Shown piece after piece: positions 1 to 64,000 of a DNA stretch of 64,000 bases. Made by a program: the position numbers and the translations under genes. Position 1 is the first letter of the stretch. Each line of letters starts with the position of its first letter. Source of the DNA: Arthrobacter cryoconiti (GTDB taxonomy: Bacteria; Actinomycetota; Actinomycetes; Actinomycetales; Micrococcaceae). The stretch lies in assembly GCF_020905375.1 (NCBI RefSeq), contig NZ_JAJJBU010000003.1, positions 558,001 to 622,000 of the forward strand. The letters are read 5' to 3'. Under the pieces are notes generated by a model. The model was not told the origin of the DNA and did no database searches. It saw only the letters and a program-made list of their open reading frames with translations.

Positions 1-320
1 CACTGCGCGCATTATTGGTCAATCAACCGTCCGTTGTGCTGACCAGCGGGGGCACGGGGTTGAGTCCTACTGACCAGACCCCTGAAATGACACTTCCCTT
101 GCTAGAACGCGAAGTTCCGGGCATCATGGAAGCGATCCGGGCCGCGGGACTGAGCAAAACGCCGATGGCGGCCCTAAGCCGGGGACATGCTGGTCTCGCG
201 GGGGACACTCTCATCGTGAATCTGCCGGGTTCACCCAAGGGTGTCATGGACGGCTTGGCCGTTTTGGAACCCATCATCAAGCATATTTGTGAACAGGTGA
301 GGGGCGGGCATGGGCACTAA
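1..320 (+). CDS. MoaB/MogA-family molybdenum cofactor protein, 5' end cut off by window
   Basis: The reading frame is open from base 3 to the stop at 318-320, so the start lies upstream and only about 105 C-terminal residues are present. The motif TSGGTGLSPTDQTPE, early in this fragment, is the signature of the MoCF-binding fold, which binds or adenylylates molybdopterin in Mo-cofactor synthesis. The end overlaps the moaE start by 11 bases, indicating translational coupling within a Mo-cofactor operon. MoaB and MogA cannot be told apart from this fragment. The family call is firm. Confidence 0.9.
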   Translation, partial: LRALLVNQPSVVLTSGGTGLSPTDQTPEMTLPLLEREVPGIMEAIRAAGLSKTPMAALSRGHAGLAGDTLIVNLPGSPKGVMDGLAVLEPIIKHICEQVRGGHGH

Positions 321-771
321 TCTGGATGTAGTTGCCGCGCTGTTGAGCGCAGATCCCATCTCCGTCGACACCGCGATTGCGGCCGTTGAGTCCCAGCGGG
401 CCGGAGCAGTTGTCAGCTTCAGCGGGGTAGTTCGCAACCATGACGGGGGCAAGCGGGTTCAGCGGCTCTCCTACAGTGCGCATCCGCTTGCCCAAGAAGT
501 TCTGAACCGGATTGTCACCGAACTTGCCGGTGCTAAAGGGGCTGCCGATCCGGACGGGCATCCCGTGCGTATCTGGGTGGCACACCGTGTGGGACCGTTG
601 GAAATCGGTGAACCTGCGTTGGTGTGCGCGGTTGCTTCCTCACACAGGGCCGAGGCCTTTGAAATCTGCTCGGAGTTGGTGGAACGGGTCAAAGCTGAAG
701 TACCTATCTGGAAAGAGCAGTTCTACACCGACGGAAGCGTTGAATGGGTCGGGGCGGGAATGCTGCCTTAA
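310..771 (+). CDS. moaE: Molybdopterin synthase catalytic subunit MoaE
   Basis: 153 residues, the usual length for MoaE, the large subunit of molybdopterin synthase. The enzyme transfers sulfur from thiocarboxylated MoaD to precursor Z (cPMP) in the cytoplasm. Family motifs are FSGVVRNHDGG (37-47), AHRVGPLEIGE (91-101), SSHR (110-113) and VKAEVPIWKEQFYTDG (127-142), whose lysines K128 and K135 fit the catalytic and MoaD-binding lysines. The ATG at 310 sits inside the end of the upstream moaB/mogA-like gene. No moaD is visible in this window. Confidence 0.95.
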   Translation: MGTNLDVVAALLSADPISVDTAIAAVESQRAGAVVSFSGVVRNHDGGKRVQRLSYSAHPLAQEVLNRIVTELAGAKGAADPDGHPVRIWVAHRVGPLEIGEPALVCAVASSHRAEAFEICSELVERVKAEVPIWKEQFYTDGSVEWVGAGMLP

Positions 772-851
772 ACTGCCCTCCAGTGAGGCCAGGCTGACGT
801 GAAGCCGTAGTGCGGATAATGGTGGCCGTGAAAACCAGTAGGCTTAAACGT

Positions 852-1610
852 ATGAGTGAAATGCTAAAGGTCGCCGTTCTCGGCGCCAACGGACGTATGG
901 GCGCGGCGGCTGTTGACGCCGTGGGTGAGGCAGCAGGCATGGAATTGGTAGCGGCTTTAGGGCGCGCCGATTCGCTGGAGATGCTTCGTGACTGTGGTGC
1001 AGAAGTCGTTGTAGATCTCACTGTCCCTTCCGCCACGGAAGCTAACGTTCGCTTTGCCGTTGAGCATGGCATGGACGTTGTCGTTGGTACCTCCGGTTGG
1101 GATGCGGTGCGTTTGGAATCACTCCAGGCCTTGTTGGCGGACCATCCCGAAAGCGGTGTCCTCATCGCGCCGAACTTCGCCCTCGGTTCAGTGCTCGCCA
1201 CCCACTTCGCTACCAAAGCTGCGAAGTACTTTGACTCCGTTGAAATCATTGAACTCCACCACCCGGCCAAAGTGGATGCTCCCTCCGGTACTGCGTTGCG
1301 CACGGCCGAACTCATAGCTGCGGCCAGGAGGGCTGCGGGTGTACCCGCAGCCCCGGATGCAACAGAGACCGAACTCGACGGCGCCCGTGGTGCCAGCGTC
1401 GAGGGCATACCTGTCCACAGCGTTCGGCTAGCCGGATTGGTAGCGCACCAAGAAGTGCTGTTTGGCAACGCGGGGGAGGGACTGAAAATCCGTCATGATT
1501 CTTTCAACCTTGGCTCTTTCATGCCAGGAGTGCTGCTGGGAGTGCGCACGGTTGGAACACGTCCCGGATTGACATTGGGACTTGATGGTTACCTTGACTT
1601 GGAAGGCTAA
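852..1610 (+). CDS. dapB: 4-hydroxy-tetrahydrodipicolinate reductase DapB
   Basis: 252 residues. It catalyses the NAD(P)H-dependent reduction of 4-hydroxy-tetrahydrodipicolinate in the diaminopimelate/lysine pathway. GANGRMG (11-17) is the nucleotide-binding loop, and ELHHPAKVDAPSGTA (about 133-147) carries the catalytic His and Lys. I chose the ATG at 852 because the Rossmann fold starts right after it; an in-frame start at 810 would add a non-conserved tail. There is no clear Shine-Dalgarno sequence, but TAGGCT at 839-844 lies 7 bases upstream, so a leaderless transcript is possible. dapA follows 2.3 kb downstream rather than adjacently. Confidence 0.95.
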   Translation: MSEMLKVAVLGANGRMGAAAVDAVGEAAGMELVAALGRADSLEMLRDCGAEVVVDLTVPSATEANVRFAVEHGMDVVVGTSGWDAVRLESLQALLADHPESGVLIAPNFALGSVLATHFATKAAKYFDSVEIIELHHPAKVDAPSGTALRTAELIAAARRAAGVPAAPDATETELDGARGASVEGIPVHSVRLAGLVAHQEVLFGNAGEGLKIRHDSFNLGSFMPGVLLGVRTVGTRPGLTLGLDGYLDLEG

Positions 1611-1614
1611 GACT

Positions 1615-2079
1615 GTGGAAAAGATCCGTATCAGTAGAACCAAAGTCTGGGTCGCCTTGATCGCCTTGCTGCTGGTTTTTTACATGGTCGTCATGCTTCA
1701 GCGTTCCTTTACGCTCATGTTCGTCTCACCCGAATGGCAAGCCAAAGTCATGGGCGCGGCGTATTTCCTGATACCTCTCGTTGTGGCGTGGGTACTGGTC
1801 AACGAGATCCTTTTTGGCGCCCGTACCGAAAAGTTGGCCACCATCCTTGAATCGGAGGGTGGGTTGCCGGTGGATGAGCTGCCACGAACCCCTGCCGGAA
1901 GGATCATCCGGGCCGCCGCTGACGCCGAATTTGAAAAATACAAGCAGCAGGCTGAGGAAGCGCCAGGAGACTGGCGGTCCTGGTTCCGTCTCTCCTGCGC
2001 GTACGACGCATCCGGAGACCGCAAGCGAGCCCGCAAGGCGATGCGTGACGCGGTCAACATGTTCCGGGCCGGTCTCTGA
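1615..2079 (+). CDS. Conserved membrane protein with C-terminal TPR-like segment
   Basis: 154 residues from a GTG 4 bases after the dapB stop, so probably co-transcribed. Two hydrophobic helices (about residues 10-30 and 48-66) are followed by a soluble helical region. WRSWFRLSCAYDASGDRKRA resembles a single tetratricopeptide unit. Both ends are probably cytoplasmic. I recognise the type as a conserved hypothetical of Arthrobacter-like genomes but know no assigned function. The position suggests a link to cell-envelope precursor supply, which is inference only. Confidence 0.75.
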   Translation: MEKIRISRTKVWVALIALLLVFYMVVMLQRSFTLMFVSPEWQAKVMGAAYFLIPLVVAWVLVNEILFGARTEKLATILESEGGLPVDELPRTPAGRIIRAAADAEFEKYKQQAEEAPGDWRSWFRLSCAYDASGDRKRARKAMRDAVNMFRAGL

Positions 2080-2158
2080 GCGAACTCGAATTTTTCAGCG
2101 ATGCAGGGCCGGCGGACCTGCGGTATCGAAGCTATAACGCCAAAAATAGGATGAAACC

Positions 2159-2956
2159 ATGGTGAGCAGTACGCGCAACCCGGTAGACGGCGTCGAACTT
2201 TCCTTCGATAGTGTGGGGGAAGGGGACCCGATCCTGCTCATCCATGGCAGCGCCCTGAGCAGGGCCATTTGGCGCGGCTTCGGCTATACCAAGGCGCTGC
2301 GTGATCGCTATCAGGTCATCTCAATGGACCTGCGCGGCCACGGGCGCAGTGGCAAACCGCATGCTCAAAGTGCCTACGCCATGGACTTTTTGGTGGCCGA
2401 TGCGTTGGCAGTTTTGGATGCTGCCGGGGCCGAGCGCGCCCATTTCGGTGGGTACTCCGTGGGATCACGGGTGGGATATTCGCTTGCTGTCAGCGCCCCC
2501 GAACGGCTGCTCTCCCTGACTACTTTTGGCGGCACGTTCCGCATCCAGCCCGGCAGTGTTGGGGATCTATTTTTCCCTGAGTACGACGCCGCTCTGGGCG
2601 CCGGCGGTATGACCGGCTTTGTGGCGGGCTGGGAAGCGCGGATGGGTCATGACCTTGATGCTCAAACGCGGGCGGCGTTCTTGGCAAACGACGGTGCTGC
2701 GTTGCAAGCTTATTTTCGTCAAACTGAGGCCGAAGCTGCCATTGCCGAATCCGACGTCGCAACTCTTGGCATGCCTGCACTGCTGTTCGCAGGAACGCGG
2801 GATCTTGCAAGGCTGCAGGATTCCCGACGCGCGAGCGAACTCATGCCCAATGCCCGTCTCGTAGAATTGCCGGGCCGCGACCATGGCACCACATTGATTC
2901 CGGCTCAACCGGTGTTGGAAGAGTGGTTACCCTTCCTCGCAACGTCCGGCAACTAG
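2159..2956 (+). CDS. Alpha/beta hydrolase
   Basis: 265 residues with a classic alpha/beta-hydrolase fold. LLIHGSAL near residue 25 forms the oxyanion region, GGYSVGS near residue 97 is the nucleophile elbow (serine about 99), and RDHGTT near residue 240 supplies the catalytic histidine. No signal peptide is present, so it is cytoplasmic. Similar proteins act as esterases, lactonases or haloperoxidase-like enzymes; the substrate cannot be read from the sequence. Its last codons and stop are duplicated just downstream (see the repeat at 2939-2986). Confidence 0.85.
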   Translation: MVSSTRNPVDGVELSFDSVGEGDPILLIHGSALSRAIWRGFGYTKALRDRYQVISMDLRGHGRSGKPHAQSAYAMDFLVADALAVLDAAGAERAHFGGYSVGSRVGYSLAVSAPERLLSLTTFGGTFRIQPGSVGDLFFPEYDAALGAGGMTGFVAGWEARMGHDLDAQTRAAFLANDGAALQAYFRQTEAEAAIAESDVATLGMPALLFAGTRDLARLQDSRRASELMPNARLVELPGRDHGTTLIPAQPVLEEWLPFLATSGN

Positions 2957-2986
2957 CCCGGAACGCAACGTCCGGCAACTAGCCCG
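2939..2986. repeat. Tandem 22-base direct repeat duplicating the hydrolase gene end
   Basis: A 22-base unit starting GCAACGTCCGGCAACTAG occurs at 2939-2960 and identically at 2965-2986, a 26-base period. The first copy includes the last codons and stop of the alpha/beta hydrolase. The second lies outside the gene, so the duplication leaves the protein unchanged. Confidence 0.9.
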
Positions 2987-3041
2987 CAATAGATGCTCTT
3001 TTAACCCATTGGAAAGCGATTTCCAATGCAATAATCGCGGG

Positions 3042-3872
3042 TCAGTTTGAGGGTGCGCCATCCTGCCTAGCTGCGCGGCCCTCGTTGCTGTGGTTATAGG
3101 CGGAGAGCACGGCCGGGATGATGACGGCAGAAGCGCGCCGGTAGCCCAAGGTGGATGGGTGAAAACCATCAATGGCGAACATGTCATGTGGTTCGGAGAG
3201 GAATATTGATCGCACGGCCCGGCCCAAGAGCACGGGCCGTGCACCGGCAGCTGTGGCAGCCTTGAACTGGGCTGTGGCCAATCTTCTGGAGAGCTGACCC
3301 CCCACTTCACGCAGCGGTTTCGGTAGCGAGGGCAAGGTGTCGAAGTCTGGACAGGTACCTACGACGACTGCACTTCCCATCTCCCGCAGCCTTAACATAA
3401 CAGCGGTGAGTTCCTTGATGGAAGTTGCCAGCGAGACGCGATTCGTCAAGTCATTACCGCCCACAATGACAAGAGTGATAAATGGCACGGCGCCGTTGAG
3501 AGAGTCCAACTGGCCATTGACGTCACTGGTTTTGGCACCCACAACAGCAACGGTTCTTAGTTCTACGGCGCGGTGTGCGTGGTCAGAGAGGGCAACTGCC
3601 AGATTCGCCCCTAAGGTTGCCGCTGGTCTCGTCGCACCCAGGCTGGCGGCCACAGAATCTCCGGCTACCACCAGCAGCAACGGTTTGCCCCAAGCTGGCC
3701 GATAGATCTTGTCTGCGTCCGGGCCTCTGTCGCCGAGCCGATGCCCCACTGCGTGATATGCCCGGCGGCCTTCCGTGCCAAAGAGCACTGCCAGTCCACC
3801 CACCGTCGCAACGACGCTCGCGGCAACGACCGCGCCAGCTAGCGCTGTCCTTCGGAGGGAGATGGCATCCAT
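3042..3872 (-). CDS. SGNH/GDSL-family hydrolase, membrane-anchored or secreted
   Basis: 276 residues. GDSVAAS (71-77) carries the nucleophilic serine, VGGND (137-141) is block III, and DGFHPS (235-240) carries the catalytic Asp235 and His238, so all four SGNH blocks are intact. A hydrophobic segment at about residues 8-32 suggests a signal anchor or signal peptide, with action at the cell surface. The ATG at 3872 was preferred to an in-frame TTG at 3938, which would add a non-conserved tail. It is transcribed away from dapA. Likely an esterase or lipase; the substrate is unknown. Confidence 0.85.
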   Translation of the reverse strand: MDAISLRRTALAGAVVAASVVATVGGLAVLFGTEGRRAYHAVGHRLGDRGPDADKIYRPAWGKPLLLVVAGDSVAASLGATRPAATLGANLAVALSDHAHRAVELRTVAVVGAKTSDVNGQLDSLNGAVPFITLVIVGGNDLTNRVSLATSIKELTAVMLRLREMGSAVVVGTCPDFDTLPSLPKPLREVGGQLSRRLATAQFKAATAAGARPVLLGRAVRSIFLSEPHDMFAIDGFHPSTLGYRRASAVIIPAVLSAYNHSNEGRAARQDGAPSN

Positions 3873-3914
3873 GCTGGAAGTATAAGCCGCCGGGAGAACG
3901 CGGTGACGGACGCG

Positions 3915-3945
3915 TTGAACGAAACTGATGCCGAACAAGTAATGT
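3915..3945 (+). promoter_or_regulatory. Candidate dapA promoter giving a leaderless mRNA
   Basis: TTGAAC (3915-3920) and TAATGT (3940-3945) are spaced 19 bases apart. The ATG of dapA follows the -10 by 7 bases, so transcription would begin at or next to the start codon. This fits the lack of a Shine-Dalgarno sequence there. Confidence 0.5.
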
Positions 3946-3952
3946 TTTAGCT

Positions 3953-4858
3953 ATGTCTGCCACTGATGGAACTCTGCGCCCCTTTGGAACCCTGGTCCCT
4001 GCCATGGTCACACCCTTTACCGTAAATGGTGAAGTGGACTACAAGCAGGCGGCTGCTCTGGCCAATAAGTTAGTTGACGACGGTTGCGATGGCATCCTGG
4101 TCACCGGAACGACGGGGGAGACCCCGACCTTGACAGACGAGGAAAACCTCAAAATGTTCGCGGCGGTTCTTGACGCCGTGGGCGGGCGGGCCCGCGTGAT
4201 CGCTGGCACCGGTACCAATGACACCCGGCACTCCATTAGTTTGTCCTTGCGTGCAGCAGATCTTGGTGTCCATGGCTTGTTGATTGTGACACCGTACTAC
4301 AACAAACCCAGTCAAAGTGGCATCAGGGCCCACTTCGAGGCTATCGCCGATTCCACGCCACTACCCGTGATGATCTATGACATTCCCGGGCGAACAGGCA
4401 TGGCGATCACCACGGAAACGATGATCAAATTGGCTGATCACCCGCGGATCGTTGCTCTCAAGGATGCCAAAGCTGATTTCACGGCAACCTCGCGTGTGAT
4501 GGCCAGCACCGATCTTGATGTTTACTCGGGCGACGACGGACTGACCTTGCCGCTGATGGCGGCAGGAGCCGTCGGGCTCGTCAGCGTCAGCGCCCATATC
4601 GCACCACGGCGTTTCCGTGCGCTCATTGACGCAGCAGCCGCGGGGGACTTCGTTACGGCTCGCCGTATCCACTTCGAGCTGGACCCTCTGATTCGTGCCG
4701 CCATGGGACATGTTCAGGGCGCCGTCGCGGTGAAACAAATTCTTAAGTGGCAGGGGATCCTGTCCAACTCGGTTGTCCGGCTTCCACTTGTGGAGCCGGA
4801 CGAGGCCGAGATCGCGATGATCAAGGCTGACCTTGCGGAAGCTGGAATGGAATTGTAA
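3953..4858 (+). CDS. dapA: 4-hydroxy-tetrahydrodipicolinate synthase DapA
   Basis: 301 residues. It condenses pyruvate with aspartate semialdehyde, the committed step toward diaminopimelate and lysine. GTTGETPTL (about 51-59) and TPYYNKPSQSG (about 112-122, with the catalytic Tyr) are present, and ALKDAKAD contains the Schiff-base lysine near residue 169. The length is normal for the family. It is followed 2 bases later by rnj, so the two are co-transcribed. dapB and dapF in the same window complete part of the pathway. Confidence 0.97.
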   Translation: MSATDGTLRPFGTLVPAMVTPFTVNGEVDYKQAAALANKLVDDGCDGILVTGTTGETPTLTDEENLKMFAAVLDAVGGRARVIAGTGTNDTRHSISLSLRAADLGVHGLLIVTPYYNKPSQSGIRAHFEAIADSTPLPVMIYDIPGRTGMAITTETMIKLADHPRIVALKDAKADFTATSRVMASTDLDVYSGDDGLTLPLMAAGAVGLVSVSAHIAPRRFRALIDAAAAGDFVTARRIHFELDPLIRAAMGHVQGAVAVKQILKWQGILSNSVVRLPLVEPDEAEIAMIKADLAEAGMEL

Positions 4859-4860
4859 AC

Positions 4861-6552
4861 ATGACCCAAATGACCGAGCCTGGCTTGAGCACACCACCAC
4901 CACTCGCGGAAGAAACGCTACGGATCGTGCCGTTGGGCGGCATTGGCGAGATCGGGCGCAATATGACGGTCTTTGAAATGGGCGGCAAATTACTCATTGT
5001 GGACTGTGGAGTCCTCTTCCCGGAAGAGGACCAACCAGGCGTCGACGTGATCCTGCCTGACTTTTCCTATATCAAGGACCGCCTCGATGACGTAGTGGGC
5101 GTAGTTCTCACGCACGGCCATGAAGACCACATTGGTGCGGTACCGTATCTGCTGCGCCTGCGCGAAGACATTCCGCTGATCGGTTCGCATTTCACCCTGG
5201 CGTTAGTTGAGGCCAAGCTTGAAGAGCATCGGATTAGGCCTTACTCGCTCACTGTCAAAGAAGGAGACGTAGAGCAGTTTGGCCCGTTCCAGTGCGAGTT
5301 TGTGGCAGTAAACCATTCCATCCCTGACGCGCTGGCCGTGTTTATCCGCACTGCGGGTGGAACCGTGCTGCACACGGGTGACTTCAAGATGGACCAACTG
5401 CCCCTTGACGGGCGCATCACGGATCTGCGCCACTTTGCTCGCTTGGGCGTGGAAGGTGTGGATCTGTTCTTGGTGGACTCTACCAACGCCGATGTGCCCG
5501 GATTCACCACCAGTGAGGCGGAGATCGGGCCCACCCTAGAAGCGCTATTTGGCAAAGCGGACAAACGCATCATTGTGGCCAGTTTTTCCTCCCATGTCCA
5601 TCGGGTACAGCAGGTACTTAATGCCGCCGTCGTCCATGGACGAAAGGTGGCTTTCGTTGGCCGTTCGATGGTGCGCAACATGAGCATCGCGGAGAAACTT
5701 GGCTACCTTCATGTGCCCGCAGATGTCGTGGTGGACTTGAAAAACGTGTCCGATCTGCCGGATAAAGACGTGGTCCTGATGTCTACCGGCTCTCAAGGTG
5801 AACCCATGGCAGCGCTCTCTCGCATGGCCAATGGGGACCACAAGATCAAGGTGGGCGTTGGCGACACCGTCATATTGGCGTCGTCATTGATTCCGGGCAA
5901 CGAAAATGCTGTATACCGGATCATCAATGGCCTGCTCAAGCTTGGCGCAGACGTTATCCACAAAGGTACTGCGAAGGTGCACGTTTCCGGCCATGCAGCG
6001 GCTGGGGAACTTCTGTACTGCTACAACATCCTCAAACCGAAAAATGTCATGCCGGTGCACGGGGAAACCCGGCACTTGATCGCGAACGGAAAGATTGCCC
6101 AGTCATCCGGCGTGCCAGCTACAAACGTCCTCTTGACCAACGATGGTTCCGTGATCGATTTGGCCCACGGTGAGGCGAAAATCGTAGGCCAAGTCGAGTG
6201 CGGTTTTGTGTACGTTGACGGCAAGAGCGTGGGGGAGATTACCGACGCGGACCTCAAAGATCGCCGCACGCTAGGAGACGAAGGTTTCATCTCCATCATC
6301 ACAGTGGTGAATCGCTCCACCGGGAAAATCGTTTCTGGTCCCGATATTCATGCTCGTGGCGTAGCCGAGGACGATTCAGTCTTTGACGAGATCAAGCCGA
6401 AGATCGCCCAAGCATTGGAAGAGGCCGTCATCGCCAGTACCGACCACACCGTCCACCAGCTCCAACAAGTGGTCCGCAGGGTCATTGGTACGTGGGTCAA
6501 CCGTAAATTGCGCCGGCGCCCAATGATCATTCCCGTGGTCCTGGAAGCATAA
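4861..6552 (+). CDS. rnj: Ribonuclease J
   Basis: 563 residues. A metallo-beta-lactamase/beta-CASP ribonuclease with 5'-3' exonuclease and endonuclease activity in mRNA decay and rRNA maturation. HGHEDH near residues 84-90 is the zinc-binding HxHxDH motif; HTGDFKMD and SSHVHR mark later lactamase and CASP elements, and HVSGHA lies in the CASP C-terminal region. The start lies 2 bases after the dapA stop. The dapA-rnj pairing is common in actinobacteria. Confidence 0.96.
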   Translation: MTQMTEPGLSTPPPLAEETLRIVPLGGIGEIGRNMTVFEMGGKLLIVDCGVLFPEEDQPGVDVILPDFSYIKDRLDDVVGVVLTHGHEDHIGAVPYLLRLREDIPLIGSHFTLALVEAKLEEHRIRPYSLTVKEGDVEQFGPFQCEFVAVNHSIPDALAVFIRTAGGTVLHTGDFKMDQLPLDGRITDLRHFARLGVEGVDLFLVDSTNADVPGFTTSEAEIGPTLEALFGKADKRIIVASFSSHVHRVQQVLNAAVVHGRKVAFVGRSMVRNMSIAEKLGYLHVPADVVVDLKNVSDLPDKDVVLMSTGSQGEPMAALSRMANGDHKIKVGVGDTVILASSLIPGNENAVYRIINGLLKLGADVIHKGTAKVHVSGHAAAGELLYCYNILKPKNVMPVHGETRHLIANGKIAQSSGVPATNVLLTNDGSVIDLAHGEAKIVGQVECGFVYVDGKSVGEITDADLKDRRTLGDEGFISIITVVNRSTGKIVSGPDIHARGVAEDDSVFDEIKPKIAQALEEAVIASTDHTVHQLQQVVRRVIGTWVNRKLRRRPMIIPVVLEA

Positions 6553-6803
6553 AAAGGCGGGTCCGTGAGGTCGTGCTTGAAGGTCGACTGATTTCACCGG
6601 GCACTTTTTTCACGCGTCTTGAGCCAGGACACGTCCAAGTTCGACGACGGTGTCGGGTACGTTGGCGTCGCTGGGCCAATGTACCCGGCGTTGCCGTGAG
6701 CAGGGTTCGAGGCTTCGCGGGTGGCTGACCGGGCGCGGCGCCACCCCTTCGCGAGGCGTGTAAATCCGCGGAAAGTGGCGCTCAAGAGGGTATCTTTGAC
6801 TCT
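6553..6803. other. Intergenic gap rnj-ftsK
   Basis: About 250 bases with no convincing gene. TATCTT at 6791-6796 lies 7 bases before the ftsK ATG and could be a -10 for a leaderless transcript, but no good -35 is visible. A 63-codon minus-strand frame here looks random. Confidence 0.5.
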
Positions 6804-9695
6804 ATGGCGACTCGTTCTTCTCCCGCTCGCGCGTCCGCCGGCAAGTCAGGCGGCGTTTCGACGCGCCCTGCGAAGACCGCAAGCATGCCGAGCGCACGCA
6901 ATAAACTTCCCGAAGCTGAAAAGCGGCTCGTGTGGCCGTTGCGCTTGGTGGTCGGCCTATGGCAAGGGCTAGGCCATCTGCTGGGCGGTGGAATTCGGCG
7001 TATGGGCACAGATGTCAGCACGCTGGCCTCCTCGGATCGACGCGACGGAAGCGGGCTGCTCTTCATTGTTCTGGCGGCAGTCATTGCGACCTTTGAATGG
7101 TGGGGGCTGAGCGGTCCAATTGCTGACGCCGTCCACGGCGTCTTTGAGGGGACCTTTGGTTGGGTTGCGACTCTCCTGCCGCCTTTACTGCTCATTTTCT
7201 CTGTCCTCGTGTTTCGCCAGCCAGCCAATATGCGCAGTAACAATCGGGTGGCTATTGGATTTTCAGTATTGGTTCTTTCCGTGTGCTCATTGGCGCATGT
7301 AGCAGGTGGACTGCCCAACGCGAGTGATGGATTCACCGGTGTCAGCGCTGCTGGTGGAATGGTAGGGGCCATTGCTGGTGGGGTGGTGGCCCTAGCGAGC
7401 CCCATATTGGCTGTGGCGATCTATTCAGTCTTGGCCCTCGTGAGTGTCTTGATAGTGACGGCAACGCCGATCCTGCATATTCCTGCTCGCCTGCGCGGAC
7501 TCTACGGTCAGCTCATGGGTACCGCGCCGCAGGGGGAACTCACCGGGCATGGTCACGACCAAAGCTACCTGTTCGACCGTGATGAACCCCCAGCAAAGAT
7601 CAAAAAGCCGCGTGGCCGACTTGCCCGTAAGAAGTCGGAGGAGGATAACGAGGCCCCCGACTACGACGGCGACGGCGCGTTTGAGACGGCCCTGGTCGCT
7701 GGGCAGGATATTACAACGGTGAGTGCCGAGCCAGCCGCACCCTCCTTACCGCCGGGTGTTCGCCGCCCCACGCGTGACGAACTGGCAGCGGATGCGATTA
7801 AGGCTCGTCAAGGGCTTCCCACTACGGCAGACGCCCACACCAACCGCTCATCCGGCTCCCACGAACGCGAAGCCGTGACGGAGTCCATTGGAATCGTTTC
7901 AGCCAACGCTCTAGGCGGGGTCACCCGCGCTATCCCTGCCCCTCCGGCGGCCGCACCAATGCCCATTCCGGCGCGTTCGGAGCAACTCCAACTCTCAGGT
8001 GACGTCACTTACACCCTGCCGTCCTCTGATTTCTTACCTTCTGGCCCACCAGCACGAGAGGCCACAGAAGCCAACGACGCCGTCGTCGCAGCCTTGACGG
8101 ATACCCTTCAGCAGTTCAACGTGGATGCAGCCGTTACCGGATTCAGTCGAGGCCCCACGGTGACCCGGTACGAGATTGAACTCTCGCCCGGGACCAAGGT
8201 CGAACGCGTGACGGCTCTGAGCAAGAACATCTCCTACGCCGTGGCGTCCTCCGATGTGCGAATCCTCAGTCCCATTCCCGGCAAGAGCGCCATCGGAATC
8301 GAGATTCCCAACGCGGATAAGGAAATAGTGGTGTTGGGAGACGTTCTACGATCCGCTAACGCCCGCCGCACTGACCACCCCATGGTGATGGGTGTGGGCA
8401 AGGACGTGGAAGGCGGATTCGTCGTCGCCAATTTGGCCAAGATGCCTCACCTGCTGGTCGCCGGGGCCACGGGCGCGGGTAAATCCTCTTTTGTTAACTC
8501 TATGATTGTCTCGATCTTGATGCGTGCCACCCCAGATGAGGTGCGTATGGTCATGGTTGACCCCAAGCGCGTTGAGCTGACGGCCTATGAAGGTGTCCCG
8601 CATCTGATCACGCCCATCATCACTAACCCGAAGAAGGCCGCAGAAGCCTTGCAGTGGGTAGTTCGCGAAATGGACCAGCGTTACGATGATCTGGCGAATT
8701 ACGGTTTCAAGCACATTGACGAATTCAACAAGGCAGTCAAGGCCGGCAAAGTCCAGCCCCCCGTGGACTCTAAGCGAGTTATCCGTCCGTACCCATACCT
8801 GTTGGTGATCGTTGATGAGCTCGCAGACCTGATGATGGTGGCTCCCCGCGACGTTGAAGACTCGATCGTGCGGATCACGCAGTTGGCCCGTGCGGCCGGC
8901 ATTCACCTTGTCCTGGCTACCCAGCGGCCGTCCGTGGATGTTGTGACGGGTTTGATCAAGGCCAATGTGCCTTCTCGAATGGCCTTCGCAACTTCGTCCG
9001 TGACAGATTCTCGCGTGGTCTTGGACCAGCCCGGTGCCGAAAAGCTCTTGGGTCAAGGTGATGCACTGTTCTTGCCGATGGGTAAGTCCAAGCCCATCCG
9101 CGTTCAGGGAGCCTGGGTCACTGAGGCCGAGATTAAACGTGTCGTGGACCATGTCAAGGGTGAGCTCAAAGTCAGCTACCGGACAGACGTTGCCGTGGAA
9201 GCCCCGAAGAAGGTGATCGAAGACGACATCGGTGATGACTTGGAACTCTTGCTTCAGGCAACTGAGTTGATAGTCACGACCCAGTTTGGCTCGACGTCAA
9301 TGCTTCAGCGCAAGCTTCGGGTCGGCTTTGCCAAGGCGGGGCGGTTGATGGACCTGCTGGAGTCTCGGGGAGTCGTGGGGCCCTCGGAAGGTTCCAAGGC
9401 CCGGGACGTTCTGGTCAAGCCTGATGATCTCGCAGTGACACTTGCCGCCATCAGGGGGGATGAACCCGCCTCGGGGCACTCGGTCACGGGGAATATCGAC
9501 GACGCCACGAGCGATCGAACCCAGCGGGATCCGGCCTCGGATCATCTGAGCGCGGCGCTGGCCGATAACGCTAATGCCAACCACACTTGGGGCACTGACC
9601 TAGTTGCTGAGGACCTGGCTAATCGGACCGAGGCTGTGGACTACGGCGATGGGGGCGACGACGGCGAAGATGCTTGGTCGCTCACCGGTCGGTAG
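6804..9695 (+). CDS. ftsK: DNA translocase FtsK/SpoIIIE
   Basis: 963 residues. A septal membrane-anchored motor that clears and resolves chromosome ends during division. Four hydrophobic segments lie between about 80 and 225 (FtsK 4TM domain). A charged, Pro-rich linker runs to about 420, followed by the alpha domain and the motor with Walker A GATGAGKS (about 553-560) and Walker B LLVIVDELADLM (about 665-676). The winged-helix gamma domain, which reads KOPS-type DNA sites, starts near 818 (TTQFGSTSMLQRKL). The acidic C-terminal tail after 880 is a variable extension. Confidence 0.97.
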   Translation: MATRSSPARASAGKSGGVSTRPAKTASMPSARNKLPEAEKRLVWPLRLVVGLWQGLGHLLGGGIRRMGTDVSTLASSDRRDGSGLLFIVLAAVIATFEWWGLSGPIADAVHGVFEGTFGWVATLLPPLLLIFSVLVFRQPANMRSNNRVAIGFSVLVLSVCSLAHVAGGLPNASDGFTGVSAAGGMVGAIAGGVVALASPILAVAIYSVLALVSVLIVTATPILHIPARLRGLYGQLMGTAPQGELTGHGHDQSYLFDRDEPPAKIKKPRGRLARKKSEEDNEAPDYDGDGAFETALVAGQDITTVSAEPAAPSLPPGVRRPTRDELAADAIKARQGLPTTADAHTNRSSGSHEREAVTESIGIVSANALGGVTRAIPAPPAAAPMPIPARSEQLQLSGDVTYTLPSSDFLPSGPPAREATEANDAVVAALTDTLQQFNVDAAVTGFSRGPTVTRYEIELSPGTKVERVTALSKNISYAVASSDVRILSPIPGKSAIGIEIPNADKEIVVLGDVLRSANARRTDHPMVMGVGKDVEGGFVVANLAKMPHLLVAGATGAGKSSFVNSMIVSILMRATPDEVRMVMVDPKRVELTAYEGVPHLITPIITNPKKAAEALQWVVREMDQRYDDLANYGFKHIDEFNKAVKAGKVQPPVDSKRVIRPYPYLLVIVDELADLMMVAPRDVEDSIVRITQLARAAGIHLVLATQRPSVDVVTGLIKANVPSRMAFATSSVTDSRVVLDQPGAEKLLGQGDALFLPMGKSKPIRVQGAWVTEAEIKRVVDHVKGELKVSYRTDVAVEAPKKVIEDDIGDDLELLLQATELIVTTQFGSTSMLQRKLRVGFAKAGRLMDLLESRGVVGPSEGSKARDVLVKPDDLAVTLAAIRGDEPASGHSVTGNIDDATSDRTQRDPASDHLSAALADNANANHTWGTDLVAEDLANRTEAVDYGDGGDDGEDAWSLTGR

Positions 9696-9737
9696 GGCCC
9701 GCTTACCGCTGGAGCCAAATGAGGATAGCCTTGAACT

Positions 9738-10358
9738 GTGACTGAAACCACCGCCCCAACACCGTCCACTCCGGTTCCTTCTAACTGGAACCTGCCCAAC
9801 GCATTAACCCTGCTGCGTATTGCACTGGTGCCGTTCTTCATCATTTTCTTTCTGACCGACGACGGAGCCTATGGCTGGTGGCGCTGGGGTGCAGTGGCGA
9901 TGTTTGTGGTCGCGATTTACACCGACAAGCTCGACGGCGACATCGCCCGTGCCCGGGGCCTCGTCACCAGTTTCGGTAAAATTGCTGATCCAATTGCGGA
10001 TAAATTACTCATCGGCTCTGCCCTGATCTTGCTCTCCGCGGTAGGGGAGCTGTGGTGGTGGGTAACAATAGTGATGCTCGTGCGAGAGATTGGCATCACA
10101 ATCTTGCGTTTTGTGGTGATCCGTTACGGCGTCATGGCCGCATCAAAGGGTGGGAAGCTAAAGACGGTGCTGCAGACAATCGCCATCTTCGTATTCCTCT
10201 TGCCGGTCACACCGGCACATACTTGGCTATCAGTCGTGGCGTTGATCGTCATGATGGTGGCACTTCTAGTAACGGTCGTGACAGGCATTGACTATGTAGT
10301 GAAGGCCATACAGCTGCGCAATAGTGGCAAGGGAAGCCGAGCCGGTCAGAGTGTCTAA
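9738..10358 (+). CDS. pgsA: CDP-diacylglycerol--glycerol-3-phosphate 3-phosphatidyltransferase
   Basis: 206 residues, GTG start. The CDP-alcohol phosphatidyltransferase signature, D-G-x2-A-R-x8-G-x3-D-x3-D, is complete at about residues 62-88 (DKLDGDIARARG ... GKIADPIADK). It makes phosphatidylglycerol phosphate in the membrane; about six hydrophobic helices are visible. A related phosphatidylinositol-phosphate synthase is possible in actinobacteria. The ftsK-pgsA-cinA-clgR order favours pgsA. Confidence 0.9.
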   Translation: MTETTAPTPSTPVPSNWNLPNALTLLRIALVPFFIIFFLTDDGAYGWWRWGAVAMFVVAIYTDKLDGDIARARGLVTSFGKIADPIADKLLIGSALILLSAVGELWWWVTIVMLVREIGITILRFVVIRYGVMAASKGGKLKTVLQTIAIFVFLLPVTPAHTWLSVVALIVMMVALLVTVVTGIDYVVKAIQLRNSGKGSRAGQSV

Positions 10359-10854
10359 GTCAGATATTGGCTCTTGGTTGACCACGCTCATTGCGGATGC
10401 AACGGCAGCCAGGCTGAGTGTGGCCACAGCGGAATCACTCACGGGCGGCCTGCTTGCGGCAACCATTGTGGATGTACCTGGGGCCTCTGGGATGTTCTTT
10501 GGTGGCGTTGTGGCCTACCAGAATTCAGTGAAAGTCAGAGCTCTTGGAGTCTCGGAAAAACTTTTGGACCAGCGCGGTGCCGTTGATGCGGATGTGGCGG
10601 TGGCCATGGCGCTCGGGGCGTGCCGAGCTACGGGGGCCAGGGTCGGAATCTCTACCACGGGTGTTGCCGGACCAGAACCTCATCAGGGCAAGGATGTGGG
10701 CACCGTATATGTGGGTATCGCGTTGGATGGCGTTGCTCGGGCTCATAAATTCCACCTGGCAGGAGATCGGGCGGCGATCCGCCATCAGACCGTAAGTGAG
10801 GCTCTCCAGCTTCTTCTTGATCTTGTCAAGACCATGCGGGAACAAAAGTTGTGA
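10351..10854 (+). CDS. CinA C-terminal family protein (nicotinamide-nucleotide amidohydrolase)
   Basis: 167 residues from a GTG that overlaps the end of pgsA by 8 bases. It contains only the CinA C-terminal domain: TAESLTGGLLAATI, GGVVAYQNSVK and STTGVAGPE are typical. This domain deamidates nicotinamide mononucleotide to nicotinate mononucleotide (PncC activity) for pyridine-nucleotide recycling. The N-terminal molybdopterin-binding-like half of full CinA is absent, as is usual for this actinobacterial locus. An in-frame GTG at 10324 would add nine residues inside pgsA. Confidence 0.9.
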   Translation: MSKSDIGSWLTTLIADATAARLSVATAESLTGGLLAATIVDVPGASGMFFGGVVAYQNSVKVRALGVSEKLLDQRGAVDADVAVAMALGACRATGARVGISTTGVAGPEPHQGKDVGTVYVGIALDGVARAHKFHLAGDRAAIRHQTVSEALQLLLDLVKTMREQKL

Positions 10855-10982
10855 GCAGATAGTTACTCTTAGTGAACACAAAAGTCGCTTCTTCCCTTTA
10901 GGATGGGAGCACTAAGTGAGCGTATCCTTTTCGGATCAGCCGAAAAGTATGAAGGAAACTAACAAGGAGCAAGACGATACCG

Positions 10983-11423
10983 ATGGTGAAACAACCCGTA
11001 TCCGTAAACGGCGTGGTGCGCTGGCGGGATGTGGGTTTGGCAGACGAGGCAAAACACACGCAGAAGGACCGCAAGATGGTGGTTCTGCGCCAGGAGATTG
11101 GTGATGTTCTCCGGGATGTCCGTCAACGTCAAGGCCGCACACTCCGTGAAGTCTCACACAACGCGCGCGTCTCGCTGGGTTATCTCAGCGAAGTTGAGCG
11201 TGGGCAAAAGGAAGCATCTTCTGAGCTGCTGTCCTCAATTTGTTCGGCACTGGATGTGCCGCTCTCACTCATGCTCCGTGAGGTGAGTGACCGTTTGGCC
11301 ATTGCCGAAGGCGTGGCTGTCCCAGACACTGTTCCCCAAGAATTCGCGGCGCGCTATGGCCGTGATCTCAATGAGGAACTCTCTGATGAACTCCGCAAGG
11401 GCCTGATTTCCAGCTCGTACTAA
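10983..11423 (+). CDS. clgR: ClgR-type helix-turn-helix regulator of Clp proteases
   Basis: 146 residues. The XRE helix-turn-helix [18 protein letters not shown] and the flanking [14 protein letters not shown] and [10 protein letters not shown] match ClgR, which in actinobacteria activates clpP/clpC and other stress genes. The ATG at 10983 has AAGGAG 13 bases upstream. A second ATG at 11076, with AAGGA 7 bases upstream, would give a 115-residue protein that begins where the usual family core begins, so the true start is uncertain. An inverted repeat CTTAGTG/CACTAAG (10868-10916) spans the upstream gap. The gene is closed by the terminator at 11515-11547. Confidence 0.9.
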
Positions 11424-11514
11424 CGTTTTGGCCCGTAATCCGTTGATCTGGCTCGTTCCGGATCCACCCCAAAATCAGTATCGTTGAAGGTCGCGATCAG
11501 CGACCCTGCGACGG

Positions 11515-11547
11515 CGGGCCCTGCCATGGCGGCGGGGCCCGTTTTTT
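11515..11547 (+). terminator. Rho-independent terminator after clgR
   Basis: An 11-bp GC-rich stem, CGGGCCCTGCC paired with GGCGGGGCCCG around the loop ATGGC with one G-T pair, is followed by six T. This is the clearest intrinsic terminator in the window. Confidence 0.9.
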
Positions 11548-11564
11548 GTACCCCATTTGAGCTA

Positions 11565-12167
11565 CTAAAAAGTCTTGGAGATCTGTTCTCCGTCCTCCGT
11601 TTGAGCCAACTGGGGGCTGCTCAAGGGTGCCGCGTCTGCGAGCTTTGCAGACGCTTGGTGGGAGTCGCCGGCGCCGGCATTGCGGTCGTCAGCGTTGCCA
11701 TTGAGCTTGGCGATCAAGACAGCCAAAGTCGTCAACTCGGTGTTGTCCCAATGGGCTAGAAGGGCATGGAATGCTTCCTGGCGGCCAGCGTTCACAGAGC
11801 GCATCTTCGTCAGACCGGCTGGAGTTAGGCCGATCATCTGAGCGCGCCCGTCGCTGGGATCCGCCTCTTTTTGCACAAGTCCAATACTCTCGAGGAACTT
11901 GATCTGACGGCTCACCGACGGTTTGCCCACGCCAATACATTTCGCCAACTCGGTCAGGCGCATGCCGCCGTGATGCAGTAGAACGGACAGCAGCCCGTAG
12001 GCGGCAGGTTCCAACTCCGGATGGACGCTGCGTGTGAGGCTATGGTTCAGTACTCTGGCTCGACGCCATAGCAGGCTCAACTGCGCCTCCAGGACCTGGA
12101 TGGCTTCGCGGGATTGAGCTGACTCATCCGGCGAGGATGGGCGCTGTGGAGAACCTGACTGTTTCAT
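11565..12167 (-). CDS. MarR-family transcriptional regulator
   Basis: 200 residues. The winged-helix core (about 45-150) includes RLTELAKCIGVGKPSVSRQI as recognition region and DPSDGRAQMIGLTPAG as the wing, typical of MarR. The C-terminal 40 residues are low in conservation. The start is the ATG at 12165-12167. No divergent efflux or detoxification gene lies beside it, only DUF3046 and recA on the other strand, so the regulon and ligand are unknown. Confidence 0.88.
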   Translation of the reverse strand: MKQSGSPQRPSSPDESAQSREAIQVLEAQLSLLWRRARVLNHSLTRSVHPELEPAAYGLLSVLLHHGGMRLTELAKCIGVGKPSVSRQIKFLESIGLVQKEADPSDGRAQMIGLTPAGLTKMRSVNAGRQEAFHALLAHWDNTELTTLAVLIAKLNGNADDRNAGAGDSHQASAKLADAAPLSSPQLAQTEDGEQISKTF

Positions 12168-12225
12168 GATGCAAGTCTATGGCGCTTAGTGCAGCAACTG
12201 ATGAGTGGCATGCGAGAATGAAGGA

Positions 12226-12447
12226 GTGAGAGTAAGTGAGTTTTGGCGATTGATGGACGATGAATTCAGTCCTGGATATTCTCGGGTGCTGGCCCGTGAG
12301 CTGGTCTTAGGCGGGGTCGGAGGAACCACTGCCGAGCACGCCTTGAAGGCAGGCTTTGAGCCTCGCGATGTGTGGATTGCCGTGTGTGAGGTGCAAGACG
12401 TGCCACCAGAACGCCGCCTGGGTAAAGACCTTCCGGGGAACAAATAG
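12226..12447 (+). CDS. DUF3046 protein
   Basis: 73 residues from the GTG at 12226. The sequence VRVSEFWRLMDDEF at the N-terminus and the Ala-rich middle followed by DVWIAVCEVQDVP match the DUF3046 family, small actinobacterial proteins nearly always found just upstream of recA. The function is unknown. A GTG at 12205 would add seven unconserved residues. AAGGAG abuts the chosen start too closely for a normal ribosome site. Confidence 0.8.
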   Translation: MRVSEFWRLMDDEFSPGYSRVLARELVLGGVGGTTAEHALKAGFEPRDVWIAVCEVQDVPPERRLGKDLPGNK

Positions 12448-12472
12448 GCGCCGACACACCGCGATAAATATT

Positions 12473-12486
12473 CGAATACTAGTTCG
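12473..12486. promoter_or_regulatory. LexA-binding SOS box upstream of recA
   Basis: CGAATACTAGTTCG is a palindromic match to the actinobacterial/Gram-positive SOS consensus CGAAC-N4-GTTCG with one change. It lies 256 bases before the recA ATG. Its reverse complement is nearly identical to the box at 38353-38366. Confidence 0.85.
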
Positions 12487-12626
12487 ATTCGTTTTAGAGT
12501 GTCTAAGAAAGCACTACGTACTTTAGGGCTGGCTCATGAAGTGTTGCGTGGCAGCCAGCAAAGTTTTCCACAATTTCTACGTCCATGGACTCAAAGGCTT
12601 ATGAATGTCAGAGCCTTGAACTAGCG

Positions 12627-12656
12627 TTGATAACAGTTGATTAGTACCCATAAGAC
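12627..12656 (+). promoter_or_regulatory. Candidate second, SOS-box-free recA promoter
   Basis: TTGATA (12627-12632) and TAAGAC (12651-12656) are 18 bases apart and lie downstream of the SOS box, in the 295-base gap before recA. This would allow basal expression. A dual recA promoter is known in mycobacteria; here it is inference. Apart from this, the SOS box and the ribosome site, I see nothing in the gap 12448-12742. Confidence 0.35.
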
Positions 12657-12742
12657 ATAAGAGTCCACAACCTGTCCACCGGCACCCGAGTGCCAAGCGG
12701 ACGGGCAGCCATAATGGCACATATGAAAGACCGAGGTGAATC

Positions 12743-13795
12743 ATGGCCGCTCCCGCAGACCGTGAAAAGGCGCTGGCCGCAGCACTGGCCCAGATCGATA
12801 AGCAGTTTGGTAAGGGCTCGGTCATGCGGCTGGGTGACGACGTACGTGCGCCCATCGAAGTGATCCCCACCGGATCCATCGCACTGGACGTGGCCTTAGG
12901 CATTGGCGGGTTGCCGCGCGGAAGAGTCGTGGAAATCTATGGGCCTGAGTCTTCGGGTAAGACCACGGTAGCGCTGCACGCAGTCGCTAACGCCCAAAAG
13001 GGTGGTGGCATTGCCGCGTTCATTGATGCTGAACACGCGCTGGACCCTGACTATGCGGCGAGGTTGGGTGTGGACGTTGACGCGCTCCTAGTTTCCCAGC
13101 CGGACACCGGTGAGCAAGCCCTGGAAATCATGGACATGCTCATTGGCTCGGGATCCTTGGACGTTATCGTCATTGACTCCGTTGCCGCTCTGGTTCCGAG
13201 GGCCGAAATCGAAGGCGACATGGGAGATAGCCACGTCGGGCTTCAAGCCCGCCTGATGAGCCAGGCCCTCCGTAAGATCACCGGGCGCCTGAGTCAAACC
13301 AAGACCACCGCAATCTTCATCAACCAGCTGCGTGAAAAGATTGGTGTCTTCTTTGGTAGTCCCGAAACAACCACGGGTGGAAAGGCGCTGAAATTCTATG
13401 CGTCAATCCGCATTGATGTGAGGCGCATCCAGACGTTGAAGGAGGGCGCCGATGCTGTAGGTAACCGAACCAAAGCTAAAGTCGTCAAAAACAAAATGGC
13501 TCCGCCTTTCAAGATCGCCGAATTCGACATCATCTACGGCCAAGGTATTTCCCGTGAGGGAGGCATTATCGACATGGGCGTTGAACACGGCATCATCAAG
13601 AAGTCCGGCTCGTGGTACACCTATGACGGTGATCAGCTGGGGCAGGGTATGGAGAACTCACGTCGATTCTTGAAAGATAACCCTGAATTGACAGAGGAAC
13701 TTGAACGACTCATCAAGACCAAACTTGGCGTGGGCGTCATTCCTGAGGAGGAAGTGGAAACCGCGCCTAAGCTCAAGGCCGTTGATGGATTTTAA
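12743..13795 (+). CDS. recA: Recombinase RecA
   Basis: 350 residues, full length and without an intein. GPESSGKTT (about 67-75) is Walker A, and the loops and core ([32 protein letters not shown]) are typical. RecA forms filaments on ssDNA, drives homologous recombination and stimulates LexA self-cleavage. GAGGTGAATC before the ATG is a good ribosome site. Expression is likely LexA-controlled through the box at 12473. recX follows after 24 bases. Confidence 0.99.
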
Positions 13796-13819
13796 AACGG
13801 ACTAATGGACTAACGGACT

Positions 13820-14353
13820 ATGAGTATGAAGAGGCCCGCGCCTGAACTAGACCCTGACGCTAATCCAGCGTCAGTGGCTAGGGCTATTGTTTTGCGCCAG
13901 CTGACCAACTCGCCCAAGAGCCGCCACCAACTCGAGCAAAAACTCGTCGAACGTCACATCCCGGGTGAAGTCTCCCAAGCGGTCTTGGACCGTTTCGAAG
14001 AGGTGAAACTCATTGACGATGCCGAGTTTGCGCTGCTCTGGGTGCGCAGCCGATCGCAGTACAAGTCAATGGCGCGCAGCGCGCTCAAACGGGAGCTTGC
14101 AGAGAGAGGAATTGCTCCAGAACTGATTGAGGATGCCTTAGGCCAAATCACCCAAGAAGCCGAGGATGCTGGAGCCGAAGAACTGGTGCGCAAGAAGCTT
14201 CGCAGCTCTGTGGACCTTGCAGATCGGGACGAACGTGAGAAATACACCAGACGGTGGGTGGCCATGCTGGCCCGCAAAGGCTACAACCCCTCCTCCGCTT
14301 TTACCGTCGTTGGAAAAGTGATCGATCAGGCTCTTGCGGACGAAACACCCTAG
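13820..14353 (+). CDS. recX: Regulatory protein RecX
   Basis: 177 residues. Helical repeat protein that binds and limits RecA filaments. RAIVLRQLTNSPKSRHQLEQ near the N-terminus and DDAEFALLWVRSR are RecX signatures. It sits 24 bases after recA, so it should be co-induced by SOS. The short spacer carries three imperfect GGACTA repeats (13799-13820). Confidence 0.95.
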   Translation: MSMKRPAPELDPDANPASVARAIVLRQLTNSPKSRHQLEQKLVERHIPGEVSQAVLDRFEEVKLIDDAEFALLWVRSRSQYKSMARSALKRELAERGIAPELIEDALGQITQEAEDAGAEELVRKKLRSSVDLADRDEREKYTRRWVAMLARKGYNPSSAFTVVGKVIDQALADETP

Positions 14354-14397
14354 AGCGGTTGGGACAATGGACCCGGCGGTGGATATGCTAACCACAT

Positions 14398-15648
14398 ATG
14401 ACATATCCGTCCCGTCACCGTCTTCGCCTCCTGGCTGCTTGCGCTGCCGCCGGGTTCTTTGCTGTGTCCTTGACCGCGATTGGTCCTGCCGCTGCTGACG
14501 ATGCGCCTCCCAGTGGATTTCCGAGCTGGTCAGACGTGCAACAAGCCAAAGGGAATGCCTCCGCAACGCAGGCTGAAGTAGCAAAAATCGGGGCGCTTCT
14601 GCAAGGGCTGTCGGCTGAATCAGACACATTGGGCACGGCTGCGGTCCGAGCCGGTGCCAGCTATGCTTCCACCAAATCCGAACTGGACGCAGTTGCCGCG
14701 CAGGTGAGCGTCCTCCAGGCGAGGTCCGGCCGTGCAGAGAAGGACGCTGCCAAGTACCAAAAGGACGTAGCTGCGGTTGCCGCTCAAAGGTATAAGTCCG
14801 GCGGGGCAGATCTTGGTATTTTCAATACCTTCGTTGCCCTTGGTTCCACCGATTCCCTTCAAGGGCTGGACATACTGACGCAGGTGGGTGATGCCGCGGC
14901 GGCCAAGCAAGTTAAAGCCAAGGACGCCCAAGCCGTTGCCCTTTCCCTGTCTAAGGCTCGCCAGGCCGCTGAGTTAGAACAAGCAAAGTTGACTGGTGTT
15001 GCCAAAGGCGAACTGGATGCGGCTGTGAGCGCGCAACAAGCTGTGACGGAACAGTTGGCAGCGCGGCAAGCCCAAAGCACCACGCTCACGGCGCAACTTG
15101 CTTCCTTGAACAATACGAGTTCAGCCGTTGAACAGGAATACCAGCAGGGGCAGGTCGCTCTTGCGGCATATCAGGCCGCACAAGCAGCGAAGCAGAAAGC
15201 AGCTGATGAAGCCGCCCGAGCGGCAGCAGCTCGTGCGGCAGCCGCGCAACCTCAGCCTCAACCTCAAACTCCCGACGCCGGTTCTGGCGGGTGGATCCCA
15301 CCGGAGATACTGCTACCAAATATTCCAGGGGGCGCCGTCAACGACCCTGCAGGTGCCCAGGCATACGCCTCGTCCAGACTTGGCGCCTATGGGTGGGGGC
15401 AATCGGAATTCTCGTGCTTAGTTAGGCTCTGGACACAAGAATCGAGCTGGCTGACAAACGCCACAAATCCCTCCAGCGGCGCCTACGGGATCGCGCAGTC
15501 GTTGCCACCCGGGAAGTATTCCTCGGCCGGGAACGATTGGCTAACGAACTACAGGACCCAAATTGAGTGGGGGTTAGGTTACATTCGGGACCGCTACGGT
15601 TCACCGTGCGGAGCTTGGGCCCACGAGGTCTCCATAGGCTGGTATTAG
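14398..15648 (+). CDS. Secreted coiled-coil protein with C-terminal lysozyme-like domain
   Basis: 416 residues. A signal peptide spans 1-33 (basic start, hydrophobic core, AAA-DDAPP cleavage region). Residues 40-290 are Ala/Gln/Lys-rich helix and coiled coil, ending in a QPQPQPQ hinge. The last about 95 residues (320-416) resemble transglycosylase/aggregation-promoting-factor C-terminal domains: WTQESSWL has a glutamate near 347 in the position of the catalytic acid, followed by GAYGIAQSLP. Two Cys in the domain could pair. This suggests an extracellular peptidoglycan-active enzyme or cell-separation factor. The exact family is uncertain. Confidence 0.8.
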   Translation: MTYPSRHRLRLLAACAAAGFFAVSLTAIGPAAADDAPPSGFPSWSDVQQAKGNASATQAEVAKIGALLQGLSAESDTLGTAAVRAGASYASTKSELDAVAAQVSVLQARSGRAEKDAAKYQKDVAAVAAQRYKSGGADLGIFNTFVALGSTDSLQGLDILTQVGDAAAAKQVKAKDAQAVALSLSKARQAAELEQAKLTGVAKGELDAAVSAQQAVTEQLAARQAQSTTLTAQLASLNNTSSAVEQEYQQGQVALAAYQAAQAAKQKAADEAARAAAARAAAAQPQPQPQTPDAGSGGWIPPEILLPNIPGGAVNDPAGAQAYASSRLGAYGWGQSEFSCLVRLWTQESSWLTNATNPSSGAYGIAQSLPPGKYSSAGNDWLTNYRTQIEWGLGYIRDRYGSPCGAWAHEVSIGWY

Positions 15649-15714
15649 CGCCTTAGCAGTGCGGTTCAGGTGAGCTGTTTAGTGTGAATCGGAAACAGGA
15701 CTTAAGCTTGTTGG

Positions 15715-17283
15715 GTGAGCTTGACCCTAGAAGGCGTTGATTCTTCCGCCAACACCAACCCCAGCCAACCGCGAACCTACCAAGTACGCACCTATGGCTG
15801 CCAAATGAACGTCCATGACTCTGAGCGCATGGCCGGACTGCTGGAGGCAGCCGGCATGGTCGCCGTCGAAGAAGCGGGCGACACCCCGATCCGTGATGCT
15901 AATGGGGATTTGATTCCCGACGTCGTCGTATTCAATACGTGCGCCGTGCGTGAGAACGCGGATAACAAGTTGTACGGCAACTTAGGAATGCTGGCCCACA
16001 TCAAAGAGAGCAACCCGGGGATGCAGATAGCCGTCGGTGGCTGTTTGGCACAAAAGGACCGGGATGTGATTCAAAAGCGCGCCCCTTGGGTTGATGTGGT
16101 CTTCGGTACGCACAATGTCGGAGCGCTGCCGGTGCTGTTGGAGCGAGCCCGCCACAACGCTGACGCTCAAATGGAAATTTTGGAGTCACTGGATGTTTTC
16201 CCCTCCACCCTTCCCACCCGCCGCGATTCCGTTTATGCCGGTTGGGTGTCCATCTCGGTGGGCTGCAATAACACGTGCACTTTCTGCATCGTTCCTGCTT
16301 TGCGGGGGAAAGAACGCGACCGCCGCCCGGGAGAGATATTAGCTGAAATCAAGGCGCTGGTTGACGACGGAGCCATTGAAGTGACGTTGTTGGGTCAGAA
16401 CGTAAATTCCTACGGCGTCGAGTTCGGAGACCGGCTCGCCTTCGGTAAATTGTTGCGCGCTTGTGGAGAAATCGAGGGCCTGGAGCGCGTACGCTTCACC
16501 AGCCCGCACCCCGCCTCTTTCACCGACGACGTCATTCTGGCCATGGCACAGACTCCCAATGTCATGCCCCAGTTGCACATGCCATTGCAGTCTGGCTCCG
16601 ACAAGGTTCTCAAAGACATGCGCCGCTCTTACCGGTCAACGAAATTTCTGGGCATATTGGAGAAAGTGCGCGCACAGATGCCCCAGGCCGCCATATCGAC
16701 AGACATCATTGTTGGTTTTCCGGGTGAGTCCGAGGAGGACTTCCAAGCCACGCTCGACGTCGTCGAAAAGTCGCGGTTCGCAACCGCTTTTACCTTCCAA
16801 TATTCCAAGCGTCCCGGGACTCCAGCTGCCGAATTGGCTGACCAGTTACCCAAGGAAGTGGTTCAAGAACGTTTCCTGCGCCTGACCGCGCTTCAGGATA
16901 GGATCTCTGCGGAAGAAAATGCTAAGCAGGTCGGTAGCCGCGTCGAAGTGATGGTTACCGCGCAATCTGGGCGGAAAGCGGCACAAACGCACCGACTTTC
17001 CGGGCGTTCCCGTGACCAGCGGCTTGTTCATTTCAGCGTTCCGGACGGCGCGCAGGTGCCACGTCCTGGCGATCTGGTTACCGTGAGCATCACTGAGGCC
17101 GCTTCGTTCCACCTCATTGCCGATCCTTCTGCGGCGGAGTACGAGCTCCGCCGTTCACGTGCCGGCGATGCCTGGGACCGTGCGCAAGCGCAATCCTGTG
17201 CTGTCCCCTCCGCCAGCGGAACACAAGGTTCAAAGAGTTCCGTGTCATTGGGTATGCCTTCGCTGCCGGTCCGCGGCGCTTGA
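15715..17283 (+). CDS. miaB: tRNA-2-methylthio-N6-dimethylallyladenosine synthase MiaB
   Basis: 522 residues, GTG start. It thiomethylates i6A37 in tRNAs reading U-starting codons. The UPF0004 domain has YGCQMN (C29), CAVRE and GGCLAQ cysteines for the auxiliary cluster. The radical SAM motif [10 protein letters not shown] has C184, C188 and C191. A TRAM domain follows near 400-460, and the last 50 residues are a variable tail. The stop overlaps the miaA start, so both steps of the ms2i6A pathway are coupled. Confidence 0.97.
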
Positions 17284-18209
17284 GTTTGAGCCCATCACGG
17301 CTGCCGCTCGTCGCCGTCGTCGGACCAACAGGAGCGGGAAAATCGGAGCTGGCGCTGGAACTAGCAGAACACTTTGGTGGGGAAGCGGTCAATGCCGACT
17401 CCATGCAGTTTTATCGGGGGATGGATATTGGCACAGCCAAGCTAGGGGTGAGCGAACGACGGGGGATAGCGCATCATCTGATGGACTTTCTGTCCGTGCG
17501 CGAGGACACTACAGCGGCCGCGTTTCAGGCCATGGCCCGGGCGTCGATCGCTGATATCCGTGCACGGGGCAAACTGCCGATCTTGGTCGGAGGCTCCGGA
17601 CTCTATGTTCGCGCAGTGCTGGACGCCTTGGATTTTCCGGGTACTGATCCGCTCATTAGAGCACGCCTTGAAGGGGAGCTAGATGCCCACGGGCTAGCTC
17701 CACTGGCAGCCCGCTTGGAGCTCGTGGACCCGGTGTCCGCCGCGCGCATCAGCGACGGCAAGCGGATTGTGCGTGCTCTCGAAGTCCATGAACTTACCGG
17801 CCGCACCTTTAGTTCTTTCATGCCCGAACGACGCTACATGGAGCCCACAGTGCAGATCGGGCTCAATGGAGACCGTGCACAACTGCACGCCCGGCTCAGA
17901 GATCGTGTCCATAGGATGGTTAGCGCTGGCCTTCAGGACGAGGTTGCCGCGCTCCTACCGCAAGGATTGCGTGAGGGGCGTACGGCCCATAAAGCTTTGG
18001 GATACCAGCAGTTCCTGCGCGTGATAGACGGTGAATCCTCTGCGGAACAGGCTGCGGAAGAGACCATTACGGCAACCCGCCAGTTCGCTCGGCGCCAGAT
18101 CACCTGGTTTCGGGCTGACCCCCGAATCCACTGGCTCGACTGGGGGCAGCCCAAACTTGTTGACGCAGCCTATGAGATAGTCCGGGCAAGTACGGGTGGG
18201 CAACCCTAA
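17280..18209 (+). CDS. miaA: tRNA dimethylallyltransferase MiaA
   Basis: 309 residues. It adds the isopentenyl group to A37 of tRNA before MiaB acts. GPTGAGKS (15-22) is the P-loop, and [17 protein letters not shown] holds the DSxQ substrate motif. The TTG start at 17280 overlaps the miaB stop by four bases; another TTG follows at 17286, so the start is uncertain by two residues. Normal length. Confidence 0.96.
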
Positions 18210-18235
18210 GTAGGTCTTTGCCATAGCATTGATGC

Positions 18236-19168
18236 ATGAATACTGCAGAGATGATCGATGAAACGCCTCTGACCGGCCTGCGTTTCTCCAAAGGTCATGG
18301 CACTGGCAATGACTTCATTTTGATAGCGGACCCCGAGGGTGAAAGGAACCTGACGGCGGAGCAGATTGCCAACTTGTGCAACCGCCATCATGGCATTGGT
18401 GCTGACGGCTTTATCCGCGCCATCCGGTCCCGGCGGCTGCCTGAAGGTGCTCAAATACTGGCCGTTAACCCAGGCGCGGAATGGTTCATGGACTACAGCA
18501 ACGGTGATGGCACGTGCTCGGAAATGTGCGGAAACGGTGTCCGAGTGTTCGTCGAGTTCCTCGTAGCCCAAGGATTGGTGATCCTTGATCTCGGTGAAGA
18601 ACTAGCCATTGGGACCCGCGGCGGTGTGAAGACTGTAGCGCGTAGCGAGAACGGATATCGCGTGGACATGGGCCCGTGGGAGTTCATCTTCCCGGAGAAA
18701 GCCCGTGAACGCGGCATGGATTCACTGGTGGAAGCCGCTGGACTCGAGGTGGCGCGGCCAGCATTGTCGATCAGTATGGGAAACCCACACACGGTTGTGG
18801 CATTGGCTGATCTTGCTGAGCTTGAGGGAACCATACTGTTTACCGCCCCAAAAGTGGACCCTGAGCCAGTTCACGGAACCAACGTTGAATTCGCTGTTCC
18901 AGCGGAGCCACTCGTGAGCGACGGCGTCGGACGGATCAGCATGCGAGTACATGAACGGGGTGTGGGGGAGACGCTCTCGTGCGGGACCGGGGCGTGTGCG
19001 GCGGCCGCCGCCACTCGTTTCTGGGCCGGGGATCAAGCACCTGACATCTGGGATGTGGACATACCCGGCGGGATCGTACGTGTGCGCTTTTTTGCCGGAA
19101 GCGACGGAACAGAGCGGGTGGAACTAAGCGGACCAGCGGTCATCGTTGCCGACGGCGTTCTAGCTTAG
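18236..19168 (+). CDS. dapF: Diaminopimelate epimerase DapF
   Basis: 310 residues. It interconverts LL- and meso-diaminopimelate with two cysteines acting as acid and base: C98 in EMCGNGVRVF and C249 in LSCGTGACAA. GTGNDF (22-27) is the N-terminal signature. TAGCAT at 18224-18229 stands 6 bases before the ATG, so a leaderless transcript is possible. A second ATG four bases upstream is out of frame. Confidence 0.97.
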   Translation: MNTAEMIDETPLTGLRFSKGHGTGNDFILIADPEGERNLTAEQIANLCNRHHGIGADGFIRAIRSRRLPEGAQILAVNPGAEWFMDYSNGDGTCSEMCGNGVRVFVEFLVAQGLVILDLGEELAIGTRGGVKTVARSENGYRVDMGPWEFIFPEKARERGMDSLVEAAGLEVARPALSISMGNPHTVVALADLAELEGTILFTAPKVDPEPVHGTNVEFAVPAEPLVSDGVGRISMRVHERGVGETLSCGTGACAAAAATRFWAGDQAPDIWDVDIPGGIVRVRFFAGSDGTERVELSGPAVIVADGVLA

Positions 19169-19181
19169 TTATTTTGGGGCG

Positions 19182-19820
19182 CTAGTCGGCTGTGCGGAGA
19201 ATACGTAGAACACGGAATGCCTTATTGGTGGAATAACGGGAGACTTTCAAACCCGCTTCTGGGAAACGTTGAGCCAACTCGGCAGTTAGCCAGCGCTGAA
19301 GTGAATCTGAGCCCAGATTTTTCTGCACCACCAAGTAGGCGCTTCCACCCGAGGCCAATCGGGGCAGCCACATGAGCAAGATGGAGTGAAGTTCATCCTT
19401 GCCCACCCGGATTGGCGGGTTGGACCAAATGGTGTTGAAGCGCAGATCTGGGTCCACGGCATCCGGAGACGAAGCGCGCACATTGGTGAGCCCAAGCGCC
19501 ACAGCGTTATCTCGGGTGAGGTCGATGGATCGTTCATTGACGTCAACGGCGAAGACGGACGCGTGCGGGGAGCGAAGAGCCAAGGAAAGCGCCACCGGAC
19601 CCCAGCCGCAGCCGATATCCAACAGATTGCCTTCAGGGGCAGGCGGCGGGACCTCAGAAAGCAGGATTGCTGTTCCCTTATCCACGCCAGCCGGACTGAA
19701 AATTCCACCGGCCGTTTCCAAATCCCGTTCCTCGCCAGCCAAAACCACTTTTAACGGTCGGCGTTTAAGCGGAGTTGACGGTTGTGAACTGAAATAATGA
19801 TCTGCACTCTGAGTACCCAT
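19182..19820 (-). CDS. RsmC-like class I methyltransferase
   Basis: 212 residues. The SAM-binding motif LLDIGCGWGPVAL (about 66-78) and the catalytic motif SNPPI (133-137) are those of the MTS domain of 16S rRNA guanine N2-methyltransferases (RsmC). Only the catalytic half is present, since E. coli RsmC has an additional N-terminal domain; this short form is common in actinobacteria. An rRNA target is likely but not shown. Convergent with dapF. Confidence 0.88.
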   Translation of the reverse strand: MGTQSADHYFSSQPSTPLKRRPLKVVLAGEERDLETAGGIFSPAGVDKGTAILLSEVPPPAPEGNLLDIGCGWGPVALSLALRSPHASVFAVDVNERSIDLTRDNAVALGLTNVRASSPDAVDPDLRFNTIWSNPPIRVGKDELHSILLMWLPRLASGGSAYLVVQKNLGSDSLQRWLTAELAQRFPEAGLKVSRYSTNKAFRVLRILRTAD

Positions 19821-19997
19821 AGTCCTGCCAGATTAGTGCGAAAACGCGTTAATCGGTATCTAGGCGCGCCTAAGGGGCTCTCTTCGGAAGGGCCCGCTTC
19901 GGGTGGTTCCGCCCCGTGATATCCACAATGACGCAGACAAAGGTGTGCGTGTGGGCCCCCGGGACTACGATTGAGTGTAAACGCCACGAAGGAGAAC

Positions 19998-21638
19998 ATG
20001 AGCCACACATCCGCACCCAGCGGTTCTACCGACCCCAACGATTCCGGGGATGTTTCCGGATCAAACTCCGGCCAAGATCTTTCTACGGCTGATATTGAGG
20101 CCGTGATCGACCGCATCCTGGCTAAGGACGCGGCTGGCGCCAAAGCTGCGCGCGAGGATGCCAAATTTGACGCTCAAGATCCGCAATCCGGGGCAGTCTC
20201 GACGCACCCCGTCATCGGCCGCGCGCAAGCCCTTTCAGAGCTGAACTTTCAGCACAGTAAATTTGACGGGGACCAGAGTGAGCTTGCCGCGCGTAACGCG
20301 CTGCGCAGAAGTGCAAGCTTGTCCACCGAGCTAGAAGATGTTACTGAAGTTGAATACCGTCAGCTTCGTCTAGAACGCGTCGTACTTGCCGGGCTGTGGT
20401 CTAGCGGGACCATGGCTGACGCGGAGAACTCATTGCGTGAGTTGGCTGCACTGGCAGAAACTGCCGGCTCCGAGGTGCTCGATGGTCTGGTGCAGCGCAG
20501 GGCGAAACCGGACCCGGCCACGTACCTTGGTCAGGGCAAGGCCCAGGAACTCAAAGACATAGTTCACGCCACAGGAGCTGACACCGTCATCATTGACGGC
20601 GATCTTGCCCCGTCACAGCGGCGCACGCTCGAAGAAGTGGTCAAGGTCAAGGTGATCGACCGTACGGCCCTGATCTTGGATATCTTCGCTCAGCATGCAC
20701 AGTCCCGAGAAGGACGGGCCCAGGTGGAGCTGGCGCAGATGGAATACCTTCTCCCACGCCTGCGAGGGTGGGGCGATTCTATGTCCCGTCAGGCTGGTGG
20801 CCGTGTGGGCGCGGCCGGTGGTGGGATTGGCTCCCGCGGCCCCGGCGAAACAAAGATGGAGCTTGATCGGCGGAAGATCCGAACACGAATGGCCAAGCTG
20901 CGCCGCGAAATTGCTGCCATGAAGCCTGCAAGAGAAACCAAGCGGGCCAACCGCAAGCGCAACTCGGTGCCATCGGTTGCCATTGCCGGATATACGAATG
21001 CTGGTAAGTCGTCGTTGTTGAACAGGCTGACCGACGCCGGCGTCCTGGTGGAGAACGCGTTGTTCGCTACCTTGGACCCCACTGTCCGCAAAACTGAAAC
21101 TGCCGACGGCTTGGGTTACACCCTCGTAGACACAGTGGGGTTCGTGCGTTCTCTCCCCACCCAACTCGTTGAAGCGTTCCGCTCAACGTTGGAGGAAGTG
21201 GCTGACGCAGACCTCATTTTGCATATTGTGGACGCTTCCCATCCGGACCCGGAAGGACAGATCGCTGCGGTCCGGAGCGTCTTTGCCGAAGTTGACGCGC
21301 TGAAAGTCCCTGAAATCATCATCTTGAACAAGGCCGACATCGCCGATCCGTTTGTCGTAGAAAGACTCCGACAGCACGAGCGACGCACAGTAGTGGTTTC
21401 GGCTCGCACAGGGCAGGGAATTGAGGAGTTACTTGCGGCCGTTAGCGATGCGATCCCCAGGCCTGGGATCGAGTTGAACTTGCTTATCCCCTACGACCGT
21501 GGGGATGTGCTGAACCGACTTCACCGCAGTGATGCAGAAATAATCAGCCTTGAACATGGCGAACAGGGAACGGTGGTTCACGTCCATGTTCGCGAGGTCC
21601 TGGCCGCTGAGCTTGAGGCCTTCGTCCAGCATGGGTGA
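19998..21638 (+). CDS. hflX: Ribosome-associated GTPase HflX
   Basis: 546 residues from the ATG at 19998, chosen because GAAGGAG lies just upstream; an in-frame TTG at 19971 has no such site. The N-terminal HflX domain includes GQGKAQELK, and a Gly-rich linker with GPGETKMELDRR precedes the G domain. The G domain has GYTNAGKSSLLNRL (G1, about 331), DTVGFV (G3) and LNKAD (G4). HflX splits stalled or heat-damaged ribosomes. The stop overlaps the dinG start. Confidence 0.95.
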   Translation: MSHTSAPSGSTDPNDSGDVSGSNSGQDLSTADIEAVIDRILAKDAAGAKAAREDAKFDAQDPQSGAVSTHPVIGRAQALSELNFQHSKFDGDQSELAARNALRRSASLSTELEDVTEVEYRQLRLERVVLAGLWSSGTMADAENSLRELAALAETAGSEVLDGLVQRRAKPDPATYLGQGKAQELKDIVHATGADTVIIDGDLAPSQRRTLEEVVKVKVIDRTALILDIFAQHAQSREGRAQVELAQMEYLLPRLRGWGDSMSRQAGGRVGAAGGGIGSRGPGETKMELDRRKIRTRMAKLRREIAAMKPARETKRANRKRNSVPSVAIAGYTNAGKSSLLNRLTDAGVLVENALFATLDPTVRKTETADGLGYTLVDTVGFVRSLPTQLVEAFRSTLEEVADADLILHIVDASHPDPEGQIAAVRSVFAEVDALKVPEIIILNKADIADPFVVERLRQHERRTVVVSARTGQGIEELLAAVSDAIPRPGIELNLLIPYDRGDVLNRLHRSDAEIISLEHGEQGTVVHVHVREVLAAELEAFVQHG

Positions 21639-23724
21639 AACTGCAACTGCCTCCACCCCTGTAAGCTCTAGCCCCGCCGCAGGCGAAGCGGAGAGCGCTG
21701 ACGCAGATGCGTTGAGGGCCCAAGCCGTAGAGCTTTTGGACACTGCCGTTGCGGCCATGAATGGCCAGCGGCGCGACGGCCAGCATGAGATGGTCCGTCG
21801 GGTCATGGATGCCATTGATGGCGGGGAGCACTTGCTGGTCCAGGCTGGTACTGGAACGGGTAAATCACTTGCCTATCTGATTCCACTCATCGTCCATGCG
21901 CTAAACCACGACAAACCATCTGTCGTGGCCACCGCAACCTTGGCATTACAAGCTCAGATTGTGGGAAGGGACGTTCCGCGGCTGCTGGCTGCGTTGAAGC
22001 CGCTGCTGCCACGCCCCATCGACGTCGTCCTGGTCAAAGGTCGAAGCAATTACGTGTGCCAACACAAGGTTGGTGGCGGCTTTCCCTCTGAGGACGCCTC
22101 CGAGGGTGCTTTGTTCAGCCTCGGAGAGGACACTAGCGTGATGCACCTTCCGGGTGCCAAAGCTGGCCCTAGTTCTCCACTGGGCAAAGAAGTGGTGCGC
22201 CTTCGCGAATGGGCTCAGGAAACCGAAACAGGTGACCGCGACGAGCTCACGCCGGGGGTTACAGACAAAGCGTGGCGCCAGGTATCTGTTACCTCGATGG
22301 AATGCTTGGGGGCGCAGCGATGCCCCCTCGCGGAAGTATGTTTTTCAGAGTTGGCGCGTGCCAAGGGTGGCCAGGCCGACATTGTGGTGACAAACCATGC
22401 CATGCTCGCTATCAGCGCTTTTGAGGGCATAGCTGTCCTGCCTGACTATGACGTCGTGGTGGTGGATGAGGCGCACGAACTACAGGATCGAGTGACGGGT
22501 GCCGTCACCGGTCAGCTTTCGCTTCAGATGGTCCAAGCAGCAGCCTCCAGCACGCGTAAGCACACGGGAGTGTCAGTTGAGGCCTTACACAGCAGTGCGG
22601 CGGCCTTGGATCTAGCGTTTGCGGACACTGCCACGGGCTTGCTGCCCAACGGTTTGAACGAGGAACACACGGCGGCAGTGGAACAGCTTCGTGACGCTGC
22701 CCGCGTGGCACTCTCCGATTCGAAACCGGAAGGCTCTGCGTCGGCGGACGGGGGCAGATCAATTGCGCGGGCTCGTCTAAATCTAATCTTTGATCTCTCT
22801 GAACGGCTTCTTAGTGCCAAAGACTCACGCGAGGTTGTGTGGGCATCACGGACAGGCACGTTCACCCCCGGGCAGGGATATCAAAAGGCGGATGATGGTG
22901 AGCCGCCGGTGATCAACATTGCCCCCTTGAGTGTGGCGGGCAAGCTTCGCGAGGGGCTGTTTGCCGACCATACGGTGGTGCTGACGTCAGCTACCTTGGC
23001 AATTGGCGAGTCCTTTCAAGCCACTGCCGGGGGGCTGGGGCTCTTGGGGGCTGGCGCGCCGGCTTGGTCCGGGGCTGATGTCGGTTCCCCGTTTGACTAT
23101 CCCAGGCAGGGAATGCTCTACGTGGCCGCACACCTAGCCAAACCCGGTTTTGGTACTTCGCCGCAGCAACTCTCCGAGTTGGAAGCGCTCATAACTGCCG
23201 CCGGCGGAGGTACTTTGGCACTCTTCTCCTCCCGGAGAGCTGCCGAAGATGCGGCGCAAACTTTACGCAAGAAACTCAAAGTGAAGATCCTGTGCCAAGG
23301 AGACTCTTCTATGGCGGGGCTCATCACGGAATTTGCGCAAGAGCCCGATACGTGCCTGTTTGGCACCATGTCTCTCTGGCAAGGCGTGGACGTCCAAGGG
23401 GCCTCGTGTCGCCTCGTCGTCATCGATCGAATCCCGTTTCCGCGGCCTGATGATCCCTTGGTCACCGCACGCGCCCGGGCCGTCTCCCAAAACGGTGGGG
23501 ATGGCTTCATCGCCATCTCGGCCACCCACGCGGCTATCCGGCTGGCGCAGGGAGTTGGACGCCTGATCCGTTCCAGCAGCGACCGCGGAGTTGTGGCAGT
23601 GCTTGATTCGCGCCTTGCCAATGCTAGCTATGGTGGCTTTCTGAGAGCTGCTCTGCCACCCTTCTGGTCCACAAAGGACCGGACCGTGGCCCTGTCAGCG
23701 CTCAAGAGGCTCTCTGGAAAGTAG
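21631..23724 (+). CDS. dinG: DinG/XPD-like ATP-dependent DNA helicase
   Basis: 697 residues from the ATG at 21631, which overlaps the hflX stop by 8 bases; an upstream in-frame start would lie inside hflX. AGTGTGKSLAYLIP (about 71-84) is Walker A, VVVDEAHEL is the DEAH box, and QGVGRLIRSSSDRG is motif VI. Four cysteines (YVCQHK, MECLGAQRC, AEVC) could hold the iron-sulfur cluster of XPD-type helicases. It likely unwinds DNA during repair. No SOS box is visible directly upstream. Confidence 0.93.
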   Translation: MGETATASTPVSSSPAAGEAESADADALRAQAVELLDTAVAAMNGQRRDGQHEMVRRVMDAIDGGEHLLVQAGTGTGKSLAYLIPLIVHALNHDKPSVVATATLALQAQIVGRDVPRLLAALKPLLPRPIDVVLVKGRSNYVCQHKVGGGFPSEDASEGALFSLGEDTSVMHLPGAKAGPSSPLGKEVVRLREWAQETETGDRDELTPGVTDKAWRQVSVTSMECLGAQRCPLAEVCFSELARAKGGQADIVVTNHAMLAISAFEGIAVLPDYDVVVVDEAHELQDRVTGAVTGQLSLQMVQAAASSTRKHTGVSVEALHSSAAALDLAFADTATGLLPNGLNEEHTAAVEQLRDAARVALSDSKPEGSASADGGRSIARARLNLIFDLSERLLSAKDSREVVWASRTGTFTPGQGYQKADDGEPPVINIAPLSVAGKLREGLFADHTVVLTSATLAIGESFQATAGGLGLLGAGAPAWSGADVGSPFDYPRQGMLYVAAHLAKPGFGTSPQQLSELEALITAAGGGTLALFSSRRAAEDAAQTLRKKLKVKILCQGDSSMAGLITEFAQEPDTCLFGTMSLWQGVDVQGASCRLVVIDRIPFPRPDDPLVTARARAVSQNGGDGFIAISATHAAIRLAQGVGRLIRSSSDRGVVAVLDSRLANASYGGFLRAALPPFWSTKDRTVALSALKRLSGK

Positions 23725-23737
23725 CGCGTCGTCCCCC

Positions 23738-23797
23738 AGACGCTCGGTTACTTTCGGGGCACTAAAGCAAGACGCTCGGTTACTTTCGGGGCACTAA
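23738..23797. repeat. Tandem 28-base direct repeat between dinG and lexA
   Basis: A 28-base unit beginning AGACGCTCGGTTACTTTCGG occurs at 23738-23765 and exactly at 23770-23797, a 32-base period. It is non-coding and lies just before the terminator hairpin at 23801. It may be a local duplication or a member of a dispersed intergenic repeat family; I see no third copy in this window. Confidence 0.9.
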
Positions 23798-23800
23798 TGA

Positions 23801-23833
23801 CAATCGCTCCCTCACATTGTGGGGGAGCGATTG
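23801..23833. terminator. Hairpin between convergent dinG and lexA
   Basis: A 13-bp inverted repeat, CAATCGCTCCCTC with GGGGGAGCGATTG, around a 7-base loop. No long T run follows on either strand, but the position between convergent gene ends suits a bidirectional terminator. Confidence 0.7.
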
Positions 23834-23884
23834 GCGCGGTGTTAAGGACTTGACAAGTACAAACGGTGGGAGGCGTCAGAGGCG

Positions 23885-24628
23885 TCAGAGGCTGCGGAGG
23901 ACTGAGACTACCTTGCCCATGATGGTGGCCGTATCACCGAGAATCGGTTCATAACGGGTGTTCTGAGGTAGCAGCCAGGTATGGCCGTCTCGCTGCCTGA
24001 AGGTCTTCACAGTAGCCTCGTCTTCAAGCAGAGCGGCGACTATCTCGCCGTTATTGGCCGTGTTTTGGCGGCGAATCACGACCCAGTCACCGTCACATAT
24101 GGCGGCGTCGATCATGGAATCTCCTGCCACTTTCAGCATAAACAGCTCTCCGTTACCCACGATCTGGCGGGGCAAAGGCATGATGTCATCCACCATTTGG
24201 TCAGCCAAGATGGGTCCGCCTGCAGCAATGCGGCCCACGAGAGGCACGAAAGCGGTGTCTGAGGAACTACTTAACTGAGCGAAGTTCAAACCGTTGGAGC
24301 TGCGGACGTCCTCCGGGGAGCTGACACCACCGATTTCCACTTGCCCATTGTCCAAGACCAAGGGAATAAGTACTTCCATGGCACGTGGACGCTTGGGATC
24401 CCGGCGCAGGTAGCCATGACGTTCAAGCTGGGTCAGTTGATGCGTAACGCTGGAGAGGCTGGCCAGCCCTACATCATCACCAATTTCACGCATCGAAGGC
24501 GGGTAGCCCTTGTCTGCAATCGAGCGTTGGATGCACTCGAGGATCTTTTTTTGACGAACCGTCAAACCCTTCATGCCGGCCCTGCTCGGGGCCTGGGAAA
24601 TGCGGTGCGGAGGTTGCGGTAGCTCCAT
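23885..24628 (-). CDS. lexA: SOS repressor LexA
   Basis: 247 residues from the ATG at 24628; longer in-frame starts upstream lack conservation. The N-terminal winged helix ([34 protein letters not shown]) binds SOS boxes. The self-cleavage site A126-G127 is in GRIAAGGPI, and the catalytic dyad is S171 (GDSMIDA) and K208 (ATVKTF). RecA filaments trigger cleavage. The promoter 250 bases upstream carries an SOS box over its -10, giving autoregulation. Confidence 0.97.
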
Positions 24629-24876
24629 GGTCCTTACGATCCTTTCGTTGCATTGCGCCAAGACTTTAAGTGTCAGTGGTGTCACCGTCACCAGAGACGT
24701 GTGAAGAACATCACTACGGCAACGTCACTAGCAGTTGTTGCAGACGTCAGTGTTGTTCAAGCGTACTGGCGTGCCAAGCGTATTAGCCCGAAAACGCCAA
24801 TGTCTGAGCCTGCTGGTGGACTGCTCTTAGGCAATGATTCCTTGTCTCCAAGATTAAGCCAGGATCAGGTGAATTT

Positions 24877-24890
24877 CAAACATTTGTTCT
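24877..24890. promoter_or_regulatory. LexA-binding SOS box 1 (lexA side)
   Basis: CAAACATTTGTTCT matches CGAAC-N4-GTTCG at 8 of 10 defined positions and overlaps the -10 of the lexA promoter. Confidence 0.7.
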
Positions 24891-24915
24891 AGCGAGTCTT
24901 GGCAAGAGTAGTCAA
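24886..24915 (-). promoter_or_regulatory. lexA promoter
   Basis: On the minus strand TTGACT (24915-24910) and TAGAAC (24891-24886) are 18 bases apart. The -10 overlaps the SOS box at 24877-24890, so bound LexA would block its own transcription. Confidence 0.6.
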
Positions 24916-24931
24916 TAGATGCTAAAACTAT

Positions 24932-24957
24932 AGAACAGTAGTTAGAACATATCTTCT
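24932..24957. promoter_or_regulatory. LexA-binding SOS boxes 2 and 3 (LysM-gene side)
   Basis: AGAACAGTAGTTAG (24932-24945) and AGAACATATCTTCT (24944-24957) are two adjoining imperfect SOS palindromes. They sit at the expected start of a transcript from TTGGCA (24899-24904) and TAAAAC (24923-24928), 18 bases apart, toward the LysM gene. Box 2 matches the GAAC-N4-GTT core; box 3 is weaker. Confidence 0.55.
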
Positions 24958-25065
24958 AACTTTGAAAAATGTGATGGGAAGTCTGCTCCTGCGGACATCT
25001 GCAGCTCCCGCTTCAATTCGGGAAATCTTCAGGAAATTCCCCATGGTGTGAAAGGAACGTCGGTC

Positions 25066-25443
25066 ATGAGTGCAATGGTCAATTCGAGCGTAGGACCTGC
25101 AAGAAGGAAAGATCCCTTGACGCTTACACGCAAGGGACGCATGCTGTTCTTGGGCATTCCGGCACTCATGGTCAGCGCTGCGCTGTTGTTTGCTCTCATT
25201 GCAGTGCTGCTGGGGTCTTTCGCCAGTCCAGCCAATGCGTCAACGGGCATCAATGCCTTGGACATGACCGACTATGCGGCAGCCGTCACTGTTCTGCAAG
25301 GCGATAGTTTGTGGACAATCGCAGCAGCCAGCGACCCTTCTCGCGATGTACGCGAAGTGGTCTCGGAGATTGTAGCCCTGAATGACTTGAGCAGCAGCGT
25401 TCTTCAGGCTGGACAGCAACTGTACGTACCCATTCACAAATAG
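25066..25443 (+). CDS. LysM membrane protein, probable SOS cell-division inhibitor (YneA/DivS/ChiZ type)
   Basis: 125 residues from the ATG at 25066 (AAAGGAA 8 bases upstream). A basic N-terminus is followed by one membrane helix (about 26-54) and an extracytoplasmic LysM domain (about 73-122: VLQGDSLWTIA ... LQAGQQLYVP). Genes with this exact layout, divergent from lexA, are the SOS division suppressors yneA of Bacillus, divS of Corynebacterium and chiZ (Rv2719c) of Mycobacterium. LexA boxes lie in its promoter region. The predicted role is to delay septation after DNA damage by acting at the peptidoglycan; that role is inferred from architecture and context. Confidence 0.85.
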   Translation: MSAMVNSSVGPARRKDPLTLTRKGRMLFLGIPALMVSAALLFALIAVLLGSFASPANASTGINALDMTDYAAAVTVLQGDSLWTIAAASDPSRDVREVVSEIVALNDLSSSVLQAGQQLYVPIHK

Positions 25444-25807
25444 CACCGCGCCAACGGCTCTGGAAGCCCGTGGTGCCAAAGTAGCCGGCGTTTTCATGGC
25501 CATGAACGCACTGCCAATCCAGCGATCACGGACCGGCGATGGGACGCGGGCCGATGACCACGGATGCGCCGGCGATGGTGAGCCGTGAAGCTAGAGTGCC
25601 GATCCCCGAGCAGGGATGATTCGCCCGTCATCGGCGCTGGCGTTGCGACGTACTAATTCAGCAGTACTCGCGACACAATCGAAAGTTCAGGCGCCAGGAA
25701 GGAACAGGGTTGGCGAAGTGGCCGGGGATCATTGTGAGGTTGGCACGAATGGCGAAGGTGCGTCACACGTTAGTCTCTAAGTCCGGCTTCGACTTAAACT
25801 TGGTTCT
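25444..25807. other. Non-coding gap LysM gene-hisC
   Basis: 364 bases with no supportable gene, RNA or terminator. TAAACT at 25795-25800 ends 7 bases before the hisC ATG and could be the -10 of a leaderless hisC transcript; the -35 is poor. The rest shows short GC-rich direct repeats around CCGGCGATGG and nothing else I can name. Confidence 0.5.
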
Positions 25808-26911
25808 ATGGACCAGTTTGAAAGACTTAACCAATTGCCGCTGCGGGACGATCTGAGGGGCTTGCGCCCTTACGGTGCACCGCAACTGGATGTGCCCATT
25901 CTTCTGAACGTCAACGAGAACACTTTTGGTGTACCGCTGGACGCCAAGGAAGCAATCCTGAAGGCAGTTGCGGATGAATTGGATGGATTGAACCGCTATC
26001 CTGATCGCGAGTTTACGGAACTGCGCAGAGCTTTAGCGGCCTATTTGGGGCATGGCCTGAACGAAGACAACATGTGGGCAGCTAATGGCTCCAATGAAGT
26101 CCTGCAGCAGTTGTTGCAAGCGTTTGGCGGTCCTGGTCGGAGCCTGATGAGCTTTCCACCCACATATTCGATGTATCCACTGCTAGCTAGTGGAACTGGG
26201 ACGGGGTACATTGAAGGCTTTCGGGATGAAGATTACAATCTCAGCGCAGAATCGGCGGCCGAACAGGTTCGCTCCAAGTCTCCGAACATTGTTTTTCTGT
26301 GTTCACCGAACAACCCGACCGGCACAGCACTTGGCTTGGACATCGTTGAGGCAGTGTATGAGGCTGGGGAAGCGTCACGGACCATCGTGATCGTTGACGA
26401 GGCCTACGCAGAGTTCGCTCACTCCGGTACTCGCAGTGCACTGTTGCTGTTGCCCAACAGGCCACGGCTAATAGTTTCACGCACGATGAGCAAGGCATTC
26501 GCCATGGCAGGAGCGCGAGTGGGATATCTGGCTGCGGCTCCCGAGATCACGGACGCCGTTCGTTTGGTTCGTTTGCCGTACCACCTCTCTGCGATCACTC
26601 AGGCGACAGCCGTGGCCGCACTGCGTAACTCAGACGCGCTGCTGGCCAATGTGGAAGCTATTAAAGTTCAACGCGATCGAATCGTCAATGAACTGATCCG
26701 GATGGGACTTGCTCCGGCTCCTTCGGATTCCAACTTTGTCTTTTTTGGTGGTCTTGAAGATCCTGCGGGCGTATGGGAAGCGCTTTTGGCTGCAGGCATT
26801 CTCATCCGCGACGTGGGCATTGCCGGGCACCTTCGTGTGACGGCCGGTACGGAAGCCGAGACAACGGCTTTTCTTCAGGCCCTTGAGGCCATACTTGACG
26901 GTGTGCACTGA
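25808..26911 (+). CDS. hisC: Histidinol-phosphate aminotransferase HisC
   Basis: 367 residues. A PLP-dependent fold-type I aminotransferase that converts imidazole acetol phosphate to histidinol phosphate. SKAFAMAGARVGYL holds the PLP lysine near residue 227, and CSPNNPTGTALG and VDEAYAEF are typical. Followed by hisB after 181 bases, so the his genes may have a second promoter there. hisD and hisG are not in the window. Confidence 0.94.
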   Translation: MDQFERLNQLPLRDDLRGLRPYGAPQLDVPILLNVNENTFGVPLDAKEAILKAVADELDGLNRYPDREFTELRRALAAYLGHGLNEDNMWAANGSNEVLQQLLQAFGGPGRSLMSFPPTYSMYPLLASGTGTGYIEGFRDEDYNLSAESAAEQVRSKSPNIVFLCSPNNPTGTALGLDIVEAVYEAGEASRTIVIVDEAYAEFAHSGTRSALLLLPNRPRLIVSRTMSKAFAMAGARVGYLAAAPEITDAVRLVRLPYHLSAITQATAVAALRNSDALLANVEAIKVQRDRIVNELIRMGLAPAPSDSNFVFFGGLEDPAGVWEALLAAGILIRDVGIAGHLRVTAGTEAETTAFLQALEAILDGVH

Positions 26912-27092
26912 GCCACGAAAACCAAGTTGACGCTGCCCGTCGTCGCTCGGTTGTGACCCGCGCATGAGTTGCTTTGTGTGGAAGCACGGACTATCTCCTA
27001 AACTGGAAGAGAACACGGCAGCGCGGTGCATTTGATCGTGCCGGGAATTTTTTGGCAGGTCTCCCCATCAATCCATAAAGGACGCTCAAACC

Positions 27093-27719
27093 ATGACTGA
27101 GAACAGCCCGCAGCCCGGCAGCGGACGCACTGCACGCTTGGAGCGGGTCACGAGTGAGTCAAGTGTGTTAGTTGAAATTGATCTTGATGGCACGGGCGTG
27201 TCAGAGATTGAGACATCGGTGCCGTTTTATGACCACATGCTCACGGCGTTTTCAAAACACTCCCTGATCGACTTGAAGGTCAAGGCCCACGGAGATACCC
27301 ACATCGATGTTCATCACACGGTCGAAGACGTAGCGATCGCCTTGGGTGAAGTGCTCCGCGAGGCTTTGGGAAACAAGGCTGGTATTCGTCGTTTCGGAGA
27401 AGCCACGATTCCCCTGGATGAGGCATTGGCGCAGGCCGTTGTGGACGTATCCGGCCGGCCCTATCTGGTGCACAGCGGTGAGCCTGCAGGCCAGGAGTAC
27501 CACCTGATTGGCGGACACTTCACTGGTTCGCTGACCCGGCATGTGTTTGAGGCTATAACCCTGCACGCCCACATTGCCCTGCACATGCGCGTGCTGGGTG
27601 GTCGGGACCCCCACCATATTGTGGAGGCCCAGTTCAAGGCATTCGCACGCGCCCTGCGTGCAGCCGTTGAAAATGATCCCCGCGTCACCGGTATTCCCTC
27701 TACGAAGGGACTTTTGTGA
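27093..27719 (+). CDS. hisB: Imidazoleglycerol-phosphate dehydratase HisB
   Basis: 208 residues, the single-function form without the phosphatase half found in E. coli. The metal-binding repeats [10 protein letters not shown]-like ([14 protein letters not shown]) and [17 protein letters not shown] are present. It dehydrates imidazole glycerol phosphate. The stop overlaps the hisH GTG by four bases. Confidence 0.97.
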
Positions 27720-28399
27720 GCACTGCACCCAACCAGCCGCAGATGACCGAACTGAACCCGTGCGTAACAGTCCTAGATTACGGGTCAGGCAATGTCCGTT
27801 CCGCGGTCAGGGCGCTCGAACGCGCCGGAGCCACCGTGACCCTCAGCGCCAAACCCGAGGACGTCCTCACCGCTGATGGCTTAGTCGTCCCCGGCGTGGG
27901 TGCGTTTGGCTCCGTCATGGCGGAGCTGAAAAGCGTTGACGCCATCCGCATGATCGGGCGCCGTGTCGCCGGGGGCCGGCCCGTGCTGGGTATATGCGTT
28001 GGCTTACAGGTTCTCTTTGAATCCAGCGTTGAGCATGGCGTTCGGCAGGAAGGCTTGGGGGAGTGGCCAGGCGCGGTGGAACTGCTGCCGGCAGACGTGG
28101 TCCCCCATATGGGATGGAACACAGTTCAGCCGGCCGAAGGGTCCATGCTCTTTGAGGGCGTAGAAAATGAAAGATTCTATTTTGTTCACTCTTATGGGGT
28201 ACAAAAATGGGACTTTGACGTCTTGCAGCCAAAGATGAAAGCACCCATGGTGACCTGGTCACAGCATGGGGCCCCCTTTATTGCCGCCATCGAAAATGGG
28301 CCCTTATGTGCCACCCAGTTCCACCCAGAGAAGTCCGGTGATGCCGGAGCGCGGCTCTTACGCAACTGGGTGCAGTCCCTGCGAAAGAAGCGTGCCTAA
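27716..28399 (+). CDS. hisH: Imidazole glycerol phosphate synthase glutaminase subunit HisH
   Basis: 227 residues, GTG start overlapping hisB. A class I glutamine amidotransferase: [11 protein letters not shown] holds the nucleophilic Cys near residue 93, and [11 protein letters not shown] holds the His and Glu near 200. It supplies ammonia to HisF, which is not in the window. Confidence 0.96.
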
Positions 28400-28552
28400 A
28401 TGTGGTCGCTACTTCTCATGGGACTGGCTGGTCTCCTTGTTGGGGGTTGCTACACGTTTTATCAGCAAAAGACGCCCCGCTGGATTCCCATCAGCTTCGC
28501 CATTCTCGCTGCAATGGCACTGATAGCTGCTTATCTATTCACCCTTTCCTAA
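28400..28552 (+). CDS. 50-residue two-helix membrane protein in the his operon
   Basis: The ATG at 28400 follows the hisH stop with no gap, and the frame runs to TAA at 28550-28552. Two hydrophobic segments (about 2-20 and 29-49) flank a short polar loop (YQQKTPRW), so it is probably a hairpin membrane protein. The tight junction with hisH and the gap-free fit before priA support a real gene. The function is unknown. Confidence 0.75.
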   Translation: MWSLLLMGLAGLLVGGCYTFYQQKTPRWIPISFAILAAMALIAAYLFTLS

Positions 28553-28595
28553 GCACTCCTGATACTCCTAGCCACACCAGACCTCGAAGGACCCG

Positions 28596-29336
28596 ATGAC
28601 AGCCTCAGCCCCCATTCTTCAACTCTTGCCAGCCGTGGACGTTGCCGACGGCCAGGCCGTACGCCTGGTCCAAGGCGAGGCTGGCTCAGAAACCAGTTAC
28701 GGCTCGCCATTGGAGGCGGCCATGGCTTGGCAAAATGACGGAGCGCAATGGGTTCACCTCGTCGACCTCGACGCAGCCTTTGGTCGGGGAAACAACCAAG
28801 CACTTCTTCGCGAGGTCGTACTGGCGCTGAACGTTAACGTTGAACTTTCCGGTGGCATCCGTGACGATGCATCCCTGGAAGGCGCTCTTGAATTGGGAGC
28901 CGCCCGCGTCAACCTTGGCACAGCCGCTTTGGAGAACCCTGAATGGACCGCCAAGGTCATCGAGCGCTTTGGCGAGAAGATCGCTGTGGGTCTTGATGTG
29001 CGCGGCACTACCCTTGCTGGCCGTGGTTGGACGCGTGAGGGCGGAGACCTGTGGGAAGTCTTGGCTCGCCTTGAAGATGCTGGCTGTGCACGCTACGTCG
29101 TCACTGACGTCACCAAGGATGGCACTCTCCGCGGTCCCAACGTGGAATTGCTGCGGGAAATGTGTGCTCGTACGAATAAGCCGGTCGTAGCCTCTGGTGG
29201 CATCTCCAGTCTCGAGGACTTGCGGGTACTGCGCAGCCTTGTGGGCGATGGGGTGGAAGGTGCGATTGTCGGTAAGGCCCTCTACGCCGGCAAATTCACC
29301 CTTCCGGAAGCCCTTGACGTGGCAGGACGCCGCTAG
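28596..29336 (+). CDS. priA: Phosphoribosyl isomerase PriA/HisA
   Basis: 246 residues, a TIM barrel. [19 protein letters not shown] near the N-terminus (catalytic Asp about 15) and [14 protein letters not shown] (Asp about 170) are typical; [14 protein letters not shown] lies in the phosphate-binding half. In most actinobacteria this protein serves both histidine (HisA) and tryptophan (TrpF) synthesis; dual use here is inference from the lineage. GAAGGA precedes the ATG. Confidence 0.93.
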
Positions 29337-29341
29337 CCGCC

Positions 29342-30232
29342 ATGGCGCAGACACCGAAAAAGACGCTTCCCGGTCACATCGCTGCGGCCCTTGCTGGTTC
29401 TGGTGGCGCTACGGACTCTGCGGGGCAGCCGTGGGCGGGACGCGCGCTGCCGGACGGGCAGAAGTACCATAGCTTTGAGGCGGACGACGGCGCCGCTGAC
29501 GCCCGTTACATCGGTGCGGTTGCGCAGTTGGTGGCTGGGCAGGGAAGTGAGCGTGAGGTGGTTGCGGCGCTGGCCCAGGCTCGGGTCTTCATCCCGATCA
29601 TTGCCACGCTAGCCGAAGAAACTGTCAGCGCAAACGGTCTTGTCTCGGACAAAGAATCTGACATGGCACTTGTGACCATTCAGGCGCCGGACGGCCGTCG
29701 GGCACTTCCTGCATTTACCAACGTCAGTGCCTTGGCCGATTGGCATCCGCAAGCCCGTCCCGTAGCTGTCTACGCCGCAAGAGCCGCCCTGTCAGCCGTT
29801 GCAGAAGAAGCTCAGATGCTCGTCCTGGACCCTGGAAGTGATCAGCCTTTTGTGGTTCGTCGACCCGCCATGTGGGCGTTGGCGCAACAGCAGGATTGGC
29901 TGCCTAGCTATCTTGACACCGCCGTCGCTGCTGTCCTGGACGCGTCTGTTGCAGCGCTCGGGAATTCCGCGGTGGTCAGTATTTTTGCAACGCCCGGCCC
30001 GGGGATACAGGCCCATTGGGGTGAAAAGAATGAACCGTCAAGACCACCAGTCTGTGGTGGCGGGGCCGGGCCTGAATTAGAAGTGAAGATCACCCTAGAA
30101 CCCGGTCTGGATCAGATGGCTTTGGAGGCTATTCTTGCCACTTTGCAGGATATCTGGGCGCGGAACGAACACTTCGCCCGCGTTGTTGATTCCGTTCAGA
30201 TTCGTCTGCAGCAACAAGCAAGCACCAGCTAA
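29342..30232 (+). CDS. SseB-like protein
   Basis: 296 residues, starting 5 bases after priA. Residues about 55-180 match the SseB N-terminal domain (VAALAQARVFIPII, MALVTIQAPDGRRALPAFTN, ARAALSAVAEEAQMLVLDPG). The remainder is less conserved. SseB-like proteins are common beside his genes in this lineage; no biochemical role is known. No signal peptide. Ends before a hairpin terminator. Confidence 0.85.
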   Translation: MAQTPKKTLPGHIAAALAGSGGATDSAGQPWAGRALPDGQKYHSFEADDGAADARYIGAVAQLVAGQGSEREVVAALAQARVFIPIIATLAEETVSANGLVSDKESDMALVTIQAPDGRRALPAFTNVSALADWHPQARPVAVYAARAALSAVAEEAQMLVLDPGSDQPFVVRRPAMWALAQQQDWLPSYLDTAVAAVLDASVAALGNSAVVSIFATPGPGIQAHWGEKNEPSRPPVCGGGAGPELEVKITLEPGLDQMALEAILATLQDIWARNEHFARVVDSVQIRLQQQASTS

Positions 30233-30247
30233 GTATCAACGCACAAA

Positions 30248-30286
30248 AAGGGACGTCCTCCGCAGCCAGTGCTTTGGACGTCCCTT
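30248..30286. terminator. Hairpin between convergent SseB and DUF1844 genes
   Basis: An 11-bp perfect inverted repeat, AAGGGACGTCC and GGACGTCCCTT, with a 17-base loop. Flanking A and T residues fit a bidirectional terminator. Confidence 0.75.
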
Positions 30287-30319
30287 CATAGTGCTGTGTG
30301 TAAAACAGGTGCGGAGACG

Positions 30320-30727
30320 TTAGTTGACCGCTCCAGTGAATTTTTCCCCCGGGCCCTTCCCCGGAGCATCTGGGAAGGGGGAAGCTTCGCGGAATGCCAG
30401 CTGAAGAGATCGCAGGCCATCACGCAAGGGGCCAGCATGTTGGCTGCCGATTTCAGGTGCGGCGGCCGTGATGAAGCCAGCAAGTGCTGTGATGAGCTTA
30501 CGAGCTTCATCGAGGTCCTTGAGCGCTTCAGAGTCCGGCCCGGCAGCCAATCCACACTTGACCGCCGCTGCGCTCATGAGGTGTACTGCCGCAGTCGTAA
30601 TGACCTCAATGGCCGGAACTTCAGCGATGTCACGGACCACGGAGGCGGCTTCGGCGTCGCCTAATGCCTCCTCAGGAGCCGTGTTGAAGCTGTGACGGGT
30701 GTCCGAATTATTATCTGCGGTGTTCAT
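30320..30727 (-). CDS. DUF1844 protein
   Basis: 135 residues. EVITTAAVHLMSAAAVKCGL and DLDEARKLITALAGF are the conserved DUF1844 helices; the rest is charged. Soluble, helical, function unknown. It is a conserved neighbour of infC in actinobacteria and is transcribed away from it. Confidence 0.88.
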   Translation of the reverse strand: MNTADNNSDTRHSFNTAPEEALGDAEAASVVRDIAEVPAIEVITTAAVHLMSAAAVKCGLAAGPDSEALKDLDEARKLITALAGFITAAAPEIGSQHAGPLRDGLRSLQLAFREASPFPDAPGKGPGEKFTGAVN

Positions 30728-30867
30728 ACTGCTAAGCTTGTCACAGACCGATCAAGTGTCGATACCTCCGTGGGCTTGAACCCGCGTGATATTGCAGGCA
30801 TTTGGTGTGCAAGTGGAGTCCTCTCCCACCTTTCGACCCTCCGTGGTGTTGTCTGGTTTAGGTTGGC

Positions 30868-30962
30868 GCTCTTCCTCCATGGAAGAGCAGGTAGTGTCCC
30901 GTTGCCGGGACGCCACGCTAACTAATTTGAGGCCTCCTATTGCATCAGCAATGGAGGCCTTC
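30868..30962 (+). promoter_or_regulatory. Structured leader of infC-rpmI-rplT: three hairpins
   Basis: Three consecutive stem-loops lie between DUF1844 and infC. 30868-30888 has GCTCTTCC paired with GGAAGAGC. 30896-30911 has GTCCCG paired with CGGGAC around TTGC. 30929-30962 has about 14 pairs (GAGGCCTCC-T-ATTGC with GCAATGGAGGCCTTC) and one bulge, followed by a pyrimidine-rich stretch. The last could act as an attenuator. Ribosomal-protein leaders controlled by L20 or IF3 are known in other bacteria; control here is inferred from structure and position. The 282-base gap holds no gene. Confidence 0.55.
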
Positions 30963-30998
30963 TTCGTTGCTGATGGCGTTCACATATTTGATGACAAC

Positions 30999-31012
30999 AG
31001 GAGTTACACATT
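30999..31012 (+). promoter_or_regulatory. infC: Ribosome site and ATT start codon of infC
   Basis: AGGAG (30999-31003) is followed after TTACAC by ATT (31010-31012), then codons for [18 protein letters not shown], the conserved IF3 N-terminus. Reading back in frame gives CAC, TTA, GAG, CAG, CAA and then the stop TGA at 30992, so no ATG, GTG or TTG is available. ATT is the start codon of infC in E. coli too, where it permits IF3 autoregulation. Confidence 0.85.
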
Positions 31013-32206
31013 AGCGAGCCACGCATCAATGATCGTATCCGCGTCCCTGAGGTGCGGTTGGTTGGACCAGCAGGCGAACAAGTGGGGATCGTCCGCATTG
31101 AGGACGCCCTTCGTTTGGCTGCCGAGTCAGACTTGGATCTGGTTGAGGTAGCACCGACGGCTAAGCCGCCGGTGTGCAAACTGATGGACTTCGGTAAGTA
31201 CAAGTACGAGGCCGCCGTGAAGGCGCGTGAGGCCCGGAAGAACCAGACGAACACCGTTCTGAAGGAAATTCGATTCCGCCTCAAGATCGACAAGCATGAC
31301 TACGAGACAAAGCGCGGCCACGCGATGCGCTTCCTCGGAGCCGGTGACAAGGTGAAAGCCATGATCCAGTTCCGTGGTCGTGAGCAGCAGCGTCCGGAGA
31401 TGGGTATCCGTCTCCTCCAGAAGTTTGCTACGGAAGTTGCCGAGGTCGGCGTCATTGAGTCAAGTCCCCGTATTGACGGGCGCAACATGGTGATGGTGAT
31501 CGGCCCGTTGAAAAACAAGGCAGAAGCCAAAGCTGAAGCACGTCGGAACCAACAGCGCGCCGATGCCAAGGCACACAACGAGGCTGTTGCCAACGGCACC
31601 GCCCGCGTTGATGTGGAGCGTGAAAACAAGGGTTCAATGACGCAGTCCCTAGCGGAACTGCTGCCTTCTGGACTGCACCTAGGTGAAGACGCACCCGCTC
31701 CGGCGGCTGAAGAAGCTTCTGCGCCGGTTGCGGCAGAAGTCGCGACAGAAGCTAAGGCACCGCTGGCCGACGAAGCTACGAAGACGGAAGCTGGGGCACA
31801 ATCCTCGGCTGCCGGCCTTGAAGCGCAGACTGTTGGCGAGCCGGAAACGAAAGCCGTCAGCAAGCCTGCGGCTAAGGCTCCAGCCGCCAAAGTCCCTGCT
31901 GCTTCGAAAGCTCCCGCTGCGAAGGCTCCCGCTGAGAAAGCACCGGCCGCTGTCAAGGCCCCGGTCGCTGCCAAGCCTGTGGTTGCCGCGAAGCCGGTAG
32001 TCGCATCGAAGCCTGTGGTTGCCGCGAAGCCGGTAGTCGCTGCCAAGCCTGTGGCCGCTAAGCCGATCCCCATGCCCAAGCCCATGGCCAAGCCGGTTGT
32101 AAAACCAGTCGCCAAGCCTGCTGCGAAAGCAGCACCCAAAACTGCCGCAAAGCCTGTCTCTTCAAAGAGTGCGCCTGCGGAAGGTACCAAAGACTCAGCT
32201 GAGTAA
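31010..32206 (+). CDS. infC: Translation initiation factor IF-3 with long Ala/Pro/Lys-rich C-terminal extension
   Basis: 398 residues from an ATT start (an internal GTG at 31052 would remove the conserved first 14 residues). The IF3 N-domain ([35 protein letters not shown]) and C-domain ([27 protein letters not shown]-like [30 protein letters not shown]) fill about 1-165. From about 170 to 398 the protein is low-complexity, rich in Ala, Pro, Lys and Val, with a tandem [12 protein letters not shown] repeat. Typical IF3 is about 180 residues. IF3 binds the 30S subunit and checks initiator tRNA. Confidence 0.96.
31973..32040. repeat. In-frame 36-base tandem repeat in infC
   Basis: A 32-base block starting AAGCCTGTGGTTGCCGCGAA occurs at 31973-32004 and 32009-32040, a 36-base (12-codon) period. 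It encodes two copies of [11 protein letters not shown] in the IF3 tail. Being in frame, it can expand or contract without breaking the gene. Confidence 0.85.
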
Positions 32207-32314
32207 GGCCCACAGCCCTAACCAGCGGTGAATATACACCCCGACAGTGACCCAACCAGTCGCTGCAAAAGAACCACAGGCAGCGCCGGTGGATACGTAA
32301 GGAGACAGGTCCTC

Positions 32315-32509
32315 ATGCCTAAAATGAAGACACACAGTGGTGCAAAGAAGCGATTCAAGCTTACCGGTTCCGGCAAGCTTCGTCGCCAGCAGGCTAACCG
32401 CCGCCACTACCTGGAACACAAGCCTTCGAGCTTGAAGCGCCGCCTAAAGGGTGACCTCACGGTTGCCAAGGCAGACGTTCGCAACATCAAAAAGATGCTC
32501 GGCATCTAA
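32315..32509 (+). CDS. rpmI: 50S ribosomal protein L35
   Basis: 64 residues. [20 protein letters not shown] is the L35 signature, followed by a basic [23 protein letters not shown] lies 10 bases before the ATG at 32315, and an in-frame start further upstream has no family match. Middle gene of the infC operon. Confidence 0.98.
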
Positions 32510-32618
32510 TTTCGCAAGTCAATGGGTGACGGTCCCGTTCAGGGGCCGACACCAATCCAAACAAAGCCTTCCCTGGCATGATTGGCTTGGGATCTTTAGA
32601 ACTTGAAGGAGTACGCAC

Positions 32619-33002
32619 GTGGCACGTGTGAAGCGGGCGGTAAACGCCCATAAAAAGCGTCGGGTTATTCTTGAGCGCGCCAAAGGTTACCGTGGGCAGC
32701 GCTCACGTCTGTACCGCAAGGCCAAAGAGCAGTTGCTGCACTCGTTTGTGTACAGCTACGGTGACCGCCGCAAGCGTAAGGGTGACTTCCGTCGCCTGTG
32801 GATCCAGCGTATCAACGCTGCTTCACGCGCAAACGGCTTGACCTACAACCGTCTGATCCAGGGCCTGAAGGCTGCGGAGATCGAGGTCGATCGCCGCATG
32901 TTGGCAGACCTGGCAGTCAACGACGCCGGTGCCTTCGCTGCACTGGTCAAGCTCGCTAAGGCTGCTTTGCCTGCAGACACTTCTGCTCCGGTAGCTAAGT
33001 AA
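32619..33002 (+). CDS. rplT: 50S ribosomal protein L20
   Basis: 127 residues, GTG start with AAGGAG 7 bases upstream. [20 protein letters not shown] at the N-terminus and [20 protein letters not shown] are L20 signatures. It binds 23S rRNA early in assembly. In some bacteria L20 also represses its own operon through the leader. Last gene of infC-rpmI-rplT. Confidence 0.98.
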
Positions 33003-33010
33003 TAACGTAA

Positions 33011-33039
33011 TTGACACGGAACCTTGCGTTCCGTATTCA
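33011..33039 (+). promoter_or_regulatory. Candidate promoter for the SpoU methylase, overlapping an rplT-end hairpin
   Basis: TTGACA (33011-33016) and TATTCA (33034-33039) are 17 bases apart, a near-consensus housekeeping promoter. The spacer also forms a 7-bp hairpin, ACGGAAC with GTTCCGT (33016-33034), which could end the rplT transcript. A second -10-like TAAAGT at 33054-33059 would give a leaderless mRNA. Confidence 0.5.
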
Positions 33040-33066
33040 TGGTGAGCGACTGCTAAAGTCCTAAGC

Positions 33067-33978
33067 ATGAGTGAACCCGGGCGTCCGCCAGCTGATGCAA
33101 TGACCAATCCTCGAGCAGATCGAGTGAGGGATGTTGCAAAGCTAGCTGGACGCTCGGGTCGTTTAAAACGCAGTCAGTTCTTTCTCGAAGGCCCTGCGGG
33201 TGTTCGAGAAGCACTAAGTGCACACCGGGACTGTATGGATGCTGGTGGCAGTGCCGTGGTGGAAGCCGTTTACGCGAGCGTTGAGTGCCTCAAAAGGTAT
33301 CCGGAATTGATGGAGCTTGCTTCACATCCGGCTTCCAAGCTGCAGATTCGCGTGGCCAGCGAGATGGTCCTCTCGGCCATGACTGACACTGTTACCCCCC
33401 AAGGCGTGGTGGCCGTCTGCAACTTTGTGGACGTGCCGTTGGCGGAAGTTCTTGCGGCAAAACCAAAGCTGATTGCCATGTTGTGCAGGGTCCAGGATCC
33501 GGGGAACGCCGGAACGGTATTGCGAGCCGCGGACGCGGCCGGTGCTGATGCTGTGATTTTCTCTAACTCCAGCGTAGATATTTACAACCCTAAAGCTGTC
33601 CGTTCGACGGCTGGATCCTTGTTCCACCTTCCGGTGGTGCGCGGCGTGGAGCTGTCCGACGTCGTCGCTGCCGCTAAGGCCGCAGGCATGGGTGTGCTGG
33701 CCGCGGATGGATATGGCCAGCTAAACCTTGACCTGCTCCAGGACGAAAGTGCGGCGCGGGCCTTTGAGCAGCAGATTCCAGATTCTCAATATGTCCTTGA
33801 AGACCCGACTCTGTGGTTGTTTGGCAACGAAGCCCAGGGGCTGGCCGGGGAAGAGAAGGCTTTGGCCGATCACCGGGTGGCGGTCCCTGTTTACGGGGAA
33901 GCGGAGTCTTTGAATCTGGGGACCGCCGCGACCGTGTGCTTGTATGCCAGCGCTCGGGCCCAGCGACGCTCAAACTGA
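33067..33978 (+). CDS. TrmH/SpoU-family RNA 2'-O-methyltransferase
   Basis: 303 residues. The SPOUT knot motifs are all present: RVQDPGNAGTVLRAADAAGA (motif 1), LWLFGNEAQGL (motif 2) and VYGEAESLNLGTAATVCLYA (motif 3). The N-terminal 100 residues are the substrate-binding L7Ae-like part. It probably methylates a ribose in rRNA or tRNA; the exact site (RlmB-, TsnR- or AviRb-like) cannot be read off. Placement after rplT is common in actinobacteria. Confidence 0.93.
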   Translation: MSEPGRPPADAMTNPRADRVRDVAKLAGRSGRLKRSQFFLEGPAGVREALSAHRDCMDAGGSAVVEAVYASVECLKRYPELMELASHPASKLQIRVASEMVLSAMTDTVTPQGVVAVCNFVDVPLAEVLAAKPKLIAMLCRVQDPGNAGTVLRAADAAGADAVIFSNSSVDIYNPKAVRSTAGSLFHLPVVRGVELSDVVAAAKAAGMGVLAADGYGQLNLDLLQDESAARAFEQQIPDSQYVLEDPTLWLFGNEAQGLAGEEKALADHRVAVPVYGEAESLNLGTAATVCLYASARAQRRSN

Positions 33979-34032
33979 AGCTGTTTGTTTATTGTCTCTC
34001 GCGTTTCCACGTTCTGAACTAGGAGTAGCATC

Positions 34033-34965
34033 ATGTCCCATGGTGGAGGCGGCAAAGCAGTTGTCGCGGCGCTTGTGGCGAATTTATCCATAGCCGTACT
34101 GAAGTTTTTGGCTTACCTGCTGACCATGTCATCATCGCTGTTGGCGGAGTCAATCCACTCACTGGCAGACTCCGGCAACCAACTCTTGTTGCTTGTTGGT
34201 GCGAAGAAAGCGGCACGGCAGGCGAGCCCCGAGCACCCATTCGGCTACGGCCGTGAGCGCTACGTTTATGCGTTCTTGGTCTCGATCATTCTTTTTAGCG
34301 TCGGCGGAGTCTTTGCTCTCTATGAGGGCTATTCAAAATGGCAGCATCCCCATGCATTGGATCCAAAATGGGCGTGGGTGCCACTAGCCGTCTTGATTGG
34401 TGCCATCATTCTTGAGGGCCGTTCCTTTACCGTTGCCATTAAGGAATCCAATCTAACGCGCGGTTCAAAGGGCTGGGTGGCATTTATCAGGACCGCGAAG
34501 GCTCCCGAGCTGCCCGTGATTTTGCTAGAAGATTCTGCGGCCCTTTTAGGACTGGTTTTCGCCTTGTTTGGCGTGAGCATGACGCTCGTGACGGGCAACG
34601 GTCACTGGGATGCTGCAGGAACCATACTGATTGGTCTTCTGCTGGTGGCTGTGGCCGTCATCCTTGCCGTAGAGACCAAGTCACTACTTCTGGGTGAATC
34701 AGCTACGGAGGAGGATGTGCGGGCGATTGAAACCGCTCTGGTGGGCCCTGGAGTGAGCCGGATCATCCATTTGAAGACGCTGCACCTAGGCCCGGATGAG
34801 CTGCTGGTTGCGGCCAAGATTGCCGTGGAACAAAGCGAGACAGGCGCGCAGATAGCACAGGCCATTGACGCCGCGGAAAAGCGTGTCCGTGCCGCGGTAC
34901 CCATCGCCAAGGTTATCTACTTAGAACCGGATATCTACTCCACGAAAGAGACTGCGAGCAACTAA
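34033..34965 (+). CDS. Cation diffusion facilitator (CDF) transporter
   Basis: 310 residues. About six membrane helices; ESIHSLADSGNQ (39-50, H42 and D46) and LEDSAALLGL near 168 are the metal-site helices of CDF proteins, and HPFGYGRERYVYAF follows TM2. A C-terminal cytoplasmic ferredoxin-like domain ends it. Likely exports Zn(II) or a similar divalent metal. AGGAG sits 7 bases before the ATG. Its stop overlaps the stop of the opposing MFS gene by three bases. Confidence 0.92.
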   Translation: MSHGGGGKAVVAALVANLSIAVLKFLAYLLTMSSSLLAESIHSLADSGNQLLLLVGAKKAARQASPEHPFGYGRERYVYAFLVSIILFSVGGVFALYEGYSKWQHPHALDPKWAWVPLAVLIGAIILEGRSFTVAIKESNLTRGSKGWVAFIRTAKAPELPVILLEDSAALLGLVFALFGVSMTLVTGNGHWDAAGTILIGLLLVAVAVILAVETKSLLLGESATEEDVRAIETALVGPGVSRIIHLKTLHLGPDELLVAAKIAVEQSETGAQIAQAIDAAEKRVRAAVPIAKVIYLEPDIYSTKETASN

Positions 34966-36197
34966 GCGTTTTCCGGGACCTTGACGACGTCCTGGACCTG
35001 CCGGGCACGTTTGTCCAAAGCACCGCTGCCCAGGGCAATCCCCAGGCCAAGCACCGCAAGTGCGGCACCTACCAGAGCTGGGGCAGTGAATCCCCAGCCC
35101 CAGCTGATGACTAAACCACCGGCAAAGGCGCCCAAAGCATTTGCCATGTTCAGTGCGGAGTGATTTAGGGAAGATGCCAAAGTGGGGGCACCCGGGGAGA
35201 CATCAAGAAGTCGGGTCTGTAACGAAGGAACCAGCATGGACCCTGATGCGCCGATGATGAAGATCATGAGCAATGCCAGCCACTGGATGTGGACCGTATA
35301 GGCATAAATGACGAGCATGGCGGCGATGAAAGCCATCACAACGTAGATGCTGCCCAGCACCGACCAATCCGCCAGCTTGCCACCCACAAAGCTGCCAGCC
35401 ACCATTCCCAGCCCGTAGAGACCAACAATAACGGGCAGGAAGCCCGGACTGAACCCTGCGACGTCGGTCATCGTGTTGGCAACGTAGGTGTAGACGGCGA
35501 AGAATCCACCAAAGCCCACCACGCCAATGAGCAGGGTTAGCCAAACCTGGCCGCGGCGCAGGGCGCTGAGCTCGCGTCGCAGACTGGCGTCTGGATGGGC
35601 CTTCCGTGCCGGAATGAACTTCATGATGGCCACCAGAGTCACCAGTCCAATGAAGGCGACCAGAATGAACATCGTGCGCCAACCGAACTGCTGACCGATC
35701 AGGGTGGCCACAGGGACTCCCAGAACATTGGCTACTGCCAGTCCCATCATGACCATGGCGATGGCCCGCCCTCGCTTGGTAGGAGCCACGAGGGATGCTG
35801 CCAGTACGGCTGCAACACCGAAATAGGCCCCATGGGGAAGACCAGCAATGAAACGAGTCACCATCAAGGACGTGAAGTCTTGGGCAAAAAAGGATGACAA
35901 ATTGCCTAGCGTGAACAAACCCATCAGGAAGAGGGCCAGTGTTTTGCGCGGCCATTTAGCGCTGACGGCTACTAACAACGGTGCGCCGATCACCACACCC
36001 AACGCGTAGGCGGAGATCACGTGGCCGGCGTCCGGGATGGAAACACCAACACCTTCGGCGACGTTGGGTAGCAGGCCCATCATGGCAAATTCAGTGGTCC
36101 CGATGCCGAACCCTCCCACCGCCAAGGCAAAGATAGCCCGGGCAATCCCCGCTTGTGAGAGCACTTTGCCTGGAGAGTGAGTGGTGGAATTTATCAT
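34962..36197 (-). CDS. MFS transporter, AraJ/Cmx-like DHA1 type
   Basis: 411 residues from the ATG at 36197; an in-frame start at 36311 adds a non-conserved tail. Twelve hydrophobic segments are visible. GIGTTEFAMMGLLPNVAEG in helix 1 and FIAGLPHGAYFGVAAV are typical of the AraJ/Cmx/PbuE group of drug or sugar efflux proteins. The substrate is unknown. It is divergent from mutT. No terminator separates it from the convergent CDF gene. Confidence 0.9.
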   Translation of the reverse strand: MINSTTHSPGKVLSQAGIARAIFALAVGGFGIGTTEFAMMGLLPNVAEGVGVSIPDAGHVISAYALGVVIGAPLLVAVSAKWPRKTLALFLMGLFTLGNLSSFFAQDFTSLMVTRFIAGLPHGAYFGVAAVLAASLVAPTKRGRAIAMVMMGLAVANVLGVPVATLIGQQFGWRTMFILVAFIGLVTLVAIMKFIPARKAHPDASLRRELSALRRGQVWLTLLIGVVGFGGFFAVYTYVANTMTDVAGFSPGFLPVIVGLYGLGMVAGSFVGGKLADWSVLGSIYVVMAFIAAMLVIYAYTVHIQWLALLMIFIIGASGSMLVPSLQTRLLDVSPGAPTLASSLNHSALNMANALGAFAGGLVISWGWGFTAPALVGAALAVLGLGIALGSGALDKRARQVQDVVKVPENA

Positions 36198-36364
36198 GTA
36201 AGTGCTTTCAAAGGGAGGGAGGGGAATGCCAGAAGTATAGACGGATGTGAGCCAGGGAAGCGGCATAGTGAAGTGATGAGGGACAGCTGCGGATCGCAGG
36301 CGACTGGGCAAGTGTCCGCAATCAGTCTAGAGGGGACCGCGTGGGTTGTGCTTATGCTAGCTCC

Positions 36365-36805
36365 GTGACTTTTATCAAACAGATTGTGGGCGGTGCCCTG
36401 GTTGACTCGCTGATGGCTCCGAGGAAACTTTTGGTCGGCAGACGCACTGCGCCCCCGGAATTTGCGGGTATGTGGGAATTTCCTGGCGGCAAGGTCGAGT
36501 CTGGGGAGAGCGCGCAGCAGGGGCTCCACCGGGAACTGGCCGAGGAGCTAGGGGTGGAGGTGATCTTAGGCGAAGAACTGGCAGGGCCCACCGCGGAGGG
36601 TTGGCCCTTGAACAACAAGGCGTCCATGCGGGTGTGGCTTGGCGAAATCGTGGCTGGAACGCCAAAGCCGCTTGAAGACCACGACGAGTTACGGTGGGTT
36701 TGTCTGGACAGTAATGAACTTCTGGAACTGCCGTGGATTCCGGCTGATTTGCCCATTGTTCGGGCTCTGATGGCGCGCACTGGCCCTGCAACCTCAAGAG
36801 GTTAG
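36365..36805 (+). CDS. MutT-type Nudix hydrolase
   Basis: 146 residues. The Nudix box GGKVESGESAQQGLHRELAE plus ELGV (about 41-64) is complete (G-x5-E-x7-RE-x2-EE-x-G). Close in length and context to MutT, which removes 8-oxo-dGTP. The GTG at 36365 was chosen because TATGCT (36353-36358) lies 6 bases upstream, suggesting a leaderless message; a GTG at 36341 is also in frame. Confidence 0.9.
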   Translation: MTFIKQIVGGALVDSLMAPRKLLVGRRTAPPEFAGMWEFPGGKVESGESAQQGLHRELAEELGVEVILGEELAGPTAEGWPLNNKASMRVWLGEIVAGTPKPLEDHDELRWVCLDSNELLELPWIPADLPIVRALMARTGPATSRG

Positions 36806-36931
36806 CAACTCTTTCCCGTTTCGATGCTAGCGGGCGCCAATTGCGCAGAGAACACGCCAACTGGAGGCGCTGCGATTATGCGGGCTCTGTGCCAGACTGG
36901 GGGTTAGCAATGATCCAAAGGAGGTTGTGCA

Positions 36932-37132
36932 ATGACATCGAACGATCAACATGACGACGAAGTACCAGCAGCGGATACTGCCGCTGCGGACATGAAGGAA
37001 AAATTCCGTCAGGCGCTTGAAAATAAAAAGAATCAGCACCACGGCAGCGTGGAAGCTGCCAATGGGGCCAAGATCAGTTCTCAGCACGGTGCTGCCTCCC
37101 ACAAGCGGGAGTTTCGCCGCAAGAGCGGATAA
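36932..37132 (+). CDS. DUF5302 small protein
   Basis: 66 residues, charged and helical at KEKFRQALENKKNQHH, with a basic C-terminus KREFRRKSG. Matches the small actinobacterial DUF5302 family. A strong ribosome site, AAAGGAGG, lies 9 bases before the ATG. Function unknown; composition would suit nucleic-acid or ribosome association, which is speculation. Confidence 0.8.
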   Translation: MTSNDQHDDEVPAADTAAADMKEKFRQALENKKNQHHGSVEAANGAKISSQHGAASHKREFRRKSG

Positions 37133-37152
37133 GACTCTAGAACCATTAGCTC

Positions 37153-38349
37153 CTAGAACAGGACCGCCTGCGGGGTCGAATGCGCAGAACGGCTAGTACT
37201 TGCGAAGGCAGGGGCACGCACAGCGTCCCTTGCCTTCGCTGTTCCTGCTGACTGTCGAGCTGTGGGTATGCTGCCAACGGGATAGTTGGCCTCTTCTCGA
37301 CGGGGATCGTGGATAAATCCGGTTGTACCAGCAAAACCATGACGGCGCTTTGCATCGCCGATGCGCACGGCCAGCCACTGCCGATAATCCTTGGAAGCGT
37401 AAGAGCCGTGGCTGTACAGGCGCTGGTAGCGACCCACCAGTGCAGGGTGTTCGCGGGCAAGCCACGCCATGAACCATTGTGAAGTCCCGGGACGCAGGTA
37501 TAGGGCCCCGGCGCTGACATCAGTCGCCCCCGCCTCGGCCAATGCGGCGAATAAGGTATCCAGGCTCTCCTCTGAATCACTGAGCCACGGCAGTATGGGC
37601 ATTGACATCACCCCACACGGAAGACCAGCGTCTCGTAGTTTTTTGATGAGGGAGAGGCGCGCCTTGGGTGTTGGTGTGCCGGGTTCAATGGCGGCGGCCA
37701 ACTTTTCATCAAGTAAAGCCAAGGAGATGCCCATGCCGATGCTGACATGCTGTGCAGCTTCGGCAAGCAACGGGATATCTCGGGCCAGCAGGGTTCCCTT
37801 GGTGAGAATAGAAAATGGTGTGCCTGAATCGGCCAGTGCTCTGATGATCCCTGGCATCAGTTTGTATCGACCTTCCGCCCGCTGGTAGGGGTCAGTGTTC
37901 GTGCCCAAGGCCACGTGAGAGTGCTTCCAGGCGGACCTGTGCAGCTCTTTCTGCAGAACTTGAGCCACGTTAACCTTGACCACCACTTGGGAATCAAAAT
38001 CGATCCCTGGATCAAAGTCCAGATACGTGTGGCTTTTTCTGGCGAAGCAATACACGCAAGCGTGGGAGCACCCGCGATAAGGATTGATAGTCCACTCGAA
38101 CGGCATAGTGGAGGTGGCTGGGACCTTGTTCAGGGCGCTTTTAGCGAGAACCTCATGAAAAGTGATTCCGGCGAATTCCGGCGTCTGAACACTTTTGACG
38201 AGTCCAGCCAGCAGCGGAATGGAGGGAGCGGTACTAGAGCCTTGGGTAATTCCAGAGGTCTTCGCCTCTTCCGCTGTTCTTGTGCCGGCAAATCCTGTGC
38301 TGGCAAAGAGGGGCTGGGTCAGTTCCTGCTTACTCCATCTCATCTCCAT
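37153..38349 (-). CDS. Rv2578c-family radical SAM protein (SplB-like)
   Basis: 398 residues. NPYRGCSHACVYCFARKSH holds the radical SAM cysteines C94, C98 and C101. The later SHVALGTNTDPYQRAEGRY and GMSMPILPWLSD are hallmarks of the Rv2578c family, related to SplB (spore photoproduct lyase). The substrate is unknown. An SOS box lies four bases upstream of the ATG at 38349, which points to DNA-damage control. An ATG at 38343 (MRWSKQ) is equally plausible as the start. C-terminal 60 residues are variable. Confidence 0.9.
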   Translation of the reverse strand: MEMRWSKQELTQPLFASTGFAGTRTAEEAKTSGITQGSSTAPSIPLLAGLVKSVQTPEFAGITFHEVLAKSALNKVPATSTMPFEWTINPYRGCSHACVYCFARKSHTYLDFDPGIDFDSQVVVKVNVAQVLQKELHRSAWKHSHVALGTNTDPYQRAEGRYKLMPGIIRALADSGTPFSILTKGTLLARDIPLLAEAAQHVSIGMGISLALLDEKLAAAIEPGTPTPKARLSLIKKLRDAGLPCGVMSMPILPWLSDSEESLDTLFAALAEAGATDVSAGALYLRPGTSQWFMAWLAREHPALVGRYQRLYSHGSYASKDYRQWLAVRIGDAKRRHGFAGTTGFIHDPRREEANYPVGSIPTARQSAGTAKARDAVRAPAFASTSRSAHSTPQAVLF

Positions 38350-38352
38350 ATT

Positions 38353-38366
38353 CGAACATGTATTCG
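38353..38366. promoter_or_regulatory. LexA-binding SOS box in front of the radical SAM gene
   Basis: CGAACATGTATTCG matches CGAAC-N4-GTTCG with one change. It differs from the reverse complement of the recA box only in the four central bases. On the minus strand a TTGACG lies just upstream, so the box would sit over the promoter. Confidence 0.8.
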
Positions 38367-38534
38367 ATTATTCGTCAATACTCTCGACGTGCGGTTCAAG
38401 GCTTGTATTACTCATGGGTAGATTTATGGGGTAGATCACATTTTTGCCGCTAGGCTGGGTTTGTAAGGGGCCAGGGCGCTCCTTTGCTGACCTTCTGGAT
38501 CCGCACCACTTTTTCCTCACCAAAGGAGCCGAAC

Positions 38535-40031
38535 ATGACAAATCTGGCCACCATCTTGAGCACATCCGCGCAGCGGAACCCCGCGGGGATTGCCATCAAA
38601 ATGGATGACATTGAAATCTCCTTTGGCGCACTCGAGGTCCTCAGTGCCAAAGTGGCTGGCATGCTGGCCGCCCGCGGAGTGAAGCCGGGGGACCGGGTAG
38701 CGCTCATCTCGCCCAACTTGCCGCAAATGCCGCCCATTTACTATGGCATCCTGCGTTACGGGGCCATTGTGGTCCCGCTGAACCCCCTGTTGAAGGCCAG
38801 AGAAGTTGCCTACCACCTCCGGGACTCAGGCGCCACACTCGCCTTTGCTTGGGAAGGCGTCATGGGTGAGGTAGGGCCGGCGGCGGCAGAGACAGAAACT
38901 GACACCATACCGATCGATGCCGCGTTCATGGGCCTGCTGGCCGACGTCGAACCTCTTCTAGATATAGCCGCAGCAACGAAAGATGACACGGCGGTTATCC
39001 TCTATACTTCGGGCACAACTGGCAAGCCCAAGGGTGCAGAACTGACGCATGAAAACCTGCGCAGTAATGCCGAGGTCTCGGTCAGTCTGTTTGGTAGCCG
39101 GGACGGTGACGTCATTTTTGGAGGCTTACCGTTCTTTCATATCTTCGGACAAACCTGCGCTCTAAATTCTGCCGTGATGGCAGGGGCCACTGTGACGATC
39201 CTGCCCAAATTCGATCCCGCGAAGGCGCTGGAGATCATACAGCGGGACAAGGTTACGATCTTCGAAGGAGTGCCGACCATGTACATTGCACTCCTGCGGA
39301 CCCCGGGGAGAGAGAACTATGATCTTTCGAGCCTACGATTGGCGGCATCCGGAGGGTCCGCCTTGCCCCTGGAAATTTTGCACGAATTTGAAACGACGTT
39401 CGGCGCCACCATGCTCGAAGGCTACGGGCTCTCTGAGACGTCCCCCGTGGTCACGTTCAACCAGATGGACGGCATTCGCAAACCCGGCTCCATTGGCCAG
39501 GCCGTAACCGGCGCGCAGCTTCGGATCCTTGACGAGGCAGGCAACGACGTCGAGCCCGGAGAGGTAGGAGAGATCGCGGTCGCTGGCCCCTATGTGATGA
39601 AGGGTTACTGGAACAATCCAGAGGCGACGGCGGCCGCTATTCCCGACGGCTGGTTCCGGACGGGGGATTTGGGGCGAAAAGACGAAGACGATGTGTTCTT
39701 CATCGTGGATCGCAAGAAAGACATGATCCTGCGTGGTGGCTACAACGTTTACCCCCGGGAGATTGAGGAAGTGCTCTATGAGCATCCTGCTGTGGCCGAG
39801 GCCGCCGTCATCGGACGCCCGGATGCTGTCCACGGCGAGGAAATCTACGCCGCCGTTGCACTGAAGGCGGGGGCCGAGGGCGCTGACGATCCAGAGGCGC
39901 TCGCAGCCAGTATCCGTGACTTCGTCAAGGACCGGGTGGCCGGTTACAAGTTTCCGCGCAGCGTCATCATTATGGACTCCCTGCCCAAAGGTCCTACCGG
40001 GAAGATCCTCAAGCGCGAGATCGTCATCTAA
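38535..40031 (+). CDS. Long-chain acyl-CoA synthetase-like AMP-dependent ligase
   Basis: 498 residues from the ATG at 38535, with AAAGGAG 6 bases upstream. ANL-superfamily motifs are in order: ILYTSGTTGKPKGAELTH (about 155-172), GYGLSETSP, WFRTGDLG, DRKKDMILRGGYNVYPREIE and PKGPTGKILKRE with the catalytic Lys near the C-terminus. It activates a carboxylic acid, most likely a fatty acid, to its CoA ester. The acid cannot be defined. Stands alone between minus-strand genes. Confidence 0.9.
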   Translation: MTNLATILSTSAQRNPAGIAIKMDDIEISFGALEVLSAKVAGMLAARGVKPGDRVALISPNLPQMPPIYYGILRYGAIVVPLNPLLKAREVAYHLRDSGATLAFAWEGVMGEVGPAAAETETDTIPIDAAFMGLLADVEPLLDIAAATKDDTAVILYTSGTTGKPKGAELTHENLRSNAEVSVSLFGSRDGDVIFGGLPFFHIFGQTCALNSAVMAGATVTILPKFDPAKALEIIQRDKVTIFEGVPTMYIALLRTPGRENYDLSSLRLAASGGSALPLEILHEFETTFGATMLEGYGLSETSPVVTFNQMDGIRKPGSIGQAVTGAQLRILDEAGNDVEPGEVGEIAVAGPYVMKGYWNNPEATAAAIPDGWFRTGDLGRKDEDDVFFIVDRKKDMILRGGYNVYPREIEEVLYEHPAVAEAAVIGRPDAVHGEEIYAAVALKAGAEGADDPEALAASIRDFVKDRVAGYKFPRSVIIMDSLPKGPTGKILKREIVI

Positions 40032-40064
40032 CGCCCGTGGGCCAAGACATTCGGAGGAGTTTGC

Positions 40065-40739
40065 CTATACTAGTTCCCAAGTCACGGACACCGCTGCGCT
40101 GACTTTGCTCTGTCCCGGCTCAATCCCTATGCGAGATTCGGAACTCATCATGGCCCGTGCCATGAGGGGTGCCGTTTCCTGGGCGTGTGGCGAACCCTCG
40201 CTGATGACTAAGACGGCACCGAGTGAGCGCCCGGCCAATGCGGCGTACAGCTCTGCGCTCCGCCGAGCGTCTTCCCAGGCTGCTGTCCGCGCCGCAGTGG
40301 TCGCGGAAGTGGGATCCGAGATGCCAGGCGCCAGAGCGTTCAAGCGCACACAGTTGTTGCCGGTATCGATGACAGCGGCAACAATCGCCTCAGCGGCTTC
40401 GTCGTAGCGCAACCGCACTACAACAGTGGAAGAGACGGTATATCCACTGACAATGGAGCCGACGCCGTCCTCCCAACGGCTGTCCGCGCGGACGTCCAAG
40501 GAGGAGGTAGAGATGGCATCGCCGGCAACTCCTTGATCCAGTAGCTGGTTTTGCACACCATTCATGGCGTCACCAACTGTTGCGTACGCTTCCCCAACGC
40601 TAGGCCTCTGCGCTTCGATGCCGATGTTGATCTGAAAATAGTCGGGGGCAGCGGCGACGGTGCCGCGTCCGATCACGCTCACCGTCTGGCCATTCTGTTC
40701 GGACTTTTCTGAACCGACGCTCATTGCGGGCTCGTTCAT
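40065..40739 (-). CDS. SIMPL-domain (DUF541) protein
   Basis: 224 residues from the ATG at 40739 (AAGGAAGG 7 bases upstream). SVIGRGTVAAAPDYFQINIG at the start and the closing AAVSVTWEL are the SIMPL signature. No signal peptide is present, unlike many family members, so it may be cytosolic. Function unknown; relatives are linked to oxidative stress and immune signalling. The start overlaps the stop of the upstream HExxH gene (ATGA), so the two are coupled. Confidence 0.88.
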   Translation of the reverse strand: MNEPAMSVGSEKSEQNGQTVSVIGRGTVAAAPDYFQINIGIEAQRPSVGEAYATVGDAMNGVQNQLLDQGVAGDAISTSSLDVRADSRWEDGVGSIVSGYTVSSTVVVRLRYDEAAEAIVAAVIDTGNNCVRLNALAPGISDPTSATTAARTAAWEDARRSAELYAALAGRSLGAVLVISEGSPHAQETAPLMARAMMSSESRIGIEPGQSKVSAAVSVTWELV

Positions 40740-41212
40740 GGTTGGTGCCTTCCTTGCCAGGTCATATTGTGAGCTAAAAATGTCCACAGGGGTGCCAGAC
40801 GCACCAGCGTAGGTAAGTTCGGGTAGCCCCCAGCGGCCAATCCAGCGTTGCGCTCAAAAAAGTTGCGACTCCCCGGATCGCCTGTACGCCAGAGTGAAAA
40901 AGTGGCACATGCCCCGTACAAAGGCAGGAATGGCAAACCCAGACACCAGGCGTATTGGGTGGCGTGAGCAGATTCATGTCCGAGGAGCTCTGGCCGTGAA
41001 TCGATGTAGTGACGGTCTGCCCGGTAGAAAATCACATTACCGACGGTGAACGCGTCAGCTAACGGCAGGCGCGGCTGGTACTTGGTACCAAACAGCAGAC
41101 CGTTTGGACCTCGTTCAATACTGGTGCGCGTCAGAGCCGCCAAGAGGAGACCCGCCGCCGTGGACAAGTTCGTGGCGTTGGCTACGCGGCGGATGTGCAG
41201 GGCAGCTCTCAC
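40736..41212 (-). CDS. Small HExxH protein, putative metallopeptidase-like
   Basis: 158 residues, GTG start. LLGHESAHATQYAW contains HESAH (79-83), an HExxH zinc motif, within a mildly hydrophobic protein (FLPLYGACATF just after it). This resembles DUF4157-type or similar minimal zincin fragments; I cannot name the family firmly. No obvious third ligand can be assigned. Coupled to the SIMPL gene by a 4-base overlap. Confidence 0.65.
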   Translation of the reverse strand: MRAALHIRRVANATNLSTAAGLLLAALTRTSIERGPNGLLFGTKYQPRLPLADAFTVGNVIFYRADRHYIDSRPELLGHESAHATQYAWCLGLPFLPLYGACATFSLWRTGDPGSRNFFERNAGLAAGGYPNLPTLVRLAPLWTFLAHNMTWQGRHQP

Positions 41213-41500
41213 CGATCAGACTCTGTTAGCCAAGAGAACGGCTCCCGGACCTGGGCAGGCTTTTTCGAGGCGTCCGGTGGCCAGCACCCACGGTCAGGAA
41301 GCAGCGGAAGGAGACTGAGCGACGTCGCACGCCCGGCCTTCACAAAGATGCACATGAGCTGAGCCTAACAACGCGGAGCGTCAAATGGCAGGGTCGGCGG
41401 CAGAGCGTTAATGCCCTCGCCGGGGCGTCCTCTAGACTGTATGAGGTGGCTCCAGCCACCCCACCGCTTACTCGCACACGAGCTTAGGTAAGAACTGTAG
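41213..41500 (+). promoter_or_regulatory. pheST promoter region with a hairpin at the predicted transcript 5' end
   Basis: TAGACT at 41432-41437 is a likely -10. The perfect 7-bp hairpin GGTGGCTCCAGCCACC (41445-41460) would begin at or just after the transcription start. No ribosome site stronger than AGGTAAG precedes the pheS ATG. The rest of the 288-base gap shows no gene, tRNA or T-box-like sequence. Confidence 0.45.
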
Positions 41501-42589
41501 ATGTCCAAGATGCCCCAAAATTCGGCCGACGTGCCGGAATCGATCATTGAACCCGTGCCGGATCCGCTGGACGAAGCGGCGATTGGTGCCGCCGTGGACA
41601 ACGCGCTCGCGGCCATCGCCTCCGCGGCCACGCTGGAGGCGTTGAAGTCGGCCCGGCTGGCGCACACCGGCGAGAAATCTCCGCTGAGCCTAGCCAACCG
41701 GGAGATCGGCGCCCTTGCGAAGGAATTTAAGGCCGCCGCCGGCAAACTCATGGGGGGCTCACGAGGACGAGTTGCCAAGGCGCTCGCAGCCCGTTCCGAC
41801 GTGCTCGAGGCCGAAGACGCAGCTCGCATACTTCTCGAAGAGACTGTCGATGTCACGGCGGCGCCGCGCCGACGTCGGGCAGGGGCACGTCACCCGCTGT
41901 CCACTCTCCAGGACAGGGTCTGTGACATATTCGTCGGCATGGGCTGGGAAATTGCCGAAGGTCCCGAGCTGGAATCGGAGTGGTTCAACTTCGATGCGCT
42001 GAACTTTGCCCCGGACCACCCAGCACGTGAAATGCAGGACACGTTTTTCGTGGAGCCTCCCGAGGCTCACCTGCTGCTGCGCACCCACACCTCACCGGTG
42101 CAGGTAAGGGCCTTGCTAGAACGTGAGCTCCCGGTCTATGTGCTGTGCCCTGGCAAGGTCTTCCGTACAGACGAGCTTGACGCCACACATACCCCGGTTT
42201 TCCACCAGTTCGAGGGCCTCGCCATCGACAAGAACTTGTCCATGGCTGACCTGCTGGGAACGCTGGAGCACTTCACCCGCCAGATGTTCGGGGAGGAAGC
42301 CCGCGTGCGGATACGCCCAAACTTCTTCCCCTTCACGGAGCCCTCGGCTGAGTTGGACATCTGGCATCCCGGTGCCAAGGGAGGTCCGCGCTGGATCGAA
42401 TGGGGCGGTTGCGGGATGGTCAACCCGAACGTTCTGCGGGCGGCTGGCATTGACCCGGATGAATATTCAGGATTTGCTTTCGGCATGGGGATCGAGCGGG
42501 CCTTGATGTTCCGTAATGAAGTGGCCGACATGCACGACATGATCGAGGGCGATGTACGTTTCAGCGAACACTTTGGAATGGAGATTTAG
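41501..42589 (+). CDS. pheS: Phenylalanine--tRNA ligase alpha subunit
   Basis: 362 residues. N-terminal coiled coil (about 20-110), then the class II catalytic core with FDALNFAPDHPAREMQDTFF and RTHTSPVQVR (motif 2 region) and GFAFGMGIERALMFR (motif 3). Forms the alpha2-beta2 enzyme with PheT, which starts 3 bases after its stop. Confidence 0.98.
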   Translation: MSKMPQNSADVPESIIEPVPDPLDEAAIGAAVDNALAAIASAATLEALKSARLAHTGEKSPLSLANREIGALAKEFKAAAGKLMGGSRGRVAKALAARSDVLEAEDAARILLEETVDVTAAPRRRRAGARHPLSTLQDRVCDIFVGMGWEIAEGPELESEWFNFDALNFAPDHPAREMQDTFFVEPPEAHLLLRTHTSPVQVRALLERELPVYVLCPGKVFRTDELDATHTPVFHQFEGLAIDKNLSMADLLGTLEHFTRQMFGEEARVRIRPNFFPFTEPSAELDIWHPGAKGGPRWIEWGGCGMVNPNVLRAAGIDPDEYSGFAFGMGIERALMFRNEVADMHDMIEGDVRFSEHFGMEI

Positions 42590-42592
42590 TCC

Positions 42593-45136
42593 GTGCGTAT
42601 TCCACTGACTTGGCTGCGCGAGTATGCGCAGATACCGGCGGGAGCAACCGCCGAAGATATCATGACCGATCTGGTCAAGGTAGGTTTTGAAGAAGAAGAT
42701 GTCCACCGTCCGCTGGATTCCATCAGCGGTCCGATTGTGGTTGGCCAGGTTCTTTCTAAAGAGCCAGAACCGCAAACCAACGGCAAGACCATCAACTGGT
42801 GTTCGGTGCGCGTGGTTCCTGAAGGAACGGCGCAGACCCTGGACATTGAGGGCATCGACCCGACAGGTGTGCAAGGGATCGTCTGCGGAGCGCACAACTT
42901 CGAGGTAGGTGACAAGGTCGTTGTTACCCTGCCGGGATCGGTGCTGCCCGGAGATTTCCGGATAACCCCCCGCAAGACGTATGGCCATGTCTCGGCAGGG
43001 ATGATCGCCTCCGTCCGGGAGCTGGGCATTGGCGAGGACCACGACGGCATCCTGGTCCTGGCGACTCTGGGACTTGACCCGGAGGTGGGCTCTGACGCGC
43101 TGGAACTGCTGGGCTTGAGGGACGAAGCCGCCGAAATCAATGTCACCCCTGACCGCGGCTACGTCTTCAGTATTCGCGGCGTGGCGCGCGAGTACTCTCA
43201 TGCCACCGCAACCAAGTTCATCGATCCAGTCTCACGCGTAGCCGTCACGGCCGCCACCGGCCAGGGCTACGCTGTCCGCTTCGAGGATCAAGCACCCATT
43301 TACGGGAAGCCTGGCTGCGACCGTTTTGTGGCACGCACGGTGACCGGCATCAACCCGTCCGCGCCCACCCCGATCTGGATGTCCTCACGACTGCGCCTGG
43401 CAGGCATGCGCTCCATCTCCTTGCCAGTGGATATCTCCAATTACGTCATGCTGGAGCTTGGACAGCCGCTACACTTCTACGACGCTGACAAGCTCACCGG
43501 TGAAATCGTTGTGCGCCGTGCAAAAGATGGGGAAACCCTGAAAACCATTGACGCCAAGGTACGCAAGCTCGACTGCGAGGACTTGCTCATCACTGATGGG
43601 TCCGGAGCCTTAGGCATTGCCGGTGTCATGGGAGGAGCGGCCACCGAGGTTAGCTCAGCTACCTCCAATGTACTCATTGAAGCGGCGCATTTTGAGGAAA
43701 TTTCCATTGCCCGTTCGCGTCGACGGCACAAGCTGCCCTCCGAGGCATCCAAGCGCTTTGAACGCGGCGTGGATTGGCAAGTAGCCGATATAGCCGCCCA
43801 GCGCGCAGTGGATCTGCTTGTTGAACTGGCCGGCGGCACAGAGGAAATCACCGTCACCGATGTGGGCACACGGCCGGCGCCCGTGGCTGTGTTCCTGCCG
43901 AGCGGATTCGCCTCCAGACGTATCGGCATCAACTTCACGACGGAGCAGGTTGTGGGCTCGCTGGAAGCTCTCGGTGCTGTTGTTGAGACCGTCGACGGCG
44001 GCCATTTAGTCACAGCCCCCAGCTGGCGGTTCGACATGGTCACCCCCGAGGACCTCACGGAGGAAGTAGCCCGTTTGGTGGGGTACGAGAAAATTCCTGC
44101 CACCTTACCTACGGCCCCTCCAGGACGTGGCTACTCACGCATGCAACAGCAGCGTCGCCGCGCCGTTCAGGCGCTGGCTGACTCTGGCCTGACTGAGGTA
44201 CTGGCTTACCCGTTCGTCTCCAAGGTCTCTAATGACACCTTCGGTGTTGCTGCCGCCGGTGCCGAACGAACAGCGGTAAAGCTGGCAAACCCGCTAAGCG
44301 AGGAATTCGGTTACCTCCGTACGTCCTTGCTTCCTGGCCTGATTGAAATTGCTAAACGCAACCATTCCCGTGGATCCAATGATCTGGCGTTGTTCGAGTC
44401 CGGTCTGGTGTTCTTGCCAGAAGGTACCTTCGGCACGGCGTCGATCCCGCCGCTGGGCGTTAAGCCGTCCGAGGAGGTTCTGGATGCCTTGTATGAGGGC
44501 ATCCCCTACCAGCCTCTGACGATCGGCGCGCTGTTCACCGGAAAGGATTCCCCTGCCGCGCCCGGACACACCCCGCGCTCGTGGGACTGGGCAGATGCCG
44601 TTGATGCTGCTCAACTTCTCGCTGAGGTAACGGGAGTGGAACTGCTGGTGGAGCAGGGCTCACATCAAGCTTTTCACCCGGGACGTGCCGCGGTGCTGAA
44701 GCTGCGCAACGGAGACGTTGTTGGTTACGCCGGTGAACTTCACCCGAAGTTGCTCAGTGACGCTCACTTACCGGCTCGCACTGTTGCTATGGAAATCAAT
44801 GCTGAGAAGGTCTTCAACGCTGCGGCGGACGTAATTGTGGCCAAGCCGATCTCAACGTTTCCGGTAGCTACCCAGGACGTCGCCCTGGTAGTTCGCGCCG
44901 GTATCCCGGCAATGACTGTGCTCGAAACCTTGCGTGAAGGCGCTGGTGAACTGTTGGAGTCCGTGGCCTTGTTTGACGAATATCAGGGTGCGGGAATTCC
45001 GGAGGGAAGTAAGTCTCTGGCCTTCGGTCTGCGCTTCCGTGCAATGGATCGCACACTGACAGCCGATGAAGCCTCGGCTGCCCGCGGATCGGCCGTGGAG
45101 CTGGCGGCAACGCGATTCGGGGCCACGCAGCGCTAG
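42593..45136 (+). CDS. pheT: Phenylalanine--tRNA ligase beta subunit
   Basis: 847 residues, GTG start. Contains the tRNA-binding OB fold near 40-155 (VVGQVLSKEPEP), the B3/4 editing domain near 210-390, the B5 domain near 400-480 and the anticodon-binding FDX-ACB domain at the end (GSKSLAFGLRFRAMDRTLTA). Full length. Ends before a long bidirectional terminator. Confidence 0.98.
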   Translation: MRIPLTWLREYAQIPAGATAEDIMTDLVKVGFEEEDVHRPLDSISGPIVVGQVLSKEPEPQTNGKTINWCSVRVVPEGTAQTLDIEGIDPTGVQGIVCGAHNFEVGDKVVVTLPGSVLPGDFRITPRKTYGHVSAGMIASVRELGIGEDHDGILVLATLGLDPEVGSDALELLGLRDEAAEINVTPDRGYVFSIRGVAREYSHATATKFIDPVSRVAVTAATGQGYAVRFEDQAPIYGKPGCDRFVARTVTGINPSAPTPIWMSSRLRLAGMRSISLPVDISNYVMLELGQPLHFYDADKLTGEIVVRRAKDGETLKTIDAKVRKLDCEDLLITDGSGALGIAGVMGGAATEVSSATSNVLIEAAHFEEISIARSRRRHKLPSEASKRFERGVDWQVADIAAQRAVDLLVELAGGTEEITVTDVGTRPAPVAVFLPSGFASRRIGINFTTEQVVGSLEALGAVVETVDGGHLVTAPSWRFDMVTPEDLTEEVARLVGYEKIPATLPTAPPGRGYSRMQQQRRRAVQALADSGLTEVLAYPFVSKVSNDTFGVAAAGAERTAVKLANPLSEEFGYLRTSLLPGLIEIAKRNHSRGSNDLALFESGLVFLPEGTFGTASIPPLGVKPSEEVLDALYEGIPYQPLTIGALFTGKDSPAAPGHTPRSWDWADAVDAAQLLAEVTGVELLVEQGSHQAFHPGRAAVLKLRNGDVVGYAGELHPKLLSDAHLPARTVAMEINAEKVFNAAADVIVAKPISTFPVATQDVALVVRAGIPAMTVLETLREGAGELLESVALFDEYQGAGIPEGSKSLAFGLRFRAMDRTLTADEASAARGSAVELAATRFGATQR

Positions 45137-45155
45137 CTTAAGTATCTGGGCGCGA

Positions 45156-45210
45156 AAAAGGTCCTGAATAGCTTTGACTAAAGATCAGTCAAAGCTATTC
45201 GGGACCTTTT
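45156..45210. terminator. Long bidirectional terminator between pheT and ppk2
   Basis: A 24-bp stem with one G-T pair (AAAAGGTCCTGAATAGCTTT and onward, mirrored at 45187-45210) around the loop AAAGATC. The stem ends in AAAA/TTTT, giving a T run on both strands, so it can stop pheT and the convergent ppk2. Confidence 0.9.
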
Positions 45211-45227
45211 GCTTTCAGCGGCGGTTC

Positions 45228-46112
45228 CTAGAACTCTTCGCCTTCTCCCACGACAGCTGAGGCAGGGCCAACGATGCACGGATCAGGGACGCCCACCAGC
45301 TCTTGGTCTTTACCCGTATAGTCAAACAAACTCAACACATGGCGCATAGCCCCCAACCTGGCCCGTTTCTTATCGTTGGACTTCACCACAGTCCACGGCG
45401 CGTGGCGGGTGTCAGTCTTTTTGAACATGCGTTCTTTAGCCGCGGTGTACGCATCCCACTTGTCCAGTGAGGCGAGGTCCATGGGGGAGAGCTTCCACTG
45501 TCGGACCGGGTCCACTTGACGGATGATGAACCGGGTTCGCTGCTCGGCTTGTGTGACGGAAAACCAAAACTTGATGACCGTTATGCCATCGTTGGCCAAC
45601 ATACGTTCAAACAACGGTGCCTGCCGGATGAACTCGTCGTATTGGTCCTTGGAACAAAAGTCCATAACCCGCTCCACGCCCGTGCGGTTATACCAAGAGC
45701 GGTCAAAGAGCACCATTTCTCCGGCGCTCGGCAGGTGGGCCACATACCGCTGAAAATACCACTGCGTAGACTCACGTTTGCTTGGCTTTTCCAGTGCGAC
45801 GACCCTGGTTCCCCGAGGATTCAGGTGCTCAGTAAAACGCTTGATGGTCCCGCCCTTGCCAGCGGCATCGCGGCCCTCAAACAAAATGACCACGCGTCGC
45901 CCGGTAGCCTTGATCCATTGCTGAAGTTTGAGTAGTTCAATCTGTAGCAATCGTTTTTCAACGTCGTAGACATCACGCTCCAGCCTGGCTTCGTAGGGAT
46001 AGCCGTCCCGCCACGTATCCACCGCTGATCCGTCCGGGGCTAAAAGCGTTGGATCGTCGTCGTCGTTATCAATAACTAAGTAACCGGTGAAGTCTTGGTG
46101 CGCTTGATTCAT
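45228..46112 (-). CDS. ppk2: Polyphosphate kinase 2
   Basis: 294 residues from the ATG at 46112. A longer in-frame start would run through the opposite-strand sfp-like gene and is rejected. GRDAAGKGG (80-88) is Walker A and DRSWYNRTGVERVM is the Walker B/lid region of class I PPK2. It transfers phosphate between polyphosphate and nucleoside diphosphates. The gene is divergent from the phosphopantetheinyl transferase across 55 bases. Confidence 0.95.
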   Translation of the reverse strand: MNQAHQDFTGYLVIDNDDDDPTLLAPDGSAVDTWRDGYPYEARLERDVYDVEKRLLQIELLKLQQWIKATGRRVVILFEGRDAAGKGGTIKRFTEHLNPRGTRVVALEKPSKRESTQWYFQRYVAHLPSAGEMVLFDRSWYNRTGVERVMDFCSKDQYDEFIRQAPLFERMLANDGITVIKFWFSVTQAEQRTRFIIRQVDPVRQWKLSPMDLASLDKWDAYTAAKERMFKKTDTRHAPWTVVKSNDKKRARLGAMRHVLSLFDYTGKDQELVGVPDPCIVGPASAVVGEGEEF

Positions 46113-46167
46113 GGCCCGAGCGTAATGCGGCTGAATAGACGAAAAACCAACAGGAGATGGAGTAGAG

Positions 46168-46845
46168 GTGAACGAATCCTTTTCTAATGACGCCCAGCGG
46201 GTACTTCCCACTGTGCGGGCCTTTGACTTGGCAACTATGGATGGCGTCCCGGCCGAGTCCTTGGACGGAGCCGAACAGGCACGTGCCGCAGGCATGATGG
46301 ATGCGAAAAGTCGTGAGCACTTCATTGCCGGAAGGGTTGCACAGCGAATCATGGCAGCAGAGTTGCTCCATGCCAAACCGCAGGAGCTGTTGGCAGCCTA
46401 CTTATGCCCCGATTGCGGTCCCCAACCGCGTTCTTCGCACGGCCGTCCCGGCTATTTGCTCCACGGGGTGCCAGCGGCCTTATCCATCAGTTTTTCACGA
46501 AGCCACGGCTGGGCACTGGCAGCTATGGTGCCCACGGCGGGTCTTCGCATAGGCATTGATTTGGAACATCGTGCCGCTGTGGGCTTTGCCGGGTTCGACG
46601 ACGTGGCGCTCAGTGCCGCGGAGAAGCTCAGTGTTCTTCGCCTTGCCCCTGATGCGCAGGACGCGTGGCGGGTAGCTGTATGGGCGCGCAAAGAAGCGCT
46701 GGCAAAACACTCGGGTCTGGGTTTGCGCACCGACCCACGGGAAATCCCGGCCTACCCCGAACCAGCTAAGGGCGTGGAGCTGTGGGATCTGGATCGCGAA
46801 GTGTTGGGACTGCCGGCTGGCTTCGCTGCGGCCTTGGCTTTTTAG
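46168..46845 (+). CDS. Sfp-type 4'-phosphopantetheinyl transferase
   Basis: 225 residues, GTG start with GGAG 5 bases upstream. RIGIDLEHR (D131, E133) and VWARKEALAKHSGLGL (W172, K175, E176, K180) are the magnesium and CoA-binding motifs of Sfp-type enzymes, which attach phosphopantetheine to carrier domains. ISFSRSHGWALAAM is the P1-like region. The nearest carrier protein is the T domain of the NRPS-like gene 2 kb away on the other strand, a likely client. Confidence 0.93.
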   Translation: MNESFSNDAQRVLPTVRAFDLATMDGVPAESLDGAEQARAAGMMDAKSREHFIAGRVAQRIMAAELLHAKPQELLAAYLCPDCGPQPRSSHGRPGYLLHGVPAALSISFSRSHGWALAAMVPTAGLRIGIDLEHRAAVGFAGFDDVALSAAEKLSVLRLAPDAQDAWRVAVWARKEALAKHSGLGLRTDPREIPAYPEPAKGVELWDLDREVLGLPAGFAAALAF

Positions 46846-46860
46846 CGGCCAAGGCCTTTT
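46830..46860 (+). terminator. Terminator overlapping the end of the phosphopantetheinyl transferase gene
   Basis: GGCCTTGGC (46830-46838) pairs with GCCAAGGCC (46848-46856), followed by TTTT. The left arm is within the last codons of the gene and the stop lies in the loop. Confidence 0.7.
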
Positions 46861-48277
46861 AGCGGCGGTGGGGGAGCGGTGGGATCGATTGTTGGTACAA
46901 CCATGGCGTAAGGATCGCGGCGGCTGAAAAGCCGGAAACCTCGCAGCAGAGCTGATCGGCCAGGATCACAAACGCTGCGGTGGACACTGAACCGTGCTGA
47001 TTCTGTGCCGCCCAGCGTTGAAGCAGGGGGAAGAAGAGCGATTCTCCGACGGCACAACGGATGGCTTCAAGCGCCAGCGCACCGCGTTTATACACGACGT
47101 CGTCGAACATCTTTGTGGGCCCGGGATCGCCAATGATCACGTCATTGGGTTCCAGCAGCAGTTTTGCATGCGCTGCGGCTGCGCGCTCAAGAACGCTCAG
47201 GGAGCCGCTTTCCTCGGACCAAAGCCACTCGGCGTAGCAGGCGAAACCCTCATGGAGCCAGATGTCGCGCCACGACGCAAGCGTAAGTGAATTACCAAAC
47301 CATTGGTGAGAGAGTTCGTGGGCGATCAAACGCTGTGCTTCCCAGTCGCGTTCGAGGTGGTTACTGCCCAGAATGGACAGCGACTGCGCTTCGAGCGGGA
47401 TTTCCAGAACGTCCTCCGTCACCACGACCGTATAAGCATCGAAAGGGTAGGGTCCAAAACAGGCTGTGAAAACATCCAGCATTTCTCGCTGCCGAGCGAG
47501 GGCCAGGGATGCTTTGGCTTGGAGTTTTTTAGACACCGCCACCGTAATGGGTACTTGGGCCGGTCCGGGTGGAATGGGCAGGCTCAGTAGCCTGTACCGA
47601 CCGATTTGAAGCGTGGCGAGGTAGGTGGACATGGGTGCAGATTGTTCGTACACCCATGTTTCCCGGCTGGACTTTTTTGTCTGCGAGGTCAGAACACCGT
47701 TACATACCACGGTGTAGTCCGCGTCGGTGGTGACAGTAAAGCGATAGGACGCTTTATCGTCGGCCCGGTCATTGCAAGGGAACCACGTCGGGGCCCCCGT
47801 GGGCTGGCCGGCGACTAGCACGCCGTCGTTCAGTTCCTCCCAACCAACGTCACCCCATTCGCCGTCGTCCGGGGCAGGAAAGCCACTGTAACGAATATCC
47901 ATGGTGAAGTCCGTGCCGGCCTCCAGCGGGGTGGGCAGGCGCAACTGTAGTTTCCCGTGCAGCGCAGAGTGCTTCAGGACCCGAACTCCGTCCACAGAAG
48001 CCTTGTCCATGCCGACGCCGATCAGGTCAAGGTCCACATGGGTGAGGGGGACAAGCGCCCGTGCCGTGATGACGGCCCGCCCCGCAAGATGGTTCCCGGC
48101 GAGGCGGACTTGCAGATCTAATTCGTAATGTTCCACCGTATAGCTGGTGCTGCCGTGTAAAGGAATATATGAATCCGATGGCGCCGGAGTGAGAAGGGCC
48201 GCCAGCGCGCTGGTGGAAGGCCGCGGGCGGTGCAGGAATCTCATGCTGTGCTCGGTATCCAAATCGGTGGGGAACAT
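46859..48277 (-). CDS. M1-family zinc aminopeptidase
   Basis: 472 residues. HELSHQWFGN (H320, E321, H324) and E343 in LHEGFACYAEW form the HExxH-x18-E zinc site. The substrate motif usually reading GAMEN is PLEAQSL here, as in a subset of M1 enzymes. The protein stops soon after the catalytic domain, so it lacks the long C-terminal helical domain of PepN. No signal peptide. Its ATG overlaps the stop of the upstream Pls-type synthetase by one base (TAATG), showing tight coupling. Possible role: trimming or degrading the synthetase product. Confidence 0.92.
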   Translation of the reverse strand: MFPTDLDTEHSMRFLHRPRPSTSALAALLTPAPSDSYIPLHGSTSYTVEHYELDLQVRLAGNHLAGRAVITARALVPLTHVDLDLIGVGMDKASVDGVRVLKHSALHGKLQLRLPTPLEAGTDFTMDIRYSGFPAPDDGEWGDVGWEELNDGVLVAGQPTGAPTWFPCNDRADDKASYRFTVTTDADYTVVCNGVLTSQTKKSSRETWVYEQSAPMSTYLATLQIGRYRLLSLPIPPGPAQVPITVAVSKKLQAKASLALARQREMLDVFTACFGPYPFDAYTVVVTEDVLEIPLEAQSLSILGSNHLERDWEAQRLIAHELSHQWFGNSLTLASWRDIWLHEGFACYAEWLWSEESGSLSVLERAAAAHAKLLLEPNDVIIGDPGPTKMFDDVVYKRGALALEAIRCAVGESLFFPLLQRWAAQNQHGSVSTAAFVILADQLCCEVSGFSAAAILTPWLYQQSIPPLPHRR

Positions 48278-51200
48278 TAGGCGCGGTCGGCGAATTCTGG
48301 TCCCTTCCAGGGACTGATGGGGTTGCCCATCCAGTAACTGCTAGCAGGTACCGTTTCGCCACGCATGACCAGGGATGCCGGACCCACGGTACCGCTGCGA
48401 GCTATTCGCGCCGCTGGCAGGATAACTCCATGCGGACCCATGGTGGCTCCCTCCTCCAGAGTAACCGTATCGATGGCCATGACTCTGTCATGGAAGAGGT
48501 GGGTCTGGATCACGCAGCCGCGGTTGACGGTGGAACTTGCGCCCAGTGTGACCAGATCGGCTTCCGGTAGCCAGTAGCTCTCACACCATGCGCCATGGCC
48601 GATCTTGGCACCTAATGCACGCAACCACCAGACCATGGCAGGCGTGCCCACAGCGGCGCGTGCAAACCACGGAGCGCTGACCATCTCAATGAAAGTATCC
48701 ACCACCTCATTGCGCCAAATGAATGAACTCCACAACGGGTGCTCGCTGCGTTTGATCCGCCCCACGAGAAGCCACTTGGCAGCCACGGAACTACCTGCGG
48801 CAAAGGCCCCTGCCGACACCATCACGATGCCGCTGACAACGGCCGCTAGCCAGTAGCCACCAGCTTGAGCAACGGCGTCAAGCACGCACAGCACTGCGCA
48901 CGCCACAGCTACGGTAAGCACGGTGGGAACCAGACGGCAGCTTTCCCAGAGAGCCCGAGCTACTTTTAGCCGGAGTGGTGGAGCGAAGGTCAGCGACTCG
49001 TCGGTGTTTAGATTAGTCCGGCGCAAGCGTACGGGCGGACTGCCCAACCACGAGGTGCCCGCTTTTGCCTTCGCAGGGGCAGCAGATAAGACGGCCACCA
49101 ACGAGTTGCGAGGCATGGTGCGGCCCGCAGCCGCCATCCCCGAATTACCAAGGAACGAGCGTTTGCCAACCTTGGCTGGCGCAATGTGAATGTATCCGCC
49201 GCCCAGTTCGTATGAGGCGATCATGGTGTCATCAGCCAGGAAAGCTCCGGAACCAATGGTTGTCATTTTAGGCAGCAGCAGCACTGTAGAGGCTTCCACG
49301 TTCTTGCCGACCTTGGCCCCCAACAGCCGCAGCCAGAGTGGAGTGAATAAGCTTGAATAGATTGGGAAGAGGAGATCGCGCGCCATATCCAGGACCCGCT
49401 CTGTGGCCCAGACCTGCCAGCCTATGCGGCTGCGAACAGGGTAGTGTCCTTCGCGGAGCCCCACACCGAGCAGGCGAACCGTCGCCATGATCAGCACCAG
49501 CAAGGTGAAAAACCAGGTCAGCGCGGCAAGCGGCACAACCCTCAAGAGAATCGGGGTAGCAGCAAAGAAGGACTGCTGACCGTTAACGGCTCCCAGCACG
49601 ACGGCGATGGCGGCGGCAGCGGCGAGGAACGGAATCAGCGACAAGATGGCAGATGCAACGGCAAACAGGATTCCCACGTGCTTTGGGGTAGGAGTGCGCT
49701 GTTCCGGCCACGACTGCGTGGCCTTGCCAGTCCGTTCCGCTGGGGATCCGGAGACGGTTACTCCCGGTTTGACCTTGCCGCGCACTGCGGAGCCCGGGGC
49801 AACGTGGGCCCCGGCCCCGATGCGGGCGCCAGGCATCACCGTGCTACGCGCCCCAACGACCGCGCCCGTTCCCACGGAAATCTCACCAATGTGAACCCAG
49901 TCGCCATCTATCCACCAACCGGATAGATCCACTTCCGGTTCAATGGAGGCGCCCTCAGCCAAACGCAGAAGTCCAGTCACTGGTGGGACCGAGTGAAGAT
50001 CTACGTTCTTGCCGATCTTTGCCCCTAAGGCGCGGGCGTAATACGGCACCCAGGGCGCACTGGCTAAGGTGACGGCACCGACCATATCGGCGATTTGTTC
50101 TGCTAACCACAGCCGCAGATGAACCTTGCCTGAGCGCGGATAGCTACCCGGGCGCACTGCTCGCAAGAGGAGACGAGCCGCCAGTACAGAGATTCCCATG
50201 CGTCCCCACGGCGACACAAAGAGCACCCAGGAAAGGGCGACCCACCACCAGGAAATGGTTGGTCCGCTCAGCAGGAAACCTTGCCACGCGGCAATATTAT
50301 TCAACGCCATCAAGTAGGTGAGCCAGCGCATTCCCACGAGAACGTGCAGGGGTGCGCCCATGAGCGTCTGAAAGATTTGGGAACTTCTTCGGGTTCTACC
50401 CACAGTGCGGTTGACGGCTTTAGTTGCGTTGCCGGTGGGCACGGAGCCCACAGCAAGTTCAAGCAGGGCTCCAATCCGGGGGTGCGAGTAGACGTCGGCC
50501 ACGGTAATGCGCGGGTAGCGCTGTCGAAGCGCCGAAACGAGCTGGGCAGCGGCAAGACTGCCGCCTCCACTGGCAAAGAAGTCGGTGTCCAGCGATGACG
50601 GGTCACCGCCCAAGACGGCACGCCATTGTTCCAGCACCCATGCGCCGTCCGGATCCAACGTCCCGCTCAGGGAGTCTGCGTCATCCGCGGATTGTTCCAA
50701 AGGCCACGGTAGAGCGTTCCGATCCACCTTTCCGCTGATTTTGGTGGGCAGGGAATCGGCAACAGTGAGGAGGGGGATCAAGGACGCCGGCAAAGAGATT
50801 TCGAGCAGAGCTCGGAGAGCAAGAACATCCGGGATGATCCCGGCAGCGGGCACCAGATAACCTACCAAGAGTTGGCTGCCACCTGCCGTTTCTTGGACGG
50901 CTGCGGCGGCCCCTGCGATGTTGGGCAGGCTTTGCAACGCTGCGTCGATTTCACCTAGTTCAATGCGGCGTCCTGCCAGTTTCACTTGGTCATCAGCCCG
51001 TCCCATGAACACCAGACCGTCGCGATCAAGCCTGACTAAATCTCCGGATCTGTACGCACGTTCCCAGCCAAACGCGGGCATTGGTGCATATTTTTCGGCA
51101 TCTTTCTCCGGATCGAGATAGCGGGCTAAGCCAACGCCTGCGATGATCAGTTCGCCCACTTCTCCTTCCGCAACGGGAGCGCCGCTCGAATCGACAACGG

Positions 51201-52254
51201 CCAAGTCCCACCCGTTGAGGGGCAGCCCTATCCGGACGGGTCCGGCTCCGCCCAAGGGGGCGGCGCACGCCACAACTGTCGCTTCGGTAGGGCCATAAGT
51301 GTTCCATACCTCCCTGCCATGAACCGCCAGCCTGGCGGCCAGATCTGGAGGGCAGGCTTCTCCACCAAAAATAAGGAGTCGAACGGATTCCAGTGCTTCA
51401 ACAGGCCAAAGAGCGGCCAGGGTTGGCACGGTGGAAACGATGGTTATGCCGTGTGAAATCAGCCAGGGACCCAGGTCCATGCCTGAACGGACCAGTGAGC
51501 GTGGTGCTGGCACCAAAGCCGCTCCGGAGCGCCATGCCAGCCACATCTCTTCGCAAGAGGCGTCGAAAGCTACGGAAAGCCCGGCCAGAACCCGATCTTC
51601 AGGCCCGATTGGATCGCACGGCAGAAAGATGCGAGCTTCCGCGTCCACGAATGCTGCGGCGGAACGATTGCTAACAGCAACCCCTTTGGGAGTACCTGTT
51701 GAACCCGACGTGAAAATGATCCATGCGTCGTCGCTGGGAATCGGGTCTCTTTCCTCTGCTACTGCGGAGCCGATTTCACGAGACTCCGTTGTGGGGGGCG
51801 TCGCTGCCTGCTCGCCTAGCACAGCTGCCACAGCGGCTTCCCGGAAGACGAGCGCGGCCCGCTCCTGTGGATCGTCGGCATCCACCGGAACATACGCCGC
51901 GCCGATGGAGAGAATGGCCAAAATGGCCAAGTAGAGTCCGGACGTGCCGGAGGGTATCCGCACACCAATTCTGTCCCCGGCTCCCAGACCGGAGCGTCTC
52001 AATTCCGTGGCTTTTGTGCGCACTGCTTTCAGCAATTCCTCGTAGCTGAGGGCTTTGACACCGTCATCCAGCGCCGTAGCGTCCGGGTGGGCCTGCGCAG
52101 TTGCCATGAATACTTCCCACAGCGTCCTGGGCTCCGATGCCAGTTCGCTACCAGGCATTTGCGCGGCATATTCAACTGCCACGGAGCTTCTCGCATCGGA
52201 CTGTGGCTGGGCACTGTTCATGGTGGCAGGGTTCACCGCTCCACCGTGCACCAT
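48277..52254 (-). CDS. Pls-type non-ribosomal peptide synthetase (A-T plus three membrane/beta-helix modules)
   Basis: 1325 residues (an ATG at 52221 is an alternative start). Adenylation domain about 45-515: FTSGSTGTPKGVAVS (181-195), NTYGPTEATVV, YRSGDLVRLD and catalytic K509. Carrier domain: FFASGGGSL with S566. Then three repeats of membrane helices (about 640-700, 866-935, 1111-1166), each tied to a hexapeptide beta-helix opened by LGAKIG, LGAKVG or LGAKIG (743, 978, 1214). This is the layout of epsilon-poly-L-lysine synthetase. Pocket residues D231, A232, E235, S274, I295, G297, T319, V327, V328 (plus K509) resemble lysine codes. No condensation or thioesterase domain. The product is predicted, not known. 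Confidence 0.9.
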   Translation of the reverse strand: MVHGGAVNPATMNSAQPQSDARSSVAVEYAAQMPGSELASEPRTLWEVFMATAQAHPDATALDDGVKALSYEELLKAVRTKATELRRSGLGAGDRIGVRIPSGTSGLYLAILAILSIGAAYVPVDADDPQERAALVFREAAVAAVLGEQAATPPTTESREIGSAVAEERDPIPSDDAWIIFTSGSTGTPKGVAVSNRSAAAFVDAEARIFLPCDPIGPEDRVLAGLSVAFDASCEEMWLAWRSGAALVPAPRSLVRSGMDLGPWLISHGITIVSTVPTLAALWPVEALESVRLLIFGGEACPPDLAARLAVHGREVWNTYGPTEATVVACAAPLGGAGPVRIGLPLNGWDLAVVDSSGAPVAEGEVGELIIAGVGLARYLDPEKDAEKYAPMPAFGWERAYRSGDLVRLDRDGLVFMGRADDQVKLAGRRIELGEIDAALQSLPNIAGAAAAVQETAGGSQLLVGYLVPAAGIIPDVLALRALLEISLPASLIPLLTVADSLPTKISGKVDRNALPWPLEQSADDADSLSGTLDPDGAWVLEQWRAVLGGDPSSLDTDFFASGGGSLAAAQLVSALRQRYPRITVADVYSHPRIGALLELAVGSVPTGNATKAVNRTVGRTRRSSQIFQTLMGAPLHVLVGMRWLTYLMALNNIAAWQGFLLSGPTISWWWVALSWVLFVSPWGRMGISVLAARLLLRAVRPGSYPRSGKVHLRLWLAEQIADMVGAVTLASAPWVPYYARALGAKIGKNVDLHSVPPVTGLLRLAEGASIEPEVDLSGWWIDGDWVHIGEISVGTGAVVGARSTVMPGARIGAGAHVAPGSAVRGKVKPGVTVSGSPAERTGKATQSWPEQRTPTPKHVGILFAVASAILSLIPFLAAAAAIAVVLGAVNGQQSFFAATPILLRVVPLAALTWFFTLLVLIMATVRLLGVGLREGHYPVRSRIGWQVWATERVLDMARDLLFPIYSSLFTPLWLRLLGAKVGKNVEASTVLLLPKMTTIGSGAFLADDTMIASYELGGGYIHIAPAKVGKRSFLGNSGMAAAGRTMPRNSLVAVLSAAPAKAKAGTSWLGSPPVRLRRTNLNTDESLTFAPPLRLKVARALWESCRLVPTVLTVAVACAVLCVLDAVAQAGGYWLAAVVSGIVMVSAGAFAAGSSVAAKWLLVGRIKRSEHPLWSSFIWRNEVVDTFIEMVSAPWFARAAVGTPAMVWWLRALGAKIGHGAWCESYWLPEADLVTLGASSTVNRGCVIQTHLFHDRVMAIDTVTLEEGATMGPHGVILPAARIARSGTVGPASLVMRGETVPASSYWMGNPISPWKGPEFADRA

Positions 52255-52333
52255 CAGGATGAACGGGAGTTGAACTTCAGGTTACGAGTTAGACTCTGCG
52301 AGGCCATCATTGATCGCCCCGCCAGCACGACGG

Positions 52334-53308
52334 TTAAGGCTCCAAAATAACCTTGCCGGTGGTGGAACGGGACTCCAGCGCAGTGTGGGCTGCCCCGGCT
52401 TTAGATAAGGGAAAACGGGCGCCTATCCTGGCGGTGAGATTGCCCTCAGCTACCGCGTTGAAAACCTCAGATGCTCGCCAGCGGCGTTCCTTCACATTCA
52501 AAAGATAGTCGCCCAGCTTCGGTCGAATGATGGAAAGAGATCCGCCGCTATTGAGTCGCTGTAGATCAAAGGGAGGCACTTGTCCTGATGCGCCACCAAA
52601 AAGCACCAACGTTCCGCGCGTGCGCAGCGACGCCAAGGAACCGTCAAAGGTGTCTTTTCCGACGCCGTCGAACACCACGTCCACTCCATCACCGCAGGTG
52701 AGCTCCTGCACGGCCTGCGCGAAGTCCTCGTAGCGCAGAACGTCATCAGCGCCTGCCACACGGGAAAGCTCTTCCTTTTCATCGGTGGAGACCGTGGTAA
52801 TGACGCGCGCCTCACGCTCCTTGAGCATCTGAGTCAACAGCAATCCAACACCGCCAGCGCCAGCGTGCAGCAGGACCGTCTGCCCAGGTTCCACATGGTA
52901 ACTGGAGTTCATAAGGTAATGGGCGCTCATGCCCTGGAGGGGTAACGCGGCTGCAATATCCAAAGGTATGGCGGCGGGTACGTGCAACGCTTTGTGTGCT
53001 TCGACGATGGCGTACTGAGCGTACGTGCCGCGGCCCTCTGCCGTGGCCACCTGGTCTCCCACGGAGAAGTCGGTGACTCCATCACCAACGGCCACCACAG
53101 TTCCCGCAGCTTCTGTGCCCGGGGTAAAGGGGAACGTTGCGGGGTAGACGCCGCTCCGTTGGTAAGTTTCAATGAAGTTCACTCCCGCAGCCGCGACCTT
53201 GAACAGAACCTCTCCGGGGCCGGCCTCCGGAATCGTCACCTCGCGTAAAGAGAGGACCTCTGGGCCGCCAGACGCCTCTGCGACAATGGCGCTGCACTGA
53301 GTGTTCAT
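52334..53308 (-). CDS. Zinc-free quinone oxidoreductase (MDR family)
   Basis: 324 residues from the ATG at 53308 (GGGGA 6 bases upstream); the frame stays open further up but without conservation. GVNFIETYQRSGVYP and the nucleotide loop LLHAGAGGVGLLLTQMLK are typical of NADPH:quinone reductases such as QorA. Structural zinc cysteines are absent. Probably reduces quinones or enones. Divergent from argC. Confidence 0.9.
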   Translation of the reverse strand: MNTQCSAIVAEASGGPEVLSLREVTIPEAGPGEVLFKVAAAGVNFIETYQRSGVYPATFPFTPGTEAAGTVVAVGDGVTDFSVGDQVATAEGRGTYAQYAIVEAHKALHVPAAIPLDIAAALPLQGMSAHYLMNSSYHVEPGQTVLLHAGAGGVGLLLTQMLKEREARVITTVSTDEKEELSRVAGADDVLRYEDFAQAVQELTCGDGVDVVFDGVGKDTFDGSLASLRTRGTLVLFGGASGQVPPFDLQRLNSGGSLSIIRPKLGDYLLNVKERRWRASEVFNAVAEGNLTARIGARFPLSKAGAAHTALESRSTTGKVILEP

Positions 53309-53410
53309 TATGTTCCCCACTTCGTTCTCGTTGAGCTGTGGCCGTCCCGCCTCCTGAGGAAAGGCGTGCGCTTCCTCCATCATAGAACTGGGCAGCATTG
53401 ATGACTCCAT

Positions 53411-53444
53411 ATTGAATAAATATCGGTAGTAATGAATATATTTG
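53411..53444. promoter_or_regulatory. Pair of ARG boxes (ArgR operators) at argC
   Basis: ATTGAATAAATATC (53411-53424) and AATGAATATATTTG (53431-53444) are two AT-rich ARG-box-like sites with a 20-base offset, the helical spacing expected for an ArgR hexamer. They end just before the -10 TATAGT (53448-53453) of argC. Confidence 0.75.
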
Positions 53445-53447
53445 CTG

Positions 53448-53453
53448 TATAGT
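53448..53453 (+). promoter_or_regulatory. argC -10 element, probably leaderless
   Basis: TATAGT lies 6 bases before the argC ATG at 53460, so the transcript would start at the initiation codon. The upstream ARG boxes cover the -35 region. Confidence 0.5.
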
Positions 53454-53459
53454 CGATTT

Positions 53460-54518
53460 ATGACAATTTCTGTAGCCGTTTCAGGAGCCAGCGGATACGC
53501 CGGTGGAGAGGTGCTGCGTCTGTTGGCCAGCCATCCCGATGTGAGGATCGGTGCCATCACCGCTCACAGCAACGCCGGTTCCCGCCTCGGTGAGCTTGCG
53601 CCGCACCTTCATGCGCTGGCGGACCGTATTTTGGTGGACACCACGGTTGAAAATCTGTCCAACCACGACGTTGTATTTCTAGCTCTTCCGCACGGTAAGT
53701 CGGCAGCAGTGGCCGCCCAATTACCTGCCGAAACGTTGGTGATCGACGCCGGGGCGGACCACCGCTTGCAGTCAGCCGCGGAGTGGGAAAAGTTCTACGG
53801 ATCACCCCACGCCGGCACTTGGCCCTATGGGCTTCCCGAGCTTCCCGGTGCGCGCGCCAAACTTGTTGGTGCTAAGCGCATCGCAGTCCCAGGCTGCTAC
53901 CCGACGAGTTCGCTTTTGGCGCTCCTGCCCGGATTCAGCTCCGGAGCTCTGATGGCCGATGACGTCGTGATAGTTGCGGCGTCAGGCACCTCGGGCGCGG
54001 GCAAGACTGCGAAGGTTAATCTGATTGGCTCTGAAGTCATCGGCTCGATGAACCCCTACGGCGTGGGTGGTGGACACCGGCATACACCGGAAATTGCGCA
54101 AGGCCTCTCCAACGCGTCCGGGTTGGATGTGAAAGTCTCCTTCACCCCGACGCTGGCTCCGATGAGCCGCGGTATTCTCACGACGGCCACCGCTAAGGTG
54201 AGTGCTGAATTTGCCGCTCGGTATGTCAACGTGGATGAACTGGCCACGGCACTGCGTCAAGTCTGGTTGGACGCATACCTCAACGAGCAATTTGTCAACG
54301 TCTTGCCCGAGGGGCAGTGGCCCACCACAAAGTCGGTCCTGGGCTCAAACTACGCTTCCCTACAAGTTACCTATGATCCCAACGTCAACCGAGTTATCGT
54401 CTGTGCCGCCATTGACAACCTCACCAAAGGCACAGCCGGTGGCGCCATCCAGTCCATGAATATTGCCCTCGGCCTGGCAGAAAACACCGGCCTAACCTTC
54501 CAAGGAGTAGCACCATGA
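53460..54518 (+). CDS. argC: N-acetyl-gamma-glutamyl-phosphate reductase ArgC
   Basis: 352 residues from the ATG at 53460; a start 18 bases upstream would cut into the promoter. [16 protein letters not shown] is the NADP-binding loop and [13 protein letters not shown] contains the catalytic Cys. Third step of arginine synthesis. Overlaps argJ by four bases. Confidence 0.97.
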
Positions 54519-55684
54519 GCGTGACAAAAGCACAGGGTTTTCGCGCCGCGGGCGTGACCGCCGGACTGAAGGTCTCGGGAAAATCCGATTTCGCATTGGT
54601 GGTCAACGATGGTCCTTTGCATAGCGCGGCTGCCGTATTCACCAGCAACCGGGTGGCGGCGGCTCCTGTCCACTGGACCCGCACGGCCGTGGGCGACGGA
54701 CGCTTGGATGCCGTGGTGCTCAATTCCGGCGGGGCGAACGCCTGCACGGGAGTGGAGGGCTTCCAAAACACGCACACCACAGCCGACAAAGTCGCTGACG
54801 TCTTGGGGCTCAGCGCTGGGGACGTAGCCGTTTGCTCAACCGGACTCATCGGGGAACAACTGCCGATGGCGAAGATCCTGCACGGTGTTGAAATGGCGGC
54901 CGCTGCACTGGTCGCTGATGGGGGTACAGCGGCAGCCACAGCAATCATGACAACCGATTCCGTTGCCAAAGAAGCGTCCTGGACCAGCCAACCCGGTGCC
55001 GACGGCACCAGTTACACGATTGGTGGAATGGCCAAGGGTGCTGGGATGCTGGCGCCCGGGCTGGCCACGATGCTGGTCGTCATCACGACGGACGCCGTCG
55101 TGGAAGCTGAGGGACTCGACGCGGCCTTGCGCGACGCCGTCAAGGTCACCTTTAATCGTGCCGACTCAGATGGTTGTATGTCTACCAATGACACGGTGCT
55201 GTTACTGGCTTCCGGCGCCGGCGCAGTGTTCCCTGACATGGACGAGTTCACGGCCGGGCTAACCCAGGTCTGCGCGCAGCTGGCCCGGGCATTGATCGCG
55301 GACGCTGAAGGCGCCAATCACGACATTGCAATCACCACGGTCAACGCTGATAGTGAGCGCGACGCCGAAATCGTTTCCCGTTCCGTGGCCCGCTCCAATC
55401 TGTTTAAATGTGCGATCTTCGGCAACGACCCCAACTGGGGTCGAGTGCTTTCCGCCGTGGGCACTACCGATGCGATCTTTGATCCCAACGAAATCAACGT
55501 GAGCATCAATGGTGTCCAGATCTGCCGAAAGGGTGGCATTGGGGATTCCCGTGAACTAGTTGACCTGAGCGCACGCGAAGTCACTGTGGAGATCGACCTA
55601 CGTGCTGGTGATACGTCAGCCACGATCTGGACCAACGATCTTACCCATGCTTACGTCGAAGAAAACAGTGCCTACTCCTCGTAG
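54515..55684 (+). CDS. argJ: Glutamate N-acetyltransferase ArgJ
   Basis: 389 residues. [20 protein letters not shown] holds the autocleavage site, before the Thr of ATM, which becomes the nucleophile of the beta chain. It recycles the acetyl group from acetylornithine to glutamate, and may also use acetyl-CoA (not decidable here). AAGGAG lies 6 bases before the ATG. Confidence 0.97.
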
Positions 55685-55813
55685 CCGGGTGTCCACGACC
55701 CCCCTCGCGAGCAGTAAGATTTAGCCGCTCGTACCTCGCAAGCAAAATCCGTCCTCGCTCCGGGGCGTCATGGAAGCCCGCACACGCTATTTGTACATGG
55801 AAGGAAGAACAGG

Positions 55814-56709
55814 ATGACTTCGGTGGAAACCGCGCAGGACAAGGCTGGAACCCTCATTGAGGCGCTCCCGTGGATCCAGCAGTTCGCCAACACTGTTGTG
55901 GTGGTCAAATACGGCGGGAATGCCATGATCAACGACGAGCTTCGTCGTGCCTTTGCCGAAGATATCGTGTTCATGCATCATGTTGGTATCAAGCCTGTCG
56001 TGGTCCACGGCGGAGGACCGCAGATCAATGCCATGCTCAAACGTTTGGACATTAAGAGTGAGTTCAAAGGCGGTTTGAGAGTCACGACCCCGGAGGCCAT
56101 GGACGTGGTCCGCATGGTTCTCACCGGACAGGTGGGACGCGAGCTGGTGGGCCTGATAAATGAACACGGCGCCTATGCTGTGGGGCTCTCAGGCGAGGAT
56201 GGGGCACTATTGCAGGCTGAGCGCACGGGCGTCGTCATTGACGGAATGCCTGTGGATCTAGGTCTGGTGGGAGAAGTAGTCGGGGTCAATCCAGGGGCGA
56301 TTATCGATCTGCTAGAAGCCGGTCGGATACCTGTCATCTCTACCGTAGCGCCGGAGGTAGGGGACGCCTCCACCGTGCTCAATGTTAATGCCGATACCGC
56401 AGCGGCAGCCCTCGCAGTGGCACTGGAGGCTTCGCGGCTGGTCATACTTACCGACGTCGAAGGCCTGTATGCCAACTGGCCAGACAAGTCCTCGCTGCTG
56501 AGCGAAATTGGAGCCAGCCAGCTGCGTGCCATGTTGCCTACCCTGGAGTCAGGCATGATTCCCAAAATGGGTGCCTGCTTGTCAGCGGTGGAGCGCGGAG
56601 TGGAACGCGCCGCCGTCGTGGATGGCCGCAGCGCACATTCGGTGCTGCTGGAATTGATGACCACTGCTGGAAACGGCACCCAAATATTTCCGGATGAAGA
56701 GGACGGCGC

Positions 56710-56713
<4 letters not shown>
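55814..56713 (+). CDS. argB: Acetylglutamate kinase ArgB
   Basis: 299 residues. [13 protein letters not shown] at the start, [14 protein letters not shown] and [15 protein letters not shown] are amino-acid-kinase motifs. Commonly the arginine-feedback step when ArgJ recycles acetyl groups. The 129-base gap after argJ shows no clear promoter. GGAAGGAAG is near the ATG. Confidence 0.97.
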
Positions 56714-58994
<2,281 letters not shown>

Positions 58995-58996
58995 CG

Positions 58997-59527
58997 ATGG
59001 CCAAGCAACCGTTAGCACCGATGCTCACCACCAAAACTGCCCGCCAAGCGCGGGTGACGGCTCTGCTGACCAGCCGCGCTGTACGGTCTCAAGCGGAGCT
59101 GGCAACACTTCTCGCCGACGACGGTTTGGTGGTCGGGCAGGCGACTCTCTCCCGCGATCTGGTGGAACTACGGGCCGTCCGTGTCCGTGGCGAGGACGGT
59201 GGGCTGATCTACGCCGTTCCGCGGGAGGGAGGGGATCGCAGCGTTCACTCCCTCTCTTCGCAGGAACTGCTGGATACCCGGTTGGTGCGCTTGTGCGGTG
59301 AACTGCTGGTGACGGCGGAAGCCTCAGCGAACATTGCCGTATTGCGCACACCCCCCGGTGCTGCAAACTTTCTGGCCTTGGCCATTGATCATTCAGTGAT
59401 GCCCAGCGTCCTTGGCACGATCGCTGGCGATGACACTGTGATGGTGATCGCCCGCGACCCACTTGGGGGAATCGCGGTGGCGCAGCGATTCCTAGATTTT
59501 GCGGCCGAATCAAGTTCCGGGGCCTAG
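58997..59527 (+). CDS. argR: Arginine repressor ArgR
   Basis: 176 residues. N-terminal winged helix (TARQARVTALLTSRAVRSQA, ATLSRDLVELRAVRV) and C-terminal arginine-binding/oligomer domain (PPGAANFLALAIDHS, GTIAGDDTVMVIARD). Lies in the operon it should control, 2 bases after argF. Likely acts on the paired ARG boxes at 53411 and 59564. Confidence 0.96.
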   Translation: MAKQPLAPMLTTKTARQARVTALLTSRAVRSQAELATLLADDGLVVGQATLSRDLVELRAVRVRGEDGGLIYAVPREGGDRSVHSLSSQELLDTRLVRLCGELLVTAEASANIAVLRTPPGAANFLALAIDHSVMPSVLGTIAGDDTVMVIARDPLGGIAVAQRFLDFAAESSSGA

Positions 59528-59563
59528 TCCGAGGCGTCGGACGAAAACAGCCACCAAAATTTC

Positions 59564-59601
59564 AATGAATATATTTTAGTAATAATGCATAATCATGCAT
59601 T
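59564..59601. promoter_or_regulatory. Pair of ARG boxes upstream of argG
   Basis: AATGAATATATTTT (59564-59577) and the perfect palindrome AATGCATAATCATGCATT (59584-59601) are offset by 20 bases, as at argC. Together they give argG its own ArgR-controlled promoter. A TAGGCT just downstream (from 59601) could be the -10. Confidence 0.75.
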
Positions 59602-59662
59602 AGGCTGTTAAGCAACGTGGAAACACACTCTAAGAATTTTTCAAATAATGGGAGAAATGAAC

Positions 59663-62343
<2,681 letters not shown>

Positions 62344-62376
62344 CCGCCGTCGAGTTTGACCGTCGGTCAGGACACC

Positions 62377-62411
62377 GGAATGCCCGCATCGAAGGTCGAT
62401 GCGGGCATTCC
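62377..62411 (+). terminator. Terminator after argH
   Basis: A perfect 15-bp stem, GGAATGCCCGCATCG and its complement, around the loop AAGGT, followed by TAGTTCTTT. Ends the arginine operon. Confidence 0.88.
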
Positions 62412-62438
62412 TAGTTCTTTGACCTATAGAATGTGCCC

Positions 62439-63173
62439 ATGAAGCAGATCACGAATGAACAGCTCAAGGACAGGCTTGGCGCAGCCGCGGACGCTCTAGG
62501 CGGCAAAGTGGCCACGCTGACCGACGATGACATCCGTGCTGCGACTGAGCTGACGGGATGGACGCGTGGGCACATTCTGGCCCACACCACCAATGTGTGC
62601 GACGCCGTGGCCCGCCAGATTGAATTCGCTCTCCGCGGGGAGAGCATCGAATTTTACGACGACGGTCAAAGCGGGCGGAATCAAGCCATAGAGATGGCTG
62701 CTAGCCACGGCACGGATGAGCACCGAACGCGGCTGGATGCAGCCCTTTCGCGTGTGCTAGGTGATCTCGCCGGACTCGCCGATGACCAGTGGCAATTGCG
62801 GATCAGTTACCGTGATGGGACCATTTTCGACGGCGCATTGGCACTATGGCGCGAGCTCGTGATCCACCTCGCTGACCTTGACATGGGACGTGGGCCGGAA
62901 ACGTGGTCCAAAGATTTTTGCCTCTACCTCATCGACTTTCTGACTCCAAGGGTGCCCCCGCAGCTACGACTGGTGATGTTGCCCCTTGGACTGGAATCCA
63001 TAACGGTAGGCACGGGGGAAGACACCGTCTCCGTGCAGGGGATGCTCACCGACATAGCCGCATGGCTGGCCGGACGCACACCCACCATGGGCAGTCTGCG
63101 TGCCGAAGCCGCAGCCGATTCCGTGGCGTTGCCCGCGCTTTTGCCGTGGCCTTCAGCTACCGCAGCTAGATAA
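62439..63173 (+). CDS. Maleylpyruvate isomerase-family mycothiol-dependent enzyme (DinB-like)
   Basis: 244 residues. LTGWTRGHILAHTTNVCDAV (about 38-57) and ALWRELVIHLADLDMG supply the metal-binding histidines of the DinB/MDMPI fold. The family uses mycothiol, the actinobacterial thiol, in isomerisation or detoxification; the substrate is not known. TATAGA (62425-62430) lies 8 bases before the ATG, suggesting a leaderless transcript; a GTG at 62433 is also in frame. Confidence 0.88.
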   Translation: MKQITNEQLKDRLGAAADALGGKVATLTDDDIRAATELTGWTRGHILAHTTNVCDAVARQIEFALRGESIEFYDDGQSGRNQAIEMAASHGTDEHRTRLDAALSRVLGDLAGLADDQWQLRISYRDGTIFDGALALWRELVIHLADLDMGRGPETWSKDFCLYLIDFLTPRVPPQLRLVMLPLGLESITVGTGEDTVSVQGMLTDIAAWLAGRTPTMGSLRAEAAADSVALPALLPWPSATAAR

Positions 63174-63187
63174 GGTTGCGGACGGGG

Positions 63188-63991
63188 TCATCGTTTCCAC
63201 TGGTAGGGCGTCGTAGTGGAGACTTTCAAGAGTCCGGAGCGTTCCAGGATCGGACGTGAGAACTCGGTGGAGTCGCTGTGAATGAGCGTTTTTCCCAATC
63301 TGATCGCTGATCGCGCGCGTGCAGCGCTCAAGGCCCGGTATATTCCTTGCCCACGCCATTGCTCACGAGTCGCTCCGCCCCATATTCCGGCAAAATTGGT
63401 GTTTGGAACTGGTTCTAGCCGTCCAGCAGTGACGATTTGTCCTTCGGCTTCGCCCACCCACAGTTCCATCCCATCATCGAGGCCGAGGCGATGCAGCAGC
63501 GCGTCAGCCATTTCTGTGGAGATCGGCTCACCAAAGACTTCGTCCGCCATGGCACTCATTGCTCGCACATCGACCTCGCTGGTGACTTGTCGCAATGCGA
63601 CGCCTTGTGGAAGTGGAGCTTCGATTGCCAGTGCGGAAGCTTCGCCGATCATGATTGATTCCGTCTCCTGCACGATGAAGCCATTCTCCAACAGTGCTTC
63701 ATGCAGACCCGGTGCATGATCGTGTCCGCGAGTTTTCCACTCGACGCGGGTAATCTCTGGGCTATTTTGGTAGTGAGCCAACGCCTCGGAAACGAGCCGT
63801 CGGATATCGTCTTTTTGAACTAGGCCGAGGTCTTGGTATGTAATGAAGCCCCGTCCGTTCATGAAGGTCACTAGGCGCAACGGACCATGCACAGTGACGT
63901 TGATGGCGCTTGGTGTCTCGGCATCCGTGCGTAACTGTTCGTCGTAGGCGGCAAGGAATCGCGTTTTGTTGGCAACTTCATTGTGTGTCAT
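63188..63991 (-). CDS. GNAT-family N-acetyltransferase
   Basis: 267 residues. The acetyl-CoA loop GGATREQWRGQGIYRALSAA (about 206-225) matches motif A (R-x-x-G-x-G/A). The N-terminal half is a divergent, possibly degenerate second GNAT-like fold. Substrate unknown. Convergent with the DinB-like gene; its ATG is 9 bases from the window end, so its promoter is not seen. Confidence 0.85.
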   Translation of the reverse strand: MTHNEVANKTRFLAAYDEQLRTDAETPSAINVTVHGPLRLVTFMNGRGFITYQDLGLVQKDDIRRLVSEALAHYQNSPEITRVEWKTRGHDHAPGLHEALLENGFIVQETESIMIGEASALAIEAPLPQGVALRQVTSEVDVRAMSAMADEVFGEPISTEMADALLHRLGLDDGMELWVGEAEGQIVTAGRLEPVPNTNFAGIWGGATREQWRGQGIYRALSAARARSAIRLGKTLIHSDSTEFSRPILERSGLLKVSTTTPYQWKR

Positions 63992-64000
63992 CGGACTATT

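Follow-up and report, generated by a model that had tools for sequence, protein, structure and literature searches.

The window, by which we mean the whole 64,000-nucleotide stretch of Arthrobacter cryoconiti DNA that was analysed, very probably carries an epsilon-poly-L-lysine (epsilon-PL) cassette, in which a Pls-type NRPS-like gene (pls) and an M1-family peptidase gene lie beside genes for a 4'-phosphopantetheinyl transferase (PPTase) and a polyphosphate kinase 2 (PPK2) (table 1). Both substrate and product are read from sequence, and the product is most likely epsilon-poly-L-lysine. The locus is a further member of a Pls enzyme family already published from Arthrobacter-like bacteria, and its linked PPK2 gene is the part most worth attention.

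Table 1. Features of the candidate epsilon-PL locus and its flank (nucleotide positions are those of the window; residues are those of the synthetase)
Feature	Position	Strand	Basis and remarks
PPK2, class-I-like by nearest relatives	45228..46112	-	PF03976; Walker motifs
Sfp-type PPTase	46168..46845	+	PF01648; GIDLE and WARKEA motifs; convergent with the peptidase gene
M1-family zinc peptidase, PldII-like by position	46859..48277	-	PF01433, PF17900; HELSH at 320 (HExxH)
Pls-type NRPS-like protein, candidate epsilon-poly-L-lysine synthetase	48277..52254	-	1325 aa; ATG start
Synthetase A domain	about residues 41-520		PF00501 (AMP-binding) at 51-378
Synthetase T domain	residues 539-599		PF00550 (PP-binding); Ser566
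Synthetase membrane/beta-helix terminal domain	about residues 622-1313		TIGR02353 at 628-1313; invariant His1252 in the third module
Quinone-oxidoreductase-like gene	52334..53320	-	PF00107, PF08240; flanks the site; listed ORF reaches GTG 53560

By its sequence, the synthetase belongs to the Pls/PosA family and has the A-T-terminal-domain plan of that family. TIGR02353, the NCBIfam model of the Pls/PosA terminal domain, gives an equivalog-domain match of 696.7 bits (cut-off 423.1), and the closest PDB match of the protein is 7WEW, the A domain of Streptomyces albulus Pls (E 6.3e-189). Pfam recognises AMP-binding and PP-binding domains, together with Hexapep below the Pfam cut-off, and no further domains; neither a condensation nor a thioesterase domain appears on the Pfam list or among the NCBIfam matches listed (25 of 105 families). 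A sequence-only reading of this DNA had described exactly such an architecture, with A and T domains followed by three modules opened by LGAK motifs about 235 residues apart and with no condensation or thioesterase domain, and we recover it: the three LGAK copies begin at residues 743, 978, and 1214 (spacing 235 and 236). Residues D231, E235, K509, S566, and H1252 are kept in all 133 family proteins that we compared (the window protein counted).

The AlphaFold2 model of residues 622-1325 (pLDDT 89.9, pTM 0.89) contains three beta-strand-rich stretches with long helices between them. Its listed PDB matches are chiefly hexapeptide (beta-helix) acetyltransferases acting on serine, maltose, or galactoside, and are modest, with E-values of about 2e-5 to 1e-3 and TM-scores of 0.09-0.16 against the whole model. 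A sequence profile search with the terminal domain leads to hexapeptide-type proteins, including acetyltransferases and gamma carbonic anhydrases, and the one match with E < 0.001 in a viral fold search is an acetyltransferase. A simple hydropathy scan of the synthetase (threshold 1.6) flagged the second (858-934) and third (1104-1158) helix sets, with the first below that threshold. On the model, the terminal domain is thus predicted to consist of three tandem acyltransferase-like modules between putative membrane helices. His1252 is present in proteins with either of the pocket types described below, the DFE ones among them, and is likely to be the catalytic base; because this invariant residue is kept in the third module, that module is the likeliest active site.

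The adenylation pocket reads DAESIGTVVK (D231, A232, E235, S274, I295, G297, T319, V327, V328, and K509), with columns taken from GrsA positions 235, 236, 239, 278, 299, 301, 322, 330, and 331 (numbering from PDB 1AMU); K509 is beyond the GrsA segment used for the alignment and is invariant across the family set. The GrsA column alignment agrees with the pocket that the sequence-only reading had proposed, including its offsets of +4, +43, +64, and +66 and the one extra residue before T. That reading had called the code lysine-like, and alignment of the A domain with S. albulus Pls bears this out: all ten pocket positions are identical to those of 7WEW, as are 312 of the 469 aligned A-domain residues (66.5%). 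In the S. albulus structure 7WEW, Lys-AMP is described as being held by D213, E217, S256, T301, and K495 (PMC11253843).

We collected 141 loci, eight of which were omitted from the pocket count and tree (L042, with an interrupted frame, and L182, L184, L188, L192, L194, L205, and L221, where the best ORF match covered only part of the query), leaving 133 proteins; L040 also has an interrupted frame, yet it passed the length filter and was retained. These proteins are not all independent, as L043 and L133 come from the same strain and L036 and L037 are near identical. DAESIGTVVK occurs in 127 of the 133 (the window's counted), DAESIGTVIK in two, and DFE-type pockets in four. The count carries a bias, since the peptide patterns NTYGPTEA and ASCEEMW, which retrieved 80 of these loci (the top 80 among at least 592), themselves include pocket residues. 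A further 40 loci (L182-L221) were hand-picked from family-model search matches, and 30 of the 33 usable ones carry DAESIGTVVK. In an ML tree of A domains with 59 rows (58 of the 133 proteins plus 7WEW, which is the only characterised enzyme in it, Corynebacterium variabile Pls and full-length S. albulus Pls having been left out), 54 DAE rows and 7WEW split from the four DFE rows at 100/100. This grouping and the TIGR02353 match both place the window protein in the Pls family, as had been proposed from the letters alone; it falls among Micrococcaceae in the tree, and the Arthrobacter-like host suggested by the same reading is supported. The tree program flagged two long branches, both in the DFE group.

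The peptidase gene begins with an ATG whose A is also the final base of the stop codon of the synthetase (TAATG). Across the DAE-type loci, with neighbours called by direct BLASTP, an M1 gene follows pls on the same strand within 300 bases at 120 of 129; at three more it lies 637 to 2206 bases off, and at the other six none was found within the examined stretch (which at one of them reached no further than 2.5 kb downstream). The pldII gene of S. albulus is reported to be translationally coupled to pls and to encode the major epsilon-PL-degrading enzyme (PMC9223678); by analogy, the window peptidase may trim or degrade the polymer as PldII does. The Pls-PldII system of S. albulus, compared here by the published description of its locus, is thus like that of the window in its A-T-terminal plan, its ten-residue pocket, its A domain, and its coupled peptidase gene, whereas the window adds PPTase and PPK2 genes and places the whole in a pheT-argC region.

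A common plan and a pls-peptidase operon are also shared with C. variabile and other coryneforms. Expression of the C. variabile Pls homologue, whose native operon likewise holds a peptidase gene, yielded epsilon-PL in S. coelicolor, and the same report describes Pls homologues with identical or highly similar pockets in Arthrobacter, Glutamicibacter, and six other coryneform genera (PMC8117764, 2021); the C. variabile product was proved by heterologous expression, whereas the window protein is known from sequence. Epsilon-poly-L-lysine clusters are by now described as routine genome-mining calls (PMC12067966, PMC10628120), under the cluster type NAPAA in PMC10628120. The window contributes one more well-supported epsilon-polylysine locus in a widespread family and has modest value in the search for producers outside Streptomyces. 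Epsilon-poly-L-lysine itself is a lysine polymer already in use as a food preservative.

The window PPTase has no second match elsewhere in its own genome, where the six other matches to the Pls protein reach only 34.5-53.3 bits; since it is the sole PPTase match and the other Pls matches are weak, the enzyme probably serves Pls by loading its T domain. With A and T chemistry as known for the family, the A domain would convert L-lysine and ATP to lysyl-AMP and the lysine would then move onto the T domain, on a phosphopantetheine arm probably supplied by the adjacent PPTase. The membrane-bound terminal domain would form isopeptide bonds from alpha-carboxyl to epsilon-amino groups through its three hexapeptide-acyltransferase-like beta-helix modules, and the chain would presumably be exported from the cell. 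Across the DAE-type loci, a PPTase gene lies within 6 kb of pls at 43 of 129 and a PPK2 gene at 11 of 129, so neither gene typifies pls loci at large. Within the genus, relatives of the PPTase (at least 49% identity) occur in the same eight Pls-positive genomes of the 23 examined. In one genome, G018, the PPTase gene matches in two pieces.

A substrate cannot be read from pocket residues with certainty, and poly-ornithine, poly-diaminobutyrate, poly-diaminopropionate, and poly-beta-lysine are all described as products of homologous A-T-terminal proteins (PMC10522769). We nevertheless consider it very improbable that the window synthetase makes one of these other cationic isopeptides. Its second pocket position is Ala232, as in the lysine enzymes; PosA, the delta-poly-L-ornithine synthetase of Acinetobacter baumannii, shares family and plan but is encoded in a single-gene operon and has Met at this position (pocket DMEHNGTVSK; PMC10522769), the PDAP/PDAB-type synthetases, alike in family and plan again, have Phe there by a published rule, and the published beta-lysine pocket, DGESISVVNK, is also unlike that of the window (PMC10522769). 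The four DFE-pocket rows, whose pockets suggest PDAP/PDAB enzymes, form a separate clade in the tree, and the M1 neighbour is missing at all four of the full-length DFE-type loci. On pocket position 2, the tree, and the gene context we reject other diamino acids as substrate, and the alternative of "another diamino acid" offered by the sequence-only reading is not supported. The same reading had suggested an undescribed cationic homopolymer: a cationic homopolymer is supported, whereas an undescribed one is not, given a pocket equal to that of Pls, the PldII-like M1 neighbour, and the published homologues (PMC8117764).

Whether the host makes any polymer is a separate matter. Pls is encoded by only 8 of the 23 genus genomes, each time on the quinone-oxidoreductase-argC side, at a distance of 51 bases to 7 kb; on the other side, pheT lies in six of the eight and was unseen in the examined stretches of G009 and G003. 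The quinone-oxidoreductase-like gene is present at all 15 Pls-negative sites, and it is outside the cassette for that reason; the 15 kb beside argC in these 15 genomes, which includes pheT in 12 of them, contains none of the four cassette genes, save for weak ligase-like matches. Two of the eight frames are interrupted (G001 and G003), and G023, from another genus of the same family, retains only two pls fragments between pheT and the oxidoreductase, which indicates that the gene is dispensable; most simply, its history would be one of descent at a single site followed by recurrent losses. More broadly, a family-model search found the Pls family in 105 of the 394 genomes sampled from the class, and 79 of 148 genomes in the family sample match the window Pls protein at E <= 1e-110. 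The frame breaks, the remnant, and the patchy carriage within the genus would all fit a locus that is silent or decaying and without polymer in its host, as would the C. variabile precedent, in which epsilon-PL went undetected from the organism itself although the gene works in Streptomyces (PMC8117764) and which shows that a locus of this type may be silent. All four window genes are open, however, and every motif looked for is present, and we think a silent locus doubtful here.

The PPK2 assignment is supported by TIGR03707 (NCBIfam; 377.5 bits, cut-off 301.8), and the nearest solved relatives are PDB 6DZG, which bears the name polyphosphate:ADP phosphotransferase, and PDB 5LL0, both of which we take to be class I PPK2. 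The gene likely starts at ATG 46112, whereas the listed ORF reaches TTG 46376. In each of the eight Pls-positive genus genomes, PPTase and PPK2 both lie at most about 8 kb from pls, with PPK2 within about 3.3 kb in seven. Relatives with at least 77% identity to the window PPK2 occur in exactly these eight of the 23 genomes; weaker ones lie elsewhere in the genome in G006 (65%), G020 (51%), and G015 (50%), and distant ones (28-33% identity) are found in 22 of the 23. Across the family sample of 148 genomes, 132 PPK2 matches were listed, of which 24 (the 23 best-scoring and a partial one in G453; 71-100% identity) lie at most 10 kb from pls, while none of the other 108 (at most 71% identity) does so on the same contig, though broken draft contigs may hide some. 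This count took in 78 Pls-positive genomes of the family, of which 24 have a linked PPK2 and 54 have none; G540, where the only match is 31% identical, was omitted. A PPK2 tree of 32 rows, linked and unlinked ones alike hand-picked and including the same gene twice (L045 and L226), requires one change between linked and unlinked, but the split has a support of only 75/84 and recurs in 70% of the 200 bootstrap trees.

It is possible that the PPK2 provides built-in ATP regeneration, from polyphosphate, for the polymerisation. We tentatively propose, as an idea that falls well short of probable, that Micrococcaceae carry a self-powered epsilon-PL cassette in which a dedicated PPK2 paralogue recycles nucleotides with polyphosphate, such that synthesis would be fuelled from phosphate stores. 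Nearly an even chance must be given to the reading that the PPK2 is a bystander, vertically inherited at one site and with no part in polymer synthesis. Many of the linked cases share one ancestral site, the pheT-argC region, and are not independent for that reason; more than two-thirds of the Pls-positive family genomes have no linked PPK2, the PPK2 of G009 is about 8 kb from pls, and at L134 and L203, labelled unlinked in the tree, a PPK2 belonging to the other group lies 6.5 and 0.8 kb away from pls, which means that a PPK2 near pls need not belong to the linked group. Against a bystander stand the absence of close PPK2 relatives from all 15 genus genomes that lack pls, the concentration of the best family-wide matches beside pls on the contigs available, and the recurrence of the pls-PPK2 pair in L045 and L107, two loci at which neither pheT nor argC was seen but the quinone-oxidoreductase gene is still near.

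Should the self-powered cassette prove true, the link would be a case of nature pairing polymer synthesis with polyphosphate-driven ATP regeneration. Such a pairing has been engineered by hand: equipping S. albulus with a PPK2 together with a phosphotransferase of PPK2 class II is reported to have raised epsilon-PL by 21% and ATP by 72% (PMC10012588). In the portions of the open-licence literature consulted, we found no mention of a PPK2 or PPTase beside pls, and the word "phosphopantetheinyl" was not found in the main text of PMC8117764. In the genomes sampled, this putative dedicated PPK2 paralogue was seen only near pls-pldII.

At six loci (L182, L184, L188, L192, L194 and L221), five of which belong to one genus of the class (f37 g60), the terminal domain of the Pls/PosA family (TIGR02353) is encoded in a shorter open reading frame of approximately 840–1110 residues, and the best match to the A-T portion is a separate open reading frame. 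To judge from this arrangement of the predicted proteins, these loci possibly represent a two-protein variant of the family.

Within Micrococcaceae, the A-domain alignment and tree delineate a second Pls-type clade, marked by a DAESIGTVIK pocket and comprising locus L050 of genome G035, in which both kinds of Pls are present, and locus L054 of genome G027. No neighboring M1 peptidase gene was found in the sequence stretch examined around either locus, nor in that examined around the Pls locus L203 (genome G421), where a PPK2 from outside the linked group lies 847 bases downstream of pls on the opposite strand.

At the pheT/quinone-oxidoreductase–argC site, the pls frame is broken in G001 and G003 and survives only as fragments in G023 (loci L040, L042 and L071), pointing to repeated loss or else to sequencing errors. 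Internal stop codons interrupt the matches to both Pls and the linked PPK2 at G560:C1:640507-647358, as if the cassette were decaying together.
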